This document shows, one piece after another, positions 1 through 64,000 of a DNA stretch of 64,000 nucleotides (the first letter of the stretch is position 1; every line of letters starts with the position of its first letter). The position numbers and the translations under genes are program-made. The notes below the pieces were generated by a model, which searched no databases, had not been told where the DNA came from, and saw only the letters and a list, made by a program, of their open reading frames with translations. The DNA comes from a virus. The DNA is taken from IMG/VR virus record IMGVR_UViG_3300043399_000524, positions 62,001 to 126,000 of that record. One strand, given 5' to 3'.

Positions 1-1
1 G

Positions 2-79
2 TTTGAAACTAGTGTAGGAATTAAAATCAAGTTTAGGTATGAACGGGACTATATTTTGGCAATGTTGAGGTGGAAATGA
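2..79 (+). CDS. C-terminal end of a small paralogous protein (partial)
   Basis: The window opens inside a gene; frame 2 reads 25 codons and stops with TGA at 77-79. The tail, with ERDYILAMLRWK at the end, matches the ending of the protein at 426-728 (EKDYVLFTLRWS). It is therefore a member of the same small-protein family that fills 426-2751. The stop overlaps the next start as ATGA. Function unknown. The true start lies outside the window. Confidence 0.6.
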   Translation, partial: FETSVGIKIKFRYERDYILAMLRWK

Positions 80-429
80 GAGTAAGCATTTGGTATCGCA
101 CTGAATTACAGCAACCTAGTAAGTCAGGTTACTATCTAAGTTATCGTGGATGGGGCATCGGTGGCAAGGCTGATGGTGATAGCGATTGGGGTTATGTCTA
201 TTACGATAAGAAAAAAAATCAATGGAGTGACTACAAAAGCGAGGATAGTCACTATGCTATTGTCTATTACTGGACTGATGCTACACCTGATGATTGGACA
301 GACCAAGACCCTCCTAGCGTCAGCCTACACATACTAAAAGCACAACATAATGTAGCCCTGGAAGATGCGTGGAAAAAAGTTGTAGAAGCAATTGACCAAT
401 ACAACATGATTAAAGAGTTGGTGAAATGA
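76..429 (+). CDS. Small hypothetical protein, Tyr/Trp-rich
   Basis: 117 residues from ATG 76, which overlaps the upstream stop as ATGA; a GTG at 70 in the same frame is the alternative. The N-terminal half is rich in Tyr and Trp, with GYYLSYRGWG near residue 20 and a YYWTDATPDDW segment near 65, and the end is helical and charged. I do not recognise a family. Unlike most neighbours it lacks the C-terminal F-x-L-R-W signature. It is translationally coupled to the next gene (ATGA at 426-429), so it belongs to the early operon that runs to 4086. Confidence 0.7.
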   Translation: MRVSIWYRTELQQPSKSGYYLSYRGWGIGGKADGDSDWGYVYYDKKKNQWSDYKSEDSHYAIVYYWTDATPDDWTDQDPPSVSLHILKAQHNVALEDAWKKVVEAIDQYNMIKELVK

Positions 430-728
430 AACAAGGCGATATCATTAAACTTATTGAAGAAATTGCCGATGGGTTAGCAAAAAAGATTAAACATGATAAA
501 GCAATGTTTGAGATAAAAACAAATACTAAGTATAAGTTCAGCCGTAACTGGTATCAAGCATATTTCGACCTTAAAGACTATGATGCTGTAGATGAATGGT
601 GTGAACAACAGTTTGGAAAGCATCCTAAGAATCCTGATGCTTGGAGTCGCTGGTGGCACAAGTTTGAGGACAGTATTCTGTTCCGTGATGAAAAGGACTA
701 TGTGTTGTTCACGTTGAGGTGGAGTTGA
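426..728 (+). CDS. Small paralogous protein, family A (F.L.W tail)
   Basis: 100 residues. The C-terminal half reads EWCEQQFGK, then RWWHKFED, then DEKDYVLFTLRWS. The same order of blocks occurs at 2473-2751 (QWLEDHYGK, SWWKTFNG, NEKIYIHYKLLE), so the two are paralogues. The start ATG overlaps the previous stop (ATGA). No function can be assigned. The repeated architecture suggests a small alpha/beta domain copied several times within this operon. Confidence 0.75.
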   Translation: MKQGDIIKLIEEIADGLAKKIKHDKAMFEIKTNTKYKFSRNWYQAYFDLKDYDAVDEWCEQQFGKHPKNPDAWSRWWHKFEDSILFRDEKDYVLFTLRWS

Positions 729-1006
729 TGAAATTATTTTATAGTAGTGCTGGGGCAAGCAATCCTAGCTTTGTGTATAAATTCAAAGTTAAAAAGTGTA
801 CAACTGAAATGTATGAGTGGGCTAGCAATTATCCCGAAAAAGGCCCCTTCAGCCGTTGGTATGTAGAATGGAATACTATGAAAATGGATAGCGGCAAAAA
901 TTACGATGTAATACAGATTGAACACAGCGAAGCAGCCAAAATATTCAAAATTGCATTCGCGGGTGAATATGAAGATATCACTATGAAAGAATATAGGCTT
1001 GATTGA
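728..1006 (+). CDS. Small paralogous protein, family A (diverged)
   Basis: 92 residues from ATG 728, which shares one base with the upstream TGA (TGATG). GTG 719 is an in-frame alternative. It contains a FSRWYVEW block like the RWW block of the 426-728 protein, then HSEAAKIFKIAF in the place where relatives have the acidic-D-A-x-x-F motif. It is extended by about 12 residues after that motif. Unknown function, same operon. Confidence 0.65.
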   Translation: MKLFYSSAGASNPSFVYKFKVKKCTTEMYEWASNYPEKGPFSRWYVEWNTMKMDSGKNYDVIQIEHSEAAKIFKIAFAGEYEDITMKEYRLD

Positions 1007-1217
1007 AGTCAAACTGATAGATAAACTTCCTATTGAGTTTTTGGTCATTGTAAATGAACTCAAAGAAAAGGGATATGTTCAAGGCGTAGACTTTGACTTT
1101 GCCTATCATCCACCCAAATTTGATGACTTTTCAGGTGATGCAGTCTATAATAGATGTGTAATCTTTACTTTTTATAAAGAAGAATTAGCAACATGGTTCA
1201 GTCTAATATACCATTAA
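999..1217 (+). CDS. Small paralogous protein, TTG start
   Basis: 72 residues with a TTG start at 999 that overlaps the previous gene by 8 bases. It ends FYKEELATWFSLIYH, the family pattern of an acidic residue, then Ala, aromatic-Phe, Leu and an aromatic end. It also overlaps the next gene by 25 bases. The start is uncertain because no ATG precedes the conserved part. Confidence 0.55.
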   Translation: MIEVKLIDKLPIEFLVIVNELKEKGYVQGVDFDFAYHPPKFDDFSGDAVYNRCVIFTFYKEELATWFSLIYH

Positions 1218-1468
1218 CAATAGATCAAGTAATCAAAGAGAAAGTCGATGAAATGCAAAAGGGTATCGACAATGATGTTATGAGAGCCTGTTTAGTCGAA
1301 AGTGGCTGGACACAAGTAGAATTCTACTATACCAATAATAAACACGCAATTGATGTGCTAAATTGGATCGGTGACAATGTGAAAGAAAATCAGTGGTCAC
1401 GGTTGAACAGTTACTTTGTATTCCGCAAGAAAAAAGATGCGGAGTGGTTCATGTTACGATGGCTATAA
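1193..1468 (+). CDS. Small paralogous protein, family A
   Basis: 91 residues. It contains VLNWIGDNV, then QWSRLNSYFVF, then KKKDAEWFMLRWL, which is the cleanest copy of the C-terminal family motif. It starts inside the 3' end of the preceding gene, so it is probably coupled. Function unknown. Confidence 0.7.
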   Translation: MVQSNIPLTIDQVIKEKVDEMQKGIDNDVMRACLVESGWTQVEFYYTNNKHAIDVLNWIGDNVKENQWSRLNSYFVFRKKKDAEWFMLRWL

Positions 1469-1469
1469 A

Positions 1470-1691
1470 ATGGAATATACTATAGTCGAAGATGGGTGTG
1501 ACTGCTATCCTTGGCATGAAGTTTATGCTTTGTTGCCGCATAAAACTGTGACTGGTAAGAGAGTTTGGTTACAAAAAGTGTATAAGCGTAAAGTGTGGGT
1601 TGTATGGGGCACAGGATTTCATATGGAACCAGAAGTGCAATATGCTACTGCATTTGATTTATTAGTTTATGACAACAAGTATAATCCTTAA
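1470..1691 (+). CDS. Small basic protein, family B (PW...GKR.WL..VY+R)
   Basis: 73 residues from ATG 1470, one base after the upstream TAA. The frame opens further upstream at 1416, but that stretch only overlaps the previous gene. It carries PWHEVYALLP, then GKRVWLQKVYKR, and a late FDLL. The protein at 25783-25977 has PWERWFAWYP, GKRTWLKIVYRR and FDLL in the same order, so the two are paralogues in different parts of the genome. Function unknown. Confidence 0.7.
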   Translation: MEYTIVEDGCDCYPWHEVYALLPHKTVTGKRVWLQKVYKRKVWVVWGTGFHMEPEVQYATAFDLLVYDNKYNP

Positions 1692-1890
1692 ACATGGGTT
1701 AGGTGCCCGTGAAGAACAATGGTTAGCAAAGAATGTGGGGCCTAGAATGCATTATATTCACAATAGCATAGGTGGACAGGGCTGGATAGCTAAACGTGAA
1801 TGGACTCCTGGAATGGTTAGTAGAGAATGGGTTCTGACATTTGAAGATGAACGCTATGCTACATTTTTTAGATTGATGTTTCCAGAATGA
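1669..1890 (+). CDS. Small paralogous protein, family A
   Basis: 73 residues, overlapping the upstream gene by 23 bases. It has EEQWLAKNVG near residue 15 and ends FEDERYATFFRLMFPE, matching the family tail. Its stop overlaps the next start as ATGA. Function unknown. Confidence 0.7.
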   Translation: MTTSIILKHGLGAREEQWLAKNVGPRMHYIHNSIGGQGWIAKREWTPGMVSREWVLTFEDERYATFFRLMFPE

Positions 1891-2153
1891 ATATATCTAA
1901 AGACTTTCAGGATTATGATGACGATGGTCCAGAAATGGAATTTCGAAAAAACCGCTGGAACTATTGGTCTGCTCTTAAACAAGCACGCCAAGAATATATG
2001 AAAACAAAAATAGAGTTTGATGCGTATGAGTTTGAAGATTGGCTCGAAGCAATATATGGTATAAAGATGAACATCGTCAACGGTAATATCACAGATGGTT
2101 ATAAAATTATGGATGAAGCCAAATACACATTTTTTCTATTGAAATTCCAATGA
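1887..2153 (+). CDS. Small paralogous protein, family A
   Basis: 88 residues, ATGA-coupled on both sides. It contains FEDWLEAIYGIK near residue 45, comparable to QWLEDHYGK in the 2473-2751 protein, and ends MDEAKYTFFLLKFQ. Acidic N-terminus. Function unknown. Confidence 0.7.
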   Translation: MNISKDFQDYDDDGPEMEFRKNRWNYWSALKQARQEYMKTKIEFDAYEFEDWLEAIYGIKMNIVNGNITDGYKIMDEAKYTFFLLKFQ

Positions 2154-2494
2154 ATAACAATCATCCATTTAAGATCACACAGTACGATAGATTTATCACT
2201 GTGACATGGCCTAATATGAATGATGTCAGGGAAAAAGTTACTAAATTAAAATTAATAGAGGCAGCATTTCAACAATCCAAAGCAGTTGAAGTAGGCTTTG
2301 TGTTAGAACTCAACAATAAAGAATATGATATCATGTGGATCAATTCTTTTCTTAGTTTGACTGAAAATGATTATGTGAATTATATACAAGATATGTATGT
2401 TATTAAGGGTGTTGCATATAGAGAGAAAACAGATGCAGAGAAGTTCTACAATTGGTTAGAAGGAAAGTATATATGGCAATTACTCAAGGAATAA
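2150..2494 (+). CDS. Small paralogous protein, family A, extended C-terminus
   Basis: 114 residues, ATGA-coupled to the previous gene. The familiar tail appears as REKTDAEKFYNWLEG and is followed by ten extra residues that overlap the next gene. It looks like a diverged member that has gained an extension. Function unknown. Confidence 0.65.
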   Translation: MNNNHPFKITQYDRFITVTWPNMNDVREKVTKLKLIEAAFQQSKAVEVGFVLELNNKEYDIMWINSFLSLTENDYVNYIQDMYVIKGVAYREKTDAEKFYNWLEGKYIWQLLKE

Positions 2495-2751
2495 ACGGAA
2501 CATTCGTTTCATACAGCGAAATGGATGACCCAATCTATTTTCGTAAATTCAAAAAGACCGTTCCACTTGACGGATCATGGGAAACCCGTGTATTCTATGA
2601 GATAACTAAGTTTCCATTGGGTCGCAAAGAAACAGAACAATGGCTAGAAGACCATTATGGTAAGTTGAAATATAGCGACAGTTGGTGGAAAACATTTAAC
2701 GGTATATGTATGAATGAAAAGATATACATACACTACAAATTATTGGAGTAA
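2473..2751 (+). CDS. Small paralogous protein, family A
   Basis: 92 residues from ATG 2473, chosen because AGGAAAG lies 6-12 bases upstream; the TTG at 2452 extends only into the preceding gene. It carries QWLEDHYGK, SWWKTFNG and NEKIYIHYKLLE, the closest match in the window to the 426-728 protein. It is the last member before the exonuclease gene. Confidence 0.7.
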   Translation: MAITQGINGTFVSYSEMDDPIYFRKFKKTVPLDGSWETRVFYEITKFPLGRKETEQWLEDHYGKLKYSDSWWKTFNGICMNEKIYIHYKLLE

Positions 2752-2753
2752 GT

Positions 2754-3314
2754 ATGGCGGCGGATATAATGATTGATATTGAAAGTTTGAACACAACACC
2801 TGATTGTGTTATTCTATCTATCGGCGCGGTTAGATTTGATCCTCGAGGCAACGGTGTTGTTGAACGATTAGAACTTAAACCTACAGTCGAGGATCAAACT
2901 GAAATATATAATAGGAGTATTAACGATGATACAATCAGATGGTGGTCAGAACAAAATCCTGCTGCCCTTGAAGAAGCATTCAGCGAAGAAGGTAGAATCC
3001 CATTTGCCGAATGTATGGAGATCCTATACAAGTTTTGTTGGAATCGCCGTGCTGTGTGGAGTAATGGTGCCCCCTTCGATTTGGTCGTTATGGAACATGC
3101 TTGGAGACAAACAAGCGATAAACCTAATCCCATCCCCTGGCCTTTCTGGACAATGCGAGACACAAGAACACTGTGGGAAATCGCAGGAGTCAAACTCAAA
3201 GACGGAGGACACGTTACAAGTCACAAGGCTGTAGAAGATGCTGAACGACAAGCCATCGTTGTTCAACAAGCATACATGAAATTAATGAAAGCAGGATTGG
3301 CAGAATCACGATGA
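2754..3314 (+). CDS. DnaQ-fold 3'-5' exonuclease (Rv2179c/DexA type)
   Basis: 186 residues. The N-terminus shows the DEDD ExoI motif (MIDIESL at residues 6-12), followed by ILSIGAVRFDP, characteristic of the Rv2179c-like phage exonuclease family. Later NGAPFDLVVME gives motif II and SHKAVEDAERQA gives motif III (H...D of the DEDDh type). Such enzymes trim DNA or RNA 3' ends; T4 DexA is the functional parallel. GGAGTAAG precedes ATG 2754. It sits in the early operon just before the mini DnaE-like gene, so a joint role in DNA processing is possible but not shown. Confidence 0.85.
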   Translation: MAADIMIDIESLNTTPDCVILSIGAVRFDPRGNGVVERLELKPTVEDQTEIYNRSINDDTIRWWSEQNPAALEEAFSEEGRIPFAECMEILYKFCWNRRAVWSNGAPFDLVVMEHAWRQTSDKPNPIPWPFWTMRDTRTLWEIAGVKLKDGGHVTSHKAVEDAERQAIVVQQAYMKLMKAGLAESR

Positions 3315-3517
3315 ATGTCGAAAGAGAAAACACTTGGAGAACATTGCAAGGTCTTAAACCTATACAATCTTGGAAATGTAGACTTGGATGGCATCGTTGG
3401 ACTAATTATGAAATTCACGATAGGTCACATGATTTTATGGGACCAGTTGCAAGATGCCATTGTGCTGATTGCGGATTACCTAGAATAGAGCCTCCCTACA
3501 CAAAGAGTAAAAAATGA
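3311..3517 (+). CDS. Small Cys/His-rich phage protein
   Basis: 68 residues, ATGA overlap with the exonuclease stop. It has one Cys and a His near residues 23-28 (CRLGWHRW) and later CHCADC, a spacing that suggests a small zinc site like that of DUF1660-type phage proteins. No function is known. It overlaps the next start by four bases. Confidence 0.65.
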   Translation: MNVERENTWRTLQGLKPIQSWKCRLGWHRWTNYEIHDRSHDFMGPVARCHCADCGLPRIEPPYTKSKK

Positions 3518-4086
3518 AACTAGATGCTGATATTGACATTGACTTTGGTGACAGAGATAAGTTGTTGAAACTTATTGCTCATACATCTGCGGCTATGCGT
3601 AATGTTAAACCCATGCGTAAACATAACACGGGTGTCTATGTTACGGACATTCCGTATGATTCAGTAAATGACATGGCTAGTATTGATTACACCGAGGCTG
3701 AAAAACGTGGTTATTTTAAACTAGACTTGTTAAATGTTCATGTTTACGAGCAAGTACGTGATGAACAGCATTTAGTTGAATTGATGCAAGAACCAGACTG
3801 GTCTAAATTAAATGATAAAGAATTTGTTGAAAAACTGATTCACTTAGCGAATCATTATAATTCTATACAAAAAATGCCTGAACCCATTGATAGTATCCCT
3901 AGACTAGCAATGTTCTTAGCCGCTATTCGTCCAGCTAAAAAGCATTTGATTGGATTACCCTGGAAAGAAGTCGCAAAGACTATATGGGATAAAGGTGATG
4001 ATGGGTACAGTTTTAAGCGTTCGCATGCCGTTGCTTACGCACATTTGGTAGTAGTTCATATGAATCTACTTACGGCATCCTCTTAA
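3514..4086 (+). CDS. Miniature DnaE-like (C-family) DNA polymerase palm fragment
   Basis: 190 residues. The start, DADIDIDFGDRDKLLKLI, parallels the bacterial PolIII alpha palm segment PDFDVDF with its two catalytic Asp (here D8 and D10). MRKHNTGVYV matches the KHAGGVV block. YFKLDLLNV supplies the third palm Asp (D71, E. coli DnaE D555 position in VKFDFLGL). FLAAIRPAKKHLIG resembles the VALFRPGPL block and GYSFKRSHAVAYA the YGFNKSHSAAYA fingers block. PHP, beta-binding and OB domains are absent. The part of the palm that normally precedes D8 (the GPGRGS block) is encoded separately at 47435-47941. Activity is unproven; it could be a regulatory or degenerate relic. Last gene of the early operon; its end overlaps the convergent gene by 17 bases. 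Confidence 0.7.
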   Translation: MKLDADIDIDFGDRDKLLKLIAHTSAAMRNVKPMRKHNTGVYVTDIPYDSVNDMASIDYTEAEKRGYFKLDLLNVHVYEQVRDEQHLVELMQEPDWSKLNDKEFVEKLIHLANHYNSIQKMPEPIDSIPRLAMFLAAIRPAKKHLIGLPWKEVAKTIWDKGDDGYSFKRSHAVAYAHLVVVHMNLLTASS

Positions 4087-4450
4087 CTAACGTAATGCTC
4101 TTGCGTTTGGTCCTACGCTTGTTTAGTTCACTGATACTACATATAGGACCATGAATAATAGTCAGACTTTTATTGTTAAAAGTCCTTAAATAGGGCTTGA
4201 AAATACTCCATTCATCTTTCAGGAATAGGTTTATGGGGATAAGTCTATTACTTTCCCACCACCAAATATCTCCTAATTCTAGGAATTTTTCTTTAATTAG
4301 AGGGTCTACTATGGCCCCATAATCGTATATTGTAGTGACAACATCATCCCTATTCTGTACTATACCCACGTAATCTTGGTTTGAGTGCGAACATACTGTT
4401 ATGAACGGGTGATTTTCACTTAATTTTTTAAAAAATTCGTTGTGTATCAT
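4070..4450 (-). CDS. Hypothetical late protein, minus strand
   Basis: 126 residues from the ATG at 4450. An upstream in-frame ATG (4492) is rejected because it would place the start ahead of the late promoter GATAAATA at 4477-4470. The protein is Trp-rich around GDIWWWESNR and basic at the end (RRTKRKS). I do not recognise the family. It is transcribed divergently from the structural gene at 4597 and convergently to the early operon. Confidence 0.55.
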   Translation of the reverse strand: MIHNEFFKKLSENHPFITVCSHSNQDYVGIVQNRDDVVTTIYDYGAIVDPLIKEKFLELGDIWWWESNRLIPINLFLKDEWSIFKPYLRTFNNKSLTIIHGPICSISELNKRRTKRKSITLVKRMP

Positions 4451-4469
4451 TATTATTTTTAGACCGAAA

Positions 4470-4477
4470 TATTTATC
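4470..4477 (-). promoter_or_regulatory. Late promoter
   Basis: GATAAATA on the minus strand, with the ATG of the 4070-4450 gene 20 bases beyond its last A. Matches the T4 late -10 element TATAAATA. Confidence 0.65.
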
Positions 4478-4502
4478 ATTGGACACAACCATAATATATT
4501 TT

Positions 4503-4510
4503 GATAAATA
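4503..4510 (+). promoter_or_regulatory. Late promoter
   Basis: GATAAATA, divergent from the minus-strand late promoter 26 bases away. It implies an unusually long leader of about 80 bases before ATG 4597, where AAGGAG precedes the start. Confidence 0.65.
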
Positions 4511-4596
4511 TCATTATCATGTATTCAACCCAAGTATTTGTTTATACACAAAGACAAATTGTTGTCTTGCTATCAGGGACTTCTCCAAGGAGCTAT

Positions 4597-5307
4597 ATGC
4601 CTCAGTATGCCAAACCATTAACCCTACACAAAGGTGTAGATAACCAAATTCAATTTCAGTTCTTGAACCAAGAACAGAAACCCGTAGATATCACAGGAAA
4701 AGAAATTACCTGCAGAATTTTAAATAGTACTGGCACAACTGTCCTAATCAAAAAAGCATTAACTGTACAATTAGGATTAACAGGTATTGCTGCACTATAT
4801 CTAGATCCAGGTGAGTTAGAAGAAATTGACGCACAGAAATGCTATTACACATTAGAAATTCCAGTGGGAACATTTGATTATCCAGTATTTGTTGACCAAA
4901 ATGCAGCCGGCCGCGGAGATATGAACATTGTTAATAGTATATTACCTAGCTTTGTTCCTAGTACAGAACTAACAATTCCCTCTGGTCAAGCATTTGCAAA
5001 TACTGGTTGGATCCCAAATACATATTATGTTCCCGATCCAAACTCAGCAGTGTATTATACCAGTGTTTATACCACGACTAACAACCCGACACTTACTATT
5101 CAAGCAACATATACTGATTTTTATGGTAATGTAATGGTCGAAGGATCAACTGATATTGATAGTGATTGGTATCCAGTTAGCCCATTATTCAATTATACCG
5201 ATACCACAGAAACTTTCCATTATAATGTAACGGGATATCATCCTTATATCCGCATAGGATTTGTAAGTAATGCGGGCGTAGTAACCAATATATTGGTAAG
5301 ATCATAA
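4597..5307 (+). CDS. Virion structural protein, baseplate/fibre-like with Ig-like N-terminus
   Basis: 236 residues from ATG 4597, preceded by AAGGAGC. The frame is open from 4501, but the conserved part begins MPQYAKPLTLHKG, and the added part would lie inside the leader. The N-terminal 110 residues (alternating beta pattern, ITGKEITCRI, then DYPVFVDQN) look like the BppU-type Ig-like domain of tail proteins. The rest is beta-rich with Tyr/Thr/Asn. Likely a tail or fibre component made late from the promoter at 4503. Confidence 0.65.
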   Translation: MPQYAKPLTLHKGVDNQIQFQFLNQEQKPVDITGKEITCRILNSTGTTVLIKKALTVQLGLTGIAALYLDPGELEEIDAQKCYYTLEIPVGTFDYPVFVDQNAAGRGDMNIVNSILPSFVPSTELTIPSGQAFANTGWIPNTYYVPDPNSAVYYTSVYTTTNNPTLTIQATYTDFYGNVMVEGSTDIDSDWYPVSPLFNYTDTTETFHYNVTGYHPYIRIGFVSNAGVVTNILVRS

Positions 5308-5308
5308 C

Positions 5309-5337
5309 TTGATTGTGTAACTAAAATATGTTACACT
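5309..5337 (+). promoter_or_regulatory. Sigma70-type promoter, leaderless primase gene
   Basis: TTGATT (5309-5314), 17-base spacer, TACACT (5332-5337). The normal start, seven bases past the -10, is 5344, the A of the primase ATG. No ribosome binding site can exist on such a transcript. Confidence 0.7.
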
Positions 5338-5343
5338 AACTTA

Positions 5344-6321
5344 ATGTTTGATATTCTGTCTTTAATTCCAGGCAAGAAAAAACTTACCCACGGTGGCTGG
5401 CATAGCTTTAATGCTATCTGCTGTCACCATCGTGGGCACACTGCTGACAAACGAGGTCGCGGTGGTATTAAGTTTGACGGACAAACAAATTGGTCATATC
5501 ACTGCTTTAATTGTAACTTCAAAACAGGCTTTGTGTTGGGTAGAAGCATTAGTAGAAATACGAGACAATTATTGTCTTGGTGCGGTGTAGATGAATCGCA
5601 AATTGGCAAGTGGAGTTTAGAAAGTTTACAACAAAAAGATTTCTTGGATTTCACACTGCCCAAGAAAAAAGAAAAGAAGATAAAATTCAAAGACCATCAA
5701 TTGCCCGAAAATGCTGTGTTGATTGATGAAAATAACCCATCGCACAAAATATATATAGACTATCTCAGGGCCAGAGGCATAAGTAATACTGAATATCCTT
5801 TCATGGTTACTACTGATGACGTTGGTCGAATGGGTAACCGCATCATTATACCATACACTTATAAAAATAAGATTGTAGGACATACAAGTAGATTCTTAGA
5901 TAATAAAATACCCAAATACATTAACGAACAACAGCAAGGTTATGTGTTTGGTTATGATTTTCAATTACCCGATCAAAGTGTTACTATATTGGTCGAAGGT
6001 ATCTTTGACGCATTGAGTTTAGGTTGTTGTGCATTGACACACAATTCAATCAATGAAGGTCAAGCAGAATTACTAGCACAATTAAATAGACAGATTATTT
6101 TTGTCCCAGACCGAGACAAATCAGGACTTGAAACTTGTGAGAGAGCTATTCAATTAGGTTATAGTGTCAGCATCCCACATTGGGATAAAGACATAAAAGA
6201 TGTAAATGATGCCGTTGTAAGATATGGTAGACTACCAACTTTACTAAGTATATTAGAGTCTGCTACAATGAGCAAAATTAAAATAGAATTGAGGAAGAAA
6301 CAAATTGAAAAAGGACTATGA
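5344..6321 (+). CDS. 61: DNA primase, T4 gp61-like
   Basis: 325 residues. An N-terminal zinc-ribbon region (CCHH near residue 27, CFNC near 58) is followed by a TOPRIM domain: LVEGIFDALS with the catalytic Glu, then VPDRDKSG with the D-x-D. This is the gp61/DnaG arrangement. It primes lagging-strand synthesis with the gp41 helicase, encoded immediately downstream with a 17-base overlap. The likely promoter gives a leaderless transcript. Length is close to T4 gp61 (342). Confidence 0.9.
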   Translation: MFDILSLIPGKKKLTHGGWHSFNAICCHHRGHTADKRGRGGIKFDGQTNWSYHCFNCNFKTGFVLGRSISRNTRQLLSWCGVDESQIGKWSLESLQQKDFLDFTLPKKKEKKIKFKDHQLPENAVLIDENNPSHKIYIDYLRARGISNTEYPFMVTTDDVGRMGNRIIIPYTYKNKIVGHTSRFLDNKIPKYINEQQQGYVFGYDFQLPDQSVTILVEGIFDALSLGCCALTHNSINEGQAELLAQLNRQIIFVPDRDKSGLETCERAIQLGYSVSIPHWDKDIKDVNDAVVRYGRLPTLLSILESATMSKIKIELRKKQIEKGL

Positions 6322-7756
6322 AGATAATAGTTACCCAGTTGAGAAGCAAAAATATTTTTTACGAATGATGTTAACTAACGCAGAGTTGTTTACCCGTGTT
6401 ACTAACATCTATAATGCAATCAATTTTGATAAATCAATCAGACCTGTTGCTGAGTTTATCAAACACCACGCTGACGAATACAAGATACTACCTGAGTTTG
6501 AACAAGTAGAAGCCGTTACAGGGATTAAACTTGATCCTATTCAAAACTTAAATCAAGGACATTATGATTGGTTTTTGGAACAGTTTGAAAAATTTACTAA
6601 ACGACAAGAACTAGAACGTGCGATTTTAAAGAGTGCTGACTTGCTTGAAAAAGGTGAATATGATCCTGTTGAAAAATTAATCAAAGATGCGGTACAAATA
6701 AGTCTACAAAAAGACATGGGTATGGATTACTTTGCTGATCCACGTGGTCGGTTGTTAGCATTGAAATCTAATAATGGTCAAGTCAGTACAGGTTGGCCTA
6801 GCATGGACAAGAAACTATATGGTGGTTTTAACCGCGGTGAACTGCAAATCTTTGCAGGAGGCTCAGGTTCTGGTAAGAGTTTGTTCATGCAAAACTTAGC
6901 AGTTAATTGGACTAGTATGGGACTGAACGGAGTATATATCACACTAGAACTTAGTGAAGGCTTGTGTTCTATGCGTATTGACTCCATGACCACTGAAACA
7001 TCTAGTCGTGAAATTTTCAAATCAATTGATGATATTGAAATGAAAATTAAAATGATGAGTAAGAAGTATGGTAAGTTCCGTGTCAAATATATGCCGGCAC
7101 AAAGTAATGTCAACGATATCAGAGCATATTGTAAAGAACTACAGATCCAAACAGGTATGAATATTGACTTTTTGTGTATTGACTATTTGGACTTATTGAT
7201 GCCAGTATCTGCAAAAGTCAGTCCGAGTGATTTGTTTGTTAAAGACAAATATGTTGCAGAAGAAGTGCGTAACTTAGCAAAAGAGTTAAATGTATTATTA
7301 GTAACAGCATCGCAGTTGAATCGTAGTGCTGTAGAGGAGATTGAATTTGACCACAGTCATATTAGTGGCGGTATTAGTAAAATCAATACTGCGGACAATG
7401 TATTTGGAATCTTTACATCCAGGTCTATGCGTGAGCGCGGGCAGTATCAATTGCAATTGATGAAAACTCGTAGTAGTAGTGGTGTAGGACAAAAGATTGA
7501 ACTTGAATTTAATGTAGAAACATTAAGGATTACCGATCCTGATCCTGAAGGTTACGGGGAACAACAATCTAAGTTTAAACCTAGTCCCAGCCCCAATGAC
7601 ATTATGAATAGGTTAAAGCCCCAATCTACAATAGTTTCTACTGAACCTATAGTTGACCAGAATACAGGAGAAGTCTTGGAACCGTCAAACAAGAAGGTTG
7701 TTGTGGACGTTCAGGGATCAAAACTCAAGACTTTATTGAATAGTTTAAAGAAATAA
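6305..7756 (+). CDS. 41: Replicative DNA helicase, T4 gp41 / DnaB-like
   Basis: 483 residues from TTG 6305, supported by GAGGAAG ending eight bases upstream; the first in-frame ATG (6368) would cut the conserved N-terminus. Walker A GGSGSGKS lies near residue 180 after GGFNRGELQIF, Walker B is FLCIDYLDLL, and ASQLNR is the DnaB H3-type block. Hexameric 5'-3' helicase of the replication fork, coupled to primase by gene overlap. The last ~60 residues are low complexity and charged. Confidence 0.9.
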   Translation: MKKDYEDNSYPVEKQKYFLRMMLTNAELFTRVTNIYNAINFDKSIRPVAEFIKHHADEYKILPEFEQVEAVTGIKLDPIQNLNQGHYDWFLEQFEKFTKRQELERAILKSADLLEKGEYDPVEKLIKDAVQISLQKDMGMDYFADPRGRLLALKSNNGQVSTGWPSMDKKLYGGFNRGELQIFAGGSGSGKSLFMQNLAVNWTSMGLNGVYITLELSEGLCSMRIDSMTTETSSREIFKSIDDIEMKIKMMSKKYGKFRVKYMPAQSNVNDIRAYCKELQIQTGMNIDFLCIDYLDLLMPVSAKVSPSDLFVKDKYVAEEVRNLAKELNVLLVTASQLNRSAVEEIEFDHSHISGGISKINTADNVFGIFTSRSMRERGQYQLQLMKTRSSSGVGQKIELEFNVETLRITDPDPEGYGEQQSKFKPSPSPNDIMNRLKPQSTIVSTEPIVDQNTGEVLEPSNKKVVVDVQGSKLKTLLNSLKK

Positions 7757-7768
7757 AAACGGCTTCAG

Positions 7769-7776
7769 ACTAAATA
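7769..7776 (+). promoter_or_regulatory. Possible late promoter
   Basis: ACTAAATA, eight bases before ATG 7784, giving a leader of only a base or two. Confidence 0.4.
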
Positions 7777-7783
7777 CTATATC

Positions 7784-8038
7784 ATGCAAAAACAAACTCG
7801 CAGTCTTTTAGAGGAATTAGAGGCCATTGGTAATAATCGTGATACCGCTCACATTATTGAGAGCAGGGGTCACAACATTATTACTAGCGCCATCAATTTA
7901 ATTGAAATGATTAATAAATACTATTCTCCTGATCAGGCTGAGATTTTAGAAAGAAAATTATTGAGTGCCATTAAAAGCAAGGATCAATCTAGATTTTCTA
8001 AGTCTATAAAAAAGAATAGTAAAAATGAACCCATCTGA
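7784..8038 (+). CDS. Small helical hypothetical protein
   Basis: 84 residues, predicted all-helical with a Lys/Ser-rich end. It sits between helicase and the ligase-like gene and overlaps the latter by 14 bases. No recognisable family. No Shine-Dalgarno is visible; the late-like motif at 7769 may make it nearly leaderless. Confidence 0.6.
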   Translation: MQKQTRSLLEELEAIGNNRDTAHIIESRGHNIITSAINLIEMINKYYSPDQAEILERKLLSAIKSKDQSRFSKSIKKNSKNEPI

Positions 8039-9170
8039 TGAACTATCATTGCTAAAATCTAAGATTGAAGAATTAAGTCTTTTTGAAGGTAAAGGTCATT
8101 TAGACCATCCTGAGGATTTGATATTTTTAGATGGAACTCAGGGCGCTAATCATGCTATACAGGCATCAGTGGCCACAGTTAATAATCCACAAACAGTTAC
8201 TATCAAATGGGATGGATATCCTGCATTAATTTTTGGTCGTGGAACTAATGGTAAGTTCACTATAATGGACAAACACATGTTCAATAAAAAAGATTTATCA
8301 GGAAGACAAGTCTTTAGTCCAGAACAGTTTGTTCAGTATGACCGAGCACGTGGAGTAGACCGCACTGGATTACATCAAATAATTAACGAAATATGGCCTG
8401 GTCTAGAAAAGTCAGACCGTAGCAAAGGGTACTATTGGGGTGACCTACTATTCAGTCAGCCACTGCAAGACCAAAACGGTATGTATAAGTTTAGAGCCAA
8501 TCCCAATGGTATCACATATACCGTAGATACAGATAGTGAAGTAGGGCAGTTATTTAAAGGAAAGCAAGCGGGAATAGTTGTTCATCAATTTATTCCTGCT
8601 ACAGCAGTGACCACTGACGAGGCAACTCCTTTAGATGGCACTATAGGTAGTTTAAAAAATAATAGCAATGTTGCTATTGTTCCTGCCAAGATGCCTATAA
8701 CTCCTAAACTAAAGTTGAATAACAGTTTAGTCAAAAAAGCACAAGCTGCTATTGCTAAGTACGGCAAAGATGTGGATCAGATGCTAAATACTGCTCCACA
8801 GGCAGCATCTGCCTTTCGTACTATGTTTACTACCTACATCAATAAAAAGATTGTTGCAGGAGATTTGAACAATTTAGTAGATGGTTTTATGGAATTCTTC
8901 AATAGCCGTCCAATGACCGAAACTATGCGTCAAAAGTTAACACAACATTTACAAGCTAACAAAGCAGGACTAATAGGGGCATTCACCATTTGGGCTGCAC
9001 TATATCAATTAAAAATGTCTATTGTTGACCAATTAAACAGAGCAGCAGAGGCTAGCCCCGTTAAGGGTTATTTACAAGACGGCACACAAACTCAAGAAGG
9101 TTTTGTCAGTCAAGGGTTAAAATTCGTTGATAGAATGGGTTTTTCACGCCAAAATCTTGCAGGCCGATAG
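8025..9170 (+). CDS. Ligase-like nucleotidyltransferase family protein
   Basis: 381 residues. TIKWDGYPALIFGRG holds a KxDG motif (K61-D63-G64) like motif I of ATP-dependent DNA/RNA ligases and capping enzymes. GYYWGDLLF (G139-D140) fits motif III. AGIVVHQF near 183 fits motif IV, although the usual motif IV Glu is not evident. VAIVPAK near 216-222 could be motif V. The helical C-terminal 150 residues are unlike classic ligases. The family occurs in T4-like aquatic phages with no settled function. It may join RNA or DNA ends, or be a non-catalytic structural protein. SLFEG near residue 19 resembles the L-x-E cleavage site of prohead proteases. Confidence 0.6.
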   Translation: MNPSDELSLLKSKIEELSLFEGKGHLDHPEDLIFLDGTQGANHAIQASVATVNNPQTVTIKWDGYPALIFGRGTNGKFTIMDKHMFNKKDLSGRQVFSPEQFVQYDRARGVDRTGLHQIINEIWPGLEKSDRSKGYYWGDLLFSQPLQDQNGMYKFRANPNGITYTVDTDSEVGQLFKGKQAGIVVHQFIPATAVTTDEATPLDGTIGSLKNNSNVAIVPAKMPITPKLKLNNSLVKKAQAAIAKYGKDVDQMLNTAPQAASAFRTMFTTYINKKIVAGDLNNLVDGFMEFFNSRPMTETMRQKLTQHLQANKAGLIGAFTIWAALYQLKMSIVDQLNRAAEASPVKGYLQDGTQTQEGFVSQGLKFVDRMGFSRQNLAGR

Positions 9171-9198
9171 CCCAAAACCAAGATTTTTTTCTACCAGG

Positions 9199-9206
9199 AC
9201 TAAATA
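9199..9206 (+). promoter_or_regulatory. Late promoter
   Basis: ACTAAATA ahead of the highly expressed gene at 9252; leader about 40 bases. Confidence 0.6.
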
Positions 9207-9213
9207 AGTGTAT

Positions 9214-9228
9214 GAATCTATATGATTC
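9214..9228 (+). promoter_or_regulatory. 5' leader hairpin
   Basis: GAATC-TATAT-GATTC, a perfect 5-base-pair stem starting just after the expected late transcript start. It may stabilise the mRNA of the 9252 gene. Confidence 0.45.
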
Positions 9229-9251
9229 AAACATTTTAAAGGAATAATATC

Positions 9252-9674
9252 ATGGCAGGATTTACACGTACTCATGGTGATGCACAACCAGTATTTGCAA
9301 TGGACGTTCAGAACGGTCCAGTAGCTTCTTCAGCAGCAGCAAACGGTACAACTACTAACTTCATCGGTCCAGCAATGGACTTCTTCGGTTTCGACCTAGG
9401 TGCTGCTCCAACAGACCAATTAGGCGTTGACGAAATGGTTGCTCAAGTTCTAGTTTCTATCGAGCAATTAGCTACAGTTATGATGTACAGCGTAAGCGCA
9501 ACAGCTAACGTGACAAACATGTCTGTTGCTGTATACCCAGTTGGTGCATACACAGCGGCTGCCCTACAGACACAAATTCGTGCTCTAGGTACAGTTAACG
9601 GTTATGACCTAAGCGGTGCAACAGTAACTAACGTTGGTTTCCGTCTAGCTTCTACAGCTACAAGCGCAAGCTAA
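9252..9674 (+). CDS. Abundant small virion structural protein (predicted)
   Basis: 140 residues, Ala/Thr/Val-rich and hydrophobic, no charged clusters. Codons are restricted (GCT/GCA, GGT, CGT, CTA, AAC), unlike neighbouring genes, which indicates very high expression. AAAGGAAT precedes the ATG, a late promoter and leader hairpin lie upstream, and a strong terminator follows. All this fits a capsid decoration or other abundant head/tail protein. I do not recognise the family. Confidence 0.6.
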   Translation: MAGFTRTHGDAQPVFAMDVQNGPVASSAAANGTTTNFIGPAMDFFGFDLGAAPTDQLGVDEMVAQVLVSIEQLATVMMYSVSATANVTNMSVAVYPVGAYTAAALQTQIRALGTVNGYDLSGATVTNVGFRLASTATSAS

Positions 9675-9692
9675 TCAGTTGTTTATCAACAG

Positions 9693-9724
9693 AAAAATCC
9701 GAGATTTATTCTCGGATTTTTTTT
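9693..9724 (+). terminator. Rho-independent terminator
   Basis: AAAATCCGAG, 7-base loop, CTCGGATTTT followed by more T. Ends the 9252 transcript. Confidence 0.9.
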
Positions 9725-9727
9725 GCC

Positions 9728-9735
9728 TCTAAATA
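9728..9735 (+). promoter_or_regulatory. Late promoter, leaderless gene
   Basis: TCTAAATA immediately after the terminator. Its last A is six bases before ATG 9741, so the T4-type late start falls on the A of the ATG. Confidence 0.6.
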
Positions 9736-9740
9736 TAGAT

Positions 9741-10205
9741 ATGAGTTTTAAAGTAAGTTGCTATACACTATTTGATATCACTCAAACGGGTGTAATCAAT
9801 AGAAGTCGTCCCGGTCCAGAAGATGAACCTGATGTATGGCTACACAAAAGAAATACGCAATGTAATTTTGATACAATATTGCAAGTAATTTCATTACGCA
9901 GCCAACCAGAAGAAATTGGAATTCCCAAATTAATTAAAATCAAATTCAATGAATTTGATAATTTTGGGTTTTTGTTTAGTCAGGAACCCGACGAAGAATA
10001 TAATTGCTGGACATTTGATTTTACCATACATCATCCTAGTGTATTCTATGATGGTATTACAGAATTAGGTCATTTATACGCTGATTGCGATCAGGTACCT
10101 ATGATAAAAACAAATACAACATGGGATAAACTTCCTGCGTTTTTGGACTCTACGGATGAATTACGTAACATTTATTTTAAGGTGATTGAAAATGAGGATA
10201 ACTGA
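9741..10205 (+). CDS. Conserved T4-like phage hypothetical protein
   Basis: 154 residues from ATG 9741; an upstream TTG (9723) lies inside the terminator/promoter and is rejected. It has an NRSRPGPEDEPDVWLHKRNTQ segment and ends with IYFKVIENED. I recall similar proteins in aquatic T4-like phages but no known role. No Shine-Dalgarno; the late promoter position predicts a leaderless mRNA. The next gene starts inside its 3' end. Confidence 0.7.
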   Translation: MSFKVSCYTLFDITQTGVINRSRPGPEDEPDVWLHKRNTQCNFDTILQVISLRSQPEEIGIPKLIKIKFNEFDNFGFLFSQEPDEEYNCWTFDFTIHHPSVFYDGITELGHLYADCDQVPMIKTNTTWDKLPAFLDSTDELRNIYFKVIENEDN

Positions 10206-10680
10206 GACAGAAATTGAAAGAAAATTAAATCGAATAATTTCTTATAGGGAAATGAATGATTTGCAGTCAATTTCTATATTTGAACTGTCACCTAATTACT
10301 ATTCTGTATTTGGTAAATATTATATCAATAAAAAATCAAAAACATCGGTAGAAGTATTAGAATTAAATGGGGAATTAGTTCATACTTTTTTTAGTATGCG
10401 TAATGCAATTTGTTGGTGTATAAATGATTTGCGTGGAAAATATATTTCAGCGAATAGAGTAATTACATTAGACAAAAACATATCCAATGAAGAAGCTCAA
10501 ATAGCAGTACACAAATTATTGTTTAAAAAAGCTAAAAACACAGATGACAAATTGATTTTTTTGGCTAAATTGAATGAAGAAAAGCTAAAAAGAAGCAAAA
10601 TGATGGGTGAATTAGAGTCATACATCATAGAATCCAACTATTGGCAACAAAGTAAGTTTAACTTAAAAACCGAATATTAA
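10192..10680 (+). CDS. Conserved T4-like phage hypothetical protein
   Basis: 162 residues from ATG 10192, overlapping the previous gene by 14 bases. The middle contains NGELVHTFFSMRNAICWC and the C-terminal third is charged and helical. Forms a pair with 9741-10205, probably co-transcribed. Function unknown; the position among head/structural genes hints at morphogenesis. Confidence 0.65.
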   Translation: MRITETEIERKLNRIISYREMNDLQSISIFELSPNYYSVFGKYYINKKSKTSVEVLELNGELVHTFFSMRNAICWCINDLRGKYISANRVITLDKNISNEEAQIAVHKLLFKKAKNTDDKLIFLAKLNEEKLKRSKMMGELESYIIESNYWQQSKFNLKTEY

Positions 10681-10690
10681 AGCCAAAAAT

Positions 10691-10698
10691 GATAAATA
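10691..10698 (+). promoter_or_regulatory. Late promoter
   Basis: GATAAATA, 28 bases before ATG 10726. Confidence 0.7.
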
Positions 10699-10725
10699 AG
10701 ATATACTAGTCTTAGGACCCTAACT

Positions 10726-11436
10726 ATGAAATTAACAGATTTTGATAAAAAGCCAGTAGAAGTTGCTCAAAGAGCACTAAAAGAACATTATGGTAGATCC
10801 ATTGATGTTAGCAAAATGTCTTACGCACAAGTAAGAACAATGCTCAGTAAAGTTCGTGGATTAATGAACGAATCAAAAGCAAGCAGCGACTACTACAAAG
10901 ATAACTCAGCATACATGAAACTAGTTTTCATGGAGCAAGCACTAAGCAAGCAATTTGCTCAACTAAGCGCAAATCGTCCTCGCATTGTTGTCGAAAATGA
11001 AGAAGTTGAAAAGTCTCAGACTATTCTTGCTGCTCAAGATATGGTTGATTCTATTCAAAAGATGGTTGAGCAAGTTTCTGACATGATTGTCAAAGAATTG
11101 CCTGCACTAGTTGATAGCGTTCAAAGTGAAATCGGTGTCAATGAAAGCCAACAGTTTCAGCAGCAGGCCAGCGAGGCATTGACTTCCCTGCAAGCAGCAT
11201 TGACACAAAGCCAAACAACAATGAAGGAAGCCGTCAATGGCATCACCGGTCAAGGTGGCATGGGAGCATTTGATGCTGGCGCCGACATGGGAGCAGATGC
11301 AGATATGGGCGGAGAAGAATTTGCTGACATAGGTGCTTCTGAAGAACTTCCCGGAGGCGAGGAAGAAGTTGATCTAGACATAGGTGCTGAAGAAGAACCT
11401 GAAGATGTTGGGTCAGTAGGCCGCGCCAAAAGATAA
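10726..11436 (+). CDS. Acidic scaffold-like / prohead core candidate
   Basis: 236 residues. Residues 60-170 are helical and probably coiled coil. The last 60 residues are strongly acidic (EEEVDLDIGAEEEPED) and end in a basic GRAKR. Such Gln-rich helix plus acidic tail proteins are typical of phage prohead cores (T4 gp67/gp68-like roles). Made from a late promoter and followed two bases later by another small basic protein. Assignment rests on composition and context only. Confidence 0.45.
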   Translation: MKLTDFDKKPVEVAQRALKEHYGRSIDVSKMSYAQVRTMLSKVRGLMNESKASSDYYKDNSAYMKLVFMEQALSKQFAQLSANRPRIVVENEEVEKSQTILAAQDMVDSIQKMVEQVSDMIVKELPALVDSVQSEIGVNESQQFQQQASEALTSLQAALTQSQTTMKEAVNGITGQGGMGAFDAGADMGADADMGGEEFADIGASEELPGGEEEVDLDIGAEEEPEDVGSVGRAKR

Positions 11437-11437
11437 T

Positions 11438-11758
11438 ATGAGATTATTTGAGTTCACCGACAGTCCACTAGTGGTTGGGTTGGTAGCAAGTACTAACCAG
11501 CTTAAACACGAAATAGATAGTGGTAAAGCAAGACCTGATTGGACTGTAGCAGAACTATTGAATTATTATAAAGATAATGATATCATTATCGACAAGAGCG
11601 ATTTGTATAATATGATTAAACAACCTCCCCTAAATAAGTATATTACAAATATACAAGGGGACAATGTAGTTTTCAAAGGACAATCAGAACCGGGTGAGCA
11701 AAAGCCTGACGAGAAGAAAAAGGTTGTTCAGCAAATGGCTAAAAAAGCAATGAAATGA
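11438..11758 (+). CDS. Small hypothetical protein, possible head protein
   Basis: 106 residues beginning MRLFEFTDSP and ending with a Lys-rich helix (KKKVVQQMAKKAMK). It lies one base after the acidic scaffold-like gene and overlaps the next start by four bases. No family recognised. The charge complement to its neighbour suggests a partner in prohead assembly, which is inference. Confidence 0.5.
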   Translation: MRLFEFTDSPLVVGLVASTNQLKHEIDSGKARPDWTVAELLNYYKDNDIIIDKSDLYNMIKQPPLNKYITNIQGDNVVFKGQSEPGEQKPDEKKKVVQQMAKKAMK

Positions 11759-12075
11759 TAACTCTGACAGACAAAGCAAAAAGTAAAATACAACAACAAA
11801 TTAAAAAGCGTGGCAAAGGCCTGGGTATTCGTGTAGGAGTTAAGACTACAGGTTGCTCAGGTTTAGCTTATGTGCTTGAGTATGTTGACAATCCAGTAGA
11901 GGGTGATATCGCTGTTGATTGCGAGGGTTGCTCATTGTTTGTTGATCCTAAAAGTTGCCCATATGTTCAAGGTATGACTATTGATTTTGTTAGAAATGGA
12001 CTTAATGAAGGTTTTGAATTTAGCAATCCAAACGAGCGTGACCGTTGCGGTTGCGGGGAAAGTTTCAGAGTATAA
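11755..12075 (+). CDS. A-type iron-sulfur cluster carrier (IscA/HesB family)
   Basis: 106 residues, full family length. The three ligand cysteines are C34 (TTGCSGLAY) and C98/C100 (RCGCGESF), with exactly 63 residues between C34 and C98, as in E. coli IscA. A-type carriers transfer Fe-S clusters to target enzymes. In a phage it is an auxiliary gene that may sustain host or phage Fe-S proteins during infection. It overlaps the upstream small gene as ATGA, so it may be made late with structural genes. Confidence 0.92.
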   Translation: MITLTDKAKSKIQQQIKKRGKGLGIRVGVKTTGCSGLAYVLEYVDNPVEGDIAVDCEGCSLFVDPKSCPYVQGMTIDFVRNGLNEGFEFSNPNERDRCGCGESFRV

Positions 12076-12078
12076 GTA

Positions 12079-12107
12079 TTGACAATGATTGATTCTTGTG
12101 CTAGAAT
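12079..12107 (+). promoter_or_regulatory. Sigma70-type promoter, leaderless exonuclease gene
   Basis: TTGACA (12079-12084), 17-base spacer, TAGAAT (12102-12107). The expected start at 12114 is the A of the ATG. Confidence 0.75.
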
Positions 12108-12113
12108 TAAAGA

Positions 12114-12800
12114 ATGTATATTCCAAACAAATATAATTATGTTTCAATTAATAGGGAAACAATAAATGGTGAACGAAGATACGCTACACCTGACGGTGAG
12201 AAACTACCTAGCGTAACTACGATACTTTCTGCAACAGCCCCAAAAGAAAAACTTCAAGCATTGCAGGAATGGCGCAATCGTGTGGGCCATAAACAAGCAC
12301 AGGCAATCACTACAGAAGCTGCAGGCCGTGGCACACGAATGCACAAGTGGTTAGAAGATTATGTAAAAACAGGAGTTATAGGTGTCCCCGGAAGCAATCC
12401 ATACAGCATCCAAAGCCATAAAATGGCATCTACCATCATTTATGAAGGACTTAGTAAATGTAATGAATATTGGGGGACAGAAGTTCCCCTTTATTTTCCT
12501 AAAGTATATGCCGGAACAACTGACCTGGTTGGCGTTCATGATGGTAGTCCTGCTATCATGGATCACAAGCAATCTAACAAATTGAAAAAGCGTGAGTGGA
12601 TCGAAGACTATTTCCTACAGTTAGCAGCGTACGCCAATGCACACAACGAAGTACACGGTACAAATATTCGCAAGGGTGTCATTTTTATGTGTACCGCAGA
12701 CAATATCTACCAAGAATTCATCGTTGAGGGTAATGAATTTGATGAGTGGACAAACAAATGGTTTGAACGGGTTGAAAAATATTACACACAGTTCTTGTAA
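12114..12800 (+). CDS. PD-(D/E)XK exonuclease (RecB/MGME1-like)
   Basis: 228 residues. LPSVTTIL near 31 and GRGTRMHKWLED near 71 (H77) are typical of the Cas4/MGME1-like branch. TTDLVG gives D137, IMDHKQ gives D150 and K152 as the (D/E)xK pair, and EDYFLQLAAYA gives the conserved Gln-x3-Tyr. Likely a single-strand exonuclease used in recombination or host DNA breakdown. Its own sigma70-type promoter predicts a leaderless transcript, and no Shine-Dalgarno is present. Confidence 0.85.
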   Translation: MYIPNKYNYVSINRETINGERRYATPDGEKLPSVTTILSATAPKEKLQALQEWRNRVGHKQAQAITTEAAGRGTRMHKWLEDYVKTGVIGVPGSNPYSIQSHKMASTIIYEGLSKCNEYWGTEVPLYFPKVYAGTTDLVGVHDGSPAIMDHKQSNKLKKREWIEDYFLQLAAYANAHNEVHGTNIRKGVIFMCTADNIYQEFIVEGNEFDEWTNKWFERVEKYYTQFL

Positions 12801-12809
12801 TGGATTTTA

Positions 12810-12817
12810 GATAAATA
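12810..12817 (+). promoter_or_regulatory. Late promoter
   Basis: GATAAATA, 28 bases before ATG 12845 of the fibre gene. Confidence 0.7.
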
Positions 12818-12844
12818 AGTATAAATCTGCAAAGAATTACACTT

Positions 12845-15439
12845 ATGGCTATTATACAAATTTCAAAAATCCAACAAAGATCCGGAAACTTAGTCGATCT
12901 ACCACAACTTGATGAAGCTCAATTTGGTTGGGCTACAGACGCTAAGAAATTGTTCATTGGTAAAACCACAGGAAACATAGAAAATATTGAAGTATTAACT
13001 AGTTATTCCAATATTAGTTTCAGCCAAATTGATGGGTCTGACGGCGGCAATTTTAATATTAGCAACGCTACTAATGGACAAATACTGACATATGTAGAGT
13101 TAACAAATACTTGGGAGAATTGGACAGGAAATGCATCTCAACTAAGTAATTCAAAAATACAATTAGGTGATGTTTCAAACATCAGTATAGAAGGCGGCGC
13201 AACTGGCTATGTCTTAGAAACAGATGGTGTAGGTAATCTTGCCTGGACAAGTAAGGGAACATTAAGGTCGGCCATTTATGGGTTATCAAATGCAACTCCC
13301 ATAATAATGACAGTTGAAAATACTACTCCATATACAAATAAATTACCAGTTACTATTAGTGGCGCAAATGCAGATAATGCTAACTCAATTGTAAATGGAC
13401 AAACCTTCTTTGTTAAACTATCAGTAGATTTCCCTACAACTGGAAATGTTGAATTATATACCTCCTCTAATTTAGATATGGCTAATGCGGCAGTAGGTAC
13501 AGGGTTAAACAACTATGTTTCAAATTCAGGTATAGCAACTGCACTATTAAGTGCTGGGGTAGTACCCAATGCAGGCGGCTCCGTCAATACTATACAGTTT
13601 AATAACAGTGGAATATTAGACGGTTCGGCAAACTTTACTTTTTCTGGTGGAAACTTAGTAACATTGAATGGTAATCTTATTGCTGGTAATGTGAACGGTG
13701 GAAATCTAGTATCAGCAAATTACGTTTCGGGTGTGTTGACTACAGCATCACAACCTAACATTACTGCTACTGGTGTATTAGCAAATTTAAGTATTAGTGG
13801 CAACATCAATGTTGGGGATATAAATGTTTCTGGTAATATAATACCCACTGCAAATGTAACTTATAATTTAGGTAATTCTACTAACGCATTTAAAGATTTG
13901 TATCTTTCTGGTACAAGCATTTCACTAGGAACGCAAACAATAACGTCAAACGTTAACGGAGTAATATTATCTAATACAGTTTTTGCATCTGCTTTAAGTA
14001 TAACCGGTAATGCAGATATTGGAAATATTAATACTAGTGGCACAATAAGTTCTACTGGTACTGCTACAGTTGGTAATTTAAGCACAGGTGGCACAATAAC
14101 TTCTACTGGTACTGCTACAGTTGGTAATTTAACTACTAGTGGTACAATAACTTCTACCGGTACTGCTACAGTTGGTAATTTAACTACTGGTGGTACAATA
14201 ACTTCTACTGGTAATATTGCCGGTGGAAACTTAACAACAAATGGAAACGTAACGGCTAATAACATTTCTGCTACTGGTAACGTTACCGCTGCAAATTTTA
14301 TCGGATCAGGTAATGGATCTCCTACTATTAATAGTGCAAGCACTTTAACTATTTCTGCTAATTCAGGGGTGACATTAGGCAATGTTACTATTTTATCTAC
14401 TGGCTCCAATACTACCGCAGGAACAATTGTTGGTAATTGGACGTTAGATGGAAGTTTTAATGCATCAGGTAATTTGGGTACATCTGGTAATTTGAGTTCA
14501 ACTGGTAATTTAAATATTACTGGTAACATGACAATTGCTACGAGTCCTGTTTTAAATAGTAAATTTGGTGTAATATCTTCTGGAAGATTATTGGGAGTAT
14601 ACACTAATAGAGTCGGTATTGGTAGTTATTATGCTGATTATAATGGTACTAATGATATTACATCTGCTGATGCTACTAGCGTAAGTAGACTAGGTACTAT
14701 TTTGGATACCGGAATAGCTTCATCAAATACTTCTGTTGCATTCGGTACCAGTTACGGCAGCAATCCGGCAGGTCTAGCATTTGTTTCTGGTACTGCACAG
14801 GACGTACTTAGAATCGCTACTGGTTTACCGCCTACTTATACGGGAAATATCAATGCTGTTTTATTGGGGTACCCCAGCGGTGGACCAAGAATTCTAGTGC
14901 AGAATTATGCACTTGTCGATGATTCACCGAATACTATCACTCATGTTGCTACTACACATAAATTTGTAGGAGAATTATCAACAACAAATATTACAACCGG
15001 CGCAAACACGACCGCAGGAAGTTTGACAGGAAATTGGACATTAACAGCAGGATCTCAATTACAAGCAACATACGCTGACTTGGCTGAATATTACGAAGCT
15101 GATGCTACTTATGAACCAGGAACAGTTTTAGAATTTGGCGGACTAAAAGAAGTTACATTAGCTGAAGATGAAACAACTAAAGTAGCAGGTGTTGTTTCAA
15201 CCAATCCGGCTTATGTGATGAATACCAACTGTAAAGGGTTTGCCGTAGCTATTGCTCTGCAAGGAAGAGTTCCAGTAAAAGTTAAAGGCAATATAAAGAA
15301 GGGTGATATGATGGTTAGTGCTGGTGATGGATTTGCAAGACCCACAAATAGCCCTAAATTAGGTACTATCATAGGAAAAGCATTGGCTGACTTCAATGGA
15401 ATTGAGGGTATAATAGAAATTGCTGTAGGAAGATTGTAA
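12845..15439 (+). CDS. Tail fibre protein, repeat-rich
   Basis: 864 residues. The N-terminus (QQRSGN...DEAQFGWATDAKKLFIG) resembles the Mtd_N-type fibre attachment domain. Residues ~270-550 are Gly/Asn/Thr repeats, including three near-identical 17-residue units coded at 14039-14191. The last ~120 residues (YADLAEYYEAD, then VAGVVSTNPAYVMN, then KVKGNIKKGDMMVS) form a compact domain seen at the end of phage fibres, possibly a folding or self-processing domain related to peptidase G2. Likely a receptor-binding fibre; a subtilisin-like protease gene follows after four bases. Confidence 0.8.
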   Translation: MAIIQISKIQQRSGNLVDLPQLDEAQFGWATDAKKLFIGKTTGNIENIEVLTSYSNISFSQIDGSDGGNFNISNATNGQILTYVELTNTWENWTGNASQLSNSKIQLGDVSNISIEGGATGYVLETDGVGNLAWTSKGTLRSAIYGLSNATPIIMTVENTTPYTNKLPVTISGANADNANSIVNGQTFFVKLSVDFPTTGNVELYTSSNLDMANAAVGTGLNNYVSNSGIATALLSAGVVPNAGGSVNTIQFNNSGILDGSANFTFSGGNLVTLNGNLIAGNVNGGNLVSANYVSGVLTTASQPNITATGVLANLSISGNINVGDINVSGNIIPTANVTYNLGNSTNAFKDLYLSGTSISLGTQTITSNVNGVILSNTVFASALSITGNADIGNINTSGTISSTGTATVGNLSTGGTITSTGTATVGNLTTSGTITSTGTATVGNLTTGGTITSTGNIAGGNLTTNGNVTANNISATGNVTAANFIGSGNGSPTINSASTLTISANSGVTLGNVTILSTGSNTTAGTIVGNWTLDGSFNASGNLGTSGNLSSTGNLNITGNMTIATSPVLNSKFGVISSGRLLGVYTNRVGIGSYYADYNGTNDITSADATSVSRLGTILDTGIASSNTSVAFGTSYGSNPAGLAFVSGTAQDVLRIATGLPPTYTGNINAVLLGYPSGGPRILVQNYALVDDSPNTITHVATTHKFVGELSTTNITTGANTTAGSLTGNWTLTAGSQLQATYADLAEYYEADATYEPGTVLEFGGLKEVTLAEDETTKVAGVVSTNPAYVMNTNCKGFAVAIALQGRVPVKVKGNIKKGDMMVSAGDGFARPTNSPKLGTIIGKALADFNGIEGIIEIAVGRL
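14039..14218 (+). repeat. 51-bp in-frame tandem repeat in fibre gene
   Basis: Three full 51-base units (14039, 14090, 14141) and a partial fourth, differing by only a few bases. Each codes 17 residues of the type GTITSTGTATVGNLTT. The near identity indicates recent expansion. Confidence 0.85.
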
Positions 15440-15443
15440 AAAT

Positions 15444-17456
15444 ATGAGTGAGAAAAAAGTTTATCAGATTGGATGTTATACTGAAGCCGGCTGGGATATA
15501 GTTCATGAATTACTAACTAGAGATGGAACATTAGAAGATAATATTCCTCCTAGGAGTGTTGAATTAGTAGACTATAAAGAGCATAGTCCAACTAGATCAA
15601 CTTATCTTTTGTCTGATGAAGAAGCCGAAGAATTAAAAAAACGTCCTGAAATTAAATTTGTCAATATAGATTATACTAGCTACGGAGATCAATACAAACC
15701 ACCGGCAAAAGATTTGTATTGCGACTATAGATATTCATCTAATGTAAAGTCTTATAGAAATTTTTATTCTCCCAATCAATTGCCTGCATCTCCGACTTCG
15801 GCAGACTTGAACAGAAATGGGTATCAATTATATAGGTGTACACAAAAATTAAATCCATGGGCGGGTGTAAGTGACACTACAGTTTTTAATGATAGAATAC
15901 AAAAAACCGGTACTGGTCTAGGAGTAGATGTTATAGTAAGTGATGACGGGTGTTGGTTTGGTCACTCTGAATTTCAAAACAATACAGGATCTGGTCCTAC
16001 TGATTATATAGGTGGTAATGTATTGCCCGGAAACGGTACATGTGATTTGTTAGATTTATATCTGGACAGTCCTTATTATATTGACCCAGACTGGTTCAAC
16101 GCAGATCCTGCAACTAGGCTAATTACAAGATGGGATGGAACCATTGTTCCAGTTGAGCAAGTCGCTAGAGATTGGTGGAGTAATCCCACAAAAAGGTCAG
16201 CCAAATTTGCAGGAATAGGAACTGTTCCGGAGCGCACTGCATATACAAGAGATACTTGTAATGGATCTAACACATTTAAACTGGGGATATTTGCTCAAGG
16301 AACACATGGAACACCGTGTAGTTCTTTAGCATATGGTAGAACACTAGGATGGGCATATAATGCCAATAAATGGGCTGTCAATATTCTTGGTTTAAACTCT
16401 ATATCAGAAGAATCATATTTTGATATGATGAAAATATTTCATCAAAATAAACCAATAAACCCTTCTTATGGAAATAAAAACCCTACAATAAGTTCTAATA
16501 GTTGGGGATACAGATATGCAATAAGTACGTTTAGTTCATTTAATACTTATTACTATCGTGTAGGAACTACTGGTTCGGGAGGGATTAATAAACCCACTCT
16601 CCCTGGTTTTTTATATTATTTAGGTTATTTTGATAATTCAAGAATTTCTAGTGAAATGCTAGATAACTCAATTAGTGAAGCTGGAAAAGAAATGATAGAT
16701 TCCGGGGTTATTTTTGTCGCGGCAGCCGGCAACAATAATCAAAAAATAGTAGGATCAAATCATCCTGATTACAATAATTATTGGGCAAATAATCAGAATG
16801 TACCTCTAGCAAATGCAACCTACACTGATTACTATGATAGGGTATATTACCAAACATCAAGCCGCCGCGGTTATCCTACCCAGTTAGGGAAATATACCAA
16901 TACAGGTTCGGTTGTATATCCTGTAATTGCAGTTGGCGCATTAGATGGACGTATGTACTCTCCTAATACAATAGAATATATAGCCAACTATAGTATGCGG
17001 GGCGAGTCAGTTGATTTATATGCTCCCGGAGATGGTGTTTTGGCTGCAAGTACGTGGCAGGCAGATTCTGGCTATACACAATATAATAGGGCAGATACGT
17101 ATCCTGGTGCTAATTTTACATTTCAGGATATATATTTTAATGGTACTAGCGCAGCATGTCCTGTCACAACAGGTTTAATTGCCACCGCATTACAATACAA
17201 TAGAAATTGGACTTGGCAAGATGTTAAAGCGTGGATAAACACATTAGAATTGCAGACTGAATCTGCTTTTTATCAAGGACCAGATCCCAATACTGCTGAA
17301 AGTCCAGACTGGAGTAGTTTTACTAGTCTAATGGGAGGCTCAAGACGTATATTATATAACAATGTCACAATACCCACGCCTCCGGTTGTAACTAATCTTC
17401 GTATAGCTGGATCAGGACTTCGACTTGGTGGTAATGGTTTAACAATCAGTTTGTAA
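15444..17456 (+). CDS. Subtilisin-like serine protease (S8), virion-associated candidate
   Basis: 670 residues. Catalytic residues fit a subtilase: D167 in VIVSDDGC, H288 in GTHGTPCSS, oxyanion N430 in AAAGNNNQ, S569 in NGTSAACPV. There is an insertion of about 80 residues between D and H. Residues 50-76 look like an I9-type propeptide. No signal peptide is visible, so it acts in the cytoplasm during assembly or as a virion part. It starts four bases after the fibre stop, suggesting that it processes or decorates the fibre. The last 25 residues (RLGGNGLTISL) are Gly/Leu-rich. Confidence 0.85.
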   Translation: MSEKKVYQIGCYTEAGWDIVHELLTRDGTLEDNIPPRSVELVDYKEHSPTRSTYLLSDEEAEELKKRPEIKFVNIDYTSYGDQYKPPAKDLYCDYRYSSNVKSYRNFYSPNQLPASPTSADLNRNGYQLYRCTQKLNPWAGVSDTTVFNDRIQKTGTGLGVDVIVSDDGCWFGHSEFQNNTGSGPTDYIGGNVLPGNGTCDLLDLYLDSPYYIDPDWFNADPATRLITRWDGTIVPVEQVARDWWSNPTKRSAKFAGIGTVPERTAYTRDTCNGSNTFKLGIFAQGTHGTPCSSLAYGRTLGWAYNANKWAVNILGLNSISEESYFDMMKIFHQNKPINPSYGNKNPTISSNSWGYRYAISTFSSFNTYYYRVGTTGSGGINKPTLPGFLYYLGYFDNSRISSEMLDNSISEAGKEMIDSGVIFVAAAGNNNQKIVGSNHPDYNNYWANNQNVPLANATYTDYYDRVYYQTSSRRGYPTQLGKYTNTGSVVYPVIAVGALDGRMYSPNTIEYIANYSMRGESVDLYAPGDGVLAASTWQADSGYTQYNRADTYPGANFTFQDIYFNGTSAACPVTTGLIATALQYNRNWTWQDVKAWINTLELQTESAFYQGPDPNTAESPDWSSFTSLMGGSRRILYNNVTIPTPPVVTNLRIAGSGLRLGGNGLTISL

Positions 17457-17462
17457 TAAATA
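17455..17462 (+). promoter_or_regulatory. Late promoter
   Basis: AATAAATA, 20 bases before ATG 17482, overlapping the stop of the protease gene. Confidence 0.55.
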
Positions 17463-17481
17463 CAATACAGGAATACAAAAA

Positions 17482-17769
17482 ATGGCGTCATACATATATA
17501 CCGCGACAGGCTCTAGTCAAAAATCAGCCGCAATTCAAACAGATAAGGTTAGAATCTCTACAACAACATCAGCTATAGCAATCGCCATTGGTGATGCCAA
17601 TGTAACTGCTAATTTGACAGCATGTGAAATAGTTCCATCTAACACGGTTCTTAACAGTGTTATTGTTGGGCAAAATAATTATATAGCATTTATTAATGTC
17701 GCAGGGACAGCAGGTGCTTTTAGTGTTACTGAATTAGGTGCTAATCATCCCGAAACTGGCACCGAATAA
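17482..17769 (+). CDS. Small virion structural protein (predicted)
   Basis: 95 residues, Ala/Thr/Val-rich beta-type protein without charged clusters (SAIAIAIGDANVTANLT). Composition resembles the 9252 protein. It has a late promoter and sits between protease and the abundant structural gene at 17874. Probably a fibre or baseplate component; family not recognised. Confidence 0.5.
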   Translation: MASYIYTATGSSQKSAAIQTDKVRISTTTSAIAIAIGDANVTANLTACEIVPSNTVLNSVIVGQNNYIAFINVAGTAGAFSVTELGANHPETGTE

Positions 17770-17781
17770 TTGTCCATTTCT

Positions 17782-17789
17782 GATAAATA
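17782..17789 (+). promoter_or_regulatory. Late promoter
   Basis: GATAAATA followed by a structured leader of about 80 bases before ATG 17874. Confidence 0.7.
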
Positions 17790-17798
17790 TATAGTACG

Positions 17799-17852
17799 CT
17801 CTTAATTCTGAGAGTTTATGCGGTCCCCGCCGCGTAGTGGAATAGAACCCAC
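17799..17852 (+). promoter_or_regulatory. Multi-hairpin 5' leader
   Basis: Three consecutive small stems: CTCT/AGAG (17799-17814), GCGG/CCGC (17820-17833) and GTGG/CCAC (17837-17852). They lie between the late promoter and AAGGAG. Probably stabilise a very abundant mRNA; regulation is possible. Confidence 0.5.
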
Positions 17853-17873
17853 ATATCAACAAGGAGAAAACAA

Positions 17874-18890
17874 ATGGGACGTCCTTTAAAAATCGCTAAG
17901 GCTCAAGCAGTCTTAACAATCACAGATACAACAGCAGCAACAGATACAGTTACAGTATCTCAAGATATTTCAGCACCACCAACAGGTGTTGGCATTATTG
18001 CAGGTATGCCATTTGTAGTTGCATCAAACGTTGGTGGTCTAACAGCTAACACAACATATTGGGTTTTAGAAGTTATCGATGCTAATAATTTCACAGTTTC
18101 AGCAACTGATTTAAGTGCAAATAGAACTCGCACACCAGTATCATTGTCTGACACAACATCTCAAACAGTCTCCGCTTCCGTCGGTGTAGTTGACGCTTAT
18201 TTCAACAATCCAAACGGTGGCGCAGGTTTCCCAGCAACAAACGCTAACACATACAGTGTAGTTGGTGGTAATACAGCTATTATTGGTCCACAAGTACTAG
18301 CACGTGTTGCTATTGCACAAAATGGTGTAGGTACAATTACAGTAGCCGACGATAGTCCAAACATCACTGGTGTAGGTACAGACTTTGCTAACACGTTGAC
18401 AGATGGAACAGTAATTACAACAGCAGATGGCACATTATTAGGTTATGTAACTGATATCGCTAATGCTAACGCTACATTTGCTACGTTTGCAGCTAACAGC
18501 TTGTCTAATGCTACAAATGTGAGTTTCGTATTTGCTAACAATGAAGCAGGATTTATTGTTCGCCAAAAAGGTAAACAGAAATATCTAGTACAAGGTACAA
18601 CTTCAGGTTTAGTTGGCGCTTGCTTTACAGCTAACCTAGCTAATGCTGATTTATATCCAGGTACTATGAACATTGTTGGTACATATGCTAATGCTGCTAC
18701 AGAAAACGTACAGTCATTAAGCGATCACAATGCAGAATTGTTTACAGCAACCTCTGGCATAACAGCACTGCCAAACGAAACTGCAAACATCAATAATAGC
18801 TCACCAGCATACAGCACGTTCAACACTGCTTACGATGCTGATACATACGGTGGTCAACCATACCCAATCGTAACTATTTCTAATGCATAA
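17874..18890 (+). CDS. Abundant virion structural protein with tail-type beta module
   Basis: 338 residues. Restricted codons (GCT/GCA, GGT, AAC, ACA) and AAGGAG before ATG mark very high expression. Residues ~35-100 (GMPFVVASNVGGLTANTTYWVLEV...NNFTVSA) match a module that recurs in the tail proteins at 42820 and 45341. The middle has VGVVDAYFNNPNGGAGFP and the rest is Asn/Ala/Thr-rich. Likely a major fibre or decoration protein; I cannot name it. Confidence 0.6.
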   Translation: MGRPLKIAKAQAVLTITDTTAATDTVTVSQDISAPPTGVGIIAGMPFVVASNVGGLTANTTYWVLEVIDANNFTVSATDLSANRTRTPVSLSDTTSQTVSASVGVVDAYFNNPNGGAGFPATNANTYSVVGGNTAIIGPQVLARVAIAQNGVGTITVADDSPNITGVGTDFANTLTDGTVITTADGTLLGYVTDIANANATFATFAANSLSNATNVSFVFANNEAGFIVRQKGKQKYLVQGTTSGLVGACFTANLANADLYPGTMNIVGTYANAATENVQSLSDHNAELFTATSGITALPNETANINNSSPAYSTFNTAYDADTYGGQPYPIVTISNA

Positions 18891-18892
18891 TT

Positions 18893-19204
18893 ATGCCAGC
18901 AGCAAAGACTATTAAAATGCCTAAGACAGAAACTGAGGTAGCAATCTTGCAAGTACAAGTTAAAAACATTGAAAATGATGTTTCTGAAATAAAATCAGAA
19001 ATAAAAGATGTTAAACAAGGCCTTGTGGAAAATATGGAAGAAACTAAAAAACTTCTTAGAGATATGAAGGATGCTAGTACCAATGCTCACAAGGCAATGT
19101 CTGAAAAAATCTCTGCGCTAGAAAAATGGCGATGGATGATGATGGGCGCTGGCGTAGTCATAGGATCTTTGGGATTCGATACGCTGGGAAAGCTGTTCAA
19201 ATAA
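18893..19204 (+). CDS. Coiled-coil protein with C-terminal membrane segment (XhlA/holin-like)
   Basis: 103 residues. Residues 10-75 form a long charged coiled coil (VQVKNIENDVSEIKSEIKDV). One hydrophobic segment near the end (WRWMMMGAGVVIGSLGF) could span a membrane. This is the layout of XhlA-type lysis accessory proteins. It starts two bases after the abundant structural gene and is followed by a strong terminator. A second holin candidate lies at 52997. Confidence 0.55.
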   Translation: MPAAKTIKMPKTETEVAILQVQVKNIENDVSEIKSEIKDVKQGLVENMEETKKLLRDMKDASTNAHKAMSEKISALEKWRWMMMGAGVVIGSLGFDTLGKLFK

Positions 19205-19230
19205 AAAAGGACTCTTAGGAGTCCTTTTTT
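19203..19230. terminator. Bidirectional terminator
   Basis: AAAAAAGGACTC, TTA loop, GGAGTCCTTTTTT between convergent genes; works in either direction. Confidence 0.9.
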
Positions 19231-19631
19231 GTTAAAGTCAATAATTTAGATTGTACAACATCAAAATTTACGGTGTTAAACAATCCAGGATGTAATGGTT
19301 TAGGATACTGATTATCACCTACCCAAGCATATCCGCAATGCTCATCATTTAGTATGGGCGTAAACTCTTTATCAACTTCACAAAAGAATGTATGATATGT
19401 GAATGAATGATTTACAAATTTTTGAATTGGAATTAATTTTGCTTTTTTGGGAAAGTACCCAATTTCTTCCATACACTCACGTTCAACACCTTCAATAAGT
19501 GTCTCACCTTCTTCAATCTTACCACCTGGTATACCCCAGTTACCGGGATTTTTGTGGTCAGTTCTCAACAGATATAGATACCTGTCTGTCTTTTTTGAAT
19601 AAAAGAAAACTCCTGCTGAAGTATTACTCAT
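19215..19631 (-). CDS. Nudix hydrolase
   Basis: 138 residues from ATG 19631; an in-frame ATG at 19646 is rejected because GATAAATC (19644-19637) ends six bases before 19631, the late-promoter spacing. The Nudix box is complete: GGKIEEGE, then seven residues, then RECMEEIGY. Nudix enzymes hydrolyse nucleoside diphosphates linked to another moiety (oxidised dNTPs, caps, NAD-like compounds). The substrate is not predictable. Last gene of a minus-strand block with gp15 and gp14. Confidence 0.88.
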   Translation of the reverse strand: MSNTSAGVFFYSKKTDRYLYLLRTDHKNPGNWGIPGGKIEEGETLIEGVERECMEEIGYFPKKAKLIPIQKFVNHSFTYHTFFCEVDKEFTPILNDEHCGYAWVGDNQYPKPLHPGLFNTVNFDVVQSKLLTLTKKDS

Positions 19632-19636
19632 ATTAT

Positions 19637-19644
19637 GATTTATC
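19637..19644 (-). promoter_or_regulatory. Late-type promoter, leaderless Nudix gene
   Basis: GATAAATC on the minus strand, with one mismatch in the last base; the ATG lies six bases downstream. Confidence 0.45.
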
Positions 19645-19648
19645 ATAA

Positions 19649-21022
19649 TTAAATCACAATAGAATAATCTCCTTGGTCATACCAACCTTCGTATGATTTC
19701 ATCCAAACACCATCGGGTGTATAGCGATATTGAATACCTGTGGTTAGATTAGTTACGTATTCCACTGTGTCACAGGCTTGACTGTCAAAAGAAACGAACC
19801 ACTGGCCTGAGGTGGCATCATATTCAACAATGTCGTTAGCGTTAGCTATTAAATCACCCCACGCTACTGTAGAATCTCCCTCACTACCAATTGACTCTAC
19901 CAACAAGTATCGAACGCCATTGACAGGTCCTGGCAATCCTGCATTCGGCCCCGAGATTAGAGGGTTAATTACACTGTTTACTGGTCCAAGTGTATTTTGG
20001 GGAAGGGTATCTGGGTCAATATTATAGATTAGTAATCTATCATCAGTTGGATCTTGTACAATAGTACCAACAATATCTGTATCCATATATGGATTTTGCA
20101 GCCATATTTGACTAATACCCGGTCTGATGGTTCCGTATACATTCAATAATGATGACCAATATAAACTGGTATTAGGTGGGTTAGGATAATTTAAATCAAT
20201 GTTACTCACGAAGGGAGCATTATCCGCAGGTAATAATTGAAGTCTATTGCCCATCAATAATACTTTATAACCATAAGGCGTAATTTTTTGTCGAGTTCCT
20301 AACAACAAGTCATCATTTTGAATATCTTGTAATGCTGTTCCTTTGTAGATACTGGCGATAATTTTCTCAATGACACCCATCTTCTTGAGTTTAGCAGCAG
20401 TACTAATCCATATAGGCATGTAAAATTTCCAACTCATTACATCGATGGGGTTCGCAGTACCTTGTGGTATTGTTCTACTACTGAATGTTAATCCATCTTG
20501 ATATACAACTGACAACGAAGTCCAATCAATAAAGTTATCAGTAGATTGAATCTCCATACTAGGATTAAATAATGTTCCTAACTGTTCGATTAATTCTAGT
20601 TTTTGATTATAGTTTGTAGTCCAAAAATCAACTGTTACTCTTAATGTATATGGTACAGGCATCAGTCTTTCGACTGTAAATGCTTGACCTTGAACACTTT
20701 CATATTGCCCTGTATCTTCGTTGTATTTTCTTTGTCTAACGTTGATTCTATCAATATAAGTAGGATCTTGAGTTCTGCGCTGGTCATACTCTAGACCACT
20801 TATATAGTATGTAATCAAGGGTGCGCTAGGTAAATTACTTGCAGAGTTATTTGCTATTACTGTAGAGGCTTGACGACTTTGGTCACCGTACATTATAGGC
20901 ACTCGCACTAATATGTCGTTCCCATTAGGATCTTTGCCTTTAGTGACATACCAATTGCTAAAAATTTTTGCAAATTGAATTAAAAATCTGCGTATCTGAT
21001 TATCGTAAAAAAACTGTGCCAT
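19649..21022 (-). CDS. 15: Tail sheath stabiliser / tail completion, T4 gp15-like
   Basis: 457 residues from ATG 21022. MAQFFYDNQIRRFLIQFAKIFSN and ILVRVPIMYGD align with the T4 gp15 start (YFYNSSFRRY...LFSN, FIRVPITYAS). LPAPLxYYISGL and VDFWTTNYNQKLELIEQLGTLF continue the match. T4 gp15 is 272 residues; this one has a beta-rich C-terminal extension ending in a W/Y-rich segment. gp15 caps the tail and joins it to the neck. The gene overlaps the upstream gp14 gene slightly. It is on the opposite strand from most late genes. Confidence 0.75.
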   Translation of the reverse strand: MAQFFYDNQIRRFLIQFAKIFSNWYVTKGKDPNGNDILVRVPIMYGDQSRQASTVIANNSASNLPSAPLITYYISGLEYDQRRTQDPTYIDRINVRQRKYNEDTGQYESVQGQAFTVERLMPVPYTLRVTVDFWTTNYNQKLELIEQLGTLFNPSMEIQSTDNFIDWTSLSVVYQDGLTFSSRTIPQGTANPIDVMSWKFYMPIWISTAAKLKKMGVIEKIIASIYKGTALQDIQNDDLLLGTRQKITPYGYKVLLMGNRLQLLPADNAPFVSNIDLNYPNPPNTSLYWSSLLNVYGTIRPGISQIWLQNPYMDTDIVGTIVQDPTDDRLLIYNIDPDTLPQNTLGPVNSVINPLISGPNAGLPGPVNGVRYLLVESIGSEGDSTVAWGDLIANANDIVEYDATSGQWFVSFDSQACDTVEYVTNLTTGIQYRYTPDGVWMKSYEGWYDQGDYSIVI

Positions 21023-21023
21023 A

Positions 21024-22739
21024 TTATAAAATCGGTGGTAGTGGATCTGGAGCAATAGTCAATATTGATGACAATGGCTGAGATTGTGTTGTCGTTGTTC
21101 CATCAGTTAGAACGGTTACATTACTGTTATTTATGAAGCTAGATAGTTGTGATTGATCTCCATCCATCAATCCAGTATCTGTTCTTACATTTTCACTAAT
21201 TCTAACCCATATGACTCCGTCCCAACGATATAATATTTGCGGCAAATAGTCTATTCTTAGGAAATAATCTCCAACTTGTGGATTTTGTGGGAAGCTGATG
21301 CCTGCTCCGGTCGGGTAACCATTTGGAGCCTCTGATGTACCAGTCAAATAACCTGCACTATAACCGAAACTTCTTGGACTTGAACGTGCAATATATTGGA
21401 ATCTAGGATCACAATCCGCACGATAGTCCATTTCTTGAGTTATGTTACCAGTAAATCCCGGTGCTTCTGGGTTTTGATCTGCAAATGCGTATGTATTATC
21501 GGCAGTACCATATGGACCAGTTATGGTCATCATACTATCGACAGTCAATATAATATCATTTTCAACTGCGCCTGAACCCCCGTCTGTCATCATTGGGGCT
21601 ATTTCTTGGACTAAAAGCGAAGTTGTGATGTTTGTTTGACTGGAAGGTATTCCTGGAAATGCAGTGTCTAATATTTGATTCCATATTTTAGCTACTGTAG
21701 CAGCCGGTATTCTTAGATAAGGACTATCATTAACATATTTGGCATTGCTATAAATTTCAACTACCGGCGAAGGTGCACCGTCCTGTGCTGCACTCGTTAC
21801 AACGTTAACTGGTGGTGCAGGTTGATTTAATTTATCTGATAATAGATTATCCTCTTCATAGGGGCCGTATGTAGGAACAATATATAGGTTGCTCGTGTCA
21901 TAACCTGATTTAGGTAATAACCGTTTAGCCTCGTCGAGGTTAGCATTATTGATTTCAAGATTTTTATTATATGTAGACAATATATCTTTGAGATTTTGTT
22001 CTTCCGTTAATTTCCAATATGTTTCATTGGGTGGATTAATTCCTGCAGGCACTTCAATAATCGATTCGTAATTTTTATCACCGTAACTAATAATATAACC
22101 CGGTGGATATGTTTTATCTTTATCCCATAATCCTAAATAATTATCTTGATTAATGGGCTCTTGTAATATTTGACTGAATTCTTGACTATCAACCAATGGC
22201 TCACATTTAATGCGCCATAAATGAGGGAACCAAGTTTGACTAAAACCCTCGCTGGCAAAATTAGCATCAGTAATCTGGTAAAATCTTTTTAATGCTACTG
22301 GAATAGTTTCTCTTAATGGATTATAATCTAATAAATGGGGTAATTCTAATACATCACCGACCATTAACTTTCTACCAACAATATCAATCATATCATTATA
22401 ATGTACATTAATGAATATAATATCGTTGTTTAAAAATAATCCAAATTGACTTAAATCGAAATCTAAATTCTGCACATTATAATGTCCACGTAATCTATAT
22501 ACATTTGGATCATATGTCCTATCTCTATTTTCTAAAAATAGTAAATCCTGTATATTAGTAGGACTTAATGTAGCATATTCAGGTTGAGTATAATCTATGC
22601 TCTGACCTTGATTTGTTGGTCCTAAATACTTGTGAATATATAAATCCGTGCCGCCCACACGCAATTCTTCGGATATTGTTCTATCAAAGAAACGGTAATC
22701 GTTTTGTTTATTTGGGCGGTATAGTGACAATTTTGGCAT
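21024..22739 (-). CDS. 14: Neck protein, T4 gp14-like
   Basis: 571 residues, about twice T4 gp14 (256). The first 190 residues follow gp14: EELRVGGTDLYIHKYLGP, LFLENRDRTYDPNVYRL, FGLFLNNDIIFINVH and VGDVLELPHL. The added C-terminal half is Pro/Asn/Ser-rich and contains GDYFLRIDYLPQILYRWDG..W, a module also present in the oversized sheath. gp14 with gp13 forms the collar between head and tail. The late promoter at 22745 starts exactly at the ATG. Confidence 0.75.
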   Translation of the reverse strand: MPKLSLYRPNKQNDYRFFDRTISEELRVGGTDLYIHKYLGPTNQGQSIDYTQPEYATLSPTNIQDLLFLENRDRTYDPNVYRLRGHYNVQNLDFDLSQFGLFLNNDIIFINVHYNDMIDIVGRKLMVGDVLELPHLLDYNPLRETIPVALKRFYQITDANFASEGFSQTWFPHLWRIKCEPLVDSQEFSQILQEPINQDNYLGLWDKDKTYPPGYIISYGDKNYESIIEVPAGINPPNETYWKLTEEQNLKDILSTYNKNLEINNANLDEAKRLLPKSGYDTSNLYIVPTYGPYEEDNLLSDKLNQPAPPVNVVTSAAQDGAPSPVVEIYSNAKYVNDSPYLRIPAATVAKIWNQILDTAFPGIPSSQTNITTSLLVQEIAPMMTDGGSGAVENDIILTVDSMMTITGPYGTADNTYAFADQNPEAPGFTGNITQEMDYRADCDPRFQYIARSSPRSFGYSAGYLTGTSEAPNGYPTGAGISFPQNPQVGDYFLRIDYLPQILYRWDGVIWVRISENVRTDTGLMDGDQSQLSSFINNSNVTVLTDGTTTTQSQPLSSILTIAPDPLPPIL

Positions 22740-22744
22740 ACATG

Positions 22745-22752
22745 TATTTATC
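22745..22752 (-). promoter_or_regulatory. Late promoter, leaderless gp14
   Basis: GATAAATA on the minus strand; the A of ATG 22739 lies six bases past its last A. Confidence 0.7.
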
Positions 22753-22760
22753 GGAATAGG

Positions 22761-22789
22761 TTGACAATAAATATGGTCTATGTTATACT
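22761..22789 (+). promoter_or_regulatory. Sigma70-type promoter
   Basis: TTGACA (22761-22766), 17-base spacer, TATACT (22784-22789), a near-perfect consensus. The start near 22796 leaves a 23-base leader with AGGAG before ATG 22819, so this early gene is not leaderless. Confidence 0.85.
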
Positions 22790-22818
22790 AGCATTTAGTT
22801 GTAAATTTAGGAGAAACA

Positions 22819-24000
22819 ATGGCAACTCGTAAGCGTAATTCTGAGGATCACAGTCAAGTCAAAGCACTGAATCCCAAAAACCCTGATACAAAGTACATGG
22901 GTGATGAGCCACTATTTGTCATTCAACCTGATAGCGACCGTAGAACTTCTGCACTAAGTAATGCATTCTCTTGGTATAATTGGTTCTATACTAAAAAAGA
23001 CGCTAAAGAACTACTTTGTCAATACCTAGATTTCAGCAACCGCCAATCCGAGGCTAAAATTGTACGCCGTGTTGCTGATAGCGAAATCATTAACACATAT
23101 TGCTGGCTAGCTAGGATGAAGCTACGTGGTTTGGAACTTAATGAACACGAACTTAGTACCCTCGAAAACGAAATTTCACGACTTATTAAAGCTGTACACA
23201 AGCCTGAAGTCAAAGAAAGTATTACCTCTGTCACTAAGGAAGTAACAGAAGCACCTGCTCGTCCTAATATTCAGGACATTTTGCGTGAAAAAGCAAAAGA
23301 TGCGGCAGGTGAACTTGAAGGCGTTTTTGATGACTTTATTCTAACTGGCAAAGCAAGTTCAAAAACAATGGACGTTGTTGCACGATTTAATGTTATGCCA
23401 CAGCACATCGGTTTGATTACTGAAATTTGGAAGAAAAAACAAAACGAATTTACAGAACTTCAAGGTGGCCTTGATAAACAACTAAATGAAGGTTATAATT
23501 ATCTGACAAAAATTCAGGTTCGCAACATCTTAAAATTTATCGATCAGGTACTTTCTGACCTCAATGCATATATCTCTGTCAAGAAAGCAAGCAAGGCCCC
23601 GCGCAAACGTAAAGAGGTTCCTGTTGAAAAGATTGTCAGCAAACTCAAATACCTCAAGGCATTTAAAGATGCCGCAAGCAAACTTGACTTGGTTAGTATC
23701 AGCCCTGTAAAACTACACGGTGCAAGCGAATGCTATCTGTACGACACTACGAAACGCAAGTTGGTTTATTTGTGTGCTGATGAATATAGCAAAACTTTTA
23801 CAGTAAAGGGTACTAGTATTCTTGGTATTGACACAAGTAAAAGTCAGATCAAAACTTTACGGAAACCCGGAGATCAATTGGGTGCATTTTTGAAACTAGG
23901 TAAACCGGCCGGAAGAAAGTTTTTTGACGAAATTAAAGCAGCAGGTACTACACCTAATGGCAGAACGAATGAAAATATGATTATTCTTAAGGCTTGGTAA
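22819..24000 (+). CDS. Conserved early protein of T4-like aquatic phages, unknown function
   Basis: 393 residues, basic, no signal or membrane segment. NPDTKYMGDEPLF near the start, FSWYNWFYTKKDAKELL and a Lys-rich linker (KKASKAPRKRK near 265). The C-terminal half (KLHGASECYLYDT, YSKTFTVKGTSILGID, NENMIILKAW) looks like a folded domain. I recall related proteins in cyanophages but none with a known function. A strong sigma70-type promoter and a good Shine-Dalgarno point to early expression; nucleic acid binding is a guess from charge. It is followed by the hairpin at 24022. Confidence 0.75.
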   Translation: MATRKRNSEDHSQVKALNPKNPDTKYMGDEPLFVIQPDSDRRTSALSNAFSWYNWFYTKKDAKELLCQYLDFSNRQSEAKIVRRVADSEIINTYCWLARMKLRGLELNEHELSTLENEISRLIKAVHKPEVKESITSVTKEVTEAPARPNIQDILREKAKDAAGELEGVFDDFILTGKASSKTMDVVARFNVMPQHIGLITEIWKKKQNEFTELQGGLDKQLNEGYNYLTKIQVRNILKFIDQVLSDLNAYISVKKASKAPRKRKEVPVEKIVSKLKYLKAFKDAASKLDLVSISPVKLHGASECYLYDTTKRKLVYLCADEYSKTFTVKGTSILGIDTSKSQIKTLRKPGDQLGAFLKLGKPAGRKFFDEIKAAGTTPNGRTNENMIILKAW

Positions 24001-24021
24001 CATACTTGATATCTTCAAATT

Positions 24022-24059
24022 CTCTCCTTATTTGATAAATAAAGTAAGGAGAGTTTTTT
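24022..24059 (+). promoter_or_regulatory. Inverted repeat: upstream terminator plus RBS-sequestering hairpin
   Basis: CTCTCCTTA (24022-24030) pairs with TAAGGAGAG (24045-24053), then a run of T. For transcripts from upstream it should act as a terminator and hide AAGGAG. The late promoter lies in the loop, so late transcripts lack the 5' arm and expose the ribosome binding site. Confidence 0.8.
24034..24041 (+). promoter_or_regulatory. Late promoter inside hairpin loop
   Basis: GATAAATA, 19 bases before ATG 24060, located between the two arms of the inverted repeat. Confidence 0.8.
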
Positions 24060-25157
24060 ATGGATGAAATTATTAATATTCTGAATAAGTGTTCTTTTAA
24101 AGGAAAATATGTTACTGTAATTAAACAGGCTAATTTATGGCATTTGATAGAAAATAGCGTTGGTACTGTAGAAGTGTCCGATCCAGAAAAAGTTTATTTG
24201 TATCTTAACCCTCTTGCGGAAATAACCTGTTCATCCGGTAATAAAAGGAAGTTCAAAGGTGTCCGAATCGGGTACAACTTATATTGTGAAAATAAAAAAT
24301 GCGATATTTGTAATACAAAGAAAAAGCAGGCAGTTAAACAAGGTGTATTTGAAAAATATGGAGTAGACAATGTAGGAAAACTACAATCAGCGATTATTAG
24401 TAGAGATAAATTTTGGAATGACAAATCTGCCATCGAAGATGCTAATAGTAAAAGAAAACAAACTAATTTGACAAAATATGGATGCGAGAATGTTTTTCAG
24501 AATGAAAAAATTAAAGAAAATATTAAAAACCTATTCATAGAACGATACGGAGTAGAAAATCCGTCACAATCAGAAATTATTAAGGAAAAAAAGAAAAATA
24601 CTTTGACCGAGAATTACGGAGTTCCTTTTGGGCTACAATCACCTATAATCAAAGAAAAAATAAAGACTACGAATACTCGTAAATATGGCGTTCCGCATAT
24701 TATGCAGGTTAACGAAATAAAAAATAAAATGATTGCAACCAAAATAGCAAAGGGCTCTTTTGGAAAAAGTAATTCTTCAATAGAGGCTACTACCTACTTC
24801 AAAAACTATATAAAGACAAAGGGATACAATCTATCACAGGTAGCGTTTAATGATCCTAAAAATGGATTGTATGAATGGGGATTCAGGTTCGATAGATGGT
24901 ACTTGTTTGATTTTGTTGCTTTTGAATTAGGTCATAGAGGAGACTATAAAAAAATTATAGAAATAATAGAATATCACGGACCATTCCACTATACAGAATC
25001 CGATGTGATGATTAGGGGATCTGAAAAAGCCTATCCATGGAAATCTAATAATACTACAATTTTAGAATCTTACCAAAGAGATATACAAAAACAGGAATAT
25101 GCTGTAAAATATCTTACTACAAACTACAATGTTATATGGAGCGAAAATGACAAGTAA
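24060..25157 (+). CDS. Homing endonuclease-like protein with KYGV repeats and EDxHD/Vsr-type domain
   Basis: 365 residues. A Cys cluster at 76-84 is followed by five DNA-binding repeats, (K/R/N)YG(V/C)xN or YGVP, at about residues 99, 139, 172, 186 and 209, each with a charged helix. The C-terminal domain has IEATTYFKNY (E242), LFDFVAFEL (D284) and IIEYHGPFHY, a Vsr/PD-(D/E)XK-type active site. This is the layout of free-standing phage homing endonucleases. It sits between a conserved early gene and the MazG cluster. Hairpin-controlled late translation upstream is the same device as in T4 I-TevI. Confidence 0.75.
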   Translation: MDEIINILNKCSFKGKYVTVIKQANLWHLIENSVGTVEVSDPEKVYLYLNPLAEITCSSGNKRKFKGVRIGYNLYCENKKCDICNTKKKQAVKQGVFEKYGVDNVGKLQSAIISRDKFWNDKSAIEDANSKRKQTNLTKYGCENVFQNEKIKENIKNLFIERYGVENPSQSEIIKEKKKNTLTENYGVPFGLQSPIIKEKIKTTNTRKYGVPHIMQVNEIKNKMIATKIAKGSFGKSNSSIEATTYFKNYIKTKGYNLSQVAFNDPKNGLYEWGFRFDRWYLFDFVAFELGHRGDYKKIIEIIEYHGPFHYTESDVMIRGSEKAYPWKSNNTTILESYQRDIQKQEYAVKYLTTNYNVIWSENDK

Positions 25158-25566
25158 TGAAAATCAAGTAAACATGAAAAAGTATCTTAATTTTGTTGAT
25201 ACTTTGACCTCTAATCCAAGTAAAGAACACGAATTATATTTGAAAAGGTTGAATGAGCTAAAAATACAAGGATGTGATATCACTCGGTTAGATACCGCTA
25301 TTTCCGGGCTAATAGCTGAGTCAGGTGAGGCGATGGAAATCTTGAAAAAGATGAAATTTCAAGGGAAAGAGTGGTCAGAAGATATTAGGTACCATTTGAA
25401 AAGAGAAGCAGGCGATGTAATTTTTTATTGGATTAACCTTTGTATTGCACTTGGTTATGACCCCAACGATGTTATTGCTGAGAATGTAGGCAAACTTGAA
25501 GCACGATATCCGGGCGGACACTTTGACGCATTCTATAGCGAGAACCGAAAAGAAGGCGACCTGTAA
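25147..25566 (+). CDS. MazG-like nucleotide pyrophosphohydrolase
   Basis: 139 residues from ATG 25147, overlapping the homing endonuclease by 11 bases. GLIAESGEAMEILKK gives the ExxE metal site and KREAGDVIFYWINL the ExxD site, with a helical all-alpha NTP-PPase fold. It hydrolyses (d)NTPs or alarmones; phage MazG proteins act on dNTPs or (p)ppGpp-related pools. Forms an operon with two small genes downstream. Confidence 0.85.
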   Translation: MTSNENQVNMKKYLNFVDTLTSNPSKEHELYLKRLNELKIQGCDITRLDTAISGLIAESGEAMEILKKMKFQGKEWSEDIRYHLKREAGDVIFYWINLCIALGYDPNDVIAENVGKLEARYPGGHFDAFYSENRKEGDL

Positions 25567-25567
25567 A

Positions 25568-25786
25568 ATGGCTCCTTGGGATGAAGAACTGTACTTGTTC
25601 ACTCCTGAGGAGTACGAACAGTTACCTGACGGTATTGAACTAACATCAATTAGTGGTGATTCCAAAATCAAGGGCAAAGATTACATTGACATGGATACAC
25701 GATTCGGGCACATCGCCTATGGCGTGAAAGATCCATGGAATCATGAACTCAAAGACTTGTTCTTGATTTTCAAAATCAAACAATGA
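25568..25786 (+). CDS. Small acidic hypothetical protein
   Basis: 72 residues from ATG 25568, one base after the MazG stop; an open frame upstream of it is only the shadow of MazG. Features TPEEYEQLPDGIELTSISG and DTRFGHIAYGVKDPWNH. No function known. Coupled to the next gene by ATGA. Confidence 0.65.
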   Translation: MAPWDEELYLFTPEEYEQLPDGIELTSISGDSKIKGKDYIDMDTRFGHIAYGVKDPWNHELKDLFLIFKIKQ

Positions 25787-25977
25787 GATATGGATATACT
25801 CCCAGAAAGACAGTAGTACATCCCTGGGAGCGTTGGTTTGCGTGGTATCCTGTCAAAGTGCATGGAAAACGTACATGGTTAAAGATAGTATACCGTCGTT
25901 GTATTAATACCTATGTTGATATGGAGGACTGGGAACGATACGAATATGGAAATGTATTTGATTTGCTAAAGGACTGA
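25783..25977 (+). CDS. Small basic protein, family B paralogue
   Basis: 64 residues, ATGA-coupled. PWERWFAWYP, GKRTWLKIVYRR and FDLLKD parallel the protein at 1470-1691 block by block. The presence of this copy beside MazG suggests that an early cassette was duplicated or moved between early regions. Its stop lies inside the next gene's leader inverted repeat. Confidence 0.7.
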   Translation: MRYGYTPRKTVVHPWERWFAWYPVKVHGKRTWLKIVYRRCINTYVDMEDWERYEYGNVFDLLKD

Positions 25978-26006
25978 TTACCTGATAAATACATTATCAG
26001 GTAATC
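25976..26006 (+). promoter_or_regulatory. 12-bp inverted repeat overlapping late promoter and RBS of gp13
   Basis: GATTACCTGATA (25976-25987) pairs perfectly with TATCAGGTAATC (25995-26006), loop of seven. The late promoter GATAAATA overlaps the 5' arm, and AGG of the weak ribosome binding site is in the 3' arm. Read-through transcripts would fold; late transcripts cannot. Confidence 0.8.
25984..25991 (+). promoter_or_regulatory. Late promoter
   Basis: GATAAATA, 20 bases before ATG 26011. Confidence 0.75.
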
Positions 26007-26010
26007 CATT

Positions 26011-26811
26011 ATGTCTATACCATCAATAACACCAAACATTCTTTCTACTCCCAATGGCATGACATTGGAAGAGCTAAAACAAGGATTATTTCAAAATCTA
26101 CGTTATCGTTTAGGTGACGGAATCATCGACTTAGAATTAGATCCGCAACATTTTGAAGCGGCGTTTAACTATGCTATAAAAGTATATCGTCAAAGAGCGC
26201 AAAACTCTACCGCAGAATCATATACCTTGATGACAACAATCAAGGATATTGACACATATACATTGCCACAAGAATTTATTAACGTCAGAGCAATTTTCAG
26301 ACGTACAGTTGGTCTTGAGACAGGCCCTAGTTCTACTAGCTTTGACCCATTCTCAAGTGCTATTCTAAACACATACTTACTCAATTACAACTGGGCTGGC
26401 GGTATGGCAACATACGATTTTTACGCCGGCTATGTTGAATTAGCTGCACGTATGTTCGGTGGATATGTCATCTACACTTTTGATCCTGTAACAAAAGTAT
26501 TGCGTATTGTTCGTGACCCGAAAGGAACAGGAGAACGTGTTCTAATATGGGCGGACGTTCAAAGACCTGAAATTGTACTATTACAAGATCCAGGAGCAGG
26601 TGTTTGGATTGGTGACTTTACATTAGCAACACTAAAGATAATCATCGGTGAAGCCCGTGAGAAGTTCGGAACAATCGCTGGTCCAGGCGGCGGCACAACA
26701 CTAAACGGTACAGCCATGAAGTCAGAAGGAACCGCCCTACAAGCACAATTAATTGACGAACTCAAGCGTTACGTTGATTACAGTCAGCCGTTAACTTGGG
26801 TCCAAGGTTAA
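26011..26811 (+). CDS. 13: Neck protein, T4 gp13-like
   Basis: 266 residues. The N-terminal third (LKQGLFQNLRYRLGDGIIDLELDPQHFEAAFNYAIKVYRQR) and YTLPQEFINVRAIFRR match the gp13 layout of an initial helix bundle followed by a beta domain. gp13 binds the portal with gp14 and seals packaged DNA. The C-terminal part has GPGGGTT and a final helix. Expression is gated by the inverted repeat upstream. Confidence 0.7.
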   Translation: MSIPSITPNILSTPNGMTLEELKQGLFQNLRYRLGDGIIDLELDPQHFEAAFNYAIKVYRQRAQNSTAESYTLMTTIKDIDTYTLPQEFINVRAIFRRTVGLETGPSSTSFDPFSSAILNTYLLNYNWAGGMATYDFYAGYVELAARMFGGYVIYTFDPVTKVLRIVRDPKGTGERVLIWADVQRPEIVLLQDPGAGVWIGDFTLATLKIIIGEAREKFGTIAGPGGGTTLNGTAMKSEGTALQAQLIDELKRYVDYSQPLTWVQG

Positions 26812-26834
26812 CCTAAACACTTTTCTTTGTCACG

Positions 26835-26867
26835 CTCCTGTCATAGAATAAGTATCTCTGACAGGAG
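26835..26867 (+). promoter_or_regulatory. RBS-sequestering hairpin before dNMP kinase
   Basis: CTCCTGTCA (26835-26843) pairs with TGACAGGAG (26859-26867), loop of 15. AGGAG is the Shine-Dalgarno for ATG 26875. A transcript reading in from gp13 would hide it. A start within the loop would free it, but I find no convincing promoter there. Confidence 0.75.
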
Positions 26868-26874
26868 TTTCCAT

Positions 26875-27504
26875 ATGATTTTAGGTGTAACTGGACGTAT
26901 AGGTTCTGGCAAGGATACAATTGCAGATTATCTATGTACATTTCACGGATTTAAAAGAGTTAGTTTTGCAGCGTCATTGAAAGATGCTGTAGCAGCAGTG
27001 TTTAATTGGGACAGAGAATTGCTTGAAGGGTCTACTAAATCAAGCAGAGAATGGCGAGAACAAATAGACGAGTGGTGGTCTGACAGACTAGGAATGAATA
27101 TTACTCCTAGATGGGTTCTTCAATATTGGGGTACAGACGTTCTTAGAAACAATTTTCACAGTGATATATGGGTTGCTAGCGTAGAAAACAAACTACGAAC
27201 TACTAAAGACAATATAGTGATAACCGACTGCCGTTTTGCTAATGAAGTCGAAGCGATCAAAAGAGCAGGCGGAATTACTTGCAGAGTTGAGCGCGGTGAA
27301 CTACCCGAGTGGTACCAATATGCCATAGATCATAATAAAGGCCCCTCACATGTGGGCTGGTCATTAGGAAAATCTCGCCTTGACAAACTAAAAATACATG
27401 CTAGTGAATATTCTAGTGTTGGTCTAGAATATGATTATTATATTGATAACAATAATACTATTGACGATTTACACAAACAAATCAACTCAATAATCAACTT
27501 CTAA
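26875..27504 (+). CDS. 1: Deoxynucleoside monophosphate kinase, T4 gp1-like
   Basis: 209 residues from ATG 26875; the frame opens upstream at 26827 but the conserved protein begins MILGVTGRIGSGKDTIADYL with the P-loop. FNWDRELLEGSTKSSREWRE and TPRWVLQYWGTDVLR are signature blocks of phage dNMP kinases. It makes dNDPs for phage DNA synthesis. The start is preceded by CAGGAG held in a hairpin, suggesting translational shut-off on read-through mRNA. Its 3' end overlaps the convergent HNH gene by 18 bases. Confidence 0.88.
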   Translation: MILGVTGRIGSGKDTIADYLCTFHGFKRVSFAASLKDAVAAVFNWDRELLEGSTKSSREWREQIDEWWSDRLGMNITPRWVLQYWGTDVLRNNFHSDIWVASVENKLRTTKDNIVITDCRFANEVEAIKRAGGITCRVERGELPEWYQYAIDHNKGPSHVGWSLGKSRLDKLKIHASEYSSVGLEYDYYIDNNNTIDDLHKQINSIINF

Positions 27505-27831
27505 GTCACCTCTGCGCCAGGTAACTTCTTTTTTCTTTACAACCTCAACGCAGTTTAGACAGATACTACGTAGATTGGTAAACTTACAGTTATCTAAGTT
27601 TCCGTCAATGTGAAACACTGTAATTTGAGTAGGTAGTACACTTTTAAAGCCACATAAATCACATGTGGCTTTTTTCTTATATCCTGCAGCCTGCCACCTA
27701 GAAGTTCTAGGTTTTTGTTTATTCTTTTTGCGACCACATTCATCACATATACTTCTATAGTGGGTAGTCCCGTTACGCACATAATTTATAGCACAAAGAT
27801 TTTTGTTACAGTGCTTACATATTGGTCTCAT
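27487..27831 (-). CDS. HNH endonuclease with zinc fingers
   Basis: 114 residues from ATG 27831; an upstream ATG (27873) adds 14 residues but lies before the late-type motif at 27843-27836. CKHCNK and CDECGR make one zinc site, CDLCGF and CLNC another. FHIDGNLDNCKFTNLRSIC is the degenerate HNH core. This is a common protein in aquatic T4-like phages, inserted next to packaging or tail genes. May be a free-standing homing nuclease or a packaging-associated nuclease. Confidence 0.75.
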   Translation of the reverse strand: MRPICKHCNKNLCAINYVRNGTTHYRSICDECGRKKNKQKPRTSRWQAAGYKKKATCDLCGFKSVLPTQITVFHIDGNLDNCKFTNLRSICLNCVEVVKKKEVTWRRGDLEVDY

Positions 27832-27835
27832 GTTA

Positions 27836-27843
27836 TATTTAGC
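27836..27843 (-). promoter_or_regulatory. Possible late promoter
   Basis: GCTAAATA on the minus strand; the HNH ATG lies five bases past its last A, giving an almost leaderless transcript. Confidence 0.4.
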
Positions 27844-27889
27844 AACTAACCTTCGAAGGTACGGTAAACCCATTATTTTTTCATTTTTA

Positions 27890-27897
27890 ACTAAATA
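27890..27897 (+). promoter_or_regulatory. Late promoter
   Basis: ACTAAATA, 55 bases before the sheath ATG. Confidence 0.55.
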
Positions 27898-27911
27898 ATA
27901 GTATGCATTTT

Positions 27912-27924
27912 AGGTGGTAAACCT
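27912..27924 (+). promoter_or_regulatory. 5' leader hairpin of the sheath gene
   Basis: AGGT-GGTAA-ACCT, a short stem in the sheath leader, placed like those of the other abundant late genes. Confidence 0.35.
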
Positions 27925-27951
27925 CATAATTTTACATAAAGGAAAAACAAA

Positions 27952-30900
27952 ATGGCATTAGTATCTCCAGGCGTAGAAGTTACAATCACAGACCAAAGTC
28001 AGTATCTTCCAGCCCCAACAAATTCAGTCCCTCTAGTCGTTTTAGCAACAGCGCAAAACAAAGCTAATGCTAGTGGTACGGGTGTAGCAGCCGCAACAAC
28101 TGCTGCAAACGCAAATAAATTATATCAAGTAACAAGTCAGCGTGATTTAGTTAACTTATACGGAAAGCCGTTCTTTTACACAACAACCAATGGTACTCCT
28201 ATTCAAGGTTATGAATTAAACGAATATGGTCTATTAGCGGCATATTCATTATTGGGAGTTACAAACCGTTGTTACGTACTCCGCGCTGATGTTGATTTAG
28301 CTAGTTTAGTTGGTCAGACAAGCCGTCCAACTGGTGCACCAGAAAATAATACTTATTGGCTAAATACCTCAACATCTACATGGGGTATCTATGAATTTAA
28401 TTCTACAACTGGCTCGTTTACACTTCAAAATCCTATTGTAATTACAGACTCTGGTTCGTTGTCTGGTGGTTTTCCTCTAGATAGCATAGGAAATATAGGC
28501 GATTACGCCGTTAACGCTATTCAACCAATCGGGGCGCCTGCTGCAACGACACCGAAGACATTTTTCTATAAAACTTCAAACAATGTTTGGGTAACTTTAG
28601 GTGGTGGCGCCTGGAGATCAGATATACCTACTGTACAAGGTACTATTTCTAATCCAACACTAAGTCCAACTAGTAATTTTACTATCAATGTAAGTGGAAT
28701 TTGGACAGCTACTGTGAGCGTTGTAGGAACTTCAGTTAATGACGTTGCTACTGCTATTAACAACTTAAACACGCCTACAGTTATTGCTAGAGTTGTAAGT
28801 GGAAAATTACAAATCTTATCAAACCAAATTACATCATCAGGAATACCTTCAATCGTATTAACAGACGGAACAAATACTCCATTGGCTAATTTGGGTATTG
28901 ATGCTGGTACTTATTATCAGCCTGCTCTTGCGTATGGAACTTCCGCACAAATGCCATTATGGTCAGCAAGTCAAACATATCCTAGACCAACAGGTTCAGT
29001 ATGGATTAAAATCGGTATTGCTGGAAATGGTTTATATCCTCAACTATCACAATATAAAACTTCTACAGCGTCTTGGACAACAAAAAATGTTTCACAGTAT
29101 AATTCTGATTGGGCAGCCATTGCTAATTTAGACTCTACTGGCGGCGCCCTTATCCCTGCTGGAACAATCTATGGTCAATATGATTTTGATGGACAGATAT
29201 TGACTTCCCCTTACTATTTGTGGGAAAGAATTGCAACAGGTCCTACTGTTGTTACCGGTGATAATAATAGTCCTCTATTCAACTCTACAAATTTAGGAAC
29301 TGCAGGCCCTTATACTTTAAATTTAAGAGTTAGTGTTCCCGCAAGTACTTCATTATCATCAGTATATACAGTTACAATACCTAATAATGCTGACGCTACT
29401 GATTTTGTTACAGCATGGTTCGCAGCAAATATACCATATACATCTGCTAGTGTAACAACAGATGGTGCTATTCAATTGACTCATACAGAAGGAGGCGTAA
29501 TTATATTAGGCGACTTGTCAAACCAAGTAAGTAATGGAGTTATCGCTGAAGCTGGATTTTCGATTGGTTCGACACCAGGTGTAAAATATGGACCAGTGAA
29601 TCAATATTCATGGACTAATCTTGCATCATCAGGCGGAAGTGGTACTGGGGCAAGATTTGATGTGCTAGGAATCGGTGCCGCTTATTATCTAAATGGAGAT
29701 GGAATTAATGTAGGTGGTAGTGGATATACCGTAGGGGATATCATTACTATTAGTGGTACTATCCTAAGTGGTTCCTCCCCGGCAAATGACTTAAGATTAG
29801 TGGTGACATCTGTAGGTGCATCTAATGCTGTTACAGGAGTCGCATATTATTCAGGTAGTGGTGTGGGCGGATATACTACTCAATTGAGTAATTGGGTAGA
29901 ATTTGCTTATACTAGCAACGAAGGTGCCCCTGTAATTAATCCTGTAAACAATACCAATTGGTTCTACTCAGTAATCGATGAAGTCGATATCATGGTTCAA
30001 AAGAACGGTTCTTGGGTTGGTTATAGAACAACTGCTTATGATTTTAACGGACATCCGGCAGCTAGTGGATCTGCAAACACTGATCCAAACGGACCTATTA
30101 TTTCAGGATCTGCGCCTACTACACAAAGTGATGGTACATCGCTTGTTTGGGGTGATCTATGGATAGACACAAGTGATTTAGAACTATATCCTGTTATATA
30201 TCGTTGGCAAGAGGTTAATGGTATCGATCAGTGGGTACTAATAAACAATACAGACCAAGTTAGCCAAAATGGTATAGTATTTGCTGACGCTCGTTGGTCT
30301 AGTTCTGGTGCTATTGATCCTACAAATGATCCCATACCAACAATTACTAGTTTATTAACAAGTAACTATATTGATTTAGATGCACCGGAGCCAACTTTAT
30401 ATCCACAAGGCATGTTGTTGTTTAACACTCGTCGTAGTGGTTACAATGTAAAACAGTTTAGAACTAACTATTTTACTGGTGCTAATTATCCAGATGCAGG
30501 ATCATATAATCCAGCACAACCTACTAATACTAGTAACTTACCGGCGTACAGCTATACATGGGTTTCTGTAAGTGGTAATCAAGCAAACGGCGCCCCTTAT
30601 ATGGGCCGCAAAGCGCAGCGTGCAATGGTAGTCCAATCTTTGAGAGCCGCTATTGATACTAACTTAGCGATACGTGATGAAGATAATTATTTTAACTTAA
30701 TTGCTTCACCTAACTACCCTGAATTACAACCTAACATGGTTGTATTGAATGCGGATCGTGGTGAAACAGCATTTATCGTTGGTGACACCCCATTGGGTCT
30801 ACCTGATGATGCTACTGCAATTCAAGCCTGGGCAACTAATGCAGCAGGTGCAACAAGTACAGGAGAAGAAGGCTTAGTAACACGCAACACATATTTAGGT

Positions 30901-31548
30901 TTGTTCTATCCAAGTGGAATTACTAACGATTTAGATGGCAACGAAGTTGTTGTACCAGCAAGTCACATGATGTTACGAACAATATTAAACAGTGATACTA
31001 AATCTTATCCTTGGTTAGCACCTGCAGGTACTCGTCGTGGTAACATTGATAACGCATTGAATATTGGTTACTTAGACCGCGATACCGGAGAATTTGTTGC
31101 TATTAAAACACGAATTGGTATCCGCGATGTTCTATATATTAATCAAATCAACCCAATGGTATTCTTTACTGGTGTTGGATTGTTGAACTATGGTAACAAA
31201 GTAAGTTTCAACTCACAATCTGCGTTAGATAGAATCAACGTTGCTCGTTTGATTAACTATGTACGTCGTCAGTTGACAATTGCTGCTCGTCCGTTTGTAT
31301 TCGAACCTAATGACCAGCTAACACGTAATGAAATAGCAGGAGTTGTACAAACATTAATGGTTGACTTAGTTGCTAAACGAGGTATTTACGACTATCTAGT
31401 TGTATGTGACGAAAGTAACAATACACCGGCTCGTATTGATAGAAACGAACTATGGATTGATGTTGCAATTGAGCCAGTCAAGGCTGCTGAATTCATCTAT
31501 ATCCCTGTTCGTGTATTGAATACAGGTGAAATTTCAGGTGTAGTTTAA
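27952..31548 (+). CDS. 18: Tail sheath protein, T4 gp18-like, greatly enlarged
   Basis: 1198 residues, against 659 in T4. The N-terminal ~125 residues (MALVSPGVEVTITDQSQY to NRCYVLRADVD) and the C-terminal ~390 (from about residue 810, including ARLINYVRRQLTIAARPFVFEPN and RNELWIDVAIEP) are the contractile sheath core. Between them lies an insert of about 680 residues. It is beta-rich with several W/Y modules such as GDLWIDTSDLELYPVIYRW and would project from the tail surface. Late promoter, leader hairpin and AAGGAAA indicate high expression. Confidence 0.9.
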   Translation: MALVSPGVEVTITDQSQYLPAPTNSVPLVVLATAQNKANASGTGVAAATTAANANKLYQVTSQRDLVNLYGKPFFYTTTNGTPIQGYELNEYGLLAAYSLLGVTNRCYVLRADVDLASLVGQTSRPTGAPENNTYWLNTSTSTWGIYEFNSTTGSFTLQNPIVITDSGSLSGGFPLDSIGNIGDYAVNAIQPIGAPAATTPKTFFYKTSNNVWVTLGGGAWRSDIPTVQGTISNPTLSPTSNFTINVSGIWTATVSVVGTSVNDVATAINNLNTPTVIARVVSGKLQILSNQITSSGIPSIVLTDGTNTPLANLGIDAGTYYQPALAYGTSAQMPLWSASQTYPRPTGSVWIKIGIAGNGLYPQLSQYKTSTASWTTKNVSQYNSDWAAIANLDSTGGALIPAGTIYGQYDFDGQILTSPYYLWERIATGPTVVTGDNNSPLFNSTNLGTAGPYTLNLRVSVPASTSLSSVYTVTIPNNADATDFVTAWFAANIPYTSASVTTDGAIQLTHTEGGVIILGDLSNQVSNGVIAEAGFSIGSTPGVKYGPVNQYSWTNLASSGGSGTGARFDVLGIGAAYYLNGDGINVGGSGYTVGDIITISGTILSGSSPANDLRLVVTSVGASNAVTGVAYYSGSGVGGYTTQLSNWVEFAYTSNEGAPVINPVNNTNWFYSVIDEVDIMVQKNGSWVGYRTTAYDFNGHPAASGSANTDPNGPIISGSAPTTQSDGTSLVWGDLWIDTSDLELYPVIYRWQEVNGIDQWVLINNTDQVSQNGIVFADARWSSSGAIDPTNDPIPTITSLLTSNYIDLDAPEPTLYPQGMLLFNTRRSGYNVKQFRTNYFTGANYPDAGSYNPAQPTNTSNLPAYSYTWVSVSGNQANGAPYMGRKAQRAMVVQSLRAAIDTNLAIRDEDNYFNLIASPNYPELQPNMVVLNADRGETAFIVGDTPLGLPDDATAIQAWATNAAGATSTGEEGLVTRNTYLGLFYPSGITNDLDGNEVVVPASHMMLRTILNSDTKSYPWLAPAGTRRGNIDNALNIGYLDRDTGEFVAIKTRIGIRDVLYINQINPMVFFTGVGLLNYGNKVSFNSQSALDRINVARLINYVRRQLTIAARPFVFEPNDQLTRNEIAGVVQTLMVDLVAKRGIYDYLVVCDESNNTPARIDRNELWIDVAIEPVKAAEFIYIPVRVLNTGEISGVV

Positions 31549-31549
31549 C

Positions 31550-31570
31550 AAGATGCCCTTAGGGGCATCT
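31550..31570 (+). terminator. Hairpin after sheath gene
   Basis: AAGATGCCC-TTA-GGGGCATCTT without a proper T run. Probably a processing or attenuating stem rather than a full terminator. Confidence 0.6.
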
Positions 31571-31579
31571 TATAATTAA

Positions 31580-31587
31580 GATAAATA
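31580..31587 (+). promoter_or_regulatory. Late promoter
   Basis: GATAAATA, 20 bases before ATG 31607, with AGGAG in the leader. Confidence 0.75.
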
Positions 31588-31606
31588 GTATACAGGAGAA
31601 ATAAAA

Positions 31607-32242
31607 ATGGCAACAGCCTCTCAATCATTATTCAACATGACCGTCGCTAGCGATAATGCAGGTGGCAACCAAGGTCTGTTGATGCCAAAATTACAATACC
31701 GTTTCAGAGTTAATTTCTTAAATTTCGGTGTTGGTCAAACAGTTGAGTTAACAAAACAAGTAATTGATGTCACTCGTCCCCAAGTTAGCTTCGGGGAAAT
31801 TACTATCCCAGTTTATAACTCTACCTTGTATCTTGCTGGTCGTCACGAATGGCAAGCGTTGACTATTAACGTTAGAGATGACGCACAAGGTCAAGTTTCT
31901 AAATTAGTTGGTCAACAATTGCAGAAACAATTAGATTTTGTTGAACAAGCAAGCGCCGCAACAGGACAAGATTATAAGTTTCAAACAAACATTGAAATAT
32001 TAGACGGTGGTAATGGTACTGTTGCACCGCAAGTATTAGAAACTTGGGAAGTTTATGGATGTTTCTTGCAACAAGCAAACTACAATAATTTGGCATACAG
32101 TGCAAACGAAGCAGTTACAATTGCCCTAACAATTCGCTTTGATAATGCAATACAGAGTCCTCTAACTTCTGGTGTTGGCACAAGCATTGGTCGTGTATTA
32201 GGTGGTGCTACTGTAACAGGTATTGGCGCGCCACAAGGCTAA
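31607..32242 (+). CDS. 19: Tail tube protein, T4 gp19-like
   Basis: 211 residues. LMPKLQYRFRVNFLNFG, IDVTRPQVSFGEITIPVYNSTLYLAG and EWQALTINVRDD are the typical gp19 blocks, and WEVYGCFLQQANY the later one. It forms the inner tube inside the sheath. Own late promoter and Shine-Dalgarno, as expected for an abundant protein. Slightly longer than T4 gp19 (163), with a Gly-rich tail. Confidence 0.9.
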   Translation: MATASQSLFNMTVASDNAGGNQGLLMPKLQYRFRVNFLNFGVGQTVELTKQVIDVTRPQVSFGEITIPVYNSTLYLAGRHEWQALTINVRDDAQGQVSKLVGQQLQKQLDFVEQASAATGQDYKFQTNIEILDGGNGTVAPQVLETWEVYGCFLQQANYNNLAYSANEAVTIALTIRFDNAIQSPLTSGVGTSIGRVLGGATVTGIGAPQG

Positions 32243-32257
32243 TATCAAGGCAGATAC

Positions 32258-33481
32258 ATGAGTGGATTTTTTCAAAATTTATTAAAAGATACCGTAAAGG
32301 GTTTTTTTGGTAATGAATATGTAAGAGATTATACTCATGCTGCCAAAACTTTTAGGTCGAATGCATATCAATACGCACCTAAATTAAAATTTTTATTTCA
32401 TGTATACTTTGAAATTAACCCTGCTGTCTATGCCAAAGGCATAGCCCAGGGTTCTAATTTTGGTCTTGCTGTAAAAACAATCGATTTACCTAAATATTCG
32501 ATTGATACAGCAATCATGAACCAATACAACAGAAAAAGACTAGTACAAACTAAAATTAAGTATCAACCCATTACCGTAGTATTCCATGATGATAACGGTA
32601 ATATAGTCAACGATATGTGGTATAATTATTATACCTATTACTTTCAAGATGCGAATAAACCAGTAGTATCAAGTGCAGGTAGACAAACCACTAATGTCAG
32701 TAACAGTGGTTCAATCGATTTTAATTCTAGAAACTTATACAAACCTGATATATCAGGAGACGAAGATTGGGGATTCATTGGAGAAACTAGTACCCCCGCC
32801 GGAACAGCTAGCCAATTGGCACAGGGTATAAGTAAAATTCCTTTCTTTAAAAGTATACAAATATTTGGATTTAACCAACATAATTTTATACAGTACACAT
32901 TAATTAATCCAGTAATCACGGCGTTTAACCACGATACATATGATTATAGTCAAGGCAATGGCACCATGTCAAATACAATGACAATTGACTATGAAACAGT
33001 TAAATATGCAGAGGGTGCGCTCGACGGCAGATCGCCAAGTAATATTGTCACTGGTTTTGGATTGGACGCAAATTATGACAGGACACCAAGTCCTATTCAG
33101 CGTCCCGGTGCTAATGGTACTATATTAGGTCAAGGTGGATTAGTAGATGCAGCGGGTGGTTTTATTAATGATTTGTCGAATGGAAACATATTGGGTGCAA
33201 TTCGTACTGCCGGAACTGCATATAATACTTTTAAAAATAAAGACTTAAAGCAAATAGCAACTTCTGATGTAAATTCTATTTTAACCAATGCGGTACAGCA
33301 ACAACTACCGAGCGCCGTAAGAACAAATACATATTATCCCGGTTATGGGACAACTCCAAATAATGTTGCCGGCGCACCAAACTCAGGCCTTTCACAACCA
33401 CCACAAATTTCAAGTACAGGAACGGGTGTCAATACAGCAGTACAACCCGCCGGCAAACAAACTATTCCTGGTCAAAAATAA
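32258..33481 (+). CDS. Tail-tube-fold protein, gp19 paralogue or gp54-like initiator
   Basis: 407 residues. The first ~270 show tube-fold features: APKLKFLFHVYFEIN, LAVKTIDLPKYSIDTAIMNQYNRKR, TKIKYQPITVVFHDDNGN, then FNHDTYDYSQGNGTMSNTMTIDYE. The last 130 residues are Gly/Pro/Thr-rich. In T4 the second tube-fold protein is gp54, which starts the tube on the baseplate; related proteins follow gp19 in aquatic T4-like phages. Which role applies cannot be decided here. Confidence 0.6.
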   Translation: MSGFFQNLLKDTVKGFFGNEYVRDYTHAAKTFRSNAYQYAPKLKFLFHVYFEINPAVYAKGIAQGSNFGLAVKTIDLPKYSIDTAIMNQYNRKRLVQTKIKYQPITVVFHDDNGNIVNDMWYNYYTYYFQDANKPVVSSAGRQTTNVSNSGSIDFNSRNLYKPDISGDEDWGFIGETSTPAGTASQLAQGISKIPFFKSIQIFGFNQHNFIQYTLINPVITAFNHDTYDYSQGNGTMSNTMTIDYETVKYAEGALDGRSPSNIVTGFGLDANYDRTPSPIQRPGANGTILGQGGLVDAAGGFINDLSNGNILGAIRTAGTAYNTFKNKDLKQIATSDVNSILTNAVQQQLPSAVRTNTYYPGYGTTPNNVAGAPNSGLSQPPQISSTGTGVNTAVQPAGKQTIPGQK

Positions 33482-33486
33482 TCTTG

Positions 33487-33494
33487 CATAAATA
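33487..33494 (+). promoter_or_regulatory. Late promoter
   Basis: CATAAATA, 17 bases before ATG 33511. Confidence 0.6.
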
Positions 33495-33510
33495 CTCTAC
33501 GGAGATTTAT

Positions 33511-33870
33511 ATGGCAAAAATTATTGATTCACGAACACAACTCGATCAAACAGTTCAAATTTTTGATGAATTCTATGAATTTAATTTAGTTGTAAGTGGT
33601 AGTGAATATGATATTGTTTTTTCATATTTCAAAAGTATCTGCGATACTACCCAAATTGCAGGAAATTTTACTGTCAAATTATTTAGAATTTCTCAAGAAA
33701 CTCAAATCCCTGTTTTAGACTTACTAAGATATATTCAAGGTAAAACACAGCTAGAAACAAATACCGTTATAGCATATTACCTAAACAGTTTTAAATCAAA
33801 AACTTCTCTTTATGGATTTGGTACTTTGCCACAACCAAATGAATCCGTTCAAAGAAACATAGTTCAATAA
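33511..33870 (+). CDS. Conserved T4-like phage protein, structural neighbourhood
   Basis: 119 residues from ATG 33511, after CGGAG; the longer frame from 33484 overlaps the promoter. Blocks FDEFYEFNLVVSGSEYDIVFSYF, NFTVKLFRI and YYLNSFKSKTSLYGFG are conserved in aquatic T4-like phages. No function known. Its stop touches the start of gp4. Confidence 0.7.
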   Translation: MAKIIDSRTQLDQTVQIFDEFYEFNLVVSGSEYDIVFSYFKSICDTTQIAGNFTVKLFRISQETQIPVLDLLRYIQGKTQLETNTVIAYYLNSFKSKTSLYGFGTLPQPNESVQRNIVQ

Positions 33871-34317
33871 ATGGGTAACTGGGCACAAGGGACATTTGCT
33901 CCCAAGAATCCTGAAAAGTATGTAGGCAAACATGCTCCAAGATATCGTAGTGGCTGGGAACTAAGAGTAATGATGTTTTTAGATGAAAATAAACACATCA
34001 ATCATTGGGCTAGTGAAGCGATATCCATTCCTTATAGAAACCCATTAACCGGGAAACTCTCAAGGTACGTACCTGATTTTTTTGTAGTATACGAAAATAA
34101 ATTTCACCAGATGAAGGCAGAAATTATTGAGGTTAAACCAAAAAGTCAAACTTCATTAAAAGAAGCAAGAACAAGACAAGATCAAGCACATGCTATAGTA
34201 AACCAGGCTAAATTTATGGCTGCAATGGCTTATTGCAAACAACATGGTTATGTTTTTAGAGTTATAAGCGAGGATTCTATTTTTATGAATACCAAAAGTA
34301 ATCCTAAAAAGAGATAA
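33871..34317 (+). CDS. 4: Head completion protein, T4 gp4-like (nuclease fold)
   Basis: 148 residues, nearly the T4 length (150). GTFAPKNPEKYVGKHAPRYRSGWELRVMMFLD matches gp4. RYVPDFFV and AEIIEVKPK provide the D and ExK of a PD-(D/E)XK/TnsA-like fold. gp4 is needed to finish heads before tail joining and probably trims packaged DNA. It begins directly after the previous stop and ends just before the late promoter at 34313. Confidence 0.85.
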   Translation: MGNWAQGTFAPKNPEKYVGKHAPRYRSGWELRVMMFLDENKHINHWASEAISIPYRNPLTGKLSRYVPDFFVVYENKFHQMKAEIIEVKPKSQTSLKEARTRQDQAHAIVNQAKFMAAMAYCKQHGYVFRVISEDSIFMNTKSNPKKR

Positions 34318-34320
34318 ATA
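34313..34320 (+). promoter_or_regulatory. Late promoter
   Basis: GATAAATA overlapping the gp4 stop, 62 bases before ATG 34382. Confidence 0.65.
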
Positions 34321-34326
34321 AAAGTG

Positions 34327-34354
34327 TAGTTCGCGGAATGGGGATTCCCAACTA
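34327..34354 (+). promoter_or_regulatory. Two-tier hairpin in homing endonuclease leader
   Basis: TAGTT (34327-34331) pairs with AACTA (34350-34354), and inside it GGAAT pairs with ATTCC around a GGGG loop. AAGGAG lies further downstream and is not sequestered. Its role is unknown. Confidence 0.6.
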
Positions 34355-34381
34355 CTCTAACGCTACAAGGAGCAATCAGCA

Positions 34382-35125
34382 ATGATATTTATCAATAACC
34401 GCTATACAGCAATCTATTATAGAATAATTGAAAATTCAATTCAACAAGAATCTACAAAGGATGGTAAAGAACGCCATCATATAATACCTGAGTCATTTTT
34501 TATTAATAGGTCACGTCCGGGCCCGAAAGGTTGGCTAACCGGTAATCCCGAAGATTGTTCTAATATAGTATTTTTAACTCCACGTGAACATGCTTTTTGT
34601 CATAAATTACTAGTACGAATGACAATAGGAAAAATGAAATCTAAAATGATTCTAGCAATTTGGCGAATGTTGAATAGTAAACACACAAAGTTGTTTTCTT
34701 CAAAAGATTATGAAAAGTATAGATTATTGTTCATTGATGCAATCAAAGTTATGAATACCGGGAAAAGAAAACCTTTAAGCAACGAACATAAATCAAATAT
34801 ATCAAAATCATCTAAAGGGACTCCTAAGACTGATCTCGCAAAAAACAACATGAAATTAGCATGGACGTCAAGGGATAGAACAGTAAAACAATCTACTAGG
34901 GAACTTAACAGAATTGCTAGTAATAGATATTGGTCTTCTGATGAGGCGAGAAAAGTCCAGTCTGAAAAAAGAAAACAATTTATCCACTCAAATCCTTCCA
35001 TAATAGATGACCAAATAAAAAATCTTAACAAATTAAGTAAGTGTGAACATTGTGATAAAACTATGAATCTTGGAAACTATAAAAGATGGCACGGACCCAA
35101 ATGTAAACTAAATAAACTACTATGA
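34382..35125 (+). CDS. HNH homing endonuclease with NUMOD-like tail
   Basis: 247 residues. ERHHIIPESF and NIVFLTPREHAFCHKLL form the HNH core. KPLSNEHKSNISKSSKGTPKT is a NUMOD3-type DNA-binding repeat. A final CEHCDK...RWHGPKC is a putative zinc finger. Free-standing phage homing endonuclease inserted between gp4 and the small-terminase-like gene. ATGA overlap with the next gene means it has become coupled to it. Confidence 0.85.
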   Translation: MIFINNRYTAIYYRIIENSIQQESTKDGKERHHIIPESFFINRSRPGPKGWLTGNPEDCSNIVFLTPREHAFCHKLLVRMTIGKMKSKMILAIWRMLNSKHTKLFSSKDYEKYRLLFIDAIKVMNTGKRKPLSNEHKSNISKSSKGTPKTDLAKNNMKLAWTSRDRTVKQSTRELNRIASNRYWSSDEARKVQSEKRKQFIHSNPSIIDDQIKNLNKLSKCEHCDKTMNLGNYKRWHGPKCKLNKLL

Positions 35126-35607
35126 CAAAAAAATTGCAGGAATTATTTGAATTACCAGAAGATGACCTAAAAGAGGTAAATGAATCTTTAATCGAAAAAG
35201 CTGAGGCTGATTTAATCACTGAAGAAGCATATAATACCATAGACAAAATAGAAAAAGCACTACCGCAAGTTAAAGGATTAGAAGCTAGTGACGGTGAAAT
35301 GGACGAGTTAGCGCAACTTGCAACAAGTAGCTATAAAGACTTGATGGATTTGGGAATGCAAGTTGATAGTCGTTTTGCTAGCGAAATCTTCAATAGTGCG
35401 AGTTCTATGCTAGGACATGCTATCACGGCAAAGACAGCAAAAATTAATAAGAAGTTGAAGATGCTAGACTTGCAGTTAAAAAAAGCACAACTAGACCAAA
35501 AAATTGCCGGAAAAACGGAAGAAATTGAAGCAACCCCATTGGGTGAGGGTAAGAGTTTGGATCGAAATGAACTACTTAAAATGCTAGCTGCTAAAAAAGA
35601 CGAATAA
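35122..35607 (+). CDS. Small terminase candidate, T4 gp16-like
   Basis: 161 residues, close to T4 gp16 (164). Central pattern: DGEMDELAQLATSSYKDLMDLG then RFASEIFNSASSMLGHAITA, followed by a long coiled coil (KINKKLKMLDLQLKKAQ). It fits the helix-hairpin plus coiled-coil layout of T4-type small terminases, which form rings that regulate packaging. The large terminase gp17 is not in this window, which leaves the call less certain. Confidence 0.6.
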   Translation: MTKKLQELFELPEDDLKEVNESLIEKAEADLITEEAYNTIDKIEKALPQVKGLEASDGEMDELAQLATSSYKDLMDLGMQVDSRFASEIFNSASSMLGHAITAKTAKINKKLKMLDLQLKKAQLDQKIAGKTEEIEATPLGEGKSLDRNELLKMLAAKKDE

Positions 35608-35608
35608 A

Positions 35609-35616
35609 GATAAATA
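35609..35616 (+). promoter_or_regulatory. Late promoter
   Basis: GATAAATA, 20 bases before ATG 35636. Confidence 0.7.
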
Positions 35617-35635
35617 CTGAATATAGGAATAACAA

Positions 35636-36265
35636 ATGAAAAGCCTAAAACAATATATTGTAGAAAGTGTTCACACATACAATTACACGATTAAAATTGC
35701 CGGTAATGTAGACAAAAACTGGCTAGATATGTTCAAGTACAACTTGAAGAAATTTGATCCTGTAAAGATTGATGAACCAAAGACTACACCTATTCAGAAA
35801 GATCCATACGGATTTCCCAACATACACAACCAACCTGTTACTATCATTAAAGCAGAATTTCGTTACCCAGCTAACGAACCCATGATTCAACAAATTGCTC
35901 AATTGTTAGGTTATCAAGTTGATATGGTTCGTGTAATTGGATCAGACTATGACGATAGCATCAACAGCGAAGCAGAAGGCTATGCTAATGAAATGAGTCA
36001 TAATCCATTATTGCTACATCCTGAACTAGAAGAACAACCTGGTGCTAAGGAAGCAAATAAGAATTATTCTGATAGCTATTTAAGCTCTATCAAAGACCAA
36101 GCTAAAGACAGTAAAATTGACATTCCATATGCAGGTACAAAGACTCCTGATGCATTTGATCCATTCAAACCTTATTTGGCAAATGATCCAAGAGGAATGA
36201 AGAGCCCAATGTCAACAATTAAACGTCCACCAAAGCCTGCAACAGGTGCAAGCGCATCAAAATAA
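35636..36265 (+). CDS. Conserved head-associated protein with capsid-targeting-like N-terminus
   Basis: 209 residues. The start MKSLKQYIVESV resembles the T4 internal-protein targeting peptide (MKTYQEFI-A-E) with an I-x-E cleavage site. The middle holds PVTIIKAEFRYPANEPMIQQIAQLLG, an alpha/beta domain. The end is Pro/Lys-rich. Present in related phages without known function; may be packaged in the prohead. Followed after 12 bases by a large scaffold-like protein. Confidence 0.55.
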   Translation: MKSLKQYIVESVHTYNYTIKIAGNVDKNWLDMFKYNLKKFDPVKIDEPKTTPIQKDPYGFPNIHNQPVTIIKAEFRYPANEPMIQQIAQLLGYQVDMVRVIGSDYDDSINSEAEGYANEMSHNPLLLHPELEEQPGAKEANKNYSDSYLSSIKDQAKDSKIDIPYAGTKTPDAFDPFKPYLANDPRGMKSPMSTIKRPPKPATGASASK

Positions 36266-36277
36266 GAGGAATTAAAA

Positions 36278-38542
36278 ATGAACTTCAAAGATATGTTAGA
36301 AAAGATTAGTCTACTAAGTGAAGCTACTAAAGAAACGCCAACGGGTAAAGTACACAAGGCTGAGCCAGGTGGATATGGTCGTAAATATGATACCGATGAA
36401 GAAGGTGATGAAAAAAAAGCAGCCAAGGCAGATGCACCTAAGCGTGGACGCGGCCGCCCCAAGAAAGGCGCTGATGATGCAGGTGAAGTAAAAACATACG
36501 ATACAAAAACATTGGGTGGTGTATTTGGTGGTGGAAAGAAACCCAAAAAAGAAGTAGGTAAAGTTTCTAAAAAGCATAGTTTAAAAGAATATTTTGATTC
36601 ATTAGATTCTGCACTTAATGAGATGCAAACGCAACAACCTATTCCGGTTGTTAGTAAACAGGGCGCTACACAATCAACCGGTGCAGGTTTTATTCATATC
36701 GATGATACCAGCCCTGCAGGCAAAGCAATGAGCGATGCTTTAGGAAAATTGGCACAACAAAAGAAAGCACAGATTGTTGTTCCTACGGCACAACAAGCTA
36801 CACAACAAAAGCCCACGGCTACTGCAGGCGGTGCAACAAATCAACCTGCCATGTCTGAAAAGTGGGAAGGTGGCGCAGAAGTTGAGAAGACCGGTGAGTA
36901 TGCAGGTAAAACAACTGCTGAATTAAAATCTATGTTAGCTAAACTACATAAGAGTGGTCCTCACAAGCGAGGAAGTCCCGAAGAAAAGAAAATGCATCAA
37001 ATCAATTTTGCACTACGAGCAAAGGGTGGTTGGAAAAAAGGTGAAGGTGCGGCATCTAGAGAAGATATGGCAGAAGCAGACATGCCACCGCAGGATTCAA
37101 TGGCAAGTCCATTAACACTAGAAGGAAAAGGTTCTAAACCTGATTTCTTAGATTTAGACAAAGACGGCAACAAAAAAGAATCAATGAAGAAGGCCGCAAA
37201 AGACAAAAAGAAAGTTGATGAAGGTATGGAACATAAACTAAAGGCGGCACGCCATGCAGGCAAGGCACATGCTTTAGCTAAAGAGGGTTACAACTGCCGT
37301 TACGATGACATGGAAGAAGCAAGACACTATCACGAAGGCTATAAAGAAGGCTTGGATGAGTGCTATGGACAAATGCCAATTCAAGGTTATGTAGGTGAAA
37401 CAACTCCACCTGCAACAGTTCCTGGTATGGCTAATCAAGCGGAACACGACGATGTAGAAGAAGGAAATGCTTTTACAGCAGCACTAGCTAAAACACCAAA
37501 AGGTGGTAAGTTCAGTGTAGGCGGTAAGACATTTACAGACAGAACAAACTATGATGCCAAAGTAACAGAAAGCCCATTTGCATTCGAAGCATGGGATAAC
37601 CAATTATCTGCTTTACTTGAAGGTAAAGAAGAAGTTGCCGAAGGCATGACTGTTTCTATCAGCAAGGGTCAACAAGGCATGCCCGACTCTGTTTCAGTAA
37701 CAGCGCAAGACCAAGAAGCTGACCAACTATTAGGTCTAATCAAACAAGCAGGTTTGGGTCTATTTGGTGGTGACGAGGCACAACCAACAGCTTCTAGTCC
37801 AATGTCTCTACAACCAGCAGACGGGGAACATGGCGCTGAAGAAATTGGCGTTGTTGGTGACCATGATGGTATGATGGATTTAATAAAGAAGGTTACTGGT
37901 GCTTCGGTTGGTCCACAAGGCGGCGAAATCTCTGCTGACCACGATGCCGACTACGAAGAAGAAGGTGGTGAAACTCATGACCATGAGCACACTGATGAAG
38001 AAACATGCAACGAATGTGGTATGTACGAGTCAAAATGCGAGTGTGACCATGAAAAAGTTGATGAAGTTGAGTCAGAAGATCAAATGACTTATCAAGTTGC
38101 AGAAGATAATCCTCCTGACAGTGGTGCAGAAGAATTTCAAGCAATGGATCAAGAAATAGCACAAGATAATGCAGCAGCTAGTTCACATGGTGGTGCACAA
38201 AATTCTAACTTAGAAGAAGAATCTGAGGAAGAAGAAGACGACCATGCAGAAGAAGCCGGTGAAAAAGTTACTAAAGACATTGAATACGATGACAAGAAAG
38301 ACAAGAAACTTGACGAATGGGCTAACGAAGCAGGTAAAAAAGGTACAGATACTACATTTGAGCAAGACATTGATTACATGATGAATGTAATCACAGGTGG
38401 TTTGAACAAGCGTAAAGTTACTGGTCAGACAACTATCCCTGTTATCGCAAGTCAAACAAACAGACAAGTTTCTCACAATACTACTGATATAAACGAATCA
38501 ACAGATGATGTTGCAGCATGGAAAAAACTAGCAGGTATTTAA
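36278..38542 (+). CDS. Large low-complexity virion/prohead protein with AT-hook, EF-hand-like and zinc motifs
   Basis: 754 residues, highly charged. The start MNFKDMLEKISLLSEA contains an L-x-E site. PKRGRGRPKKG near residue 50 is an AT-hook. LDLDKDGNKKES near 288 resembles an EF-hand loop. AWDNQLSALLEG and MTVSISKGQQG...SVTAQDQEADQLLGLI form a small domain. CNECGMYESKCEC near 575 is a zinc-type cluster. A long acidic run follows, and the tail is DVAAWKKLAGI. Related proteins in aquatic T4-like phages are uncharacterised. A DNA-binding prohead core or internal protein is plausible. A strong terminator follows. Confidence 0.6.
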   Translation: MNFKDMLEKISLLSEATKETPTGKVHKAEPGGYGRKYDTDEEGDEKKAAKADAPKRGRGRPKKGADDAGEVKTYDTKTLGGVFGGGKKPKKEVGKVSKKHSLKEYFDSLDSALNEMQTQQPIPVVSKQGATQSTGAGFIHIDDTSPAGKAMSDALGKLAQQKKAQIVVPTAQQATQQKPTATAGGATNQPAMSEKWEGGAEVEKTGEYAGKTTAELKSMLAKLHKSGPHKRGSPEEKKMHQINFALRAKGGWKKGEGAASREDMAEADMPPQDSMASPLTLEGKGSKPDFLDLDKDGNKKESMKKAAKDKKKVDEGMEHKLKAARHAGKAHALAKEGYNCRYDDMEEARHYHEGYKEGLDECYGQMPIQGYVGETTPPATVPGMANQAEHDDVEEGNAFTAALAKTPKGGKFSVGGKTFTDRTNYDAKVTESPFAFEAWDNQLSALLEGKEEVAEGMTVSISKGQQGMPDSVSVTAQDQEADQLLGLIKQAGLGLFGGDEAQPTASSPMSLQPADGEHGAEEIGVVGDHDGMMDLIKKVTGASVGPQGGEISADHDADYEEEGGETHDHEHTDEETCNECGMYESKCECDHEKVDEVESEDQMTYQVAEDNPPDSGAEEFQAMDQEIAQDNAAASSHGGAQNSNLEEESEEEEDDHAEEAGEKVTKDIEYDDKKDKKLDEWANEAGKKGTDTTFEQDIDYMMNVITGGLNKRKVTGQTTIPVIASQTNRQVSHNTTDINESTDDVAAWKKLAGI

Positions 38543-38556
38543 TTAAAACTTGTACA

Positions 38557-38587
38557 AAATACCCGGCTTAGCCGGGTATTTTTTTGG
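38557..38587 (+). terminator. Rho-independent terminator
   Basis: AATACCCGGC-TTA-GCCGGGTATTTTTTT, perfect stem with T run. Confidence 0.92.
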
Positions 38588-38609
38588 GTACGACACTTTA
38601 TGAAAAAAC

Positions 38610-38617
38610 GATAAATA
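38610..38617 (+). promoter_or_regulatory. Late promoter
   Basis: GATAAATA, 21 bases before ATG 38638. Confidence 0.75.
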
Positions 38618-38637
38618 CTTAATAAGGTGATTTAAAA

Positions 38638-41600
38638 ATGGCACAACAGAACATTGACTTTGGTTCATTTCCAGACGATCCGTCAGCAGATGCAATAAGA
38701 ACTGCGTTTTCGAAAGTACAAAATAATTTTACACAATTGTTTGATGCAACATCCGGCGCGGCAGTTACATCGGTTAACAGAAGCCCGGGAGCAGGTATAA
38801 CAGTTAATTATCCAACTGGAAACGTAGTAGTATCTGCAAATATCGCTAATATCACAGTATCATCGCCCAACTTACTATTTGGTACTAGCTTGGGTGTTTT
38901 AGCCAGTTCTTTAATATATACATCATCTACTCAAACATTATACATTGTTGTACCCAACACCTTTAGTGTAGGTAATATAGTCGCTTCAGGTAATATTAGC
39001 GTAGGAAATACTCTCACCGTTTCAAAATCTTCCAATTTAGGTAACACTGCAACTGCCAACTATTTTATAGGTTCTGGTAATAACTTATCTAATATACAAG
39101 GGGCAAATATTTCTGGCCCAGTAGGCAGCGCTGTCACTGCACAAACAGTAACCTCAAATGCTCAACCAAATATCACATCAACAGGTACATTAATATCAGT
39201 ATCTGTATCAGGTAATGCTAACATTGGAAACATTGGTACTGTTGGAATAATTACTGCTACTGGTAATATCACGGGTGGCAATTTAATAACAGGTGGTAGT
39301 CTATCAGTTACTGGTAATTCCAACGTAGGTAATATAGGTGCAACATTATTTGTAGGTGATTTATCTAGTACCGGAAACAGTAATGTAGGTAATATAGGTG
39401 CAACATTATTTGTAGGTGATTTATCTAGCACCGGAAACAGTAATGTAGGTAATATAGGTGCAACAGGTGTATATGCTACTACAGTAAGTGCTACAGGTAA
39501 TGTAACTGCAGGTAATATTATTACTACGGGTTCAATCACAGGTTCAGGTGGTAATATATCTGGAGCTAATTATGTAATTGCTAACTATTTTAGTGGAAGT
39601 GGTAATAATCTAAGTAATATTCAAGCATCAAATATCACCGGTACAATCGCAAATGCAAACTATTCCTTATATGCAGGTACAGTTCTAACAAATTCTCAAC
39701 CAAATATAACTAGCGTTGGTACATTAACATCATTATCAGTTTCAGGTAATGCCAATATTGGTAATGTAGGGGCAACCTTATTTGTAGGTAACTTGACTGG
39801 TACTGGGAACAGTAATGTTGGTAATTTAGATGTGATCGGAGTATATGCGGTCACACTAAGTGCTACAGGAAACGCCAATGTAGGCAACATAGGTGCAACA
39901 TATTTAATCGGCAATTTATTCAGTGTCGGGGATAGTAATGCTAACAATCTAGCTGCTAGCGGGTTTATTTCAGCGAATGGTAATATCACCGGTGGTAATT
40001 TAATAACAAGCGGTAATTTATCTGTTACAGGAAATGCTAATATTGGTAATGTTGGTGCAACATTATTTGTAGGTAATTTGAGTGGTACTGGAAACAGTAA
40101 TGTAGGTAATATAGGTGCTACCGGTGTATATACTACCACGTTAAGTGCTACGGGTAATGTAACTGCAGGTAATATTGATATCACAGGTTCAATCACAGGT
40201 TCAGGTGGTAATATATCTGGTGCTAATTATGTAATTGCTAACTATTTTAGTGGAAGTGGTAATAATCTAAGCAATATCCAAGCATCAAACATAACAGGCG
40301 TTATCGCAAACGCAAATTATTCTTTATATGCAGGTACCGTCATTACTGCCTCGCAACCAAATATCACTAGTGTAGGTACATTAACATCATTGTCAGTTTC
40401 AGGTAATGCCAATATTAGTAATATTGTAGGTGGCAATCTAGTAACAAGTGGTTTGATTACTACTACTGGTAATATCAATGGTGGAAATTTATCAATAACA
40501 GGAAATACAAATTTAAATAATTTATCAGTATCTGGTAATCTGACTGCCGGAAGTATTATTATTGATAGCATTGTTAATGGAACCAGTAATGTTGATATTA
40601 CAAATCCTAACGGTAACATTACGATGGGTGTCAGTGGTATTCCTAATATATTTACAGCTACTAGCACCGGTATTGTTATAACAGGAACATTAACTGCTAG
40701 TGGCAACAGCAATGTAGCTAATTTAGAGGCTACCGGTTCAATTACCGGTGCTAATGTTATTGGTGGTAATTTAATATCAACTGGTATTTTATCGGTTACA
40801 GGAAATGCTAATATTGGTAATGTCAGTGCAACATTATTTGTTGGTAATTTATCAAGTACTGGTAATAGTAACATAGGTAATTTAAGTGCTAGTGGATACA
40901 TAACTGCCTTTGGTAATATTTCCGGTGGTAACTTAATAACAAGCGGTAACTTATCTGTTACTGGCAATAGTAACATAGGTAACATAAATGCTACTCAAAT
41001 TAATGCTACAGCAAATATTACTGCACCGCAATTAATTTCAAATGTAACTACTGGCACTCCTCCCTTAATAGTCACATCAACAACTCAAGTTGCTAACTTA
41101 AATGTTGCAACTGCAGGAGCAGCTACGACAGCTGGCACAGTTACAACAGCCGCACAACCTAATATAACTAGTTTAGGTACCCTAACTGAGTTAACAAGTA
41201 CAGGAAATATTAATTTTAATGGTGCTTCAAACATATCCTTAGCAAATGCCAATGTACTACGAATAGGTGGCGGCAGCCTAAACACAGTATTGATAAGTGA
41301 TGGTACGGGTGGAGTAAATTGGGGATCATACTCAGGTTTACCGATTGGTGGATCCAATACTCAAATTCAATTTAATGATGTCGGACTTTTCCAAGGCTCT
41401 GCAAATCTCACATTTAATAAAACAACAAACACATTATCTGCAACAAACATTACATCTAGTACTTTAAGTGCTACCGGAAATGCCAATGTAGGTAATTTGG
41501 GTAGTATAGGTACTATTATTGCTCAAGGAAATATAAATGCCGGCAACTTAGGAACCGGTGGTTCACTAACAGTCACAGGAACGGCAAATGTAGGTAATTT

Positions 41601-42198
41601 AAACTCATTGGGATCGTTGTCCGTCGCCGGTATAAGTAACCTTGGTGTAGTAGGAAACGTATACATCTCAGGTGGTGTTAATGGATATGTGTTGAGCACT
41701 GATGGGTCTGGTAACTTAAGTTGGGTAGCACAATCCGGTGGCGCATCAATTACAGTAACTAACGATACTACTACAAACAGTGATTTATTTTATCCCTCTT
41801 TGGCAACAGCAACATCAGGTAATTTAACTGGGGTCACAGTTTCAAGTACAAATATGTATTTCAATCCCTTTACAGGACAACTAAACGCTGTTAACTTTAA
41901 TTCATTATCAGACGAGAATAGAAAAGCAAATATTACAATTATCACTGATTCACTAAACAAAATAATGGAATTAAAGGGAGTTACTTTTAATTTTATTGAC
42001 AGCAATGAACCTAGCGCAGGCCTGTTAGCGCAGGACATTCAAAAAGTATTACCGGAAGCTGTTAAATACACAAAAGAAACGGATACACTAAGCGTTAACT
42101 ACAACGGAGTAATAGGAATGTTAGTCGAGGCAGTAAAAGAATTAGTATCTAAAGTTAATATCCTTGAAACTAGATTGAAGGAGAATGGAATACAATGA
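38638..42198 (+). CDS. Long tail fibre with C-terminal S74 intramolecular chaperone
   Basis: 1186 residues. The N-terminus (NIDFGSFPDDPSADAIRTAFSKVQNNFTQLF) is the common fibre attachment start of aquatic T4-like phages. About 900 residues of GN-x-NVGNIGAT-type repeats form the shaft. The C-terminal ~100 residues match peptidase S74: LSDENRKANI (Ser and Lys of the self-cleavage dyad), GLLAQDIQKVLPEAV, and a final coiled coil. It trimerises the fibre and then cuts itself off. Late promoter upstream. Overlaps the endolysin gene by ATGA. Confidence 0.88.
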   Translation: MAQQNIDFGSFPDDPSADAIRTAFSKVQNNFTQLFDATSGAAVTSVNRSPGAGITVNYPTGNVVVSANIANITVSSPNLLFGTSLGVLASSLIYTSSTQTLYIVVPNTFSVGNIVASGNISVGNTLTVSKSSNLGNTATANYFIGSGNNLSNIQGANISGPVGSAVTAQTVTSNAQPNITSTGTLISVSVSGNANIGNIGTVGIITATGNITGGNLITGGSLSVTGNSNVGNIGATLFVGDLSSTGNSNVGNIGATLFVGDLSSTGNSNVGNIGATGVYATTVSATGNVTAGNIITTGSITGSGGNISGANYVIANYFSGSGNNLSNIQASNITGTIANANYSLYAGTVLTNSQPNITSVGTLTSLSVSGNANIGNVGATLFVGNLTGTGNSNVGNLDVIGVYAVTLSATGNANVGNIGATYLIGNLFSVGDSNANNLAASGFISANGNITGGNLITSGNLSVTGNANIGNVGATLFVGNLSGTGNSNVGNIGATGVYTTTLSATGNVTAGNIDITGSITGSGGNISGANYVIANYFSGSGNNLSNIQASNITGVIANANYSLYAGTVITASQPNITSVGTLTSLSVSGNANISNIVGGNLVTSGLITTTGNINGGNLSITGNTNLNNLSVSGNLTAGSIIIDSIVNGTSNVDITNPNGNITMGVSGIPNIFTATSTGIVITGTLTASGNSNVANLEATGSITGANVIGGNLISTGILSVTGNANIGNVSATLFVGNLSSTGNSNIGNLSASGYITAFGNISGGNLITSGNLSVTGNSNIGNINATQINATANITAPQLISNVTTGTPPLIVTSTTQVANLNVATAGAATTAGTVTTAAQPNITSLGTLTELTSTGNINFNGASNISLANANVLRIGGGSLNTVLISDGTGGVNWGSYSGLPIGGSNTQIQFNDVGLFQGSANLTFNKTTNTLSATNITSSTLSATGNANVGNLGSIGTIIAQGNINAGNLGTGGSLTVTGTANVGNLNSLGSLSVAGISNLGVVGNVYISGGVNGYVLSTDGSGNLSWVAQSGGASITVTNDTTTNSDLFYPSLATATSGNLTGVTVSSTNMYFNPFTGQLNAVNFNSLSDENRKANITIITDSLNKIMELKGVTFNFIDSNEPSAGLLAQDIQKVLPEAVKYTKETDTLSVNYNGVIGMLVEAVKELVSKVNILETRLKENGIQ
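39325..39465 (+). repeat. 60-bp tandem repeat in fibre gene
   Basis: Units in register at 60-base spacing; the copy at 39361-39420 and the one starting at 39421 differ by one base over 44 bases. They code for 20-residue shaft units (VGDLSSTGNSNVGNIGATLF). Confidence 0.8.
39541..40357 (+). repeat. Long in-frame duplication in fibre shaft (657-bp offset)
   Basis: The stretch starting GGTTCAGGTGG at 39541 recurs at 40198, nearly identical for over 100 bases, and flanking shaft segments are also similar. The offset of 657 bases is 219 codons, so the duplication keeps the frame. Confidence 0.75.
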
Positions 42199-42818
42199 TT
42201 ACACTAGAATTATTACAGGCAATGTGCCCTAAAACAAGAAAGTCAGTTTTAGAAGGTTATATTGAACCTCTTAATACTGTAGCAGAATATTATGACATGT
42301 TTGAAAATCCAAAGCGTGTTGCGGGATTTTTAGCACAAATTGCACATGAGTCAGGTGGATTCAATGCTGTAGTTGAAAATTTAAATTATTCTGCTAAAGG
42401 TCTAATGACCATATTTAAAAAATATTTTCCTACAGAAGAACTTGCAAAACAGTATGAACGTAAGCCTGAAAAGATTGCTAATCGTGTTTATGCTAATCGC
42501 ATGAGTAATGGTGATGAAGCAAGCGGAGATGGTTGGAAATTTAGAGGTCGTGGATTGATTCAATTGACAGGTAGAGCAAATTATACAAAGTTTGCACAAG
42601 ATTTAGACATGTCTATAGAAGATACAATAGCATATTTAGAAACACCTAACGGTGCTGTAGCAAGCGCAGGATGGTTTTGGGATAATAACAAATTGAATCA
42701 ATTTTGTGATAGGGATGATTTTGTTACGTTGACAAAACGTATAAACGGTGGTACTATTGGTCTTGCCGATAGACAACATCATTATCATATAGCACTACAA
42801 CATTTAGGCGCACATTAA
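42195..42818 (+). CDS. Endolysin, glycoside hydrolase family 19
   Basis: 207 residues. QIAHESGGF (E52) with ENLNYSA, then FRGRGLIQLTGRANY, are GH19 chitinase/lysozyme signatures, and SAGWFWDNNKLN the later block. It cleaves peptidoglycan glycan strands. No signal peptide, so release needs a holin; candidates are at 18893 and 52997. The position between two tail genes and the ATGA coupling to the fibre suggest late expression, or a virion-associated lysin. Confidence 0.9.
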   Translation: MITLELLQAMCPKTRKSVLEGYIEPLNTVAEYYDMFENPKRVAGFLAQIAHESGGFNAVVENLNYSAKGLMTIFKKYFPTEELAKQYERKPEKIANRVYANRMSNGDEASGDGWKFRGRGLIQLTGRANYTKFAQDLDMSIEDTIAYLETPNGAVASAGWFWDNNKLNQFCDRDDFVTLTKRINGGTIGLADRQHHYHIALQHLGAH

Positions 42819-42819
42819 T

Positions 42820-45318
42820 ATGGCACAACCAATATGGAATACCGCTGCAGGATTTATAGGTAGTTTTCCTGCGTCAATTTACACTACATTTCAGTTAAGT
42901 GCCAGTCCAGTGTTACCTGCAGTATCTCTAACTTATACATTAATTAGCGGATCATTACCTAGCGGAATGACTATTGATTCTAATGGATTAATCAGTGGGA
43001 CCCCCGGTATTGTTACTACCAACATAACTTCAACTTTTGCTGTTAGGGTCATTGATAATTTAGGAAATTTAAGAGATAGAACCTTTGACATGACCATTAC
43101 AGGTTCTGCTATCCCGCAATTTGTTACACCAAACGGTAGTATATTGACAACGCCCGATAGCATATGGGTTGAAAACCCAATTGCATATAGTAATCCTAAA
43201 TCAGATAACCCGGTAATAATTCAAGTAAAAGAAGGATCGTTGCCTCCTGGTCTAGAAATAGACACTTTGGGTATCATCAGAGGTTACGCCGATCCTCCAG
43301 TGTTAGTGACTACACAATCTTTAGTTACAACAACTGCATTCCTGACCGCAAATTCCAACAATTCAATAACAGTTGGATCCACTACAGGATTTACTGTTGG
43401 TAGACCGATTGTTTTTAGTGGATCAACTTTTGGGAACATAAACGCTAACGTGACTTACTATATCAAATCTATATTGAATAGTACAACATTTACAATAACC
43501 GATACACAAAACGGGCCTACATACGTATTAACAGACGGTAATGGATCAATGCTAGTTACGTTACCTGCTGTCTCTACTGGAAATCCAGTAATTAGAACAT
43601 ATTCATTTACATTAGAATTATCTAGTCCTTTAGGGACTGACACCGCTGAATACTCTATAACTGTTATAAATCAAAATACTCCGTTCACGCAAGGCAACCC
43701 CAATCCGCAGCCACCAAACAGTAGATTACCGGTATTGTTTAACACAAGACCGCCAACATATGACATTAATGATACCGATCCATATTATGGGTACTACATA
43801 TTACCACCAGTATCTCCTATACAATCAGCCAATATGGGAAATTTTAAAAGCGGAGAATATTTTTCATTTAAAATGATAGGACATGATTTTGATGGTAGCC
43901 CAATTAAATACTCATATAGTGATTTGCCAATGGAATTGACTGGTGATGTTGATACCGGTTGGATAACAGGAAATCCGTCATTGTCAACTGATGGACTTAG
44001 TAACTACAGTTTTAGAGTAGGCGTGTATAAAGCAGATGCACCAGAATATGCAAGCCCGTTCTATAACTTTAATTTCACATTACAGCGCAATATCACTGGA
44101 GAAATTATTTGGATTACAGGTAGTGATTTAGGACAAATATTAAATGGAACCATAAGCACACTATTTGTTAAGGCTACCAGTGATGTAGAATTAAGTTATG
44201 CGGTTGTATCTGGAAGTTTACCACCTAATTTAACTTTATCTAGTAACGGAGAAATTATAGGAAGAGTAGCAGATCAACCAACAGATAACTATTTAAATCC
44301 CGGAGATACTAGTAGTTATACTTTTACTATACAGGCTTACTCTACCATATATCCTTCTATAGTTTCTGAAAAAACATTTACAGTGACAGTATTGCAAGAG
44401 TTTGAGCAACCAACAGATATTCTATATATTAAGGCTGCGCCTCCTGTTTTTGATAGAATTATATTAGAACAATTATTAACAGATGAAACAATAATACCTA
44501 CAAATTATTTATATAGACCGGATGACCAGTATTTTGGCAAGGCGACAAGTGTGATATACGAACATGCGTATGGTATATATGCAAGTGACATACAACAATA
44601 TTTGGCTGCAGTAACTAGAAATCACTATTGGCGTTATTTAACTTTAGGAGAGTTAAAAACTGCTATTGCTAGAAATGATACAGGCGATATCATATATGAA
44701 GTTGTATACAGTGAGGTAATTGATAATTTAGTAAATCCTCAAGGTGTAAGCATACAAACTCCAATAGTATGGCCTAGAAAAATAGATTTAGGATTGGGTC
44801 CCTGGTATACTAGCATGACTGATATATATACAAGTTATGTAGAAATTTTGGGACAACAATTTTATACTAGTTTAACTCCTGGCTATGCAAGGATATTATA
44901 TCCAAATAGTTTATACAACATGCGAAATAGAGTTGCTAATGTATTGGGGCAAGAATACAACAGTAAACTTTTACCACTATGGATGACTAGTCAACAAATA
45001 AACGGTAACACATTGGGGTATACGCAGGCTTGGGTCATAGCTTACACTAAACCTGGCTATAGTGAAATAGTAAAAAACAATATTCAAACTAAATGGAAGG
45101 ATCCTGTTGGAAATCCATATACATTAAATTTAATTAATTTTCAAATTGATAGGTTTACTGTAGATAAATCAGCAACATATAATTATGATAACAACACCGA
45201 TCCTGATGCCTGGACTGGGCTTCCTAGTGCAGACCCTGCTCCGAATCCATTAGATAGTAAAGATTTTTATGTCTTATTCCCAAGACAAACTATTTTACCG
45301 GATGAAACCCAATACTAA
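42820..45318 (+). CDS. Large tail/baseplate protein with Ig-like (He_PIG) and beta modules
   Basis: 832 residues. Putative Ig modules appear as LPSGMTIDSNGLISGTPG near 50, LPPGLEIDTLGIIRG near 145 and LPPNLTLSSNGEIIGR near 470. Residues ~185-240 hold the beta module also seen at 17874 and 45341 (ITVGSTTGFTVGRPIVFSG to TFTITDT). The C-terminal ~300 residues (HAYGIYASDIQQYLAAV, NHYWRYLTLGEL, RKIDLGLGPWYTS) are a distinct domain conserved in aquatic T4-like phages. Probably a tail or fibre connector. Confidence 0.65.
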   Translation: MAQPIWNTAAGFIGSFPASIYTTFQLSASPVLPAVSLTYTLISGSLPSGMTIDSNGLISGTPGIVTTNITSTFAVRVIDNLGNLRDRTFDMTITGSAIPQFVTPNGSILTTPDSIWVENPIAYSNPKSDNPVIIQVKEGSLPPGLEIDTLGIIRGYADPPVLVTTQSLVTTTAFLTANSNNSITVGSTTGFTVGRPIVFSGSTFGNINANVTYYIKSILNSTTFTITDTQNGPTYVLTDGNGSMLVTLPAVSTGNPVIRTYSFTLELSSPLGTDTAEYSITVINQNTPFTQGNPNPQPPNSRLPVLFNTRPPTYDINDTDPYYGYYILPPVSPIQSANMGNFKSGEYFSFKMIGHDFDGSPIKYSYSDLPMELTGDVDTGWITGNPSLSTDGLSNYSFRVGVYKADAPEYASPFYNFNFTLQRNITGEIIWITGSDLGQILNGTISTLFVKATSDVELSYAVVSGSLPPNLTLSSNGEIIGRVADQPTDNYLNPGDTSSYTFTIQAYSTIYPSIVSEKTFTVTVLQEFEQPTDILYIKAAPPVFDRIILEQLLTDETIIPTNYLYRPDDQYFGKATSVIYEHAYGIYASDIQQYLAAVTRNHYWRYLTLGELKTAIARNDTGDIIYEVVYSEVIDNLVNPQGVSIQTPIVWPRKIDLGLGPWYTSMTDIYTSYVEILGQQFYTSLTPGYARILYPNSLYNMRNRVANVLGQEYNSKLLPLWMTSQQINGNTLGYTQAWVIAYTKPGYSEIVKNNIQTKWKDPVGNPYTLNLINFQIDRFTVDKSATYNYDNNTDPDAWTGLPSADPAPNPLDSKDFYVLFPRQTILPDETQY

Positions 45319-45321
45319 ATA
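45314..45321 (+). promoter_or_regulatory. Late promoter
   Basis: ACTAAATA overlapping the upstream stop, 20 bases before ATG 45341. Confidence 0.55.
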
Positions 45322-45340
45322 ATAGACGGAACGAATAACT

Positions 45341-47137
45341 ATGACAAGCGCAATTAACACGAATGGAATAAATGTAAATTATCCAGTACCAGGTATCAAT
45401 AATAGTTCTCAGGGTTTCAGAGATAACTTTGCTGCCATAAAAACTGACTTGAACACTGCTGCAACTGAAATAACAGATTTACAAAATAATGTTGTATTGA
45501 AACAAGCATTAAGTGGTACTACCCTTAATAACGATATGGCTAACACATTGATTAGCAATGCTGTTACCCGCGGATTCAGAGCTAGTACATTTAACTTAGG
45601 TAATGCTATTTCAGGAACATTAATAGTTAATGCTAGTTTAGGCGATGTGCAGTATGGTTCAATAACTGGAAATACTACTATTCAATTTACCGGTTGGGCA
45701 CCTTCGGGTACACAAAGTAATGTAGAATTGCAATTGTCCGTAGCTAACAATTTAGCAGTTATATCATTGCCAACACAAGTATCAATGGACGGTGGCTATG
45801 GAATTGAAACAGTTGAAAACTTTTCAAATGTTTCTGGTACGCCCACACTAACGATTCCATATGGTGCTACCCGTGTGGATTATTGTTTTAGCACTATAGA
45901 CTGTGGTAACACAATAACTATTGAAAATTACAATAGACCTAGACAGACCACACAAATTCAACAAAGAATTCCTAGTCCTATAGGTAGACAAGGGGATGTA
46001 AACGGCACTGTTTGCGTAGATACTGCCACATCTACTGCTTTTGCTACTTGTACTTCAACTAATGGTACTTATGAAATAATAACTTGCGATAGCACTGCAG
46101 GATTTTATTTAGATATGCCTATACAGTTTTCAGGTGTAGTTTTTGGTGGAGTTACTGCGGGAACTGTATATTATGTTCGAAGCATCCCGAGTTCGACAAC
46201 GTTTACTATATCTTCTGTACCGGGAACAAATTCAGGACCAGCAAGTGCGTTTAATTTAACGTCAGCTAGTGGATCAATGACAGTATCACCGGTGAGTTAT
46301 ATTTATGTTGCGACAGGAACATATGATGGTACTACTATAACAAAGTCTGTAACTTCCACCAATGTAGTGACAAATACAGTAACCTCAACAAACACAGCTT
46401 CCACTGGTAATCTTATTACTGTGTCAAGTACTGCTAACTTTGTCATTGGATATCCGGTATCGTTTTCTGGAACAACAACTAATGCTACTGCGACAGCTAC
46501 ATATGCAACAAGTAATGTTATAACTGTATCTACTACTGCAGGAATGATATCAGGAGGAAGAATTACATTTTCAGGAAGTGTTTTTGGTAATTTATCCGCC
46601 ACAACATATTACATAAAAAACATATATCCCGGTAACTCTAATATTACTGTAAGTACAACATTTGGTGGTGCAAATGTAGCACTAACTTCTGCTACTGGAA
46701 CTGCTAATATAACATATGGTAATATAATGGGAAATTTATCGACTACTACAAATTATTTTGTACAAAGCATTCCTTCAGGTACAACGTTTACTGTTTGTGC
46801 TAATACTCCTGGCGGAGCACCGGTGGCATTACTAGATGAAAATGGATCGATGCAAGTCACTGCTGTAACGAATTATAATGTAACATTAAACAGTACAACC
46901 AGTATTGCCAATAATAATCCAATAGTTTTTGAAGGTAATGTGTTTGGCGGAATAGCAGCTAACACTGTTTACTACGTTGCTAATGTAGAAAGCGGTACTA
47001 ATATCACAGTATCACAGACCAGATATAATGGTATTGCCGGGCAAAAAATGGCACTAAGTGCTGCTAATGGTACTGCAAGCATGACAGCGTATCAGGGAAC
47101 CAGTATTTGGAAAAGAACTCAATTAAGTTCTTGGTAA
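45341..47137 (+). CDS. Fibre/baseplate protein with repeated beta modules
   Basis: 598 residues. The N-terminus (NTNGINVNYPVPGINNSSQGFRDNFAAIKTDL) is a common attachment start in these phages, followed by a coiled-coil piece. Residues ~235-590 contain about four copies of a 65-75 residue beta module (IITCDSTAGFYLDMPIQFSG, GTVYYVRSI, STTFTIS, GSMTV). It ends SIWKRTQLSSW. Paralogous modules occur at 17874 and 42820. Probably a fibre or adhesin. Confidence 0.7.
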   Translation: MTSAINTNGINVNYPVPGINNSSQGFRDNFAAIKTDLNTAATEITDLQNNVVLKQALSGTTLNNDMANTLISNAVTRGFRASTFNLGNAISGTLIVNASLGDVQYGSITGNTTIQFTGWAPSGTQSNVELQLSVANNLAVISLPTQVSMDGGYGIETVENFSNVSGTPTLTIPYGATRVDYCFSTIDCGNTITIENYNRPRQTTQIQQRIPSPIGRQGDVNGTVCVDTATSTAFATCTSTNGTYEIITCDSTAGFYLDMPIQFSGVVFGGVTAGTVYYVRSIPSSTTFTISSVPGTNSGPASAFNLTSASGSMTVSPVSYIYVATGTYDGTTITKSVTSTNVVTNTVTSTNTASTGNLITVSSTANFVIGYPVSFSGTTTNATATATYATSNVITVSTTAGMISGGRITFSGSVFGNLSATTYYIKNIYPGNSNITVSTTFGGANVALTSATGTANITYGNIMGNLSTTTNYFVQSIPSGTTFTVCANTPGGAPVALLDENGSMQVTAVTNYNVTLNSTTSIANNNPIVFEGNVFGGIAANTVYYVANVESGTNITVSQTRYNGIAGQKMALSAANGTASMTAYQGTSIWKRTQLSSW

Positions 47138-47143
47138 TAAATA
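47136..47143 (+). promoter_or_regulatory. Late promoter, leaderless gene
   Basis: AATAAATA overlapping the upstream stop; the A of ATG 47149 is six bases past its last A. Confidence 0.6.
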
Positions 47144-47148
47144 TTAGG

Positions 47149-47403
47149 ATGCAACACCCATTCATCACTAGCCTAAACGACAAGTCTTTAGATGAATTGT
47201 CCACGGCTCTAACTGACTTAACCAAAAAATTGAATTTTGCTTATAGGTCTCAAAATGGACCTATGATTCATCAATTGCAAATGATTCTAGAAAGCTATAA
47301 AGCAGAATACAATAAAAAAATGGATGAGCTTATGAAAAAACAAAACATAAGAACAGCAGTCAAGGTCGAAAAAGAAGGTGAAATTAGTTCCAAAAATTCT
47401 TGA
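47149..47403 (+). CDS. Small conserved helical protein
   Basis: 84 residues from ATG 47149; the frame open from 47107 lies in the previous gene. HPFITSLNDKSLDELSTALTDLTKKLNFAYRSQNGPMIHQLQMILESYK is well conserved in aquatic T4-like phages as I remember them. All-helical, basic end. AGG sits directly before ATG, too close to act as a ribosome binding site, consistent with a leaderless start. Confidence 0.7.
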   Translation: MQHPFITSLNDKSLDELSTALTDLTKKLNFAYRSQNGPMIHQLQMILESYKAEYNKKMDELMKKQNIRTAVKVEKEGEISSKNS

Positions 47404-47428
47404 TATTTTCTATGTAATGTTGTAAACT
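47400..47428 (+). promoter_or_regulatory. Sigma70-type promoter, leaderless DnaE-N gene
   Basis: TTGATA (47400-47405), 17-base spacer, TAAACT (47423-47428). The expected start at 47435 is the A of the ATG. Confidence 0.7.
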
Positions 47429-47434
47429 CATAAT

Positions 47435-47941
47435 ATGAGAACTGACATATACGGGCAACAAATCTATGATGAAATGGAGCTATGCTTACTGTATCTGCAG
47501 GATCCCTCACGTAAACTAAAAAAAGTTTTCGTAGAAAAAGAAATCAAGTTTGACGATACCCTACAACTACAAAACATCCCCGAACTTATAAAATACAACA
47601 GTAACAACATTTCTATAGAAGAATTTGACACTATAAATCAAAATAATTGGTTTATGCCCGAAGAATATAAATCAATGGACATAGCCAAATTTGTATTAGA
47701 CCAATGCAAAAATGAAGCAGAATTGCAAAGGGCAGGCGAAGAACTGTTGTTGTTTCAAGAAAGGAACATGTTTACATTGTTGTGCTACTTAAAATATTTG
47801 GTAGATACAATGCGTAAAAATAATATTGTCTGGGGTGTCGGGCGAGGATCGAGTGTTGCTAGTTTCGTATTATTTTTGTTGGGGGTACACCGTATAAATA
47901 GTTTGTATTACGACTTGTCTATCGCTGAATTCTTAAAATAA
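47435..47941 (+). CDS. DnaE-like N-palm fragment (GRGS block), partner candidate of 3514-4086
   Basis: 168 residues. The last ~65 (AGEELLLFQERNMFTLLCYLKYLVDTM, then WGVGRGSSVASFVLFLLGVHRINSLYYDLSIAEFL) follow the PolIII alpha segment that runs up to [34 protein letters not shown]. It stops exactly where bacterial DnaE continues into the catalytic PDFDVDF, which is the start of the protein at 3514. The first 100 residues are acidic and unlike DnaE. No intein-like ends are visible. First gene of an early operon reaching 50868; the promoter predicts a leaderless mRNA. Confidence 0.7.
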   Translation: MRTDIYGQQIYDEMELCLLYLQDPSRKLKKVFVEKEIKFDDTLQLQNIPELIKYNSNNISIEEFDTINQNNWFMPEEYKSMDIAKFVLDQCKNEAELQRAGEELLLFQERNMFTLLCYLKYLVDTMRKNNIVWGVGRGSSVASFVLFLLGVHRINSLYYDLSIAEFLK

Positions 47942-47950
47942 GGAGAAATT

Positions 47951-48292
47951 ATGAAAAATTACAGAACCGCAATGGGAAAAACTGTAGATATGGCTGCATT
48001 AGCAGCAAAAAACGAACATACTAGAGCCGTGGGTAATATGAAAGTAAATGCCCGAGGTGACAAAATTGATAGCACCGGACGAGTCATACAACCAGTAAAC
48101 GAGCGTGTAACACAAAATTATTCTCACACTGTAGGTAATAGGTCAGCGAATGCTAGTCGTACCCAATCAACTCCGCCCAAACCTAAAATTGTAGAAGAAC
48201 TTACTCCTCAAGAACTTGAGTTGGAAGACAGCCTAGAGGATGATTTAGAAGTTGAGAAAATTAAAGCACAGGAACTAAAAGGAAAGAAATGA
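47951..48292 (+). CDS. Small conserved phage protein, unknown
   Basis: 113 residues. YRTAMGKTVDMAALAAKNE and VGNMKVNARGDKIDSTGRVI form a conserved basic N-terminus. The C-terminal third is acidic and helical. AGGAG precedes ATG. Found in related phages without known role. ATGA overlap with the GroES-like gene. Confidence 0.65.
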   Translation: MKNYRTAMGKTVDMAALAAKNEHTRAVGNMKVNARGDKIDSTGRVIQPVNERVTQNYSHTVGNRSANASRTQSTPPKPKIVEELTPQELELEDSLEDDLEVEKIKAQELKGKK

Positions 48293-48669
48293 GCGAATAT
48301 TCTAAACCAGCATTCAGTCCCACGAAAGTAGACAAATTACGGTTCATGTACGACAACATTATTGTTTCGGATATGAAATTTGATGAACGCATCAGTCGAG
48401 GAGGTATCGTTCTTTTGGACGATGACAAGAAAAGTTCTGGTATTCGCCCTCGTTGGGCAAAGATTTATGGTTTGGGTCCTGATGTAAAAGATCCACAACT
48501 TGAAATTGGGAAATATATTCTTATCAGTCACGGTCGTTGGACACGAGGTATCACTGTTGAAACTCCAGAGGGCAAAGTCACGTTGCGTAAAGTAGATCCT
48601 AATGATATACTACTTGTGTCGGATGAGCCGATGGAAGATGAAACAATGAGTGATAAGGTTATAGCATGA
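48289..48669 (+). CDS. GroES/gp31-like co-chaperonin
   Basis: 126 residues. MYDNIIVSDMKFDERISRGGIVLLDDD is the first strand and mobile loop region of a co-chaperonin (GGIVL is the GroEL-binding tip). WAKIYGLGPDVKDP and GKYILISHGRWTRGI follow the GroES beta-barrel. T4 gp31 replaces GroES to let GroEL fold the large capsid protein. It sits among conserved early genes. Without structure comparison, gp31 rather than host-type GroES cannot be decided. Confidence 0.75.
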   Translation: MSEYSKPAFSPTKVDKLRFMYDNIIVSDMKFDERISRGGIVLLDDDKKSSGIRPRWAKIYGLGPDVKDPQLEIGKYILISHGRWTRGITVETPEGKVTLRKVDPNDILLVSDEPMEDETMSDKVIA

Positions 48670-48992
48670 TGAAATGGTTTTATAGATGGTTGGCTAGCAA
48701 GATTCAAGACAGTCAATATGCTGACGAGGAAGCACAAAATATCGGACTAATAATTGGTTCAAATAAAGTAAATAGAGTACGCAAAACTACCACCGTCCGT
48801 GAAAGTGATGAACTTGGCTCTGAACCAATTGTATTCAAAATGTTCAAAGCAAGTGGTGGCTGGGCTATTGAGTTCAGACATTATGATAACAGAAATGACA
48901 GGGTAGATACCAATCTTTATGTTGTCAATGATGAAGAAGAACTTGGTAGTCATATTTCTAAAATTATTACTATGGAGGCATTAAAAAGATGA
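48666..48992 (+). CDS. Small conserved phage protein, unknown
   Basis: 108 residues, ATGA-coupled to the GroES-like gene. MKWFYRWLASKIQDSQ is an amphipathic start. NKVNRVRKTTTVRESDELGSEPIVFKMFKASGGWAIEFRHYD gives a beta domain. No known function, recognised only as a recurrent protein of this phage group. Overlaps the next gene by four bases. Confidence 0.65.
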   Translation: MMKWFYRWLASKIQDSQYADEEAQNIGLIIGSNKVNRVRKTTTVRESDELGSEPIVFKMFKASGGWAIEFRHYDNRNDRVDTNLYVVNDEEELGSHISKIITMEALKR

Positions 48993-49675
48993 GTTATTCA
49001 GATACATTAGTATATCGTAGTGCGGCTCAAATCAATGAAGCAATGAGTCGTGTGTATGGCTACATGGGACTTGCTACATTAGTTAGTCTGTTTGTAAGCT
49101 ATGTTGTAGGTTCTAGTCCAGAACTAGTACAATTTTTCTTTACAGGCTGGATGCGCTATGTAACTATTTTTTTACCATTGGTGGCAGTATTCCCAATTAC
49201 CATTGCTTTGAACAGTAACCCACCAAAAGAAATGGCATTATTCATGCTAGTTCTTTTTGCTGGTATAATGGGCTTGAGTTTTGCAGTAATTTTTGCAGTT
49301 TATACAATGGCAAGCATTGTTAGTGCATTTATGGGTTCAGCAGTATTGTTTGGAACTATGAGCTTTTATGGTTATTTTACCAAACAAAGTTTAGACAGTG
49401 TGGGCAAATTCTTATTTGTAGGCTTGATTGCAGTGGTAATTGCTAGTATAATTAACGTCTTTGTGGGTAGTACCGTAGCACAAATGGTAATTTCAGCAAT
49501 TGCAATTATTGTATTCTTGGGACTTACTGCATACGATACACAAAAAATCCGTGAACAATTAATGGATTCTAAGGAGTCAACTGTTGCAGAAGTATCTGGA
49601 GCATTGACATTATACCTAGATTTTATTAATATATTCTTGTCGTTGTTACAACTTTTTGGCAATAAGAAAGATTAA
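48989..49675 (+). CDS. Bax inhibitor-1/YccA family membrane protein
   Basis: 228 residues with about seven hydrophobic segments. The C-terminal signature LTLYLDFINIFLSLLQLFG and ITIALNSNPPKEMALFML are typical of bacterial YccA/YbhL BI-1 proteins, whose members act as pH-sensitive calcium channels or modulators of the FtsH protease. It lies between conserved early genes and touches gp44. A plausible role is to modulate host FtsH or membrane stress during infection. Confidence 0.88.
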   Translation: MSYSDTLVYRSAAQINEAMSRVYGYMGLATLVSLFVSYVVGSSPELVQFFFTGWMRYVTIFLPLVAVFPITIALNSNPPKEMALFMLVLFAGIMGLSFAVIFAVYTMASIVSAFMGSAVLFGTMSFYGYFTKQSLDSVGKFLFVGLIAVVIASIINVFVGSTVAQMVISAIAIIVFLGLTAYDTQKIREQLMDSKESTVAEVSGALTLYLDFINIFLSLLQLFGNKKD

Positions 49676-50599
49676 ATGAAGAATCAACTTTGGGTAGAAA
49701 AGTATAGGCCCGCTTCGGTAGACGAATATGTTTTTGTCGATGATCGTCAACGAGAGCAAGTCGCACAATGGATTAAAGACGGGTCTATACCCAATCTATT
49801 ATTCAGCGGGGACCCTGGCACTGGTAAAACTACACTAGCTAAAGTTCTAATTAAAGAATTAGGTGTAGAAGATTATGATGTGATGGAAATCAACGCAAGT
49901 CGTGATAACGGCGTTGACTACATCAGGTTCAAAATTGAGGGCTTTGTGCAAACTATGCCTTTCGGTAAGTTCAAAGTGGTTTTGTTAGACGAGGCAGATT
50001 ATCTGTCCCAGCCCGGTCAAGCTATCTTGCGTGGATTGATAGAATCATATTCTGACACCGCACGATTCATATTGACTTGTAATTATGACTACAAAATCAT
50101 CCCTGCATTAAAATCTCGCTGTCATAATATGCATATTGCAAAAACTGATATGACAGAATTCACTGCAAGGGCGGCAACTGTATTAGTTAACGAGAATGTA
50201 GAATTTGATTTAGATACACTGGATAACTATATTCGTGCCACATACCCGGATTTGCGTAAATGTTTAAATCAACTTCAAGTTAACAGCAATACAGGTAAGT
50301 TGTTATCTGCACAAGCACAAGGTTCTAGTGAACATGAATTATTGTTAGAGGCAACACAATTGTTTAAAGCTGGAAAAATTCTTGAAGGAAGACAACAGTT
50401 AATGCAATATATCGCACTTTATCCTACACGAATTGAGGATACATATAGGTGGATGTACGACAATTTAGATTTGTGGGGCAAAGATCAGGAAAAGAAAGAT
50501 GCAAGCATTATCATTATACGAAATGGTCTTGCGAATCTTCCATTAGTTGGAATCCCCGAAATTAGCATGGCAGCAACATTAGTGGAGTTAACAAGTTGA
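49676..50599 (+). CDS. 44: Clamp loader large subunit, T4 gp44-like
   Basis: 307 residues (T4 319). WVEKYRPASVDEYV, Walker A GDPGTGKTTLAK, Walker B VVLLDEADYLS, SRC sensor (LKSRCHNMHI) and sensor 2 region are all present. It loads the gp45 sliding clamp. It starts directly after the BI-1 stop. No obvious gp62 or gp45 is adjacent, so those are presumably outside the window. Confidence 0.92.
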   Translation: MKNQLWVEKYRPASVDEYVFVDDRQREQVAQWIKDGSIPNLLFSGDPGTGKTTLAKVLIKELGVEDYDVMEINASRDNGVDYIRFKIEGFVQTMPFGKFKVVLLDEADYLSQPGQAILRGLIESYSDTARFILTCNYDYKIIPALKSRCHNMHIAKTDMTEFTARAATVLVNENVEFDLDTLDNYIRATYPDLRKCLNQLQVNSNTGKLLSAQAQGSSEHELLLEATQLFKAGKILEGRQQLMQYIALYPTRIEDTYRWMYDNLDLWGKDQEKKDASIIIIRNGLANLPLVGIPEISMAATLVELTS

Positions 50600-50868
50600 G
50601 ATATTTACTTATTCAATTTCTTAGAAAGCCAGGCGGGCAGATTGATGAACAGGTTACTGTAGCTAAGAGAATAAAACCAGCGGACCTGCAAACATGTAAT
50701 GTTATTTTAGATTATGGAACCAAACAACTTCAAAAATGTGTCATTGAAGGTAAAATTGTGGATACAACTTTTGAAAAAATGGATGCATATTACAAACAAG
50801 TTTATCCCAATCTTATCAGTCAATTAGAAAAAGAGGCTGTTATTACAGCCAATCATAAAGGGGCCTAA
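50596..50868 (+). CDS. Conserved T4-like phage protein, TTG start
   Basis: 90 residues starting TTG 50596, overlapping the gp44 stop (TTGA). QFLRKPGGQIDEQVTVAKRIKPADLQTCNVILDYGTKQ is strongly conserved in aquatic T4-like phages. I considered gp62 because of position, but the length and sequence do not support it. Function unknown. Followed by a bidirectional terminator. Confidence 0.7.
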   Translation: MRYLLIQFLRKPGGQIDEQVTVAKRIKPADLQTCNVILDYGTKQLQKCVIEGKIVDTTFEKMDAYYKQVYPNLISQLEKEAVITANHKGA

Positions 50869-50880
50869 GCCCCTTTATTT
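50858..50880. terminator. Bidirectional terminator
   Basis: AAAGGGGC-CTAA-GCCCCTTTATTT between convergent genes. Confidence 0.88.
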
Positions 50881-51703
50881 AAGAATACATTTTCAAAATG
50901 TGTTCTATAATTCGATGACGCTGAATATCCCGCGTATCGAATTTGCATGACGCCATGCCCGGAATCACCTCCTTCCCTTTTTCTAGCCTACTTAGTAAGT
51001 CTAGGAGCCCATTCTCAGGCGTGCGTCTATCTGTCTGTTCTACATCGCCAGTAATGACAATCTTGCTACCGATTCCGATGCGTGTCATAATCATTTTTAA
51101 CTGACTAGGAGTTGCGTTTTGAGCCTCGTCTAATACAACCCAACTGTTTTTAAAGTTTCGACCTCTACAGAAAGCTAATGGAGCAATTTCAATAATCTGA
51201 TCCTCTAGCATTTGTGCGATTTCTTTGGTTGTATAGTATTCTCGCAAAACATCCAATAACGGCCTTGTCCATGGTTCCATTTTTTGATTGATATCACCAG
51301 GTAAGAAACCATGTTTTTCGTCGTCAACACCGACTGCAGGTCTAGTTAAAATGATCCTGTCGCATTCGCCGCTTTTCATTGCTTTGATGGCAGCTTGCAT
51401 GGCCAAATACGTTTTCCCTGTCCCTGCTGGTCCCGAAACCACAACTATGTCTGTCTTATCATCAAGTAATGCTATGATATATTTTTCTTGATTAATGGAT
51501 TTGGGGATGAGTTCTACGGGTTTGTGTACCCTTGACCTTTGCGTTGCTTGGTTAAAGTCGATAGTTTTATTCTCATTTGAATAGAATGTCTTGCTTTCCT
51601 TTTTATTGTGTGAAAAACGTGTGTCTGTACTACGTAATGCGCTAGTTTTTCTTTTGCTCAAGTTATTCTCCTTTGAAAGAGCATGAGTCCTCATACGACT
51701 CAT
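50879..51703 (-). CDS. phoH: PhoH-like ATPase
   Basis: 274 residues. Walker A GPAGTGKTYLA, then RIILTRPAVGVDDEKHGFLPGD, Walker B WVVLDEAQNATP, and KIVITGDVEQTD are the PhoH family blocks. The first ~60 residues are a charged leader. Common in aquatic T4-like phages; biochemical role unsettled (RNA-related ATPase; phosphate stress in hosts). It is a single gene on the minus strand between converging and diverging neighbours. Confidence 0.92.
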   Translation of the reverse strand: MSRMRTHALSKENNLSKRKTSALRSTDTRFSHNKKESKTFYSNENKTIDFNQATQRSRVHKPVELIPKSINQEKYIIALLDDKTDIVVVSGPAGTGKTYLAMQAAIKAMKSGECDRIILTRPAVGVDDEKHGFLPGDINQKMEPWTRPLLDVLREYYTTKEIAQMLEDQIIEIAPLAFCRGRNFKNSWVVLDEAQNATPSQLKMIMTRIGIGSKIVITGDVEQTDRRTPENGLLDLLSRLEKGKEVIPGMASCKFDTRDIQRHRIIEHILKMYS

Positions 51704-51727
51704 TTTTATTTAAGGTAGTTAAAACCT

Positions 51728-51755
51728 TATATACTAGTATACTTTTAACGCAAAC
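51728..51755 (-). promoter_or_regulatory. Possible sigma70-type promoter for phoH
   Basis: On the minus strand TTGCGT, 16-base spacer, TATAAG lies about 25 bases before the ATG. Weak match, no clear Shine-Dalgarno. Confidence 0.3.
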
Positions 51756-51816
51756 TTTTAGCATAAATATTAGGCTAACCCCAAAATTCTTCAAAAGTTG
51801 TATTCGTTGAGAAAAA

Positions 51817-51824
51817 GATAAATA
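51817..51824 (+). promoter_or_regulatory. Late promoter, leaderless gene
   Basis: GATAAATA; the A of ATG 51830 is six bases past its last A. Confidence 0.7.
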
Positions 51825-51829
51825 CAACT

Positions 51830-52438
51830 ATGATTAAAACCGCCGACAGATTTTTTGATGACGTTGATTATGTCAGTATTATAGACACTGTAAAGGGTAT
51901 CTTTACTAGTGACGGGTCTATGGCCGTTCTACTAGATTTTGAACGAGTATTAGACGAAGCAGATTTATATGCCTTCCGTAACTGGGAATTAGGAGAGTTG
52001 GTTCAGGGCCCCGTAGTAAAACGATACAGTGTAGGCTCCATGTTTATGTGGCCTTATAAATTGATGCCCGATCCTAGGGCATGCAAAAGATTAATACATT
52101 TAGGTTGTAAAATTTACTGGAAAAAAACGAAAATCAAGGTTCCGGTAGAAGTCCAAGATCCAGACGATTTCCAGCCCGGAACACGTTATCCGAAAATGAA
52201 ACCTAAAACAGTTTGGTTGGTTTATATAGAAATGCCCAAAGAACTTATGGACGATATTCGTGAGGGATCTATTGATTTGGCAGGACAGAATATTGACTTG
52301 AATGAATTAGATGATTCATACGATGAAGATATGCAGAAAGAGGATAGTGACGGTACCGAACAAGGTGGAAATACTCAACAGTCTACACCTGATATGGGAG
52401 GTAACGTTGGAGATAATGAACAACTGCCGGCGATGTAA
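51830..52438 (+). CDS. Conserved T4-like phage protein, structural-gene associated
   Basis: 202 residues. FFDDVDYVSIIDTVKGIFTSDGSMAVLLDFERVLDEADLYAFRNW and MFMWPYKLMPDPRA are highly conserved in aquatic T4-like phages. The last 45 residues are acidic and Gln/Asn-rich. Role unknown; late promoter and the adjacent conserved gene suggest head or tail assembly. No Shine-Dalgarno; predicted leaderless. Confidence 0.7.
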   Translation: MIKTADRFFDDVDYVSIIDTVKGIFTSDGSMAVLLDFERVLDEADLYAFRNWELGELVQGPVVKRYSVGSMFMWPYKLMPDPRACKRLIHLGCKIYWKKTKIKVPVEVQDPDDFQPGTRYPKMKPKTVWLVYIEMPKELMDDIREGSIDLAGQNIDLNELDDSYDEDMQKEDSDGTEQGGNTQQSTPDMGGNVGDNEQLPAM

Positions 52439-52440
52439 TT

Positions 52441-52995
52441 ATGACTAATATATTAAATGAAGGCCTAGACTATCACGACTTAGAGGGTATCGTTACACCA
52501 ACGGTTACTGTTGATGAATACGCGGCTAAAATGGGCAAAGATAGCGAAATTGTTACGTTATCTTTCGTTGTTAATAATAAGCAAGCAGGATCAGATTTGA
52601 GTGACTGGTTTGAAAGAGGATATGATTTTGTACTAGATGCACAAGTTAGTGATGGTGAATTAAGTTCAGGAAAATATCTGGTATTTGTTGAGATGAATCG
52701 CAGAACAAGTGTTCCTGAAAGAATTATTAGACTTATAGATGACTTGGAAACATTAACTGACATCCCACTAAAAGATTGGACTATTGTAGTAGATGACGAA
52801 GAATATGAACCAGATGAGGAAGTGTTAAAACAAGTACTAACGTTATCACCACACCAATACCGCGAAACAGTAGAACCAGAAAAAGAAGAAGAATTAAACG
52901 AAATGCGTGAAAGAGCAGGCTTAGAAGTAAAATCACTTTATACAGATAAGCAAGATGCTGATATCAAAGCATTTAAATCAATGGCGGGGTTATAA
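52441..52995 (+). CDS. Conserved T4-like phage protein ending in AG(L/I) motif
   Basis: 184 residues, two bases after the previous stop. VTVDEYAAKMGKDSEIVTLSFVV, LSDWFERGYDFVLDAQVSDGEL and VFVEMNRRTSVPERIIRLIDDLE are conserved blocks. The end carries MRERAGL and FKSMAGL, the second resembling WKKLAGI at the end of the 36278-38542 protein. Function unknown. Confidence 0.7.
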   Translation: MTNILNEGLDYHDLEGIVTPTVTVDEYAAKMGKDSEIVTLSFVVNNKQAGSDLSDWFERGYDFVLDAQVSDGELSSGKYLVFVEMNRRTSVPERIIRLIDDLETLTDIPLKDWTIVVDDEEYEPDEEVLKQVLTLSPHQYRETVEPEKEEELNEMRERAGLEVKSLYTDKQDADIKAFKSMAGL

Positions 52996-52996
52996 C

Positions 52997-53548
52997 ATGG
53001 CAACAACAATATTAGCAAAAAAAGCTGGGGCAGAGACTCCAATTGCAACTGATGATGAACACCATCAAGTCTTAGCAGCAGATCCATCTATACAACAATT
53101 CCCACAAGGTAGTAGTTTTGGTGGATTCAGTTCACCGTCAAGTTCAAGTTTTGGAGGAACACAGATGAATAGTTTTCAATCTGCGGCAGTGAACAATTTT
53201 GCGAATACTCCGGGAACAAATCAACCTCAACCAAATCTTACACAAGCAGGTTCAAATGCAGCACAAGGTGCAGATGTATTAGTAGCACATGACAAAGATA
53301 GCACCGATTGGATTAATAAAAAATGGCGACCAGTTATGGGTTGGGTTTATATGTTAACATGTACTGTTGACTTTGTTTTATTTCCCATATTATGGTCTAT
53401 ATTACAAGCCCTAAGTAAAGGTAATGTCACAAGTCAATGGCAACCTCTAACCTTGCAAGGTGCAGGATTGTATCATATTGCAATGGGTGCCGTTCTTGGT
53501 ATCGCAGCATATGGTCGTACCAAAGAAAAAATTGAGGGTAAATCTTAA
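52997..53548 (+). CDS. Holin candidate (3TM GTA-holin-like)
   Basis: 183 residues from ATG 52997. The first 110 are Ser/Gly/Gln-rich and disordered. DWINKKWRPVMGWVYMLTCTVDFVLFPILWSIL and GAGLYHIAMGAVLGIAAYG are membrane segments with the W-R-P entry typical of GTA_holin_3TM proteins. Such holins permeabilise the inner membrane and let the endolysin out. Coupled to conserved structural-type genes, so late expression is likely. An alternative is a membrane-anchored virion protein because of the long N-terminus. Confidence 0.6.
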   Translation: MATTILAKKAGAETPIATDDEHHQVLAADPSIQQFPQGSSFGGFSSPSSSSFGGTQMNSFQSAAVNNFANTPGTNQPQPNLTQAGSNAAQGADVLVAHDKDSTDWINKKWRPVMGWVYMLTCTVDFVLFPILWSILQALSKGNVTSQWQPLTLQGAGLYHIAMGAVLGIAAYGRTKEKIEGKS

Positions 53549-53549
53549 T

Positions 53550-53578
53550 TTGACTAAAAACACGTAAGGTGTTATACT
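53550..53578 (+). promoter_or_regulatory. Sigma70-type promoter, leaderless dnaJ gene
   Basis: TTGACT (53550-53555), 17-base spacer, TATACT (53573-53578). The expected start at 53585 is the A of the ATG. Confidence 0.78.
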
Positions 53579-53584
53579 CATTTA

Positions 53585-54400
53585 ATGGATTACTATAAGA
53601 CATTAGGGGTAGCTAAAACGGCTACTCCTGATGAAATCAAAAAAGCATATCGCAAACTAGCAAGTCAGCATCACCCGGATAAGGGTGGCGATACCGCTAT
53701 GTTCCAAAAGATCGAAGAAGCATATCGTATTCTTTCAGACCCACAACAACGTCAACAATACGACAATCCAAATCCATTCGGACAACACCCATTTAATAAT
53801 CAAGGTCCAGGATTCCCGGGCGGCTTCCATTTCAATTTTAATGGCGCTGATTTAAATGACATTTTTAGTCAGATGTTTAACCATCATCAGCAACGACACC
53901 CAAATTCTCCCCACACATATAGAACCGCAGTTTCTATTACTTTAGAACAAAGTTACATAGGCGGGTCTATGCCATTAAAATTACAAACCAATACACAAAT
54001 GTATACTGTAAGTATTGACATACCCAAAGGAGTTTCAGATGGTGGTCAATTAAGATATGATAATCTCATACCCAATGCATCTTTAATTGTAGAATTTAGA
54101 GTGCAACCTCATTTAAAATTCGAACGCAAGGGTGTGGATTTATATTGTAATCAACAAATATCAGTGTTGGATTTGATTGTTGGAACCACATTTGAATTCA
54201 CTACGATATCTGGAAAAACATTAGAAGTTAGGGTTCCTCCCAAAACTCAACCACACAAACAATTAAAAATAGCAGGAGAAGGTATGCCTATAAATGGCTC
54301 TACATTATACGGAGACCAAATCATATTGATTAAACCCTTCGTACCTGATAATATCAGTGACGAGATAACACAAAGTATTTTGCGTTCCAAATCCAAATAA
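53585..54400 (+). CDS. DnaJ/CbpA-like co-chaperone
   Basis: 271 residues. The J-domain has the essential HPD (30-32) in [10 protein letters not shown] and [15 protein letters not shown] Gly/Phe/Asn-rich linker (residues 63-115) follows. The C-terminal client-binding domain has no zinc finger (type II), with [15 protein letters not shown] and [17 protein letters not shown]. It stimulates DnaK. It may recruit host DnaK to phage targets, alongside the ClpA gene just downstream. Predicted leaderless early mRNA. Confidence 0.88.
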
Positions 54401-54403
54401 ATA
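54396..54403 (+). promoter_or_regulatory. Possible late promoter before clpA
   Basis: AATAAATA overlapping the dnaJ stop, 22 bases before ATG 54425, with AAAGGAAG in the leader. Confidence 0.4.
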
Positions 54404-54424
54404 TTTTTTTTAATAAAGGAAGTT

Positions 54425-56698
54425 ATGACTAATTCACCAGAAATTGAAAGCATTATCGAACAAGCCATTGTTTATGCTAAAGAACGCAAACACCAATACT
54501 GTACGGTAGAGCACTTATTGCTATCATTGATTACGCATACTCCATTCAAAAAATGTTTGGATAGCTTTGGTGCCGATAGTGATATGTTGATTCAGGAAGT
54601 TAGCGCATATTTAGATAGTCTACATGCTATCGAAATTAAAAACGTAACTGCCGACGAAGTTCAACCTCGCAAGACAAACAGCCTTGAGCGCACGATGAAC
54701 CGTAGCATTACACAAGTATTGTTCACTGGTCGCCGTCAAGTCACAACTATCGATTTATATCTTAGCATTGCATCAGAGGGTAACAGTCATGCACATTATT
54801 TCTTGTTGAAATACGGAGTGAACAAACAAGAATTTGTCACGCATTGGCAAAAAACTTACAAAGGTGCTGAGTTTACTGCCAAGTTGTCTGAATCCCAAGC
54901 TGATGAAATTCTCGAAGAATATACCACAAATCTTACTGACCTCGCAAGGCAAGGCAAACTAGAACCGTTGATTGGTCGTAGTAAAGAACTTGATGATATT
55001 GTTAATGTTCTTGCTAAACGATTCAAAGCAAACGTTCTCATGGTTGGTGATCCGGGTGTTGGTAAAACTGCAATTGCAGAAGGTCTTGCAAATATGATTG
55101 TTGCAAATGAATGTCCTGAATTTATTCTCAATCATGAAGTTTATAGTCTTGAGGTCGGTGCATTGCTCGCAGGAAGTAAATATCGTGGCGACTTTGAAGA
55201 AAAAGTCAAGGCAGTATTAGAAGCACTTAACACCAAAAAGAAAGCAATTTTATTCATTGATGAAGCACACACCATGAGTGGTAGTGGTAACGGTAATGGT
55301 GGTAGTGTTGACTTCGCTAACATGATTAAGCCCGCGATTACTAAAGGCACACTAAAAGTTATCGCAAGCACAACATGGGAAGAATTCTACGAGAGTTTTG
55401 AAAAGGACCGCGCACTAATGCGTCGATTCTATCGTGTTGGCATCGATGAACCCAATAAAGAAACTACTATTCGTATTCTAACTGGTTTGTCACAGAGACT
55501 AAGCGAGTTTCATAATGTTGCCGTTTCAGAAGAAGCAATTACAGCAGCAGTGGATTTGGCTGATCGTTACATTCACGACCGTAAAAACCCAGATAAATCC
55601 ATTGATTTGATTGATGCAGCATGTGCTAAACAGCGTGTACTAGACAATAAAGGTGCAATAATTAACAAAGAGTTAATTTATGAACAAGTGGAACGGTTCA
55701 CAGGGGTACCTGCTGATAAACTTCAAGGTGATAACATGGATCGCATACAAACGCTTGAAGTTAACGTTAAAGGTAAACTTTATGGACAGGATGAAACTGT
55801 CGATAAAGTACTAGAACGTGTATATGTTAGTTTTGCGGGTATTGGTAATGAAACTAAACCCACAGCAAGTTTCTTGTTCTTGGGTCCAACAGGTACAGGT
55901 AAAACAGAATTGGCTAAGTTGTTGAGCAAGAACCTCGACATGCCATTACTCAAGTATGATATGTCAGAGTATAGCGAAAAGCACTCGGTTTCTAGCTTGA
56001 TCGGTCCTCCACCTGGTTATGTTGGTTTCGGTGACAGTCAAGTTCAAGGTGGTCGATTAATTTCTGATTTGAGTAAGAACCCACATGCTATCATGTTGTT
56101 TGATGAAGTTGAAAAGGCTCACCCAGATATCTTTAACATCTTCTTGCAAATGCTCGACGAAGGTACTATTACTGGTAGTAACGGTAAAAAAGTTAGCTGC
56201 AAGAACACTATCATTATCATGACCAGTAACTTGGGCAGTAGTGATAGTGAACGTAATAACATTGGTTTCGGTACCCAGGAAAAGACTGGCGAAGATGACA
56301 AGGCACTAAAAGAATTCTTTAAACCTGAGTTCCGTAATCGTTTGGATCTTGTCTGTAAGTTCAATAAACTTGATATGCTTGCGATTAAGAAGATTGTTGT
56401 TAAGTTTGCAGAAGACCTAAAGAAATCAGTACTTGACAAGCACAATATCACATTGAATCTGTCCGAAGAGGCAATTGAGTATCTTGCTGATAAAGGTTAC
56501 GACAAGAAGATGGGAGCTAGACCTCTTGCTCGTAAAATTGATGAATTGATCCGTGTCCCTCTTTCAAAGAAGATTTTATTTGAACGAATTAAAAATGCAA
56601 ATGTTATGGTAAGACTAGAAAACAACGAAATTGTGTTTGATGTGCAACAAAAATTAACAGCTACGGTGAACCAAGATGGGATTATTGAAGTCAATTGA
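54425..56698 (+). CDS. clpA: ClpA-like AAA+ unfoldase
   Basis: 757 residues, ClpA length (758). An N-domain (double Clp_N, residues 1-145), then D1 with GDPGVGKT and ILFIDEAHT, no ClpB-type middle coiled coil, then D2 with GPTGTGKT, IMLFDEVEKAHP and FRNRLD. NNIGFGTQ just before KEFFKPEFRNRLD sits where ClpA has its ClpP-docking loop IGL, here IGF. It may work with host ClpP to degrade or remodel proteins. Own ribosome site; the 3' end overlaps the next gene by 23 bases. Confidence 0.92.
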   Translation: MTNSPEIESIIEQAIVYAKERKHQYCTVEHLLLSLITHTPFKKCLDSFGADSDMLIQEVSAYLDSLHAIEIKNVTADEVQPRKTNSLERTMNRSITQVLFTGRRQVTTIDLYLSIASEGNSHAHYFLLKYGVNKQEFVTHWQKTYKGAEFTAKLSESQADEILEEYTTNLTDLARQGKLEPLIGRSKELDDIVNVLAKRFKANVLMVGDPGVGKTAIAEGLANMIVANECPEFILNHEVYSLEVGALLAGSKYRGDFEEKVKAVLEALNTKKKAILFIDEAHTMSGSGNGNGGSVDFANMIKPAITKGTLKVIASTTWEEFYESFEKDRALMRRFYRVGIDEPNKETTIRILTGLSQRLSEFHNVAVSEEAITAAVDLADRYIHDRKNPDKSIDLIDAACAKQRVLDNKGAIINKELIYEQVERFTGVPADKLQGDNMDRIQTLEVNVKGKLYGQDETVDKVLERVYVSFAGIGNETKPTASFLFLGPTGTGKTELAKLLSKNLDMPLLKYDMSEYSEKHSVSSLIGPPPGYVGFGDSQVQGGRLISDLSKNPHAIMLFDEVEKAHPDIFNIFLQMLDEGTITGSNGKKVSCKNTIIIMTSNLGSSDSERNNIGFGTQEKTGEDDKALKEFFKPEFRNRLDLVCKFNKLDMLAIKKIVVKFAEDLKKSVLDKHNITLNLSEEAIEYLADKGYDKKMGARPLARKIDELIRVPLSKKILFERIKNANVMVRLENNEIVFDVQQKLTATVNQDGIIEVN

Positions 56699-57398
56699 TA
56701 ATGTGCCCGGTGTTGATTATTACGAATACCGTGATAATCAATACTATAACAAATATGAATACCGCCTAAGGGCAACTATTCCTTGTATTAAATATACATG
56801 GGATTGTAAGAATCCTGAGGATCTGGATAAAAAACTTCAAGGTAAATTTAGTGGTTACGGAAATGTGCGTAAAGAAGATAAACAAGATGTTATCGATAAC
56901 TTACCTGCATTAAAATATATCATCGGTTTACAAAAAGAGAAAAAGAAAAAAGAAATAGGAATCCGTATCGAAAGCAACACTATTGCGATTTTTTCGAATG
57001 ATCTATCTACTCTCAAGGATATCGAAACACTACTAGGTAGTCAATATAAATTTAATTATACACAGGTGCAAACCAGTCAGTATGCAGGTGTAAAACATTT
57101 TGTAAATGACCCTCCGCACAAATACCGTGTTTATTTAAAATCAAAACGAGTAGATGACCAATTTCATGTCGAATTGCGTGAAATGTTCAAAAAACAACCT
57201 AATTTATACCCCAGTCCTTCACTAAAACGATGGATGTATAATGACGGTAAACGCTATGGAATTTGGTATTTCCGTTGGTCTAGTTCAGCACATTTCATTG
57301 ATTACGATGATGAAAGTACACTAAGTTATCTAGCACTTATGCACGGTGAAATGTTGGGTAAAAAGTACAAACTAGAAAAGCGTCCCGATAATATCTAA
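56676..57398 (+). CDS. Hypothetical protein downstream of clpA
   Basis: 240 residues from ATG 56676, overlapping clpA. Basic, with DYYEYRDNQYYNKYEYRLRATIP, KNPEDLDKKLQGKF, a Lys-rich turn (KEKKKKEIGIRIESN) and a C-terminal YGIWYFRWSSSAHFIDYDDESTLSYLALMHGE. The last block loosely resembles the acidic-x-F-x-L ending of the small paralogues at the left of the window, but too weakly to claim homology. No function assigned. Confidence 0.6.
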   Translation: MGLLKSIDNVPGVDYYEYRDNQYYNKYEYRLRATIPCIKYTWDCKNPEDLDKKLQGKFSGYGNVRKEDKQDVIDNLPALKYIIGLQKEKKKKEIGIRIESNTIAIFSNDLSTLKDIETLLGSQYKFNYTQVQTSQYAGVKHFVNDPPHKYRVYLKSKRVDDQFHVELREMFKKQPNLYPSPSLKRWMYNDGKRYGIWYFRWSSSAHFIDYDDESTLSYLALMHGEMLGKKYKLEKRPDNI

Positions 57399-57402
57399 AA
57401 GT

Positions 57403-57410
57403 GATAAATA
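57403..57410 (+). promoter_or_regulatory. Late promoter within an inverted repeat
   Basis: GATAAATA, 25 bases before ATG 57435. Confidence 0.7.
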
Positions 57411-57431
57411 CTCTATTACTATAGGGTATTT
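57406..57431 (+). promoter_or_regulatory. Inverted repeat overlapping late promoter and RBS
   Basis: AAATACTCTAT (57406-57416) pairs with ATAGGGTATTT (57421-57431) with one T-G pair, loop TACT. The AGGG ribosome site is in the 3' arm. A late transcript starting near 57416 would lack the 5' arm. Confidence 0.65.
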
Positions 57432-57434
57432 ACC

Positions 57435-57596
57435 ATGGCACAGGTTTTAGAAGAAGCAATCGTAATTAAAGTTAGCAAGTTAGTAAAAAATGGTTCAGGA
57501 GAAACTCTTGTTCCGGAAGAAACTTTGCAAGCATTAGAACAAGTCACCCAAGAATTATTGGGTGATTCCGTTATTGTTGAAGTGGAAAAAGCATGA
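57435..57596 (+). CDS. Very small conserved acidic protein
   Basis: 53 residues (MAQVLEEAIVIKVSKLVKNG, ending VIVEVEKA). It has ribosome site and late promoter upstream and an ATGA overlap with the next gene, so it is a real gene although short. Similar short proteins occur beside structural genes in aquatic T4-like phages. Function unknown. Confidence 0.7.
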   Translation: MAQVLEEAIVIKVSKLVKNGSGETLVPEETLQALEQVTQELLGDSVIVEVEKA

Positions 57597-57982
57597 GCCA
57601 AACAACAACACTAATACTATTACCACAAACAACTTGGAATGGTAATGTTTCCAATGTACAGATTTATGATGTTGTGGGTGACAAAAAACAAGCAGCAAGT
57701 TATTATGTAGGAAGCAAAGACCTACAAACTGTTAATATCAATTTAGCAGGTGTAACAGGAAATATCCTTATACAAGCTACATTAGCTACAGAACCAGTTG
57801 AAGTAGATTGGTTTAACGTTTATAAAATAGAAGCTAATGCAGGAGCACCTGCAAATAGCGAGGGTAATTTAAACGCTTTCTTAAATGAAGCGATTAACGT
57901 TGAGGGTAACTTTGTTTGGATGAGGGCAAAGATACAAGATTTCAATGGTGGTATCGTTCAATATGTTAAACTGAGTTACTAA
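57593..57982 (+). CDS. Small structural protein candidate
   Basis: 129 residues, beta-rich. NVQIYDVVGDKKQAASYYVGSKDLQTVNINLAG, WFNVYKIEAN and FVWMRAKIQDFNGG suggest a jelly-roll or fibre-tip domain. Coupled to the 53-residue gene and followed one base later by the large fusion gene. Late expression expected; family not recognised. Confidence 0.55.
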   Translation: MSQTTTLILLPQTTWNGNVSNVQIYDVVGDKKQAASYYVGSKDLQTVNINLAGVTGNILIQATLATEPVEVDWFNVYKIEANAGAPANSEGNLNAFLNEAINVEGNFVWMRAKIQDFNGGIVQYVKLSY

Positions 57983-57983
57983 T

Positions 57984-59564
57984 ATGTCTATGATTGTTAT
58001 TATGCCGGGCGGCTTTCATCCCTTTCACGCAGGTCATTATGCGTTGTACCAATCTGCATTAAAAGCCTTTCCTGGTGCAGAAGTTTATGTGGCCGCAACC
58101 AATGATATGAGCGAAAGACCTTTCCCCTTCGCACTAAAAGAGAAACTAGCAAAGCTAGCAGGTGTTAAGCCGGGACATTTTGTACAAGTTAAAAGTCCAT
58201 TCAAAGCGGAAGAAATTACAAAGAACTACGATCCAGAAAAAGATATATTAATATTTGTTCGAAGTGAAAAAGACAAAGACGAGAGTCCCAAACCAGGCGG
58301 CATTAAGAAAGATGGCACTCCTGCTTATTTCCAACCATGGACAGGAAAAGATGCTCAGCCATTTGCTAAACATGCATATTTTGCATATCTACCAACTGTT
58401 GAGTTTGGTCCTGGAATCACAAGTGCTACACAGATTCGTAAAGCATGGCCTACACTAAATGACAGACGCAAGACCGCACTTGTTATGAGTTTGTATCCTG
58501 GAGCACAAAAGAATCCTAAACTAGCACAAAATGTGGTTGGTATGTTTGACCAAGTTATGGGTGGACAAGTAAGTGAAGGTGTAGCAGAGAATAAAGAAAA
58601 TAAATGTCCACCTGCTACACAAGATATTACATTAAATCTTAAAAATCGTCAAAAAGCAATTGATGAATATGGTTATGGTCCATTAAATCCTGACTTACCT
58701 AACACTAAGTTTTGGATGAAAAAAGTAGACGAGTGGAATCTAGATTCTGTAGAAGAAGCCAAACAAAGTTTGTGTGGTAATTGTGCAGCGTTTGATATAC
58801 GTCAAGATACATTAGATTGTATTGCTAAAGGTATAGATAGCGATAATCCCAGTGATGCTGAAGTTACAATTGATGCAGGTGAATTAGGTTATTGTAAGTT
58901 TTTAAAATTCAAATGTGCTAGTCGCAGAACGTGTGACGCATGGGTAACCGGTGGACCACTTATAGACAAGAAAGACGTAACAGAGAGTACAGATAAAAAA
59001 GAAGCAACTCGCAGAATACAAAAAATGTTAAATGATAAGTTTGGTGCTAATTTAGATATCGACGGTATCTTAGGACCACTTACATTACAATCAATAAACA
59101 AATTTATGCCAAATGCCAAAGTAGGGCCTGCTGATGAACCTAATAAAACTACTGCTGTGCAAGGTAAAAAATATAAAGATGTATCAGAAGATAAAAGTGA
59201 CGCAATTGCTAGAACAGTAAAAGACTTAACCAACCCACCCAAAGTCATGCAACATCGCAGCAAGCGTGATATGGAACGAGAAAAAGAATTACAATACAGA
59301 AACATTTCTAAAAGAACCAATGAAGGATTTGGTCCTGGATATCCTGAGACATACGAACAAGAAAACAAACCCTTCAAACACAAAGGTGGTTACCGTATCA
59401 CTGATATAACAAGTGAAGATGTTAACGAAGAACATGTTTATCGTGGTAATGCACCCGGTGAAGCAGTTAGAACTGCCAAACCCAAACGCATGCCTAGTCA
59501 AGTTGAATTAAATAGAAAAAAGGGTATATTGCCTGAAAGTATCGATTACATAGACGAGATATAA
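57984..59564 (+). CDS. Nucleotidylyltransferase fused to Cys-rich and peptidoglycan-binding-like domains
   Basis: 526 residues. The N-terminus has GGFHPFHAGHYAL (HxGH) and GITSATQIRKAW (ISSTxIR-like), marks of the cytidylyltransferase/NMNAT superfamily, about 170 residues. A Cys-rich domain follows: CPPATQDITLNLKNRQ, CGNCAAFD, LGYCKFLKFKC and RTCDAWVTGGP. Then RRIQKMLNDKF...DGILGPLTLQSINKF resembles a PG_binding_1 repeat. The C-terminal ~130 residues are charged and Pro-rich. The Cys-rich module recurs in large proteins of aquatic phages. A virion-carried enzyme is possible. Confidence 0.75.
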   Translation: MSMIVIMPGGFHPFHAGHYALYQSALKAFPGAEVYVAATNDMSERPFPFALKEKLAKLAGVKPGHFVQVKSPFKAEEITKNYDPEKDILIFVRSEKDKDESPKPGGIKKDGTPAYFQPWTGKDAQPFAKHAYFAYLPTVEFGPGITSATQIRKAWPTLNDRRKTALVMSLYPGAQKNPKLAQNVVGMFDQVMGGQVSEGVAENKENKCPPATQDITLNLKNRQKAIDEYGYGPLNPDLPNTKFWMKKVDEWNLDSVEEAKQSLCGNCAAFDIRQDTLDCIAKGIDSDNPSDAEVTIDAGELGYCKFLKFKCASRRTCDAWVTGGPLIDKKDVTESTDKKEATRRIQKMLNDKFGANLDIDGILGPLTLQSINKFMPNAKVGPADEPNKTTAVQGKKYKDVSEDKSDAIARTVKDLTNPPKVMQHRSKRDMEREKELQYRNISKRTNEGFGPGYPETYEQENKPFKHKGGYRITDITSEDVNEEHVYRGNAPGEAVRTAKPKRMPSQVELNRKKGILPESIDYIDEI

Positions 59565-59582
59565 AATTTTTCGACACCCCTA

Positions 59583-59611
59583 TTGCCATGTAAATAATCT
59601 TATCTTATTAA
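59583..59611 (+). promoter_or_regulatory. Possible sigma70-type promoter
   Basis: TTGCCA (59583-59588), 17-base spacer, TATTAA (59606-59611). Weak -10. AGAGGAA lies before ATG 59621. A late-like TGTAAATA overlaps the spacer, so the class is uncertain. Confidence 0.3.
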
Positions 59612-59620
59612 GAGGAATTT

Positions 59621-60607
59621 ATGGCAACAAAGAAAAACGCATCAGAAACGGCAGCTAAGAAAACATCAAGTGCTGCTCCCAAAACTACAGCACCTAAGAC
59701 TAAGAAGGCATCAAAAACTAAGGCGGCCGCCAAACAAGTAGCGGCTCAAGCTGTACCGGAAACTGCCAGCGTACAAACCAGTGAAAACAAAGAACAACTA
59801 CAACAAGGTCAAGTTCAAGTCAATGTAGACTATCTACGTACTACCAGAGTACATATCGCAATGCCATGTTATGGTGGTATGCTAACCGAATCTACATTCA
59901 TGTCTTTCATTAAGTGGGCAAATACAGCCCGTCAGCTTGGTATTGATTGGACACTAGAAACTATGGTCAACGAAAGTCTTATCAGTCGGGCCCGTAACAC
60001 ATTAACTGCTAAGTTCTTAGACATGCCCGAAGCAACACACTTATTCTTTGTTGATGCAGACATTGGTTGGGAACCATGGCATTTATTGGTTTTATTGAAT
60101 CATGATGTTGATGTTATCGGTGGTTTATATCCAATGAAGACCATGCCCATTAAATGGGTTGTTAACGGATTTGAGGGAGCGGAAGAAGGGCCAGATGGTC
60201 TACAAGAAGTAAGTAAAGCAGGCACAGGTTTCTTGTTGATGAAGAAACATGTATTCGAAAAACTAAAATCGCACCCTGCAGTCAAGCAGTACAAGAACGA
60301 TATCGGTCTAGATCCTAAGTACGACCAACATTTAAAGACTTACTTTGATACCGCGGTTCGTCAAAATCGTTATTACAGTGAAGACTGGACGTTCTGTGAA
60401 AACTGGCGTGATCTAGGTGGTAAGGTTTATGTTGACAAACGTGTCTTACTACGACACAGCGGTGCATATGTATTCTGTATGGAAAATCAACAACATTTGT
60501 TGAATACTATAGGACCAATGTATCTGGAAGAACAAAAGAAAAAAGCAATAGAGCAACAAAAAATAGCTACTGATAATAACGGGAACGTTACTTTACAGAC
60601 TACTTAA
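59621..60607 (+). CDS. Glycosyltransferase, GT-A type
   Basis: 328 residues. The first ~65 are an Ala/Lys-rich leader (KKTSSAAPKTTAPKTKKASK). The catalytic domain starts VHIAMPCYGGMLTESTF, with SLISRARNTLTAKFLD and HLFFVDADIGWEP (D-x-D). Later FDTAVRQNRYYSEDWTFCENWRDLGGKVYVD and HSGAYVF are typical of phage GT family proteins. May glycosylate phage DNA or virion proteins, or host envelope sugars. The basic leader could bind nucleic acid. A terminator follows. Confidence 0.8.
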   Translation: MATKKNASETAAKKTSSAAPKTTAPKTKKASKTKAAAKQVAAQAVPETASVQTSENKEQLQQGQVQVNVDYLRTTRVHIAMPCYGGMLTESTFMSFIKWANTARQLGIDWTLETMVNESLISRARNTLTAKFLDMPEATHLFFVDADIGWEPWHLLVLLNHDVDVIGGLYPMKTMPIKWVVNGFEGAEEGPDGLQEVSKAGTGFLLMKKHVFEKLKSHPAVKQYKNDIGLDPKYDQHLKTYFDTAVRQNRYYSEDWTFCENWRDLGGKVYVDKRVLLRHSGAYVFCMENQQHLLNTIGPMYLEEQKKKAIEQQKIATDNNGNVTLQTT

Positions 60608-60610
60608 AAT

Positions 60611-60632
60611 AGCCCCGAAAGGGGCTTTTTTG
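60611..60632 (+). terminator. Rho-independent terminator
   Basis: AGCCCC-GAAA-GGGGCT followed by a T run. Confidence 0.92.
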
Positions 60633-60665
60633 TGGCTATACATTAGAGTAGTTCTCTTAATATTC

Positions 60666-60673
60666 GATAAATA
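60666..60673 (+). promoter_or_regulatory. Late promoter
   Basis: GATAAATA, 18 bases before ATG 60691. Confidence 0.72.
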
Positions 60674-60690
60674 TATAAAGAGGATTCAGC

Positions 60691-61419
60691 ATGGCAAACA
60701 ATCAAATAGAATATCCAATATCTGGAGCATATGACGGGAACATAATAACTACACCAGCTTTTATACCAGAGCCGCCGCCTCCTATAGATACAACTCCTAC
60801 TATAGTTAAACCATTGGGTGTTGGGTCAGAATCTGAAACAAATATTATTCCTAAAAATATTAATTCAATGAGAAATCCAACAGGATTTGGTATTGTTTCG
60901 GTTACTGGTCAGGATTCCTTAATTGCTAATTCTTATATGGATCAGTTAAATATTGTGTCCGGTAACAATATCAATATAACAACTGATGCAGCTACAACTT
61001 CCGTAACAATATCAGCAGAAACACTCAATGCAATTACTGATGTACTTCCCGGTACTGGAATCGGTGTAACTGGAAACAGCACTTCAGTTATAGTTACAAA
61101 TACATTTACTGAAATAGTATATTCAGGAGGAAATGCAATTGGCACACTCACCCCTAATAGAAACAACGGTACCGTTCAAAAATTTACATTAACAGGAAAT
61201 ATCGTATTAGCTCCTCCTACCAATATGTTAGCCGGCCAAAGTTTGACATTAATACTTACTCAAGATTCTGTAGGAAACAGAATACTAGACGCAAATACTG
61301 CTTACTTGTTCGCTAGTGGATTTCAAACTTTGAGTACAGCATCAGGTGCAATTGATATGATAAACATTTTTACTGATGGCACAACATATTATGGTACGTT
61401 AACAGTGGGGTATTCATAA
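60691..61419 (+). CDS. Fibre/structural protein
   Basis: 242 residues. A Pro-rich N-terminus (PAFIPEPPPPIDTTP) leads to beta-strand repeats (SGNNINITTDAATTSVTISAETLNAITDVLPGTGIGVTG). The second half (LTLILTQDSVGNRILDANTAYLFA) is the fold often found in phage fibre shafts. AGAGG precedes ATG. It overlaps the next gene by one base, forming a pair of fibre genes. Confidence 0.65.
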   Translation: MANNQIEYPISGAYDGNIITTPAFIPEPPPPIDTTPTIVKPLGVGSESETNIIPKNINSMRNPTGFGIVSVTGQDSLIANSYMDQLNIVSGNNINITTDAATTSVTISAETLNAITDVLPGTGIGVTGNSTSVIVTNTFTEIVYSGGNAIGTLTPNRNNGTVQKFTLTGNIVLAPPTNMLAGQSLTLILTQDSVGNRILDANTAYLFASGFQTLSTASGAIDMINIFTDGTTYYGTLTVGYS

Positions 61420-62096
61420 TGCCTATAGGAGCCTCTCGATTAGGATTTTGGTTTGTACCTTCAAGTCCGCCGGATCCAGAAGATCCAGTAGAACAGTTCA
61501 CAAATTTAGGTTTCGAAGAAGGAATATCTGGCTGGACGGTAGCTGCAACTAGGATTAGATTTAATGGTTTAAGCCTGTTAGCCGGGTTTCCTACTCCTAC
61601 AGATCCAGATCCCCAAGGGGCCGGCGCCGGAGATGCTATCGTTGTAAACACAATGCCAACTTTTAGGTACCTTCTAAACACAGTTGACAAACCTCCATTA
61701 GGACAGGTGCAAAGTATGCATTTGATTATGGGTGATCCGCAAGAAGGTCAAGTAAATGCGTTCGGCGCCCTATACGGTCCAGCAATTTACAGTAATTTTT
61801 ATGTCAATTTCAATGCCGGCGATCAAGTGGCGTTTGATTGGAGAGCAAGACCATTGAGTGATGCTTATACTGTTTTTGCTTATATGATCGAAAAAGATAC
61901 GGGTAATGTTATCAATCTATTAAGATCATGGGGTCAAAGTTCTAGCTCAGGAACTTCGTGGACTACGACAACAGTAAATGTAACTACAACCGGAGCATAC
62001 AAGTTTGTATTTGTAGCAGGTAGTTGGGACAGAACGGGCGGTACTATTATCGGCGGTGAAATGTTAATCGATAATATCAGAAGGATACAACCTTAA
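61419..62096 (+). CDS. Jelly-roll-like structural protein
   Basis: 225 residues. NLGFEEGISGWTVA at residue ~28 is the start of a carbohydrate-binding-module-like jelly roll. GPAIYSNFYVNFNAGDQVAFDWRA, YTVFAYMIEKDTGNVI and GAYKFVFVAGSWDRTGGTIIGGEMLIDNIR follow that fold. Likely a fibre tip or receptor-binding accessory. Shares one base with the preceding stop. Confidence 0.6.
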   Translation: MPIGASRLGFWFVPSSPPDPEDPVEQFTNLGFEEGISGWTVAATRIRFNGLSLLAGFPTPTDPDPQGAGAGDAIVVNTMPTFRYLLNTVDKPPLGQVQSMHLIMGDPQEGQVNAFGALYGPAIYSNFYVNFNAGDQVAFDWRARPLSDAYTVFAYMIEKDTGNVINLLRSWGQSSSSGTSWTTTTVNVTTTGAYKFVFVAGSWDRTGGTIIGGEMLIDNIRRIQP

Positions 62097-62102
62097 TAAA
62101 TA
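62095..62102 (+). promoter_or_regulatory. Late promoter
   Basis: AATAAATA overlapping the upstream stop, nine bases before ATG 62111, giving a very short leader. Confidence 0.45.
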
Positions 62103-62110
62103 TTTAAACT

Positions 62111-64000
62111 ATGAATTTAAAAGAACTAGACTCCTTCAAAATTTCTGATGCTATTACTTTCCACGATAAGTTAAATCCTAAACTGTGGGCAGGTAATAAG
62201 TTGCGCCCTGAAGTTAAAAATCAACTAGAATCTATCGCAGAAGATTTTTTACAAGAAATGGGAATACATGATTTAGACGTTAGAGATATTACTATTTCTG
62301 GTTCTAATGCAGCATACAGTTATAATAAACACAGTGATATTGACTTACATATTTTAGTCAACATGAATGATTTACCAAACAGTGACATTTATAAAGAGTT
62401 GTTTAATGCCAAGAAAACAATATACAATGATTCACATGACATTACTATTCACGGTATTCCTGTAGAATTATATGTGGAAAATGCAGCAGAACCTGCAGTT
62501 ACCTTAGGTGAGTACAGTATCAAAAATGACAAATGGTTACGAATTCCCACAAAACGCAGGGCAAATTTTGACCAAAAATCTACCAAGTTAAAATATGAGA
62601 AACTACTTGATATTGTTAAACGAGCATTAAAGTCTAAAGACTTAGATAAAATTCAAAAAGTTTTAAAGAAAATTAAACAATATAGACAAGCGGGATTAGA
62701 TAAAGGCGGAGAGTTTGGTCCCGAAAATCTAGCATTCAAAGCATTGCGTAGTCAGGGCTGGATCACTAAATTATATGAATTACGTGATAAATTGCATAGC
62801 GAAAAGTTAAGCATTGAAAGCATGTATGCCAGCGAAGATTACAATCCAAATGGTCCACCACCTGGTCCTGAATTCAAACCAACTATGCCTAAGGGCACAG
62901 TCAAGGTAGACGTTAGTGACGTATATGATTGGTATAAACTAGGTCAACACATTAGCAATATGAAGGGCTTAGGGCAACATGACTTTGGTCAAGGACCACC
63001 TAGTACTATATTATCTTTTGGTGATGAAGATACTGAACATCAATACATACAAGATTTAGAAAAAACAGGATTGACAACTACTGATGTTGACCCGCCCGCA
63101 CATGATAAAATAAAAGGTCAAAAAACTGATCCAAGATTTAATGTCGAAGAAGCTAAAGTTCCTAATATTCGCCAACAAATAATTGATACTGTCAAAAAGT
63201 ATGGTGGCGATATAAATGACTATTTTGTGCGATTCACAGATACCGATAAATTAGGATTCAGCGCAAAACAAGGGTTTGGTAAAACTCCAGATGTTGACAA
63301 TCCTAAATTTGATGTAGACTATATTGGTCAAGGTGAGGGTCGCAGAGCATTATGGTTTTATCCACTAAGTTATTATCTCAAGGACAAACGAGGTGTTTAT
63401 GCCAGCGATAATCCATATATTTGGTTAGTAAAATTAAAACCCAATGCATGGATGCAAACCGTTAAGCGTGGCGATAATAAAGTACAGCAAGCCCCTAAAG
63501 GTAAAGAGCGTGTGGGCATGTTAAGAATGAGTGATCCTCCCGCAGCTATCTTTTTTACATATGGATTTGACGTAGTTGGCCGCTATTATGACTATGCAGG
63601 GCAACATAAAAGACACGGTGAAGTAAAAGGTCGTCCAGATCCTAGTTTCTTTGATAAAATCAGGGGTATTGACGAGGATTTTACAGGTCAGTACGCTAGT
63701 GAAAAAACACCAGTTATAAGTCCATATGCAGGTGTTAAAGATAATCAATATCGTGGTGCAATATCAGAAAACTCAACATCAACGTTTGTCTATCATGTCA
63801 CTCCCACAAAGAATATAAAGTCAATAGCAAAGCAAGGTCTTACTCCGACAGTGGGTGATAGGGCAAGTCAAATTGCAGGTGAAAAATCTGGAATCTATGT
63901 ATTCCCTGACAAAGTAAGCGCAGAAGATGCGGTTATGAATTGGTTAGGAGATGAATTCGATGACGAACCATTAACGATGCTAAAGATTGATATTTCTGGT
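62111..64000 (+). CDS. Large nucleotidyltransferase / ADP-ribosyltransferase-like protein (3' truncated)
   Basis: 630 residues with no stop before the window end. Residues ~59-80 read SGSNAAYSYNKHSDIDLHIL, the G-S...D-x-D of a Pol-beta-type nucleotidyltransferase. GPPPGPEFKPTMPKGTVKVDVSDVYDWYKLG near 260 and a WFYPLSYYL region near 415 are conserved linker domains in related phages. Residues ~558-610 (YHVTPTKNIKSIAKQGLTP...SGIYVFPDKVSAEDAV) resemble the NAD-binding start of ART/KptA-type folds. It may be a virion-carried effector like T4 Alt. The nearly leaderless late promoter is just upstream. Confidence 0.7.
   Translation, partial: MNLKELDSFKISDAITFHDKLNPKLWAGNKLRPEVKNQLESIAEDFLQEMGIHDLDVRDITISGSNAAYSYNKHSDIDLHILVNMNDLPNSDIYKELFNAKKTIYNDSHDITIHGIPVELYVENAAEPAVTLGEYSIKNDKWLRIPTKRRANFDQKSTKLKYEKLLDIVKRALKSKDLDKIQKVLKKIKQYRQAGLDKGGEFGPENLAFKALRSQGWITKLYELRDKLHSEKLSIESMYASEDYNPNGPPPGPEFKPTMPKGTVKVDVSDVYDWYKLGQHISNMKGLGQHDFGQGPPSTILSFGDEDTEHQYIQDLEKTGLTTTDVDPPAHDKIKGQKTDPRFNVEEAKVPNIRQQIIDTVKKYGGDINDYFVRFTDTDKLGFSAKQGFGKTPDVDNPKFDVDYIGQGEGRRALWFYPLSYYLKDKRGVYASDNPYIWLVKLKPNAWMQTVKRGDNKVQQAPKGKERVGMLRMSDPPAAIFFTYGFDVVGRYYDYAGQHKRHGEVKGRPDPSFFDKIRGIDEDFTGQYASEKTPVISPYAGVKDNQYRGAISENSTSTFVYHVTPTKNIKSIAKQGLTPTVGDRASQIAGEKSGIYVFPDKVSAEDAVMNWLGDEFDDEPLTMLKIDISG

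What the first reader, a model, noticed from the sequence alone, without database searches (positions are those of the whole stretch)
3514..4086. Catalytic half of a split, miniature C-family (DnaE) polymerase
A 190-residue protein lines up with the catalytic palm of bacterial PolIII alpha. It has the D-x-D pair (D8/D10), the K-H-x-x-G block, the third Asp (D71 in YFKLDLL), the RP block and the fingers motif FKRSHAVAYA. Everything before the D-x-D is missing, and so are the PHP, beta-binding and OB domains. All three palm aspartates are retained, which argues against simple decay. A T4-like phage normally uses a family B polymerase (gp43), so a second polymerase-like core is unexpected. I cannot tell whether this has been described.
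Basis: partly seen in the sequence, partly recalled or inferred. Interest (0 to 1): 0.9.

Follow-up and report, generated by a model that had tools for sequence, protein, structure and literature searches.

The report
Split miniature DNA polymerase III, known
Two small phage proteins made by genes far apart together match the catalytic core of the bacterial DNA-copying enzyme (DNA polymerase III); this split mini-polymerase is real and common in large T4-like phages, but it was described in 2021, and we found no report of a test of whether it copies DNA.

Summary
ORF 3514-4086 (190 aa) is the second half, and ORF 47435-47941 (168 aa) the first half, of a minimal C-family (PolIII alpha/DnaE) catalytic core. 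Profile, fold and motif evidence agree; on four PolIII alpha/PolC structures the N-half alignment ends 3-4 residues before the C-half alignment starts. D6, D8, D10 and D71 are invariant in 141 distinct C-halves, GxGRGS in 135 distinct N-halves. C-half dN/dS is about 0.08, so decay is unlikely. In 21 records chosen because they hold a half, the N-half is in 21, the C-half in 20, a family B polymerase in 19, a PHP domain in none.

It is not new. Iyer et al. [quoted passage not shown] Added here: a fixed break point with no room for a split intein; C-half usually near primase/helicase, N-half near the clamp loader; and, in this clade, a DEDDh exonuclease gene just upstream of the C-half (102 of 131 loci). 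Most likely a heterodimeric accessory DNA polymerase at the phage fork; activity is untested.

The parts
3514..4086 (+). C-half of mini PolIII alpha: D6/D8/D10 strand, H37-x-x-G40, K69-x-D71, R139-P140-x-K142, reduced fingers ending in FKRSH171
47435..47941 (+). N-half of mini PolIII alpha: palm part with the GxGRGSS motif (residues 134-140); residues about 1-68 unmatched in the fold lists
2754..3314 (+). DEDDh 3'-5' exonuclease (PF16473, phrog_255), D8/E10/D109/H157/D162 present, just upstream of the C-half (one 68-aa ORF between them here); candidate proofreading partner (inference)
3311..3517 (+). 68-aa ORF that looks like a zinc ribbon by eye (Cys/His pairs); overlaps the C-half start
   Evidence: sequence only
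4070..4492 (-). convergent small ORF of unknown function (phrog_11637) overlapping the 3' end of the C-half gene; conserved neighbour
5344..6321 (+). Toprim-domain DNA primase (phrog_47)
6305..7756 (+). DnaB-like replicative helicase (phrog_19)
47951..48292 (+). phrog_14844 protein of unknown function, directly after the N-half
48289..48669 (+). GroES/head-morphogenesis-like protein (phrog_931), near the N-half
49676..50599 (+). sliding-clamp loader (gp44-type, phrog_168)

Best explanation
The two genes encode the two halves of one minimal C-family (pol-beta-type) nucleotidyltransferase core. The N-half supplies the GxGRGS motif that holds the incoming nucleotide. The C-half supplies the metal-binding aspartates (D6, D8, D71) and a reduced fingers region for the template. 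The halves meet as separate chains and form an accessory DNA polymerase that works with the phage's family B polymerase at the T4-like fork. Since the thumb, beta-binding, OB and PHP domains and much of the fingers are gone, it is probably distributive and makes short stretches, such as primer extension or gap filling. Shown: homology, predicted fold of each half, fixed break point, strict conservation, co-occurrence, replication-gene context. Inferred: assembly, catalysis, DNA as substrate, and the role.
For: Profiles: the N-half profile hits nine PDB sequences, all PolIII alpha (E 5e-6 to 1.1e-5); hhalign to DnaE gives P 3.5e-11 for the N-half and 1.5e-6 for the C-half. Fold: AlphaFold2 models of the single halves are confident (pLDDT 93.5 and 90.2). 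The C-half aligns over 187 of 190 residues to 5lew (Z 9.4, chain 416-806), first unrelated row Z 3.5; the N-half over 92 residues to 5lew (Z 10.9, chain 307-413), first unrelated row Z 2.6. The ranges abut in 5lew (413/416), 4iqj (455/458), 5fkv (393/397) and 3f2c (965/968). Catalytic residues are invariant in 141 and 135 distinct proteins. C-half dN/dS against the window: median 0.089 over the 68 of 115 pairs with usable dS. Of 17 records chosen through the C-half, 17 have the N-half; of 4 chosen through the N-half, 3 have the C-half, and in the fourth (G008) the contig ends about where spacing would place it. Distances of the halves correlate over 20 records (Mantel r 0.94, 0 of 5000 shuffles); this shows co-inheritance and has no control gene. 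A primase or helicase gene is annotated within the stretch fetched around the C-half in 9 of 10 named phages (not XacN1); a clamp loader stands near the N-half in 4 of 5 (not Slicko01).
Against: No activity or interaction is known. The cellular-invariant fingers block from E. coli T680 to R709 has no counterpart, nor has the thumb (D8 to H37 is 29 residues against 108 from D403 to H511). I did not search for a clamp-binding motif. The C-half profile alone hits PolIII alpha in the PDB only at E 0.2, and one of its four stretches is placed differently from hhalign's placing. Foldseek E-values are weak (best 4e-3 and 0.15, none at or below 0.001). AlphaFold2 was trained on PDB structures. The complex was not modelled. 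dS is 0.8 or more in the closest pairs, so dN/dS values are rough.
Confidence: 0.7

Rival explanations
1. The reconstituted core is an active nucleotidyltransferase but not a template-directed DNA polymerase (for example terminal or small-molecule transfer), having lost the thumb and most of the fingers.
For: Metal and nucleotide motifs are strictly kept while thumb and much of the fingers are gone. The pol-beta superfamily holds many non-templated enzymes (PMC7281927, passage).
Against: Finger motifs of PolIII alpha are kept: R139, P140 and H171 invariant in 141 distinct proteins. Both genes usually sit among replication genes.
Confidence: 0.15
2. A non-catalytic scaffold: an old polymerase core kept for protein or DNA binding at the replisome.
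For: The phages have their own family B polymerase in 19 of 21 records.
Against: The metal-binding aspartates are invariant in 141 of 141 distinct C-halves, which a scaffold would not need.
Confidence: 0.1
3. Decaying or fragmented remnant of a full DnaE gene.
For: Most domains of a cellular PolIII alpha are absent.
Against: C-half dN/dS about 0.08; intact frames of similar length (C-half 186-236, N-half 152-248 codons stop to stop, 181 and 169 loci) and the same break point across families only about 40% identical.
Confidence: 0.02
4. The halves are joined into one protein by a split intein or by RNA trans-splicing.
For: Inteins and split genes are known in relatives: MIJ3 is reported to have an intein in its split PolB (PMC6892783, abstract and passages).
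Against: N-halves end 2-6 residues after F166 in 167 of 167 and C-halves begin 1-18 residues before D6 in 180 of 180 complete rows, too little for intein halves (their usual size is recalled). Rfam at gathering threshold finds no intron in the window (its one match is a freshwater-2 RNA).
Confidence: 0.03

Closest known systems
Split minimal DNA polymerase III alpha of group 2.2 jumbo phages (Iyer et al. 2021, Viruses 13:63, PMC7824862)
   Same: Split into an NTP-binding N-terminal protein and a metal- and template-binding C-terminal protein, distant genes, family B polymerase in the same phage; Atu_ph07, which carries close relatives of both window proteins, is one of their group 2.2 examples.
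   Different: Nothing basic. This phage is uncultured: its C-half is 100% identical to one IMG/VR contig (L002) and 91% or less to the other IMG/VR contigs found, and about 50% at most to named phages. The exonuclease neighbour and the quantified break point are not in the passages I read.
Bacterial PolIII alpha (DnaE, PolC)
   Same: Palm core with GxGRGS, DxDxD, HxxG, KxD, RP and the FNKSH finger motif in the same order; the C-half fold aligns over nearly its whole length.
   Different: One long chain (E. coli DnaE 1160 residues) with PHP, thumb, full fingers, beta-binding and OB domains (layout recalled); here 358 residues in two chains.
Long DnaE-like polymerases of other phages (Streptomyces phage Bovely, Gordonia phage Stormageddon, Pseudomonas phage E79)
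   Same: C-family polymerase encoded by a phage.
   Different: One place aligned to 73-95% of E. coli DnaE, not two short genes; these phages have smaller genomes (about 50-136 kb).

Membership tests
[quoted passage not shown]
Split minimal PolIII alpha of group 2.2 jumbo phages (Iyer 2021) | Genes lie far apart | tested here: met
   43.9 kb apart in the window
Split minimal PolIII alpha of group 2.2 jumbo phages (Iyer 2021) | Family B DNA polymerase in the same phage | tested here: met
   G000:137645-138925, 112.7 bits
Split minimal PolIII alpha of group 2.2 jumbo phages (Iyer 2021) | No other PolIII alpha domains in the phage | tested here: met
   In the held 139-kb record: PHP none, PF17657 none, PF07733 only at the N-half. 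Over 21 records: PHP 0 of 21; PF07733 over cut-off only at the N-half, two weak places elsewhere; PF17657 on the C-half in 8 of 9 places, the ninth weak. The record may be incomplete.
C-family DNA polymerase (PolIII alpha) | Pol-beta-type palm with three catalytic Asp and GxGRGS | tested here: met
C-family DNA polymerase (PolIII alpha) | Thumb and complete fingers (block around E. coli T680-R709) | tested here: not met
   residue spacing; so it is filed as a minimal relative, not a standard member
C-family DNA polymerase (PolIII alpha) | DNA polymerase activity | not testable with these tools
   no bench data seen in search listings 14, 15, 95-97, 113
Split-intein DnaE (as in cyanobacteria, recalled) | Intein halves at the break | tested here: not met
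   too few residues beyond the break in 167 of 167 N-halves and 180 of 180 C-halves

The most novel reading that the evidence does not exclude
The smallest C-family replicase core is a three-part enzyme: N-half, C-half and the DEDDh exonuclease encoded just upstream of the C-half act together as a proofreading polymerase that extends primers or fills gaps on one strand at the fork, dividing labour with the phage's family B polymerase.
Probability: 0.2. Interest if true: 0.7.

Novelty: new member of a known kind. Interest (0 to 1): 0.42.

Why it matters
If the pair is active it would be a C-family polymerase of 358 residues in two chains, without thumb, PHP or clamp-binding domains. It would show what bacterial replicases need for catalysis, and give a phage fork with two unrelated polymerases to study. 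Iyer et al. also propose such forms as models of ancestral PolIII (passage). The kind was published in 2021; this window adds one uncultured member, and the survey adds a fixed break point, strict active-site conservation and a linked exonuclease.

Tried and rejected
Sequence search of single proteins against the PDB gave nothing useful (three chance hits at E 1 to 1.6 for the C-half; none for the N-half); profiles were needed. Pfam on the window's C-half alone: no match. Rows include repeats of the same phage, hence the counts of distinct proteins. N-half dN/dS: only 1 of 19 pairs usable because dS is saturated (0.127). Exonuclease beside the C-half: found in 102 of the 131 IMG/VR C-half loci (of 151) that hold over 900 nt upstream, always on the same strand, median gap 15 nt, up to 1030 nt; absent in 29. 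It is not family-wide: PF16473 is in 13 of 21 records (12 over cut-off), adjacent to or within about 1 kb of the C-half in the 8 IMG/VR records of the window's clade that have it over cut-off, but 7-9 kb after the N-half in RaK2, 121Q and GAP32, elsewhere in Phosso, and not found in PA5oct, Atu_ph07, SCTP-2, XacN1, Slicko01 or the Vibrio phage. XacN1 has an annotated epsilon-subunit gene a few genes after its C-half, not matched by PF16473. Reduction from a bacterial DnaE versus an ancient form was not tested; the shared stretch is too short for a trustworthy tree. The VIA lists name no other family above Z 3.5 (C-half) and 2.6 (N-half); they re-rank Foldseek's candidates only.

Full report
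What is there. ORF 3514-4086 (+) codes for 190 residues from an ATG. PHROGs places it in phrog_11778 'DNA polymerase' (E 9.5e-60) and ORF 47435-47941 (+, 168 aa) in phrog_11127 'DNA polymerase' (E 1.3e-38); the latter also passes the Pfam cut-off for PF07733, DNA_pol3_alpha (E 2e-9). The window is bases 62001-126000 of a 139,307-base virus record. It looks T4-like: a primase, a DnaB-type helicase and a gp44-type clamp loader lie in the window, and a family B polymerase lies in the same record beyond it.

Homology. A profile of 18 N-halves finds nine PDB sequences, all PolIII alpha, E 5e-6 to 1.1e-5. A profile of 16 C-halves also finds only PolIII alpha, seven sequences, but weakly (best E 0.2); DxDxD, RP and FxKSH stretches come in order, while one stretch is placed elsewhere than hhalign places it. 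Profile-profile comparison with ten DnaE sequences (E. coli, five phages, four plasmids) gives P 3.5e-11 for the N-half and 1.5e-6 for the C-half. PF07733 matches 18 of 18 N-halves; PF17657 (finger domain) matches 7 of 16 C-halves, over its cut-off in 1 of 21 whole records.

Fold. AlphaFold2 models of the halves, each folded alone on alignments of relatives, are confident: C-half pLDDT 93.5, pTM 0.81 (65 sequences); N-half pLDDT 90.2, pTM 0.72 (59 sequences). Foldseek ranks PolIII alpha first for both (ranks 1-10 and 1-7) with weak E-values, best 4e-3 and 0.15. VIA-align, a second look at those candidates, gives the C-half Z 9.4 over 187 residues (5lew, rmsd 3.8; also 9.4 for PolC 3f2c), first unrelated row 3.5; the N-half gets Z 10.9 over 92 residues (5lew, rmsd 2.8), first unrelated row 2.6. 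In 5lew, 4iqj, 5fkv and 3f2c the N-half range ends 3-4 residues before the C-half range starts. The break therefore falls in the short link before the DxD strand: E. coli has nine residues between F391 and D401 (numbering), the window's halves seven in all. N-half residues 1 to about 68 are unmatched in these lists.

Catalytic residues. In 141 distinct C-halves D6, D8, I9, D10, H37, G40, P47, K69, D71, L73, W96, R139, P140, K142, H171 and Y175 never vary; in 135 distinct N-halves R99, E103, G134, G136, R137, G138, S139 and S143 never vary. Many match residues invariant in the ten DnaE sequences (E328, R362-S364, D401, D403, D405, H511, G514, K553, D555, L557, R639, P640, H760). K142 is invariant in the phages and not in that DnaE list; that it stands in for a lost finger Arg or Lys is a guess. 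Without counterpart are the thumb and the finger block around T680-R709. C-half dN/dS against the two nearest distinct relatives is 0.077 and 0.073, median 0.089 over the 68 of 115 pairs with usable dS.

Distribution. At E up to 0.01 tblastn finds the C-half in 63 and the N-half in 76 of 50,697 phage records; the N-half list includes some Bacteroides and Streptomyces phages that I did not examine. I looked closely at 21 records: the window's own, ten named phages and ten IMG/VR contigs, all chosen because they hold one half (17 the C-half, 4 the N-half). The N-half is in 21, the C-half in 20, PF00136 PolB in 19 (the misses are G001, a 92-kb record whose two halves equal the window's, and G004, 260 kb), PHP in 0 with 14 of 14 controls positive. 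The C-half miss, G008, is a contig that ends at 348.7 kb, about 1 kb short of where the usual 43-45 kb spacing would put the gene. The halves are on the same strand in 19 of 20 records and 30-61 kb apart with the C-half first in 14 of 20, counting G000 and G001 apart.

Context. In ten of ten named phages a convergent small ORF follows the C-half, at once or (XacN1) after one gene; it is phrog_11637 in nine of ten, and a relative was found in 136 of 145 IMG/VR loci with room. A primase or helicase is annotated in the fetched stretch in nine of ten (not XacN1). After the N-half come relatives of the window's phrog_14844 and GroES-like proteins in 139 of 139 IMG/VR loci with room. A clamp loader stands near the N-half in PA5oct, RaK2, Atu_ph07 and XacN1, not in Slicko01, whose replication factor C gene is near the C-half instead. 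In the window's wider clade a PF16473 exonuclease stands upstream of the C-half on the same strand in 102 of 131 loci (median gap 15 nt); the five DEDDh residues are kept in every row that covers them (103, 104, 112, 113 and 113 of 114 rows). In the window itself a 68-aa ORF lies between the two. The link is not family-wide (details under Tried and rejected).

No joint. N-halves stop 2-6 residues after F166 (167 of 167) and C-halves start 1-18 residues before D6 (180 of 180), so intein halves do not fit; Rfam at gathering threshold shows no intron in the window. The halves should therefore meet as separate chains.

Literature. Iyer et al. 2021 (PMC7824862; section 3.4.1 read whole; [quoted passage not shown] Attai et al. 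2018 (PMC6102473, passages) annotated an alpha (gp316) and an epsilon subunit (gp671) in Atu_ph07. The listings of searches showed no paper that promised bench work on it; most subscription papers and all preprints are outside that library.

Verdict. A real, conserved, already described split mini-polymerase. Assembly, catalysis and role remain to be shown; my reading is a distributive accessory DNA polymerase at the fork (0.7 for the polymerase heterodimer; the exact role is open).

Noticed in passing
window 17799-17876 (+): Match to Rfam RF02980 freshwater-2 RNA, 62.2 bits against a gathering score of 49.9.
   Followed up: no
window 4070-4492 (-): Small convergent gene of unknown function (phrog_11637) that overlaps the 3' end of the polymerase C-half gene and stays with it across jumbo phages.
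   Followed up: partly
L134 and L135 (IMGVR_UViG_3300032288_004815): The N-half gene occurs twice on one 117.7-kb contig, on opposite strands about 72 kb apart; a duplication or an assembly fold-back.
   Followed up: no
[quoted passage not shown] it may be a small separate domain.
   Followed up: no
window 70-2751: About ten small tandem ORFs (roughly 70-120 aa) in one direction, several ending in an aromatic-rich stretch such as WFMLRWL or FFLLKFQ; may be a paralogous array (seen by eye).
   Followed up: no
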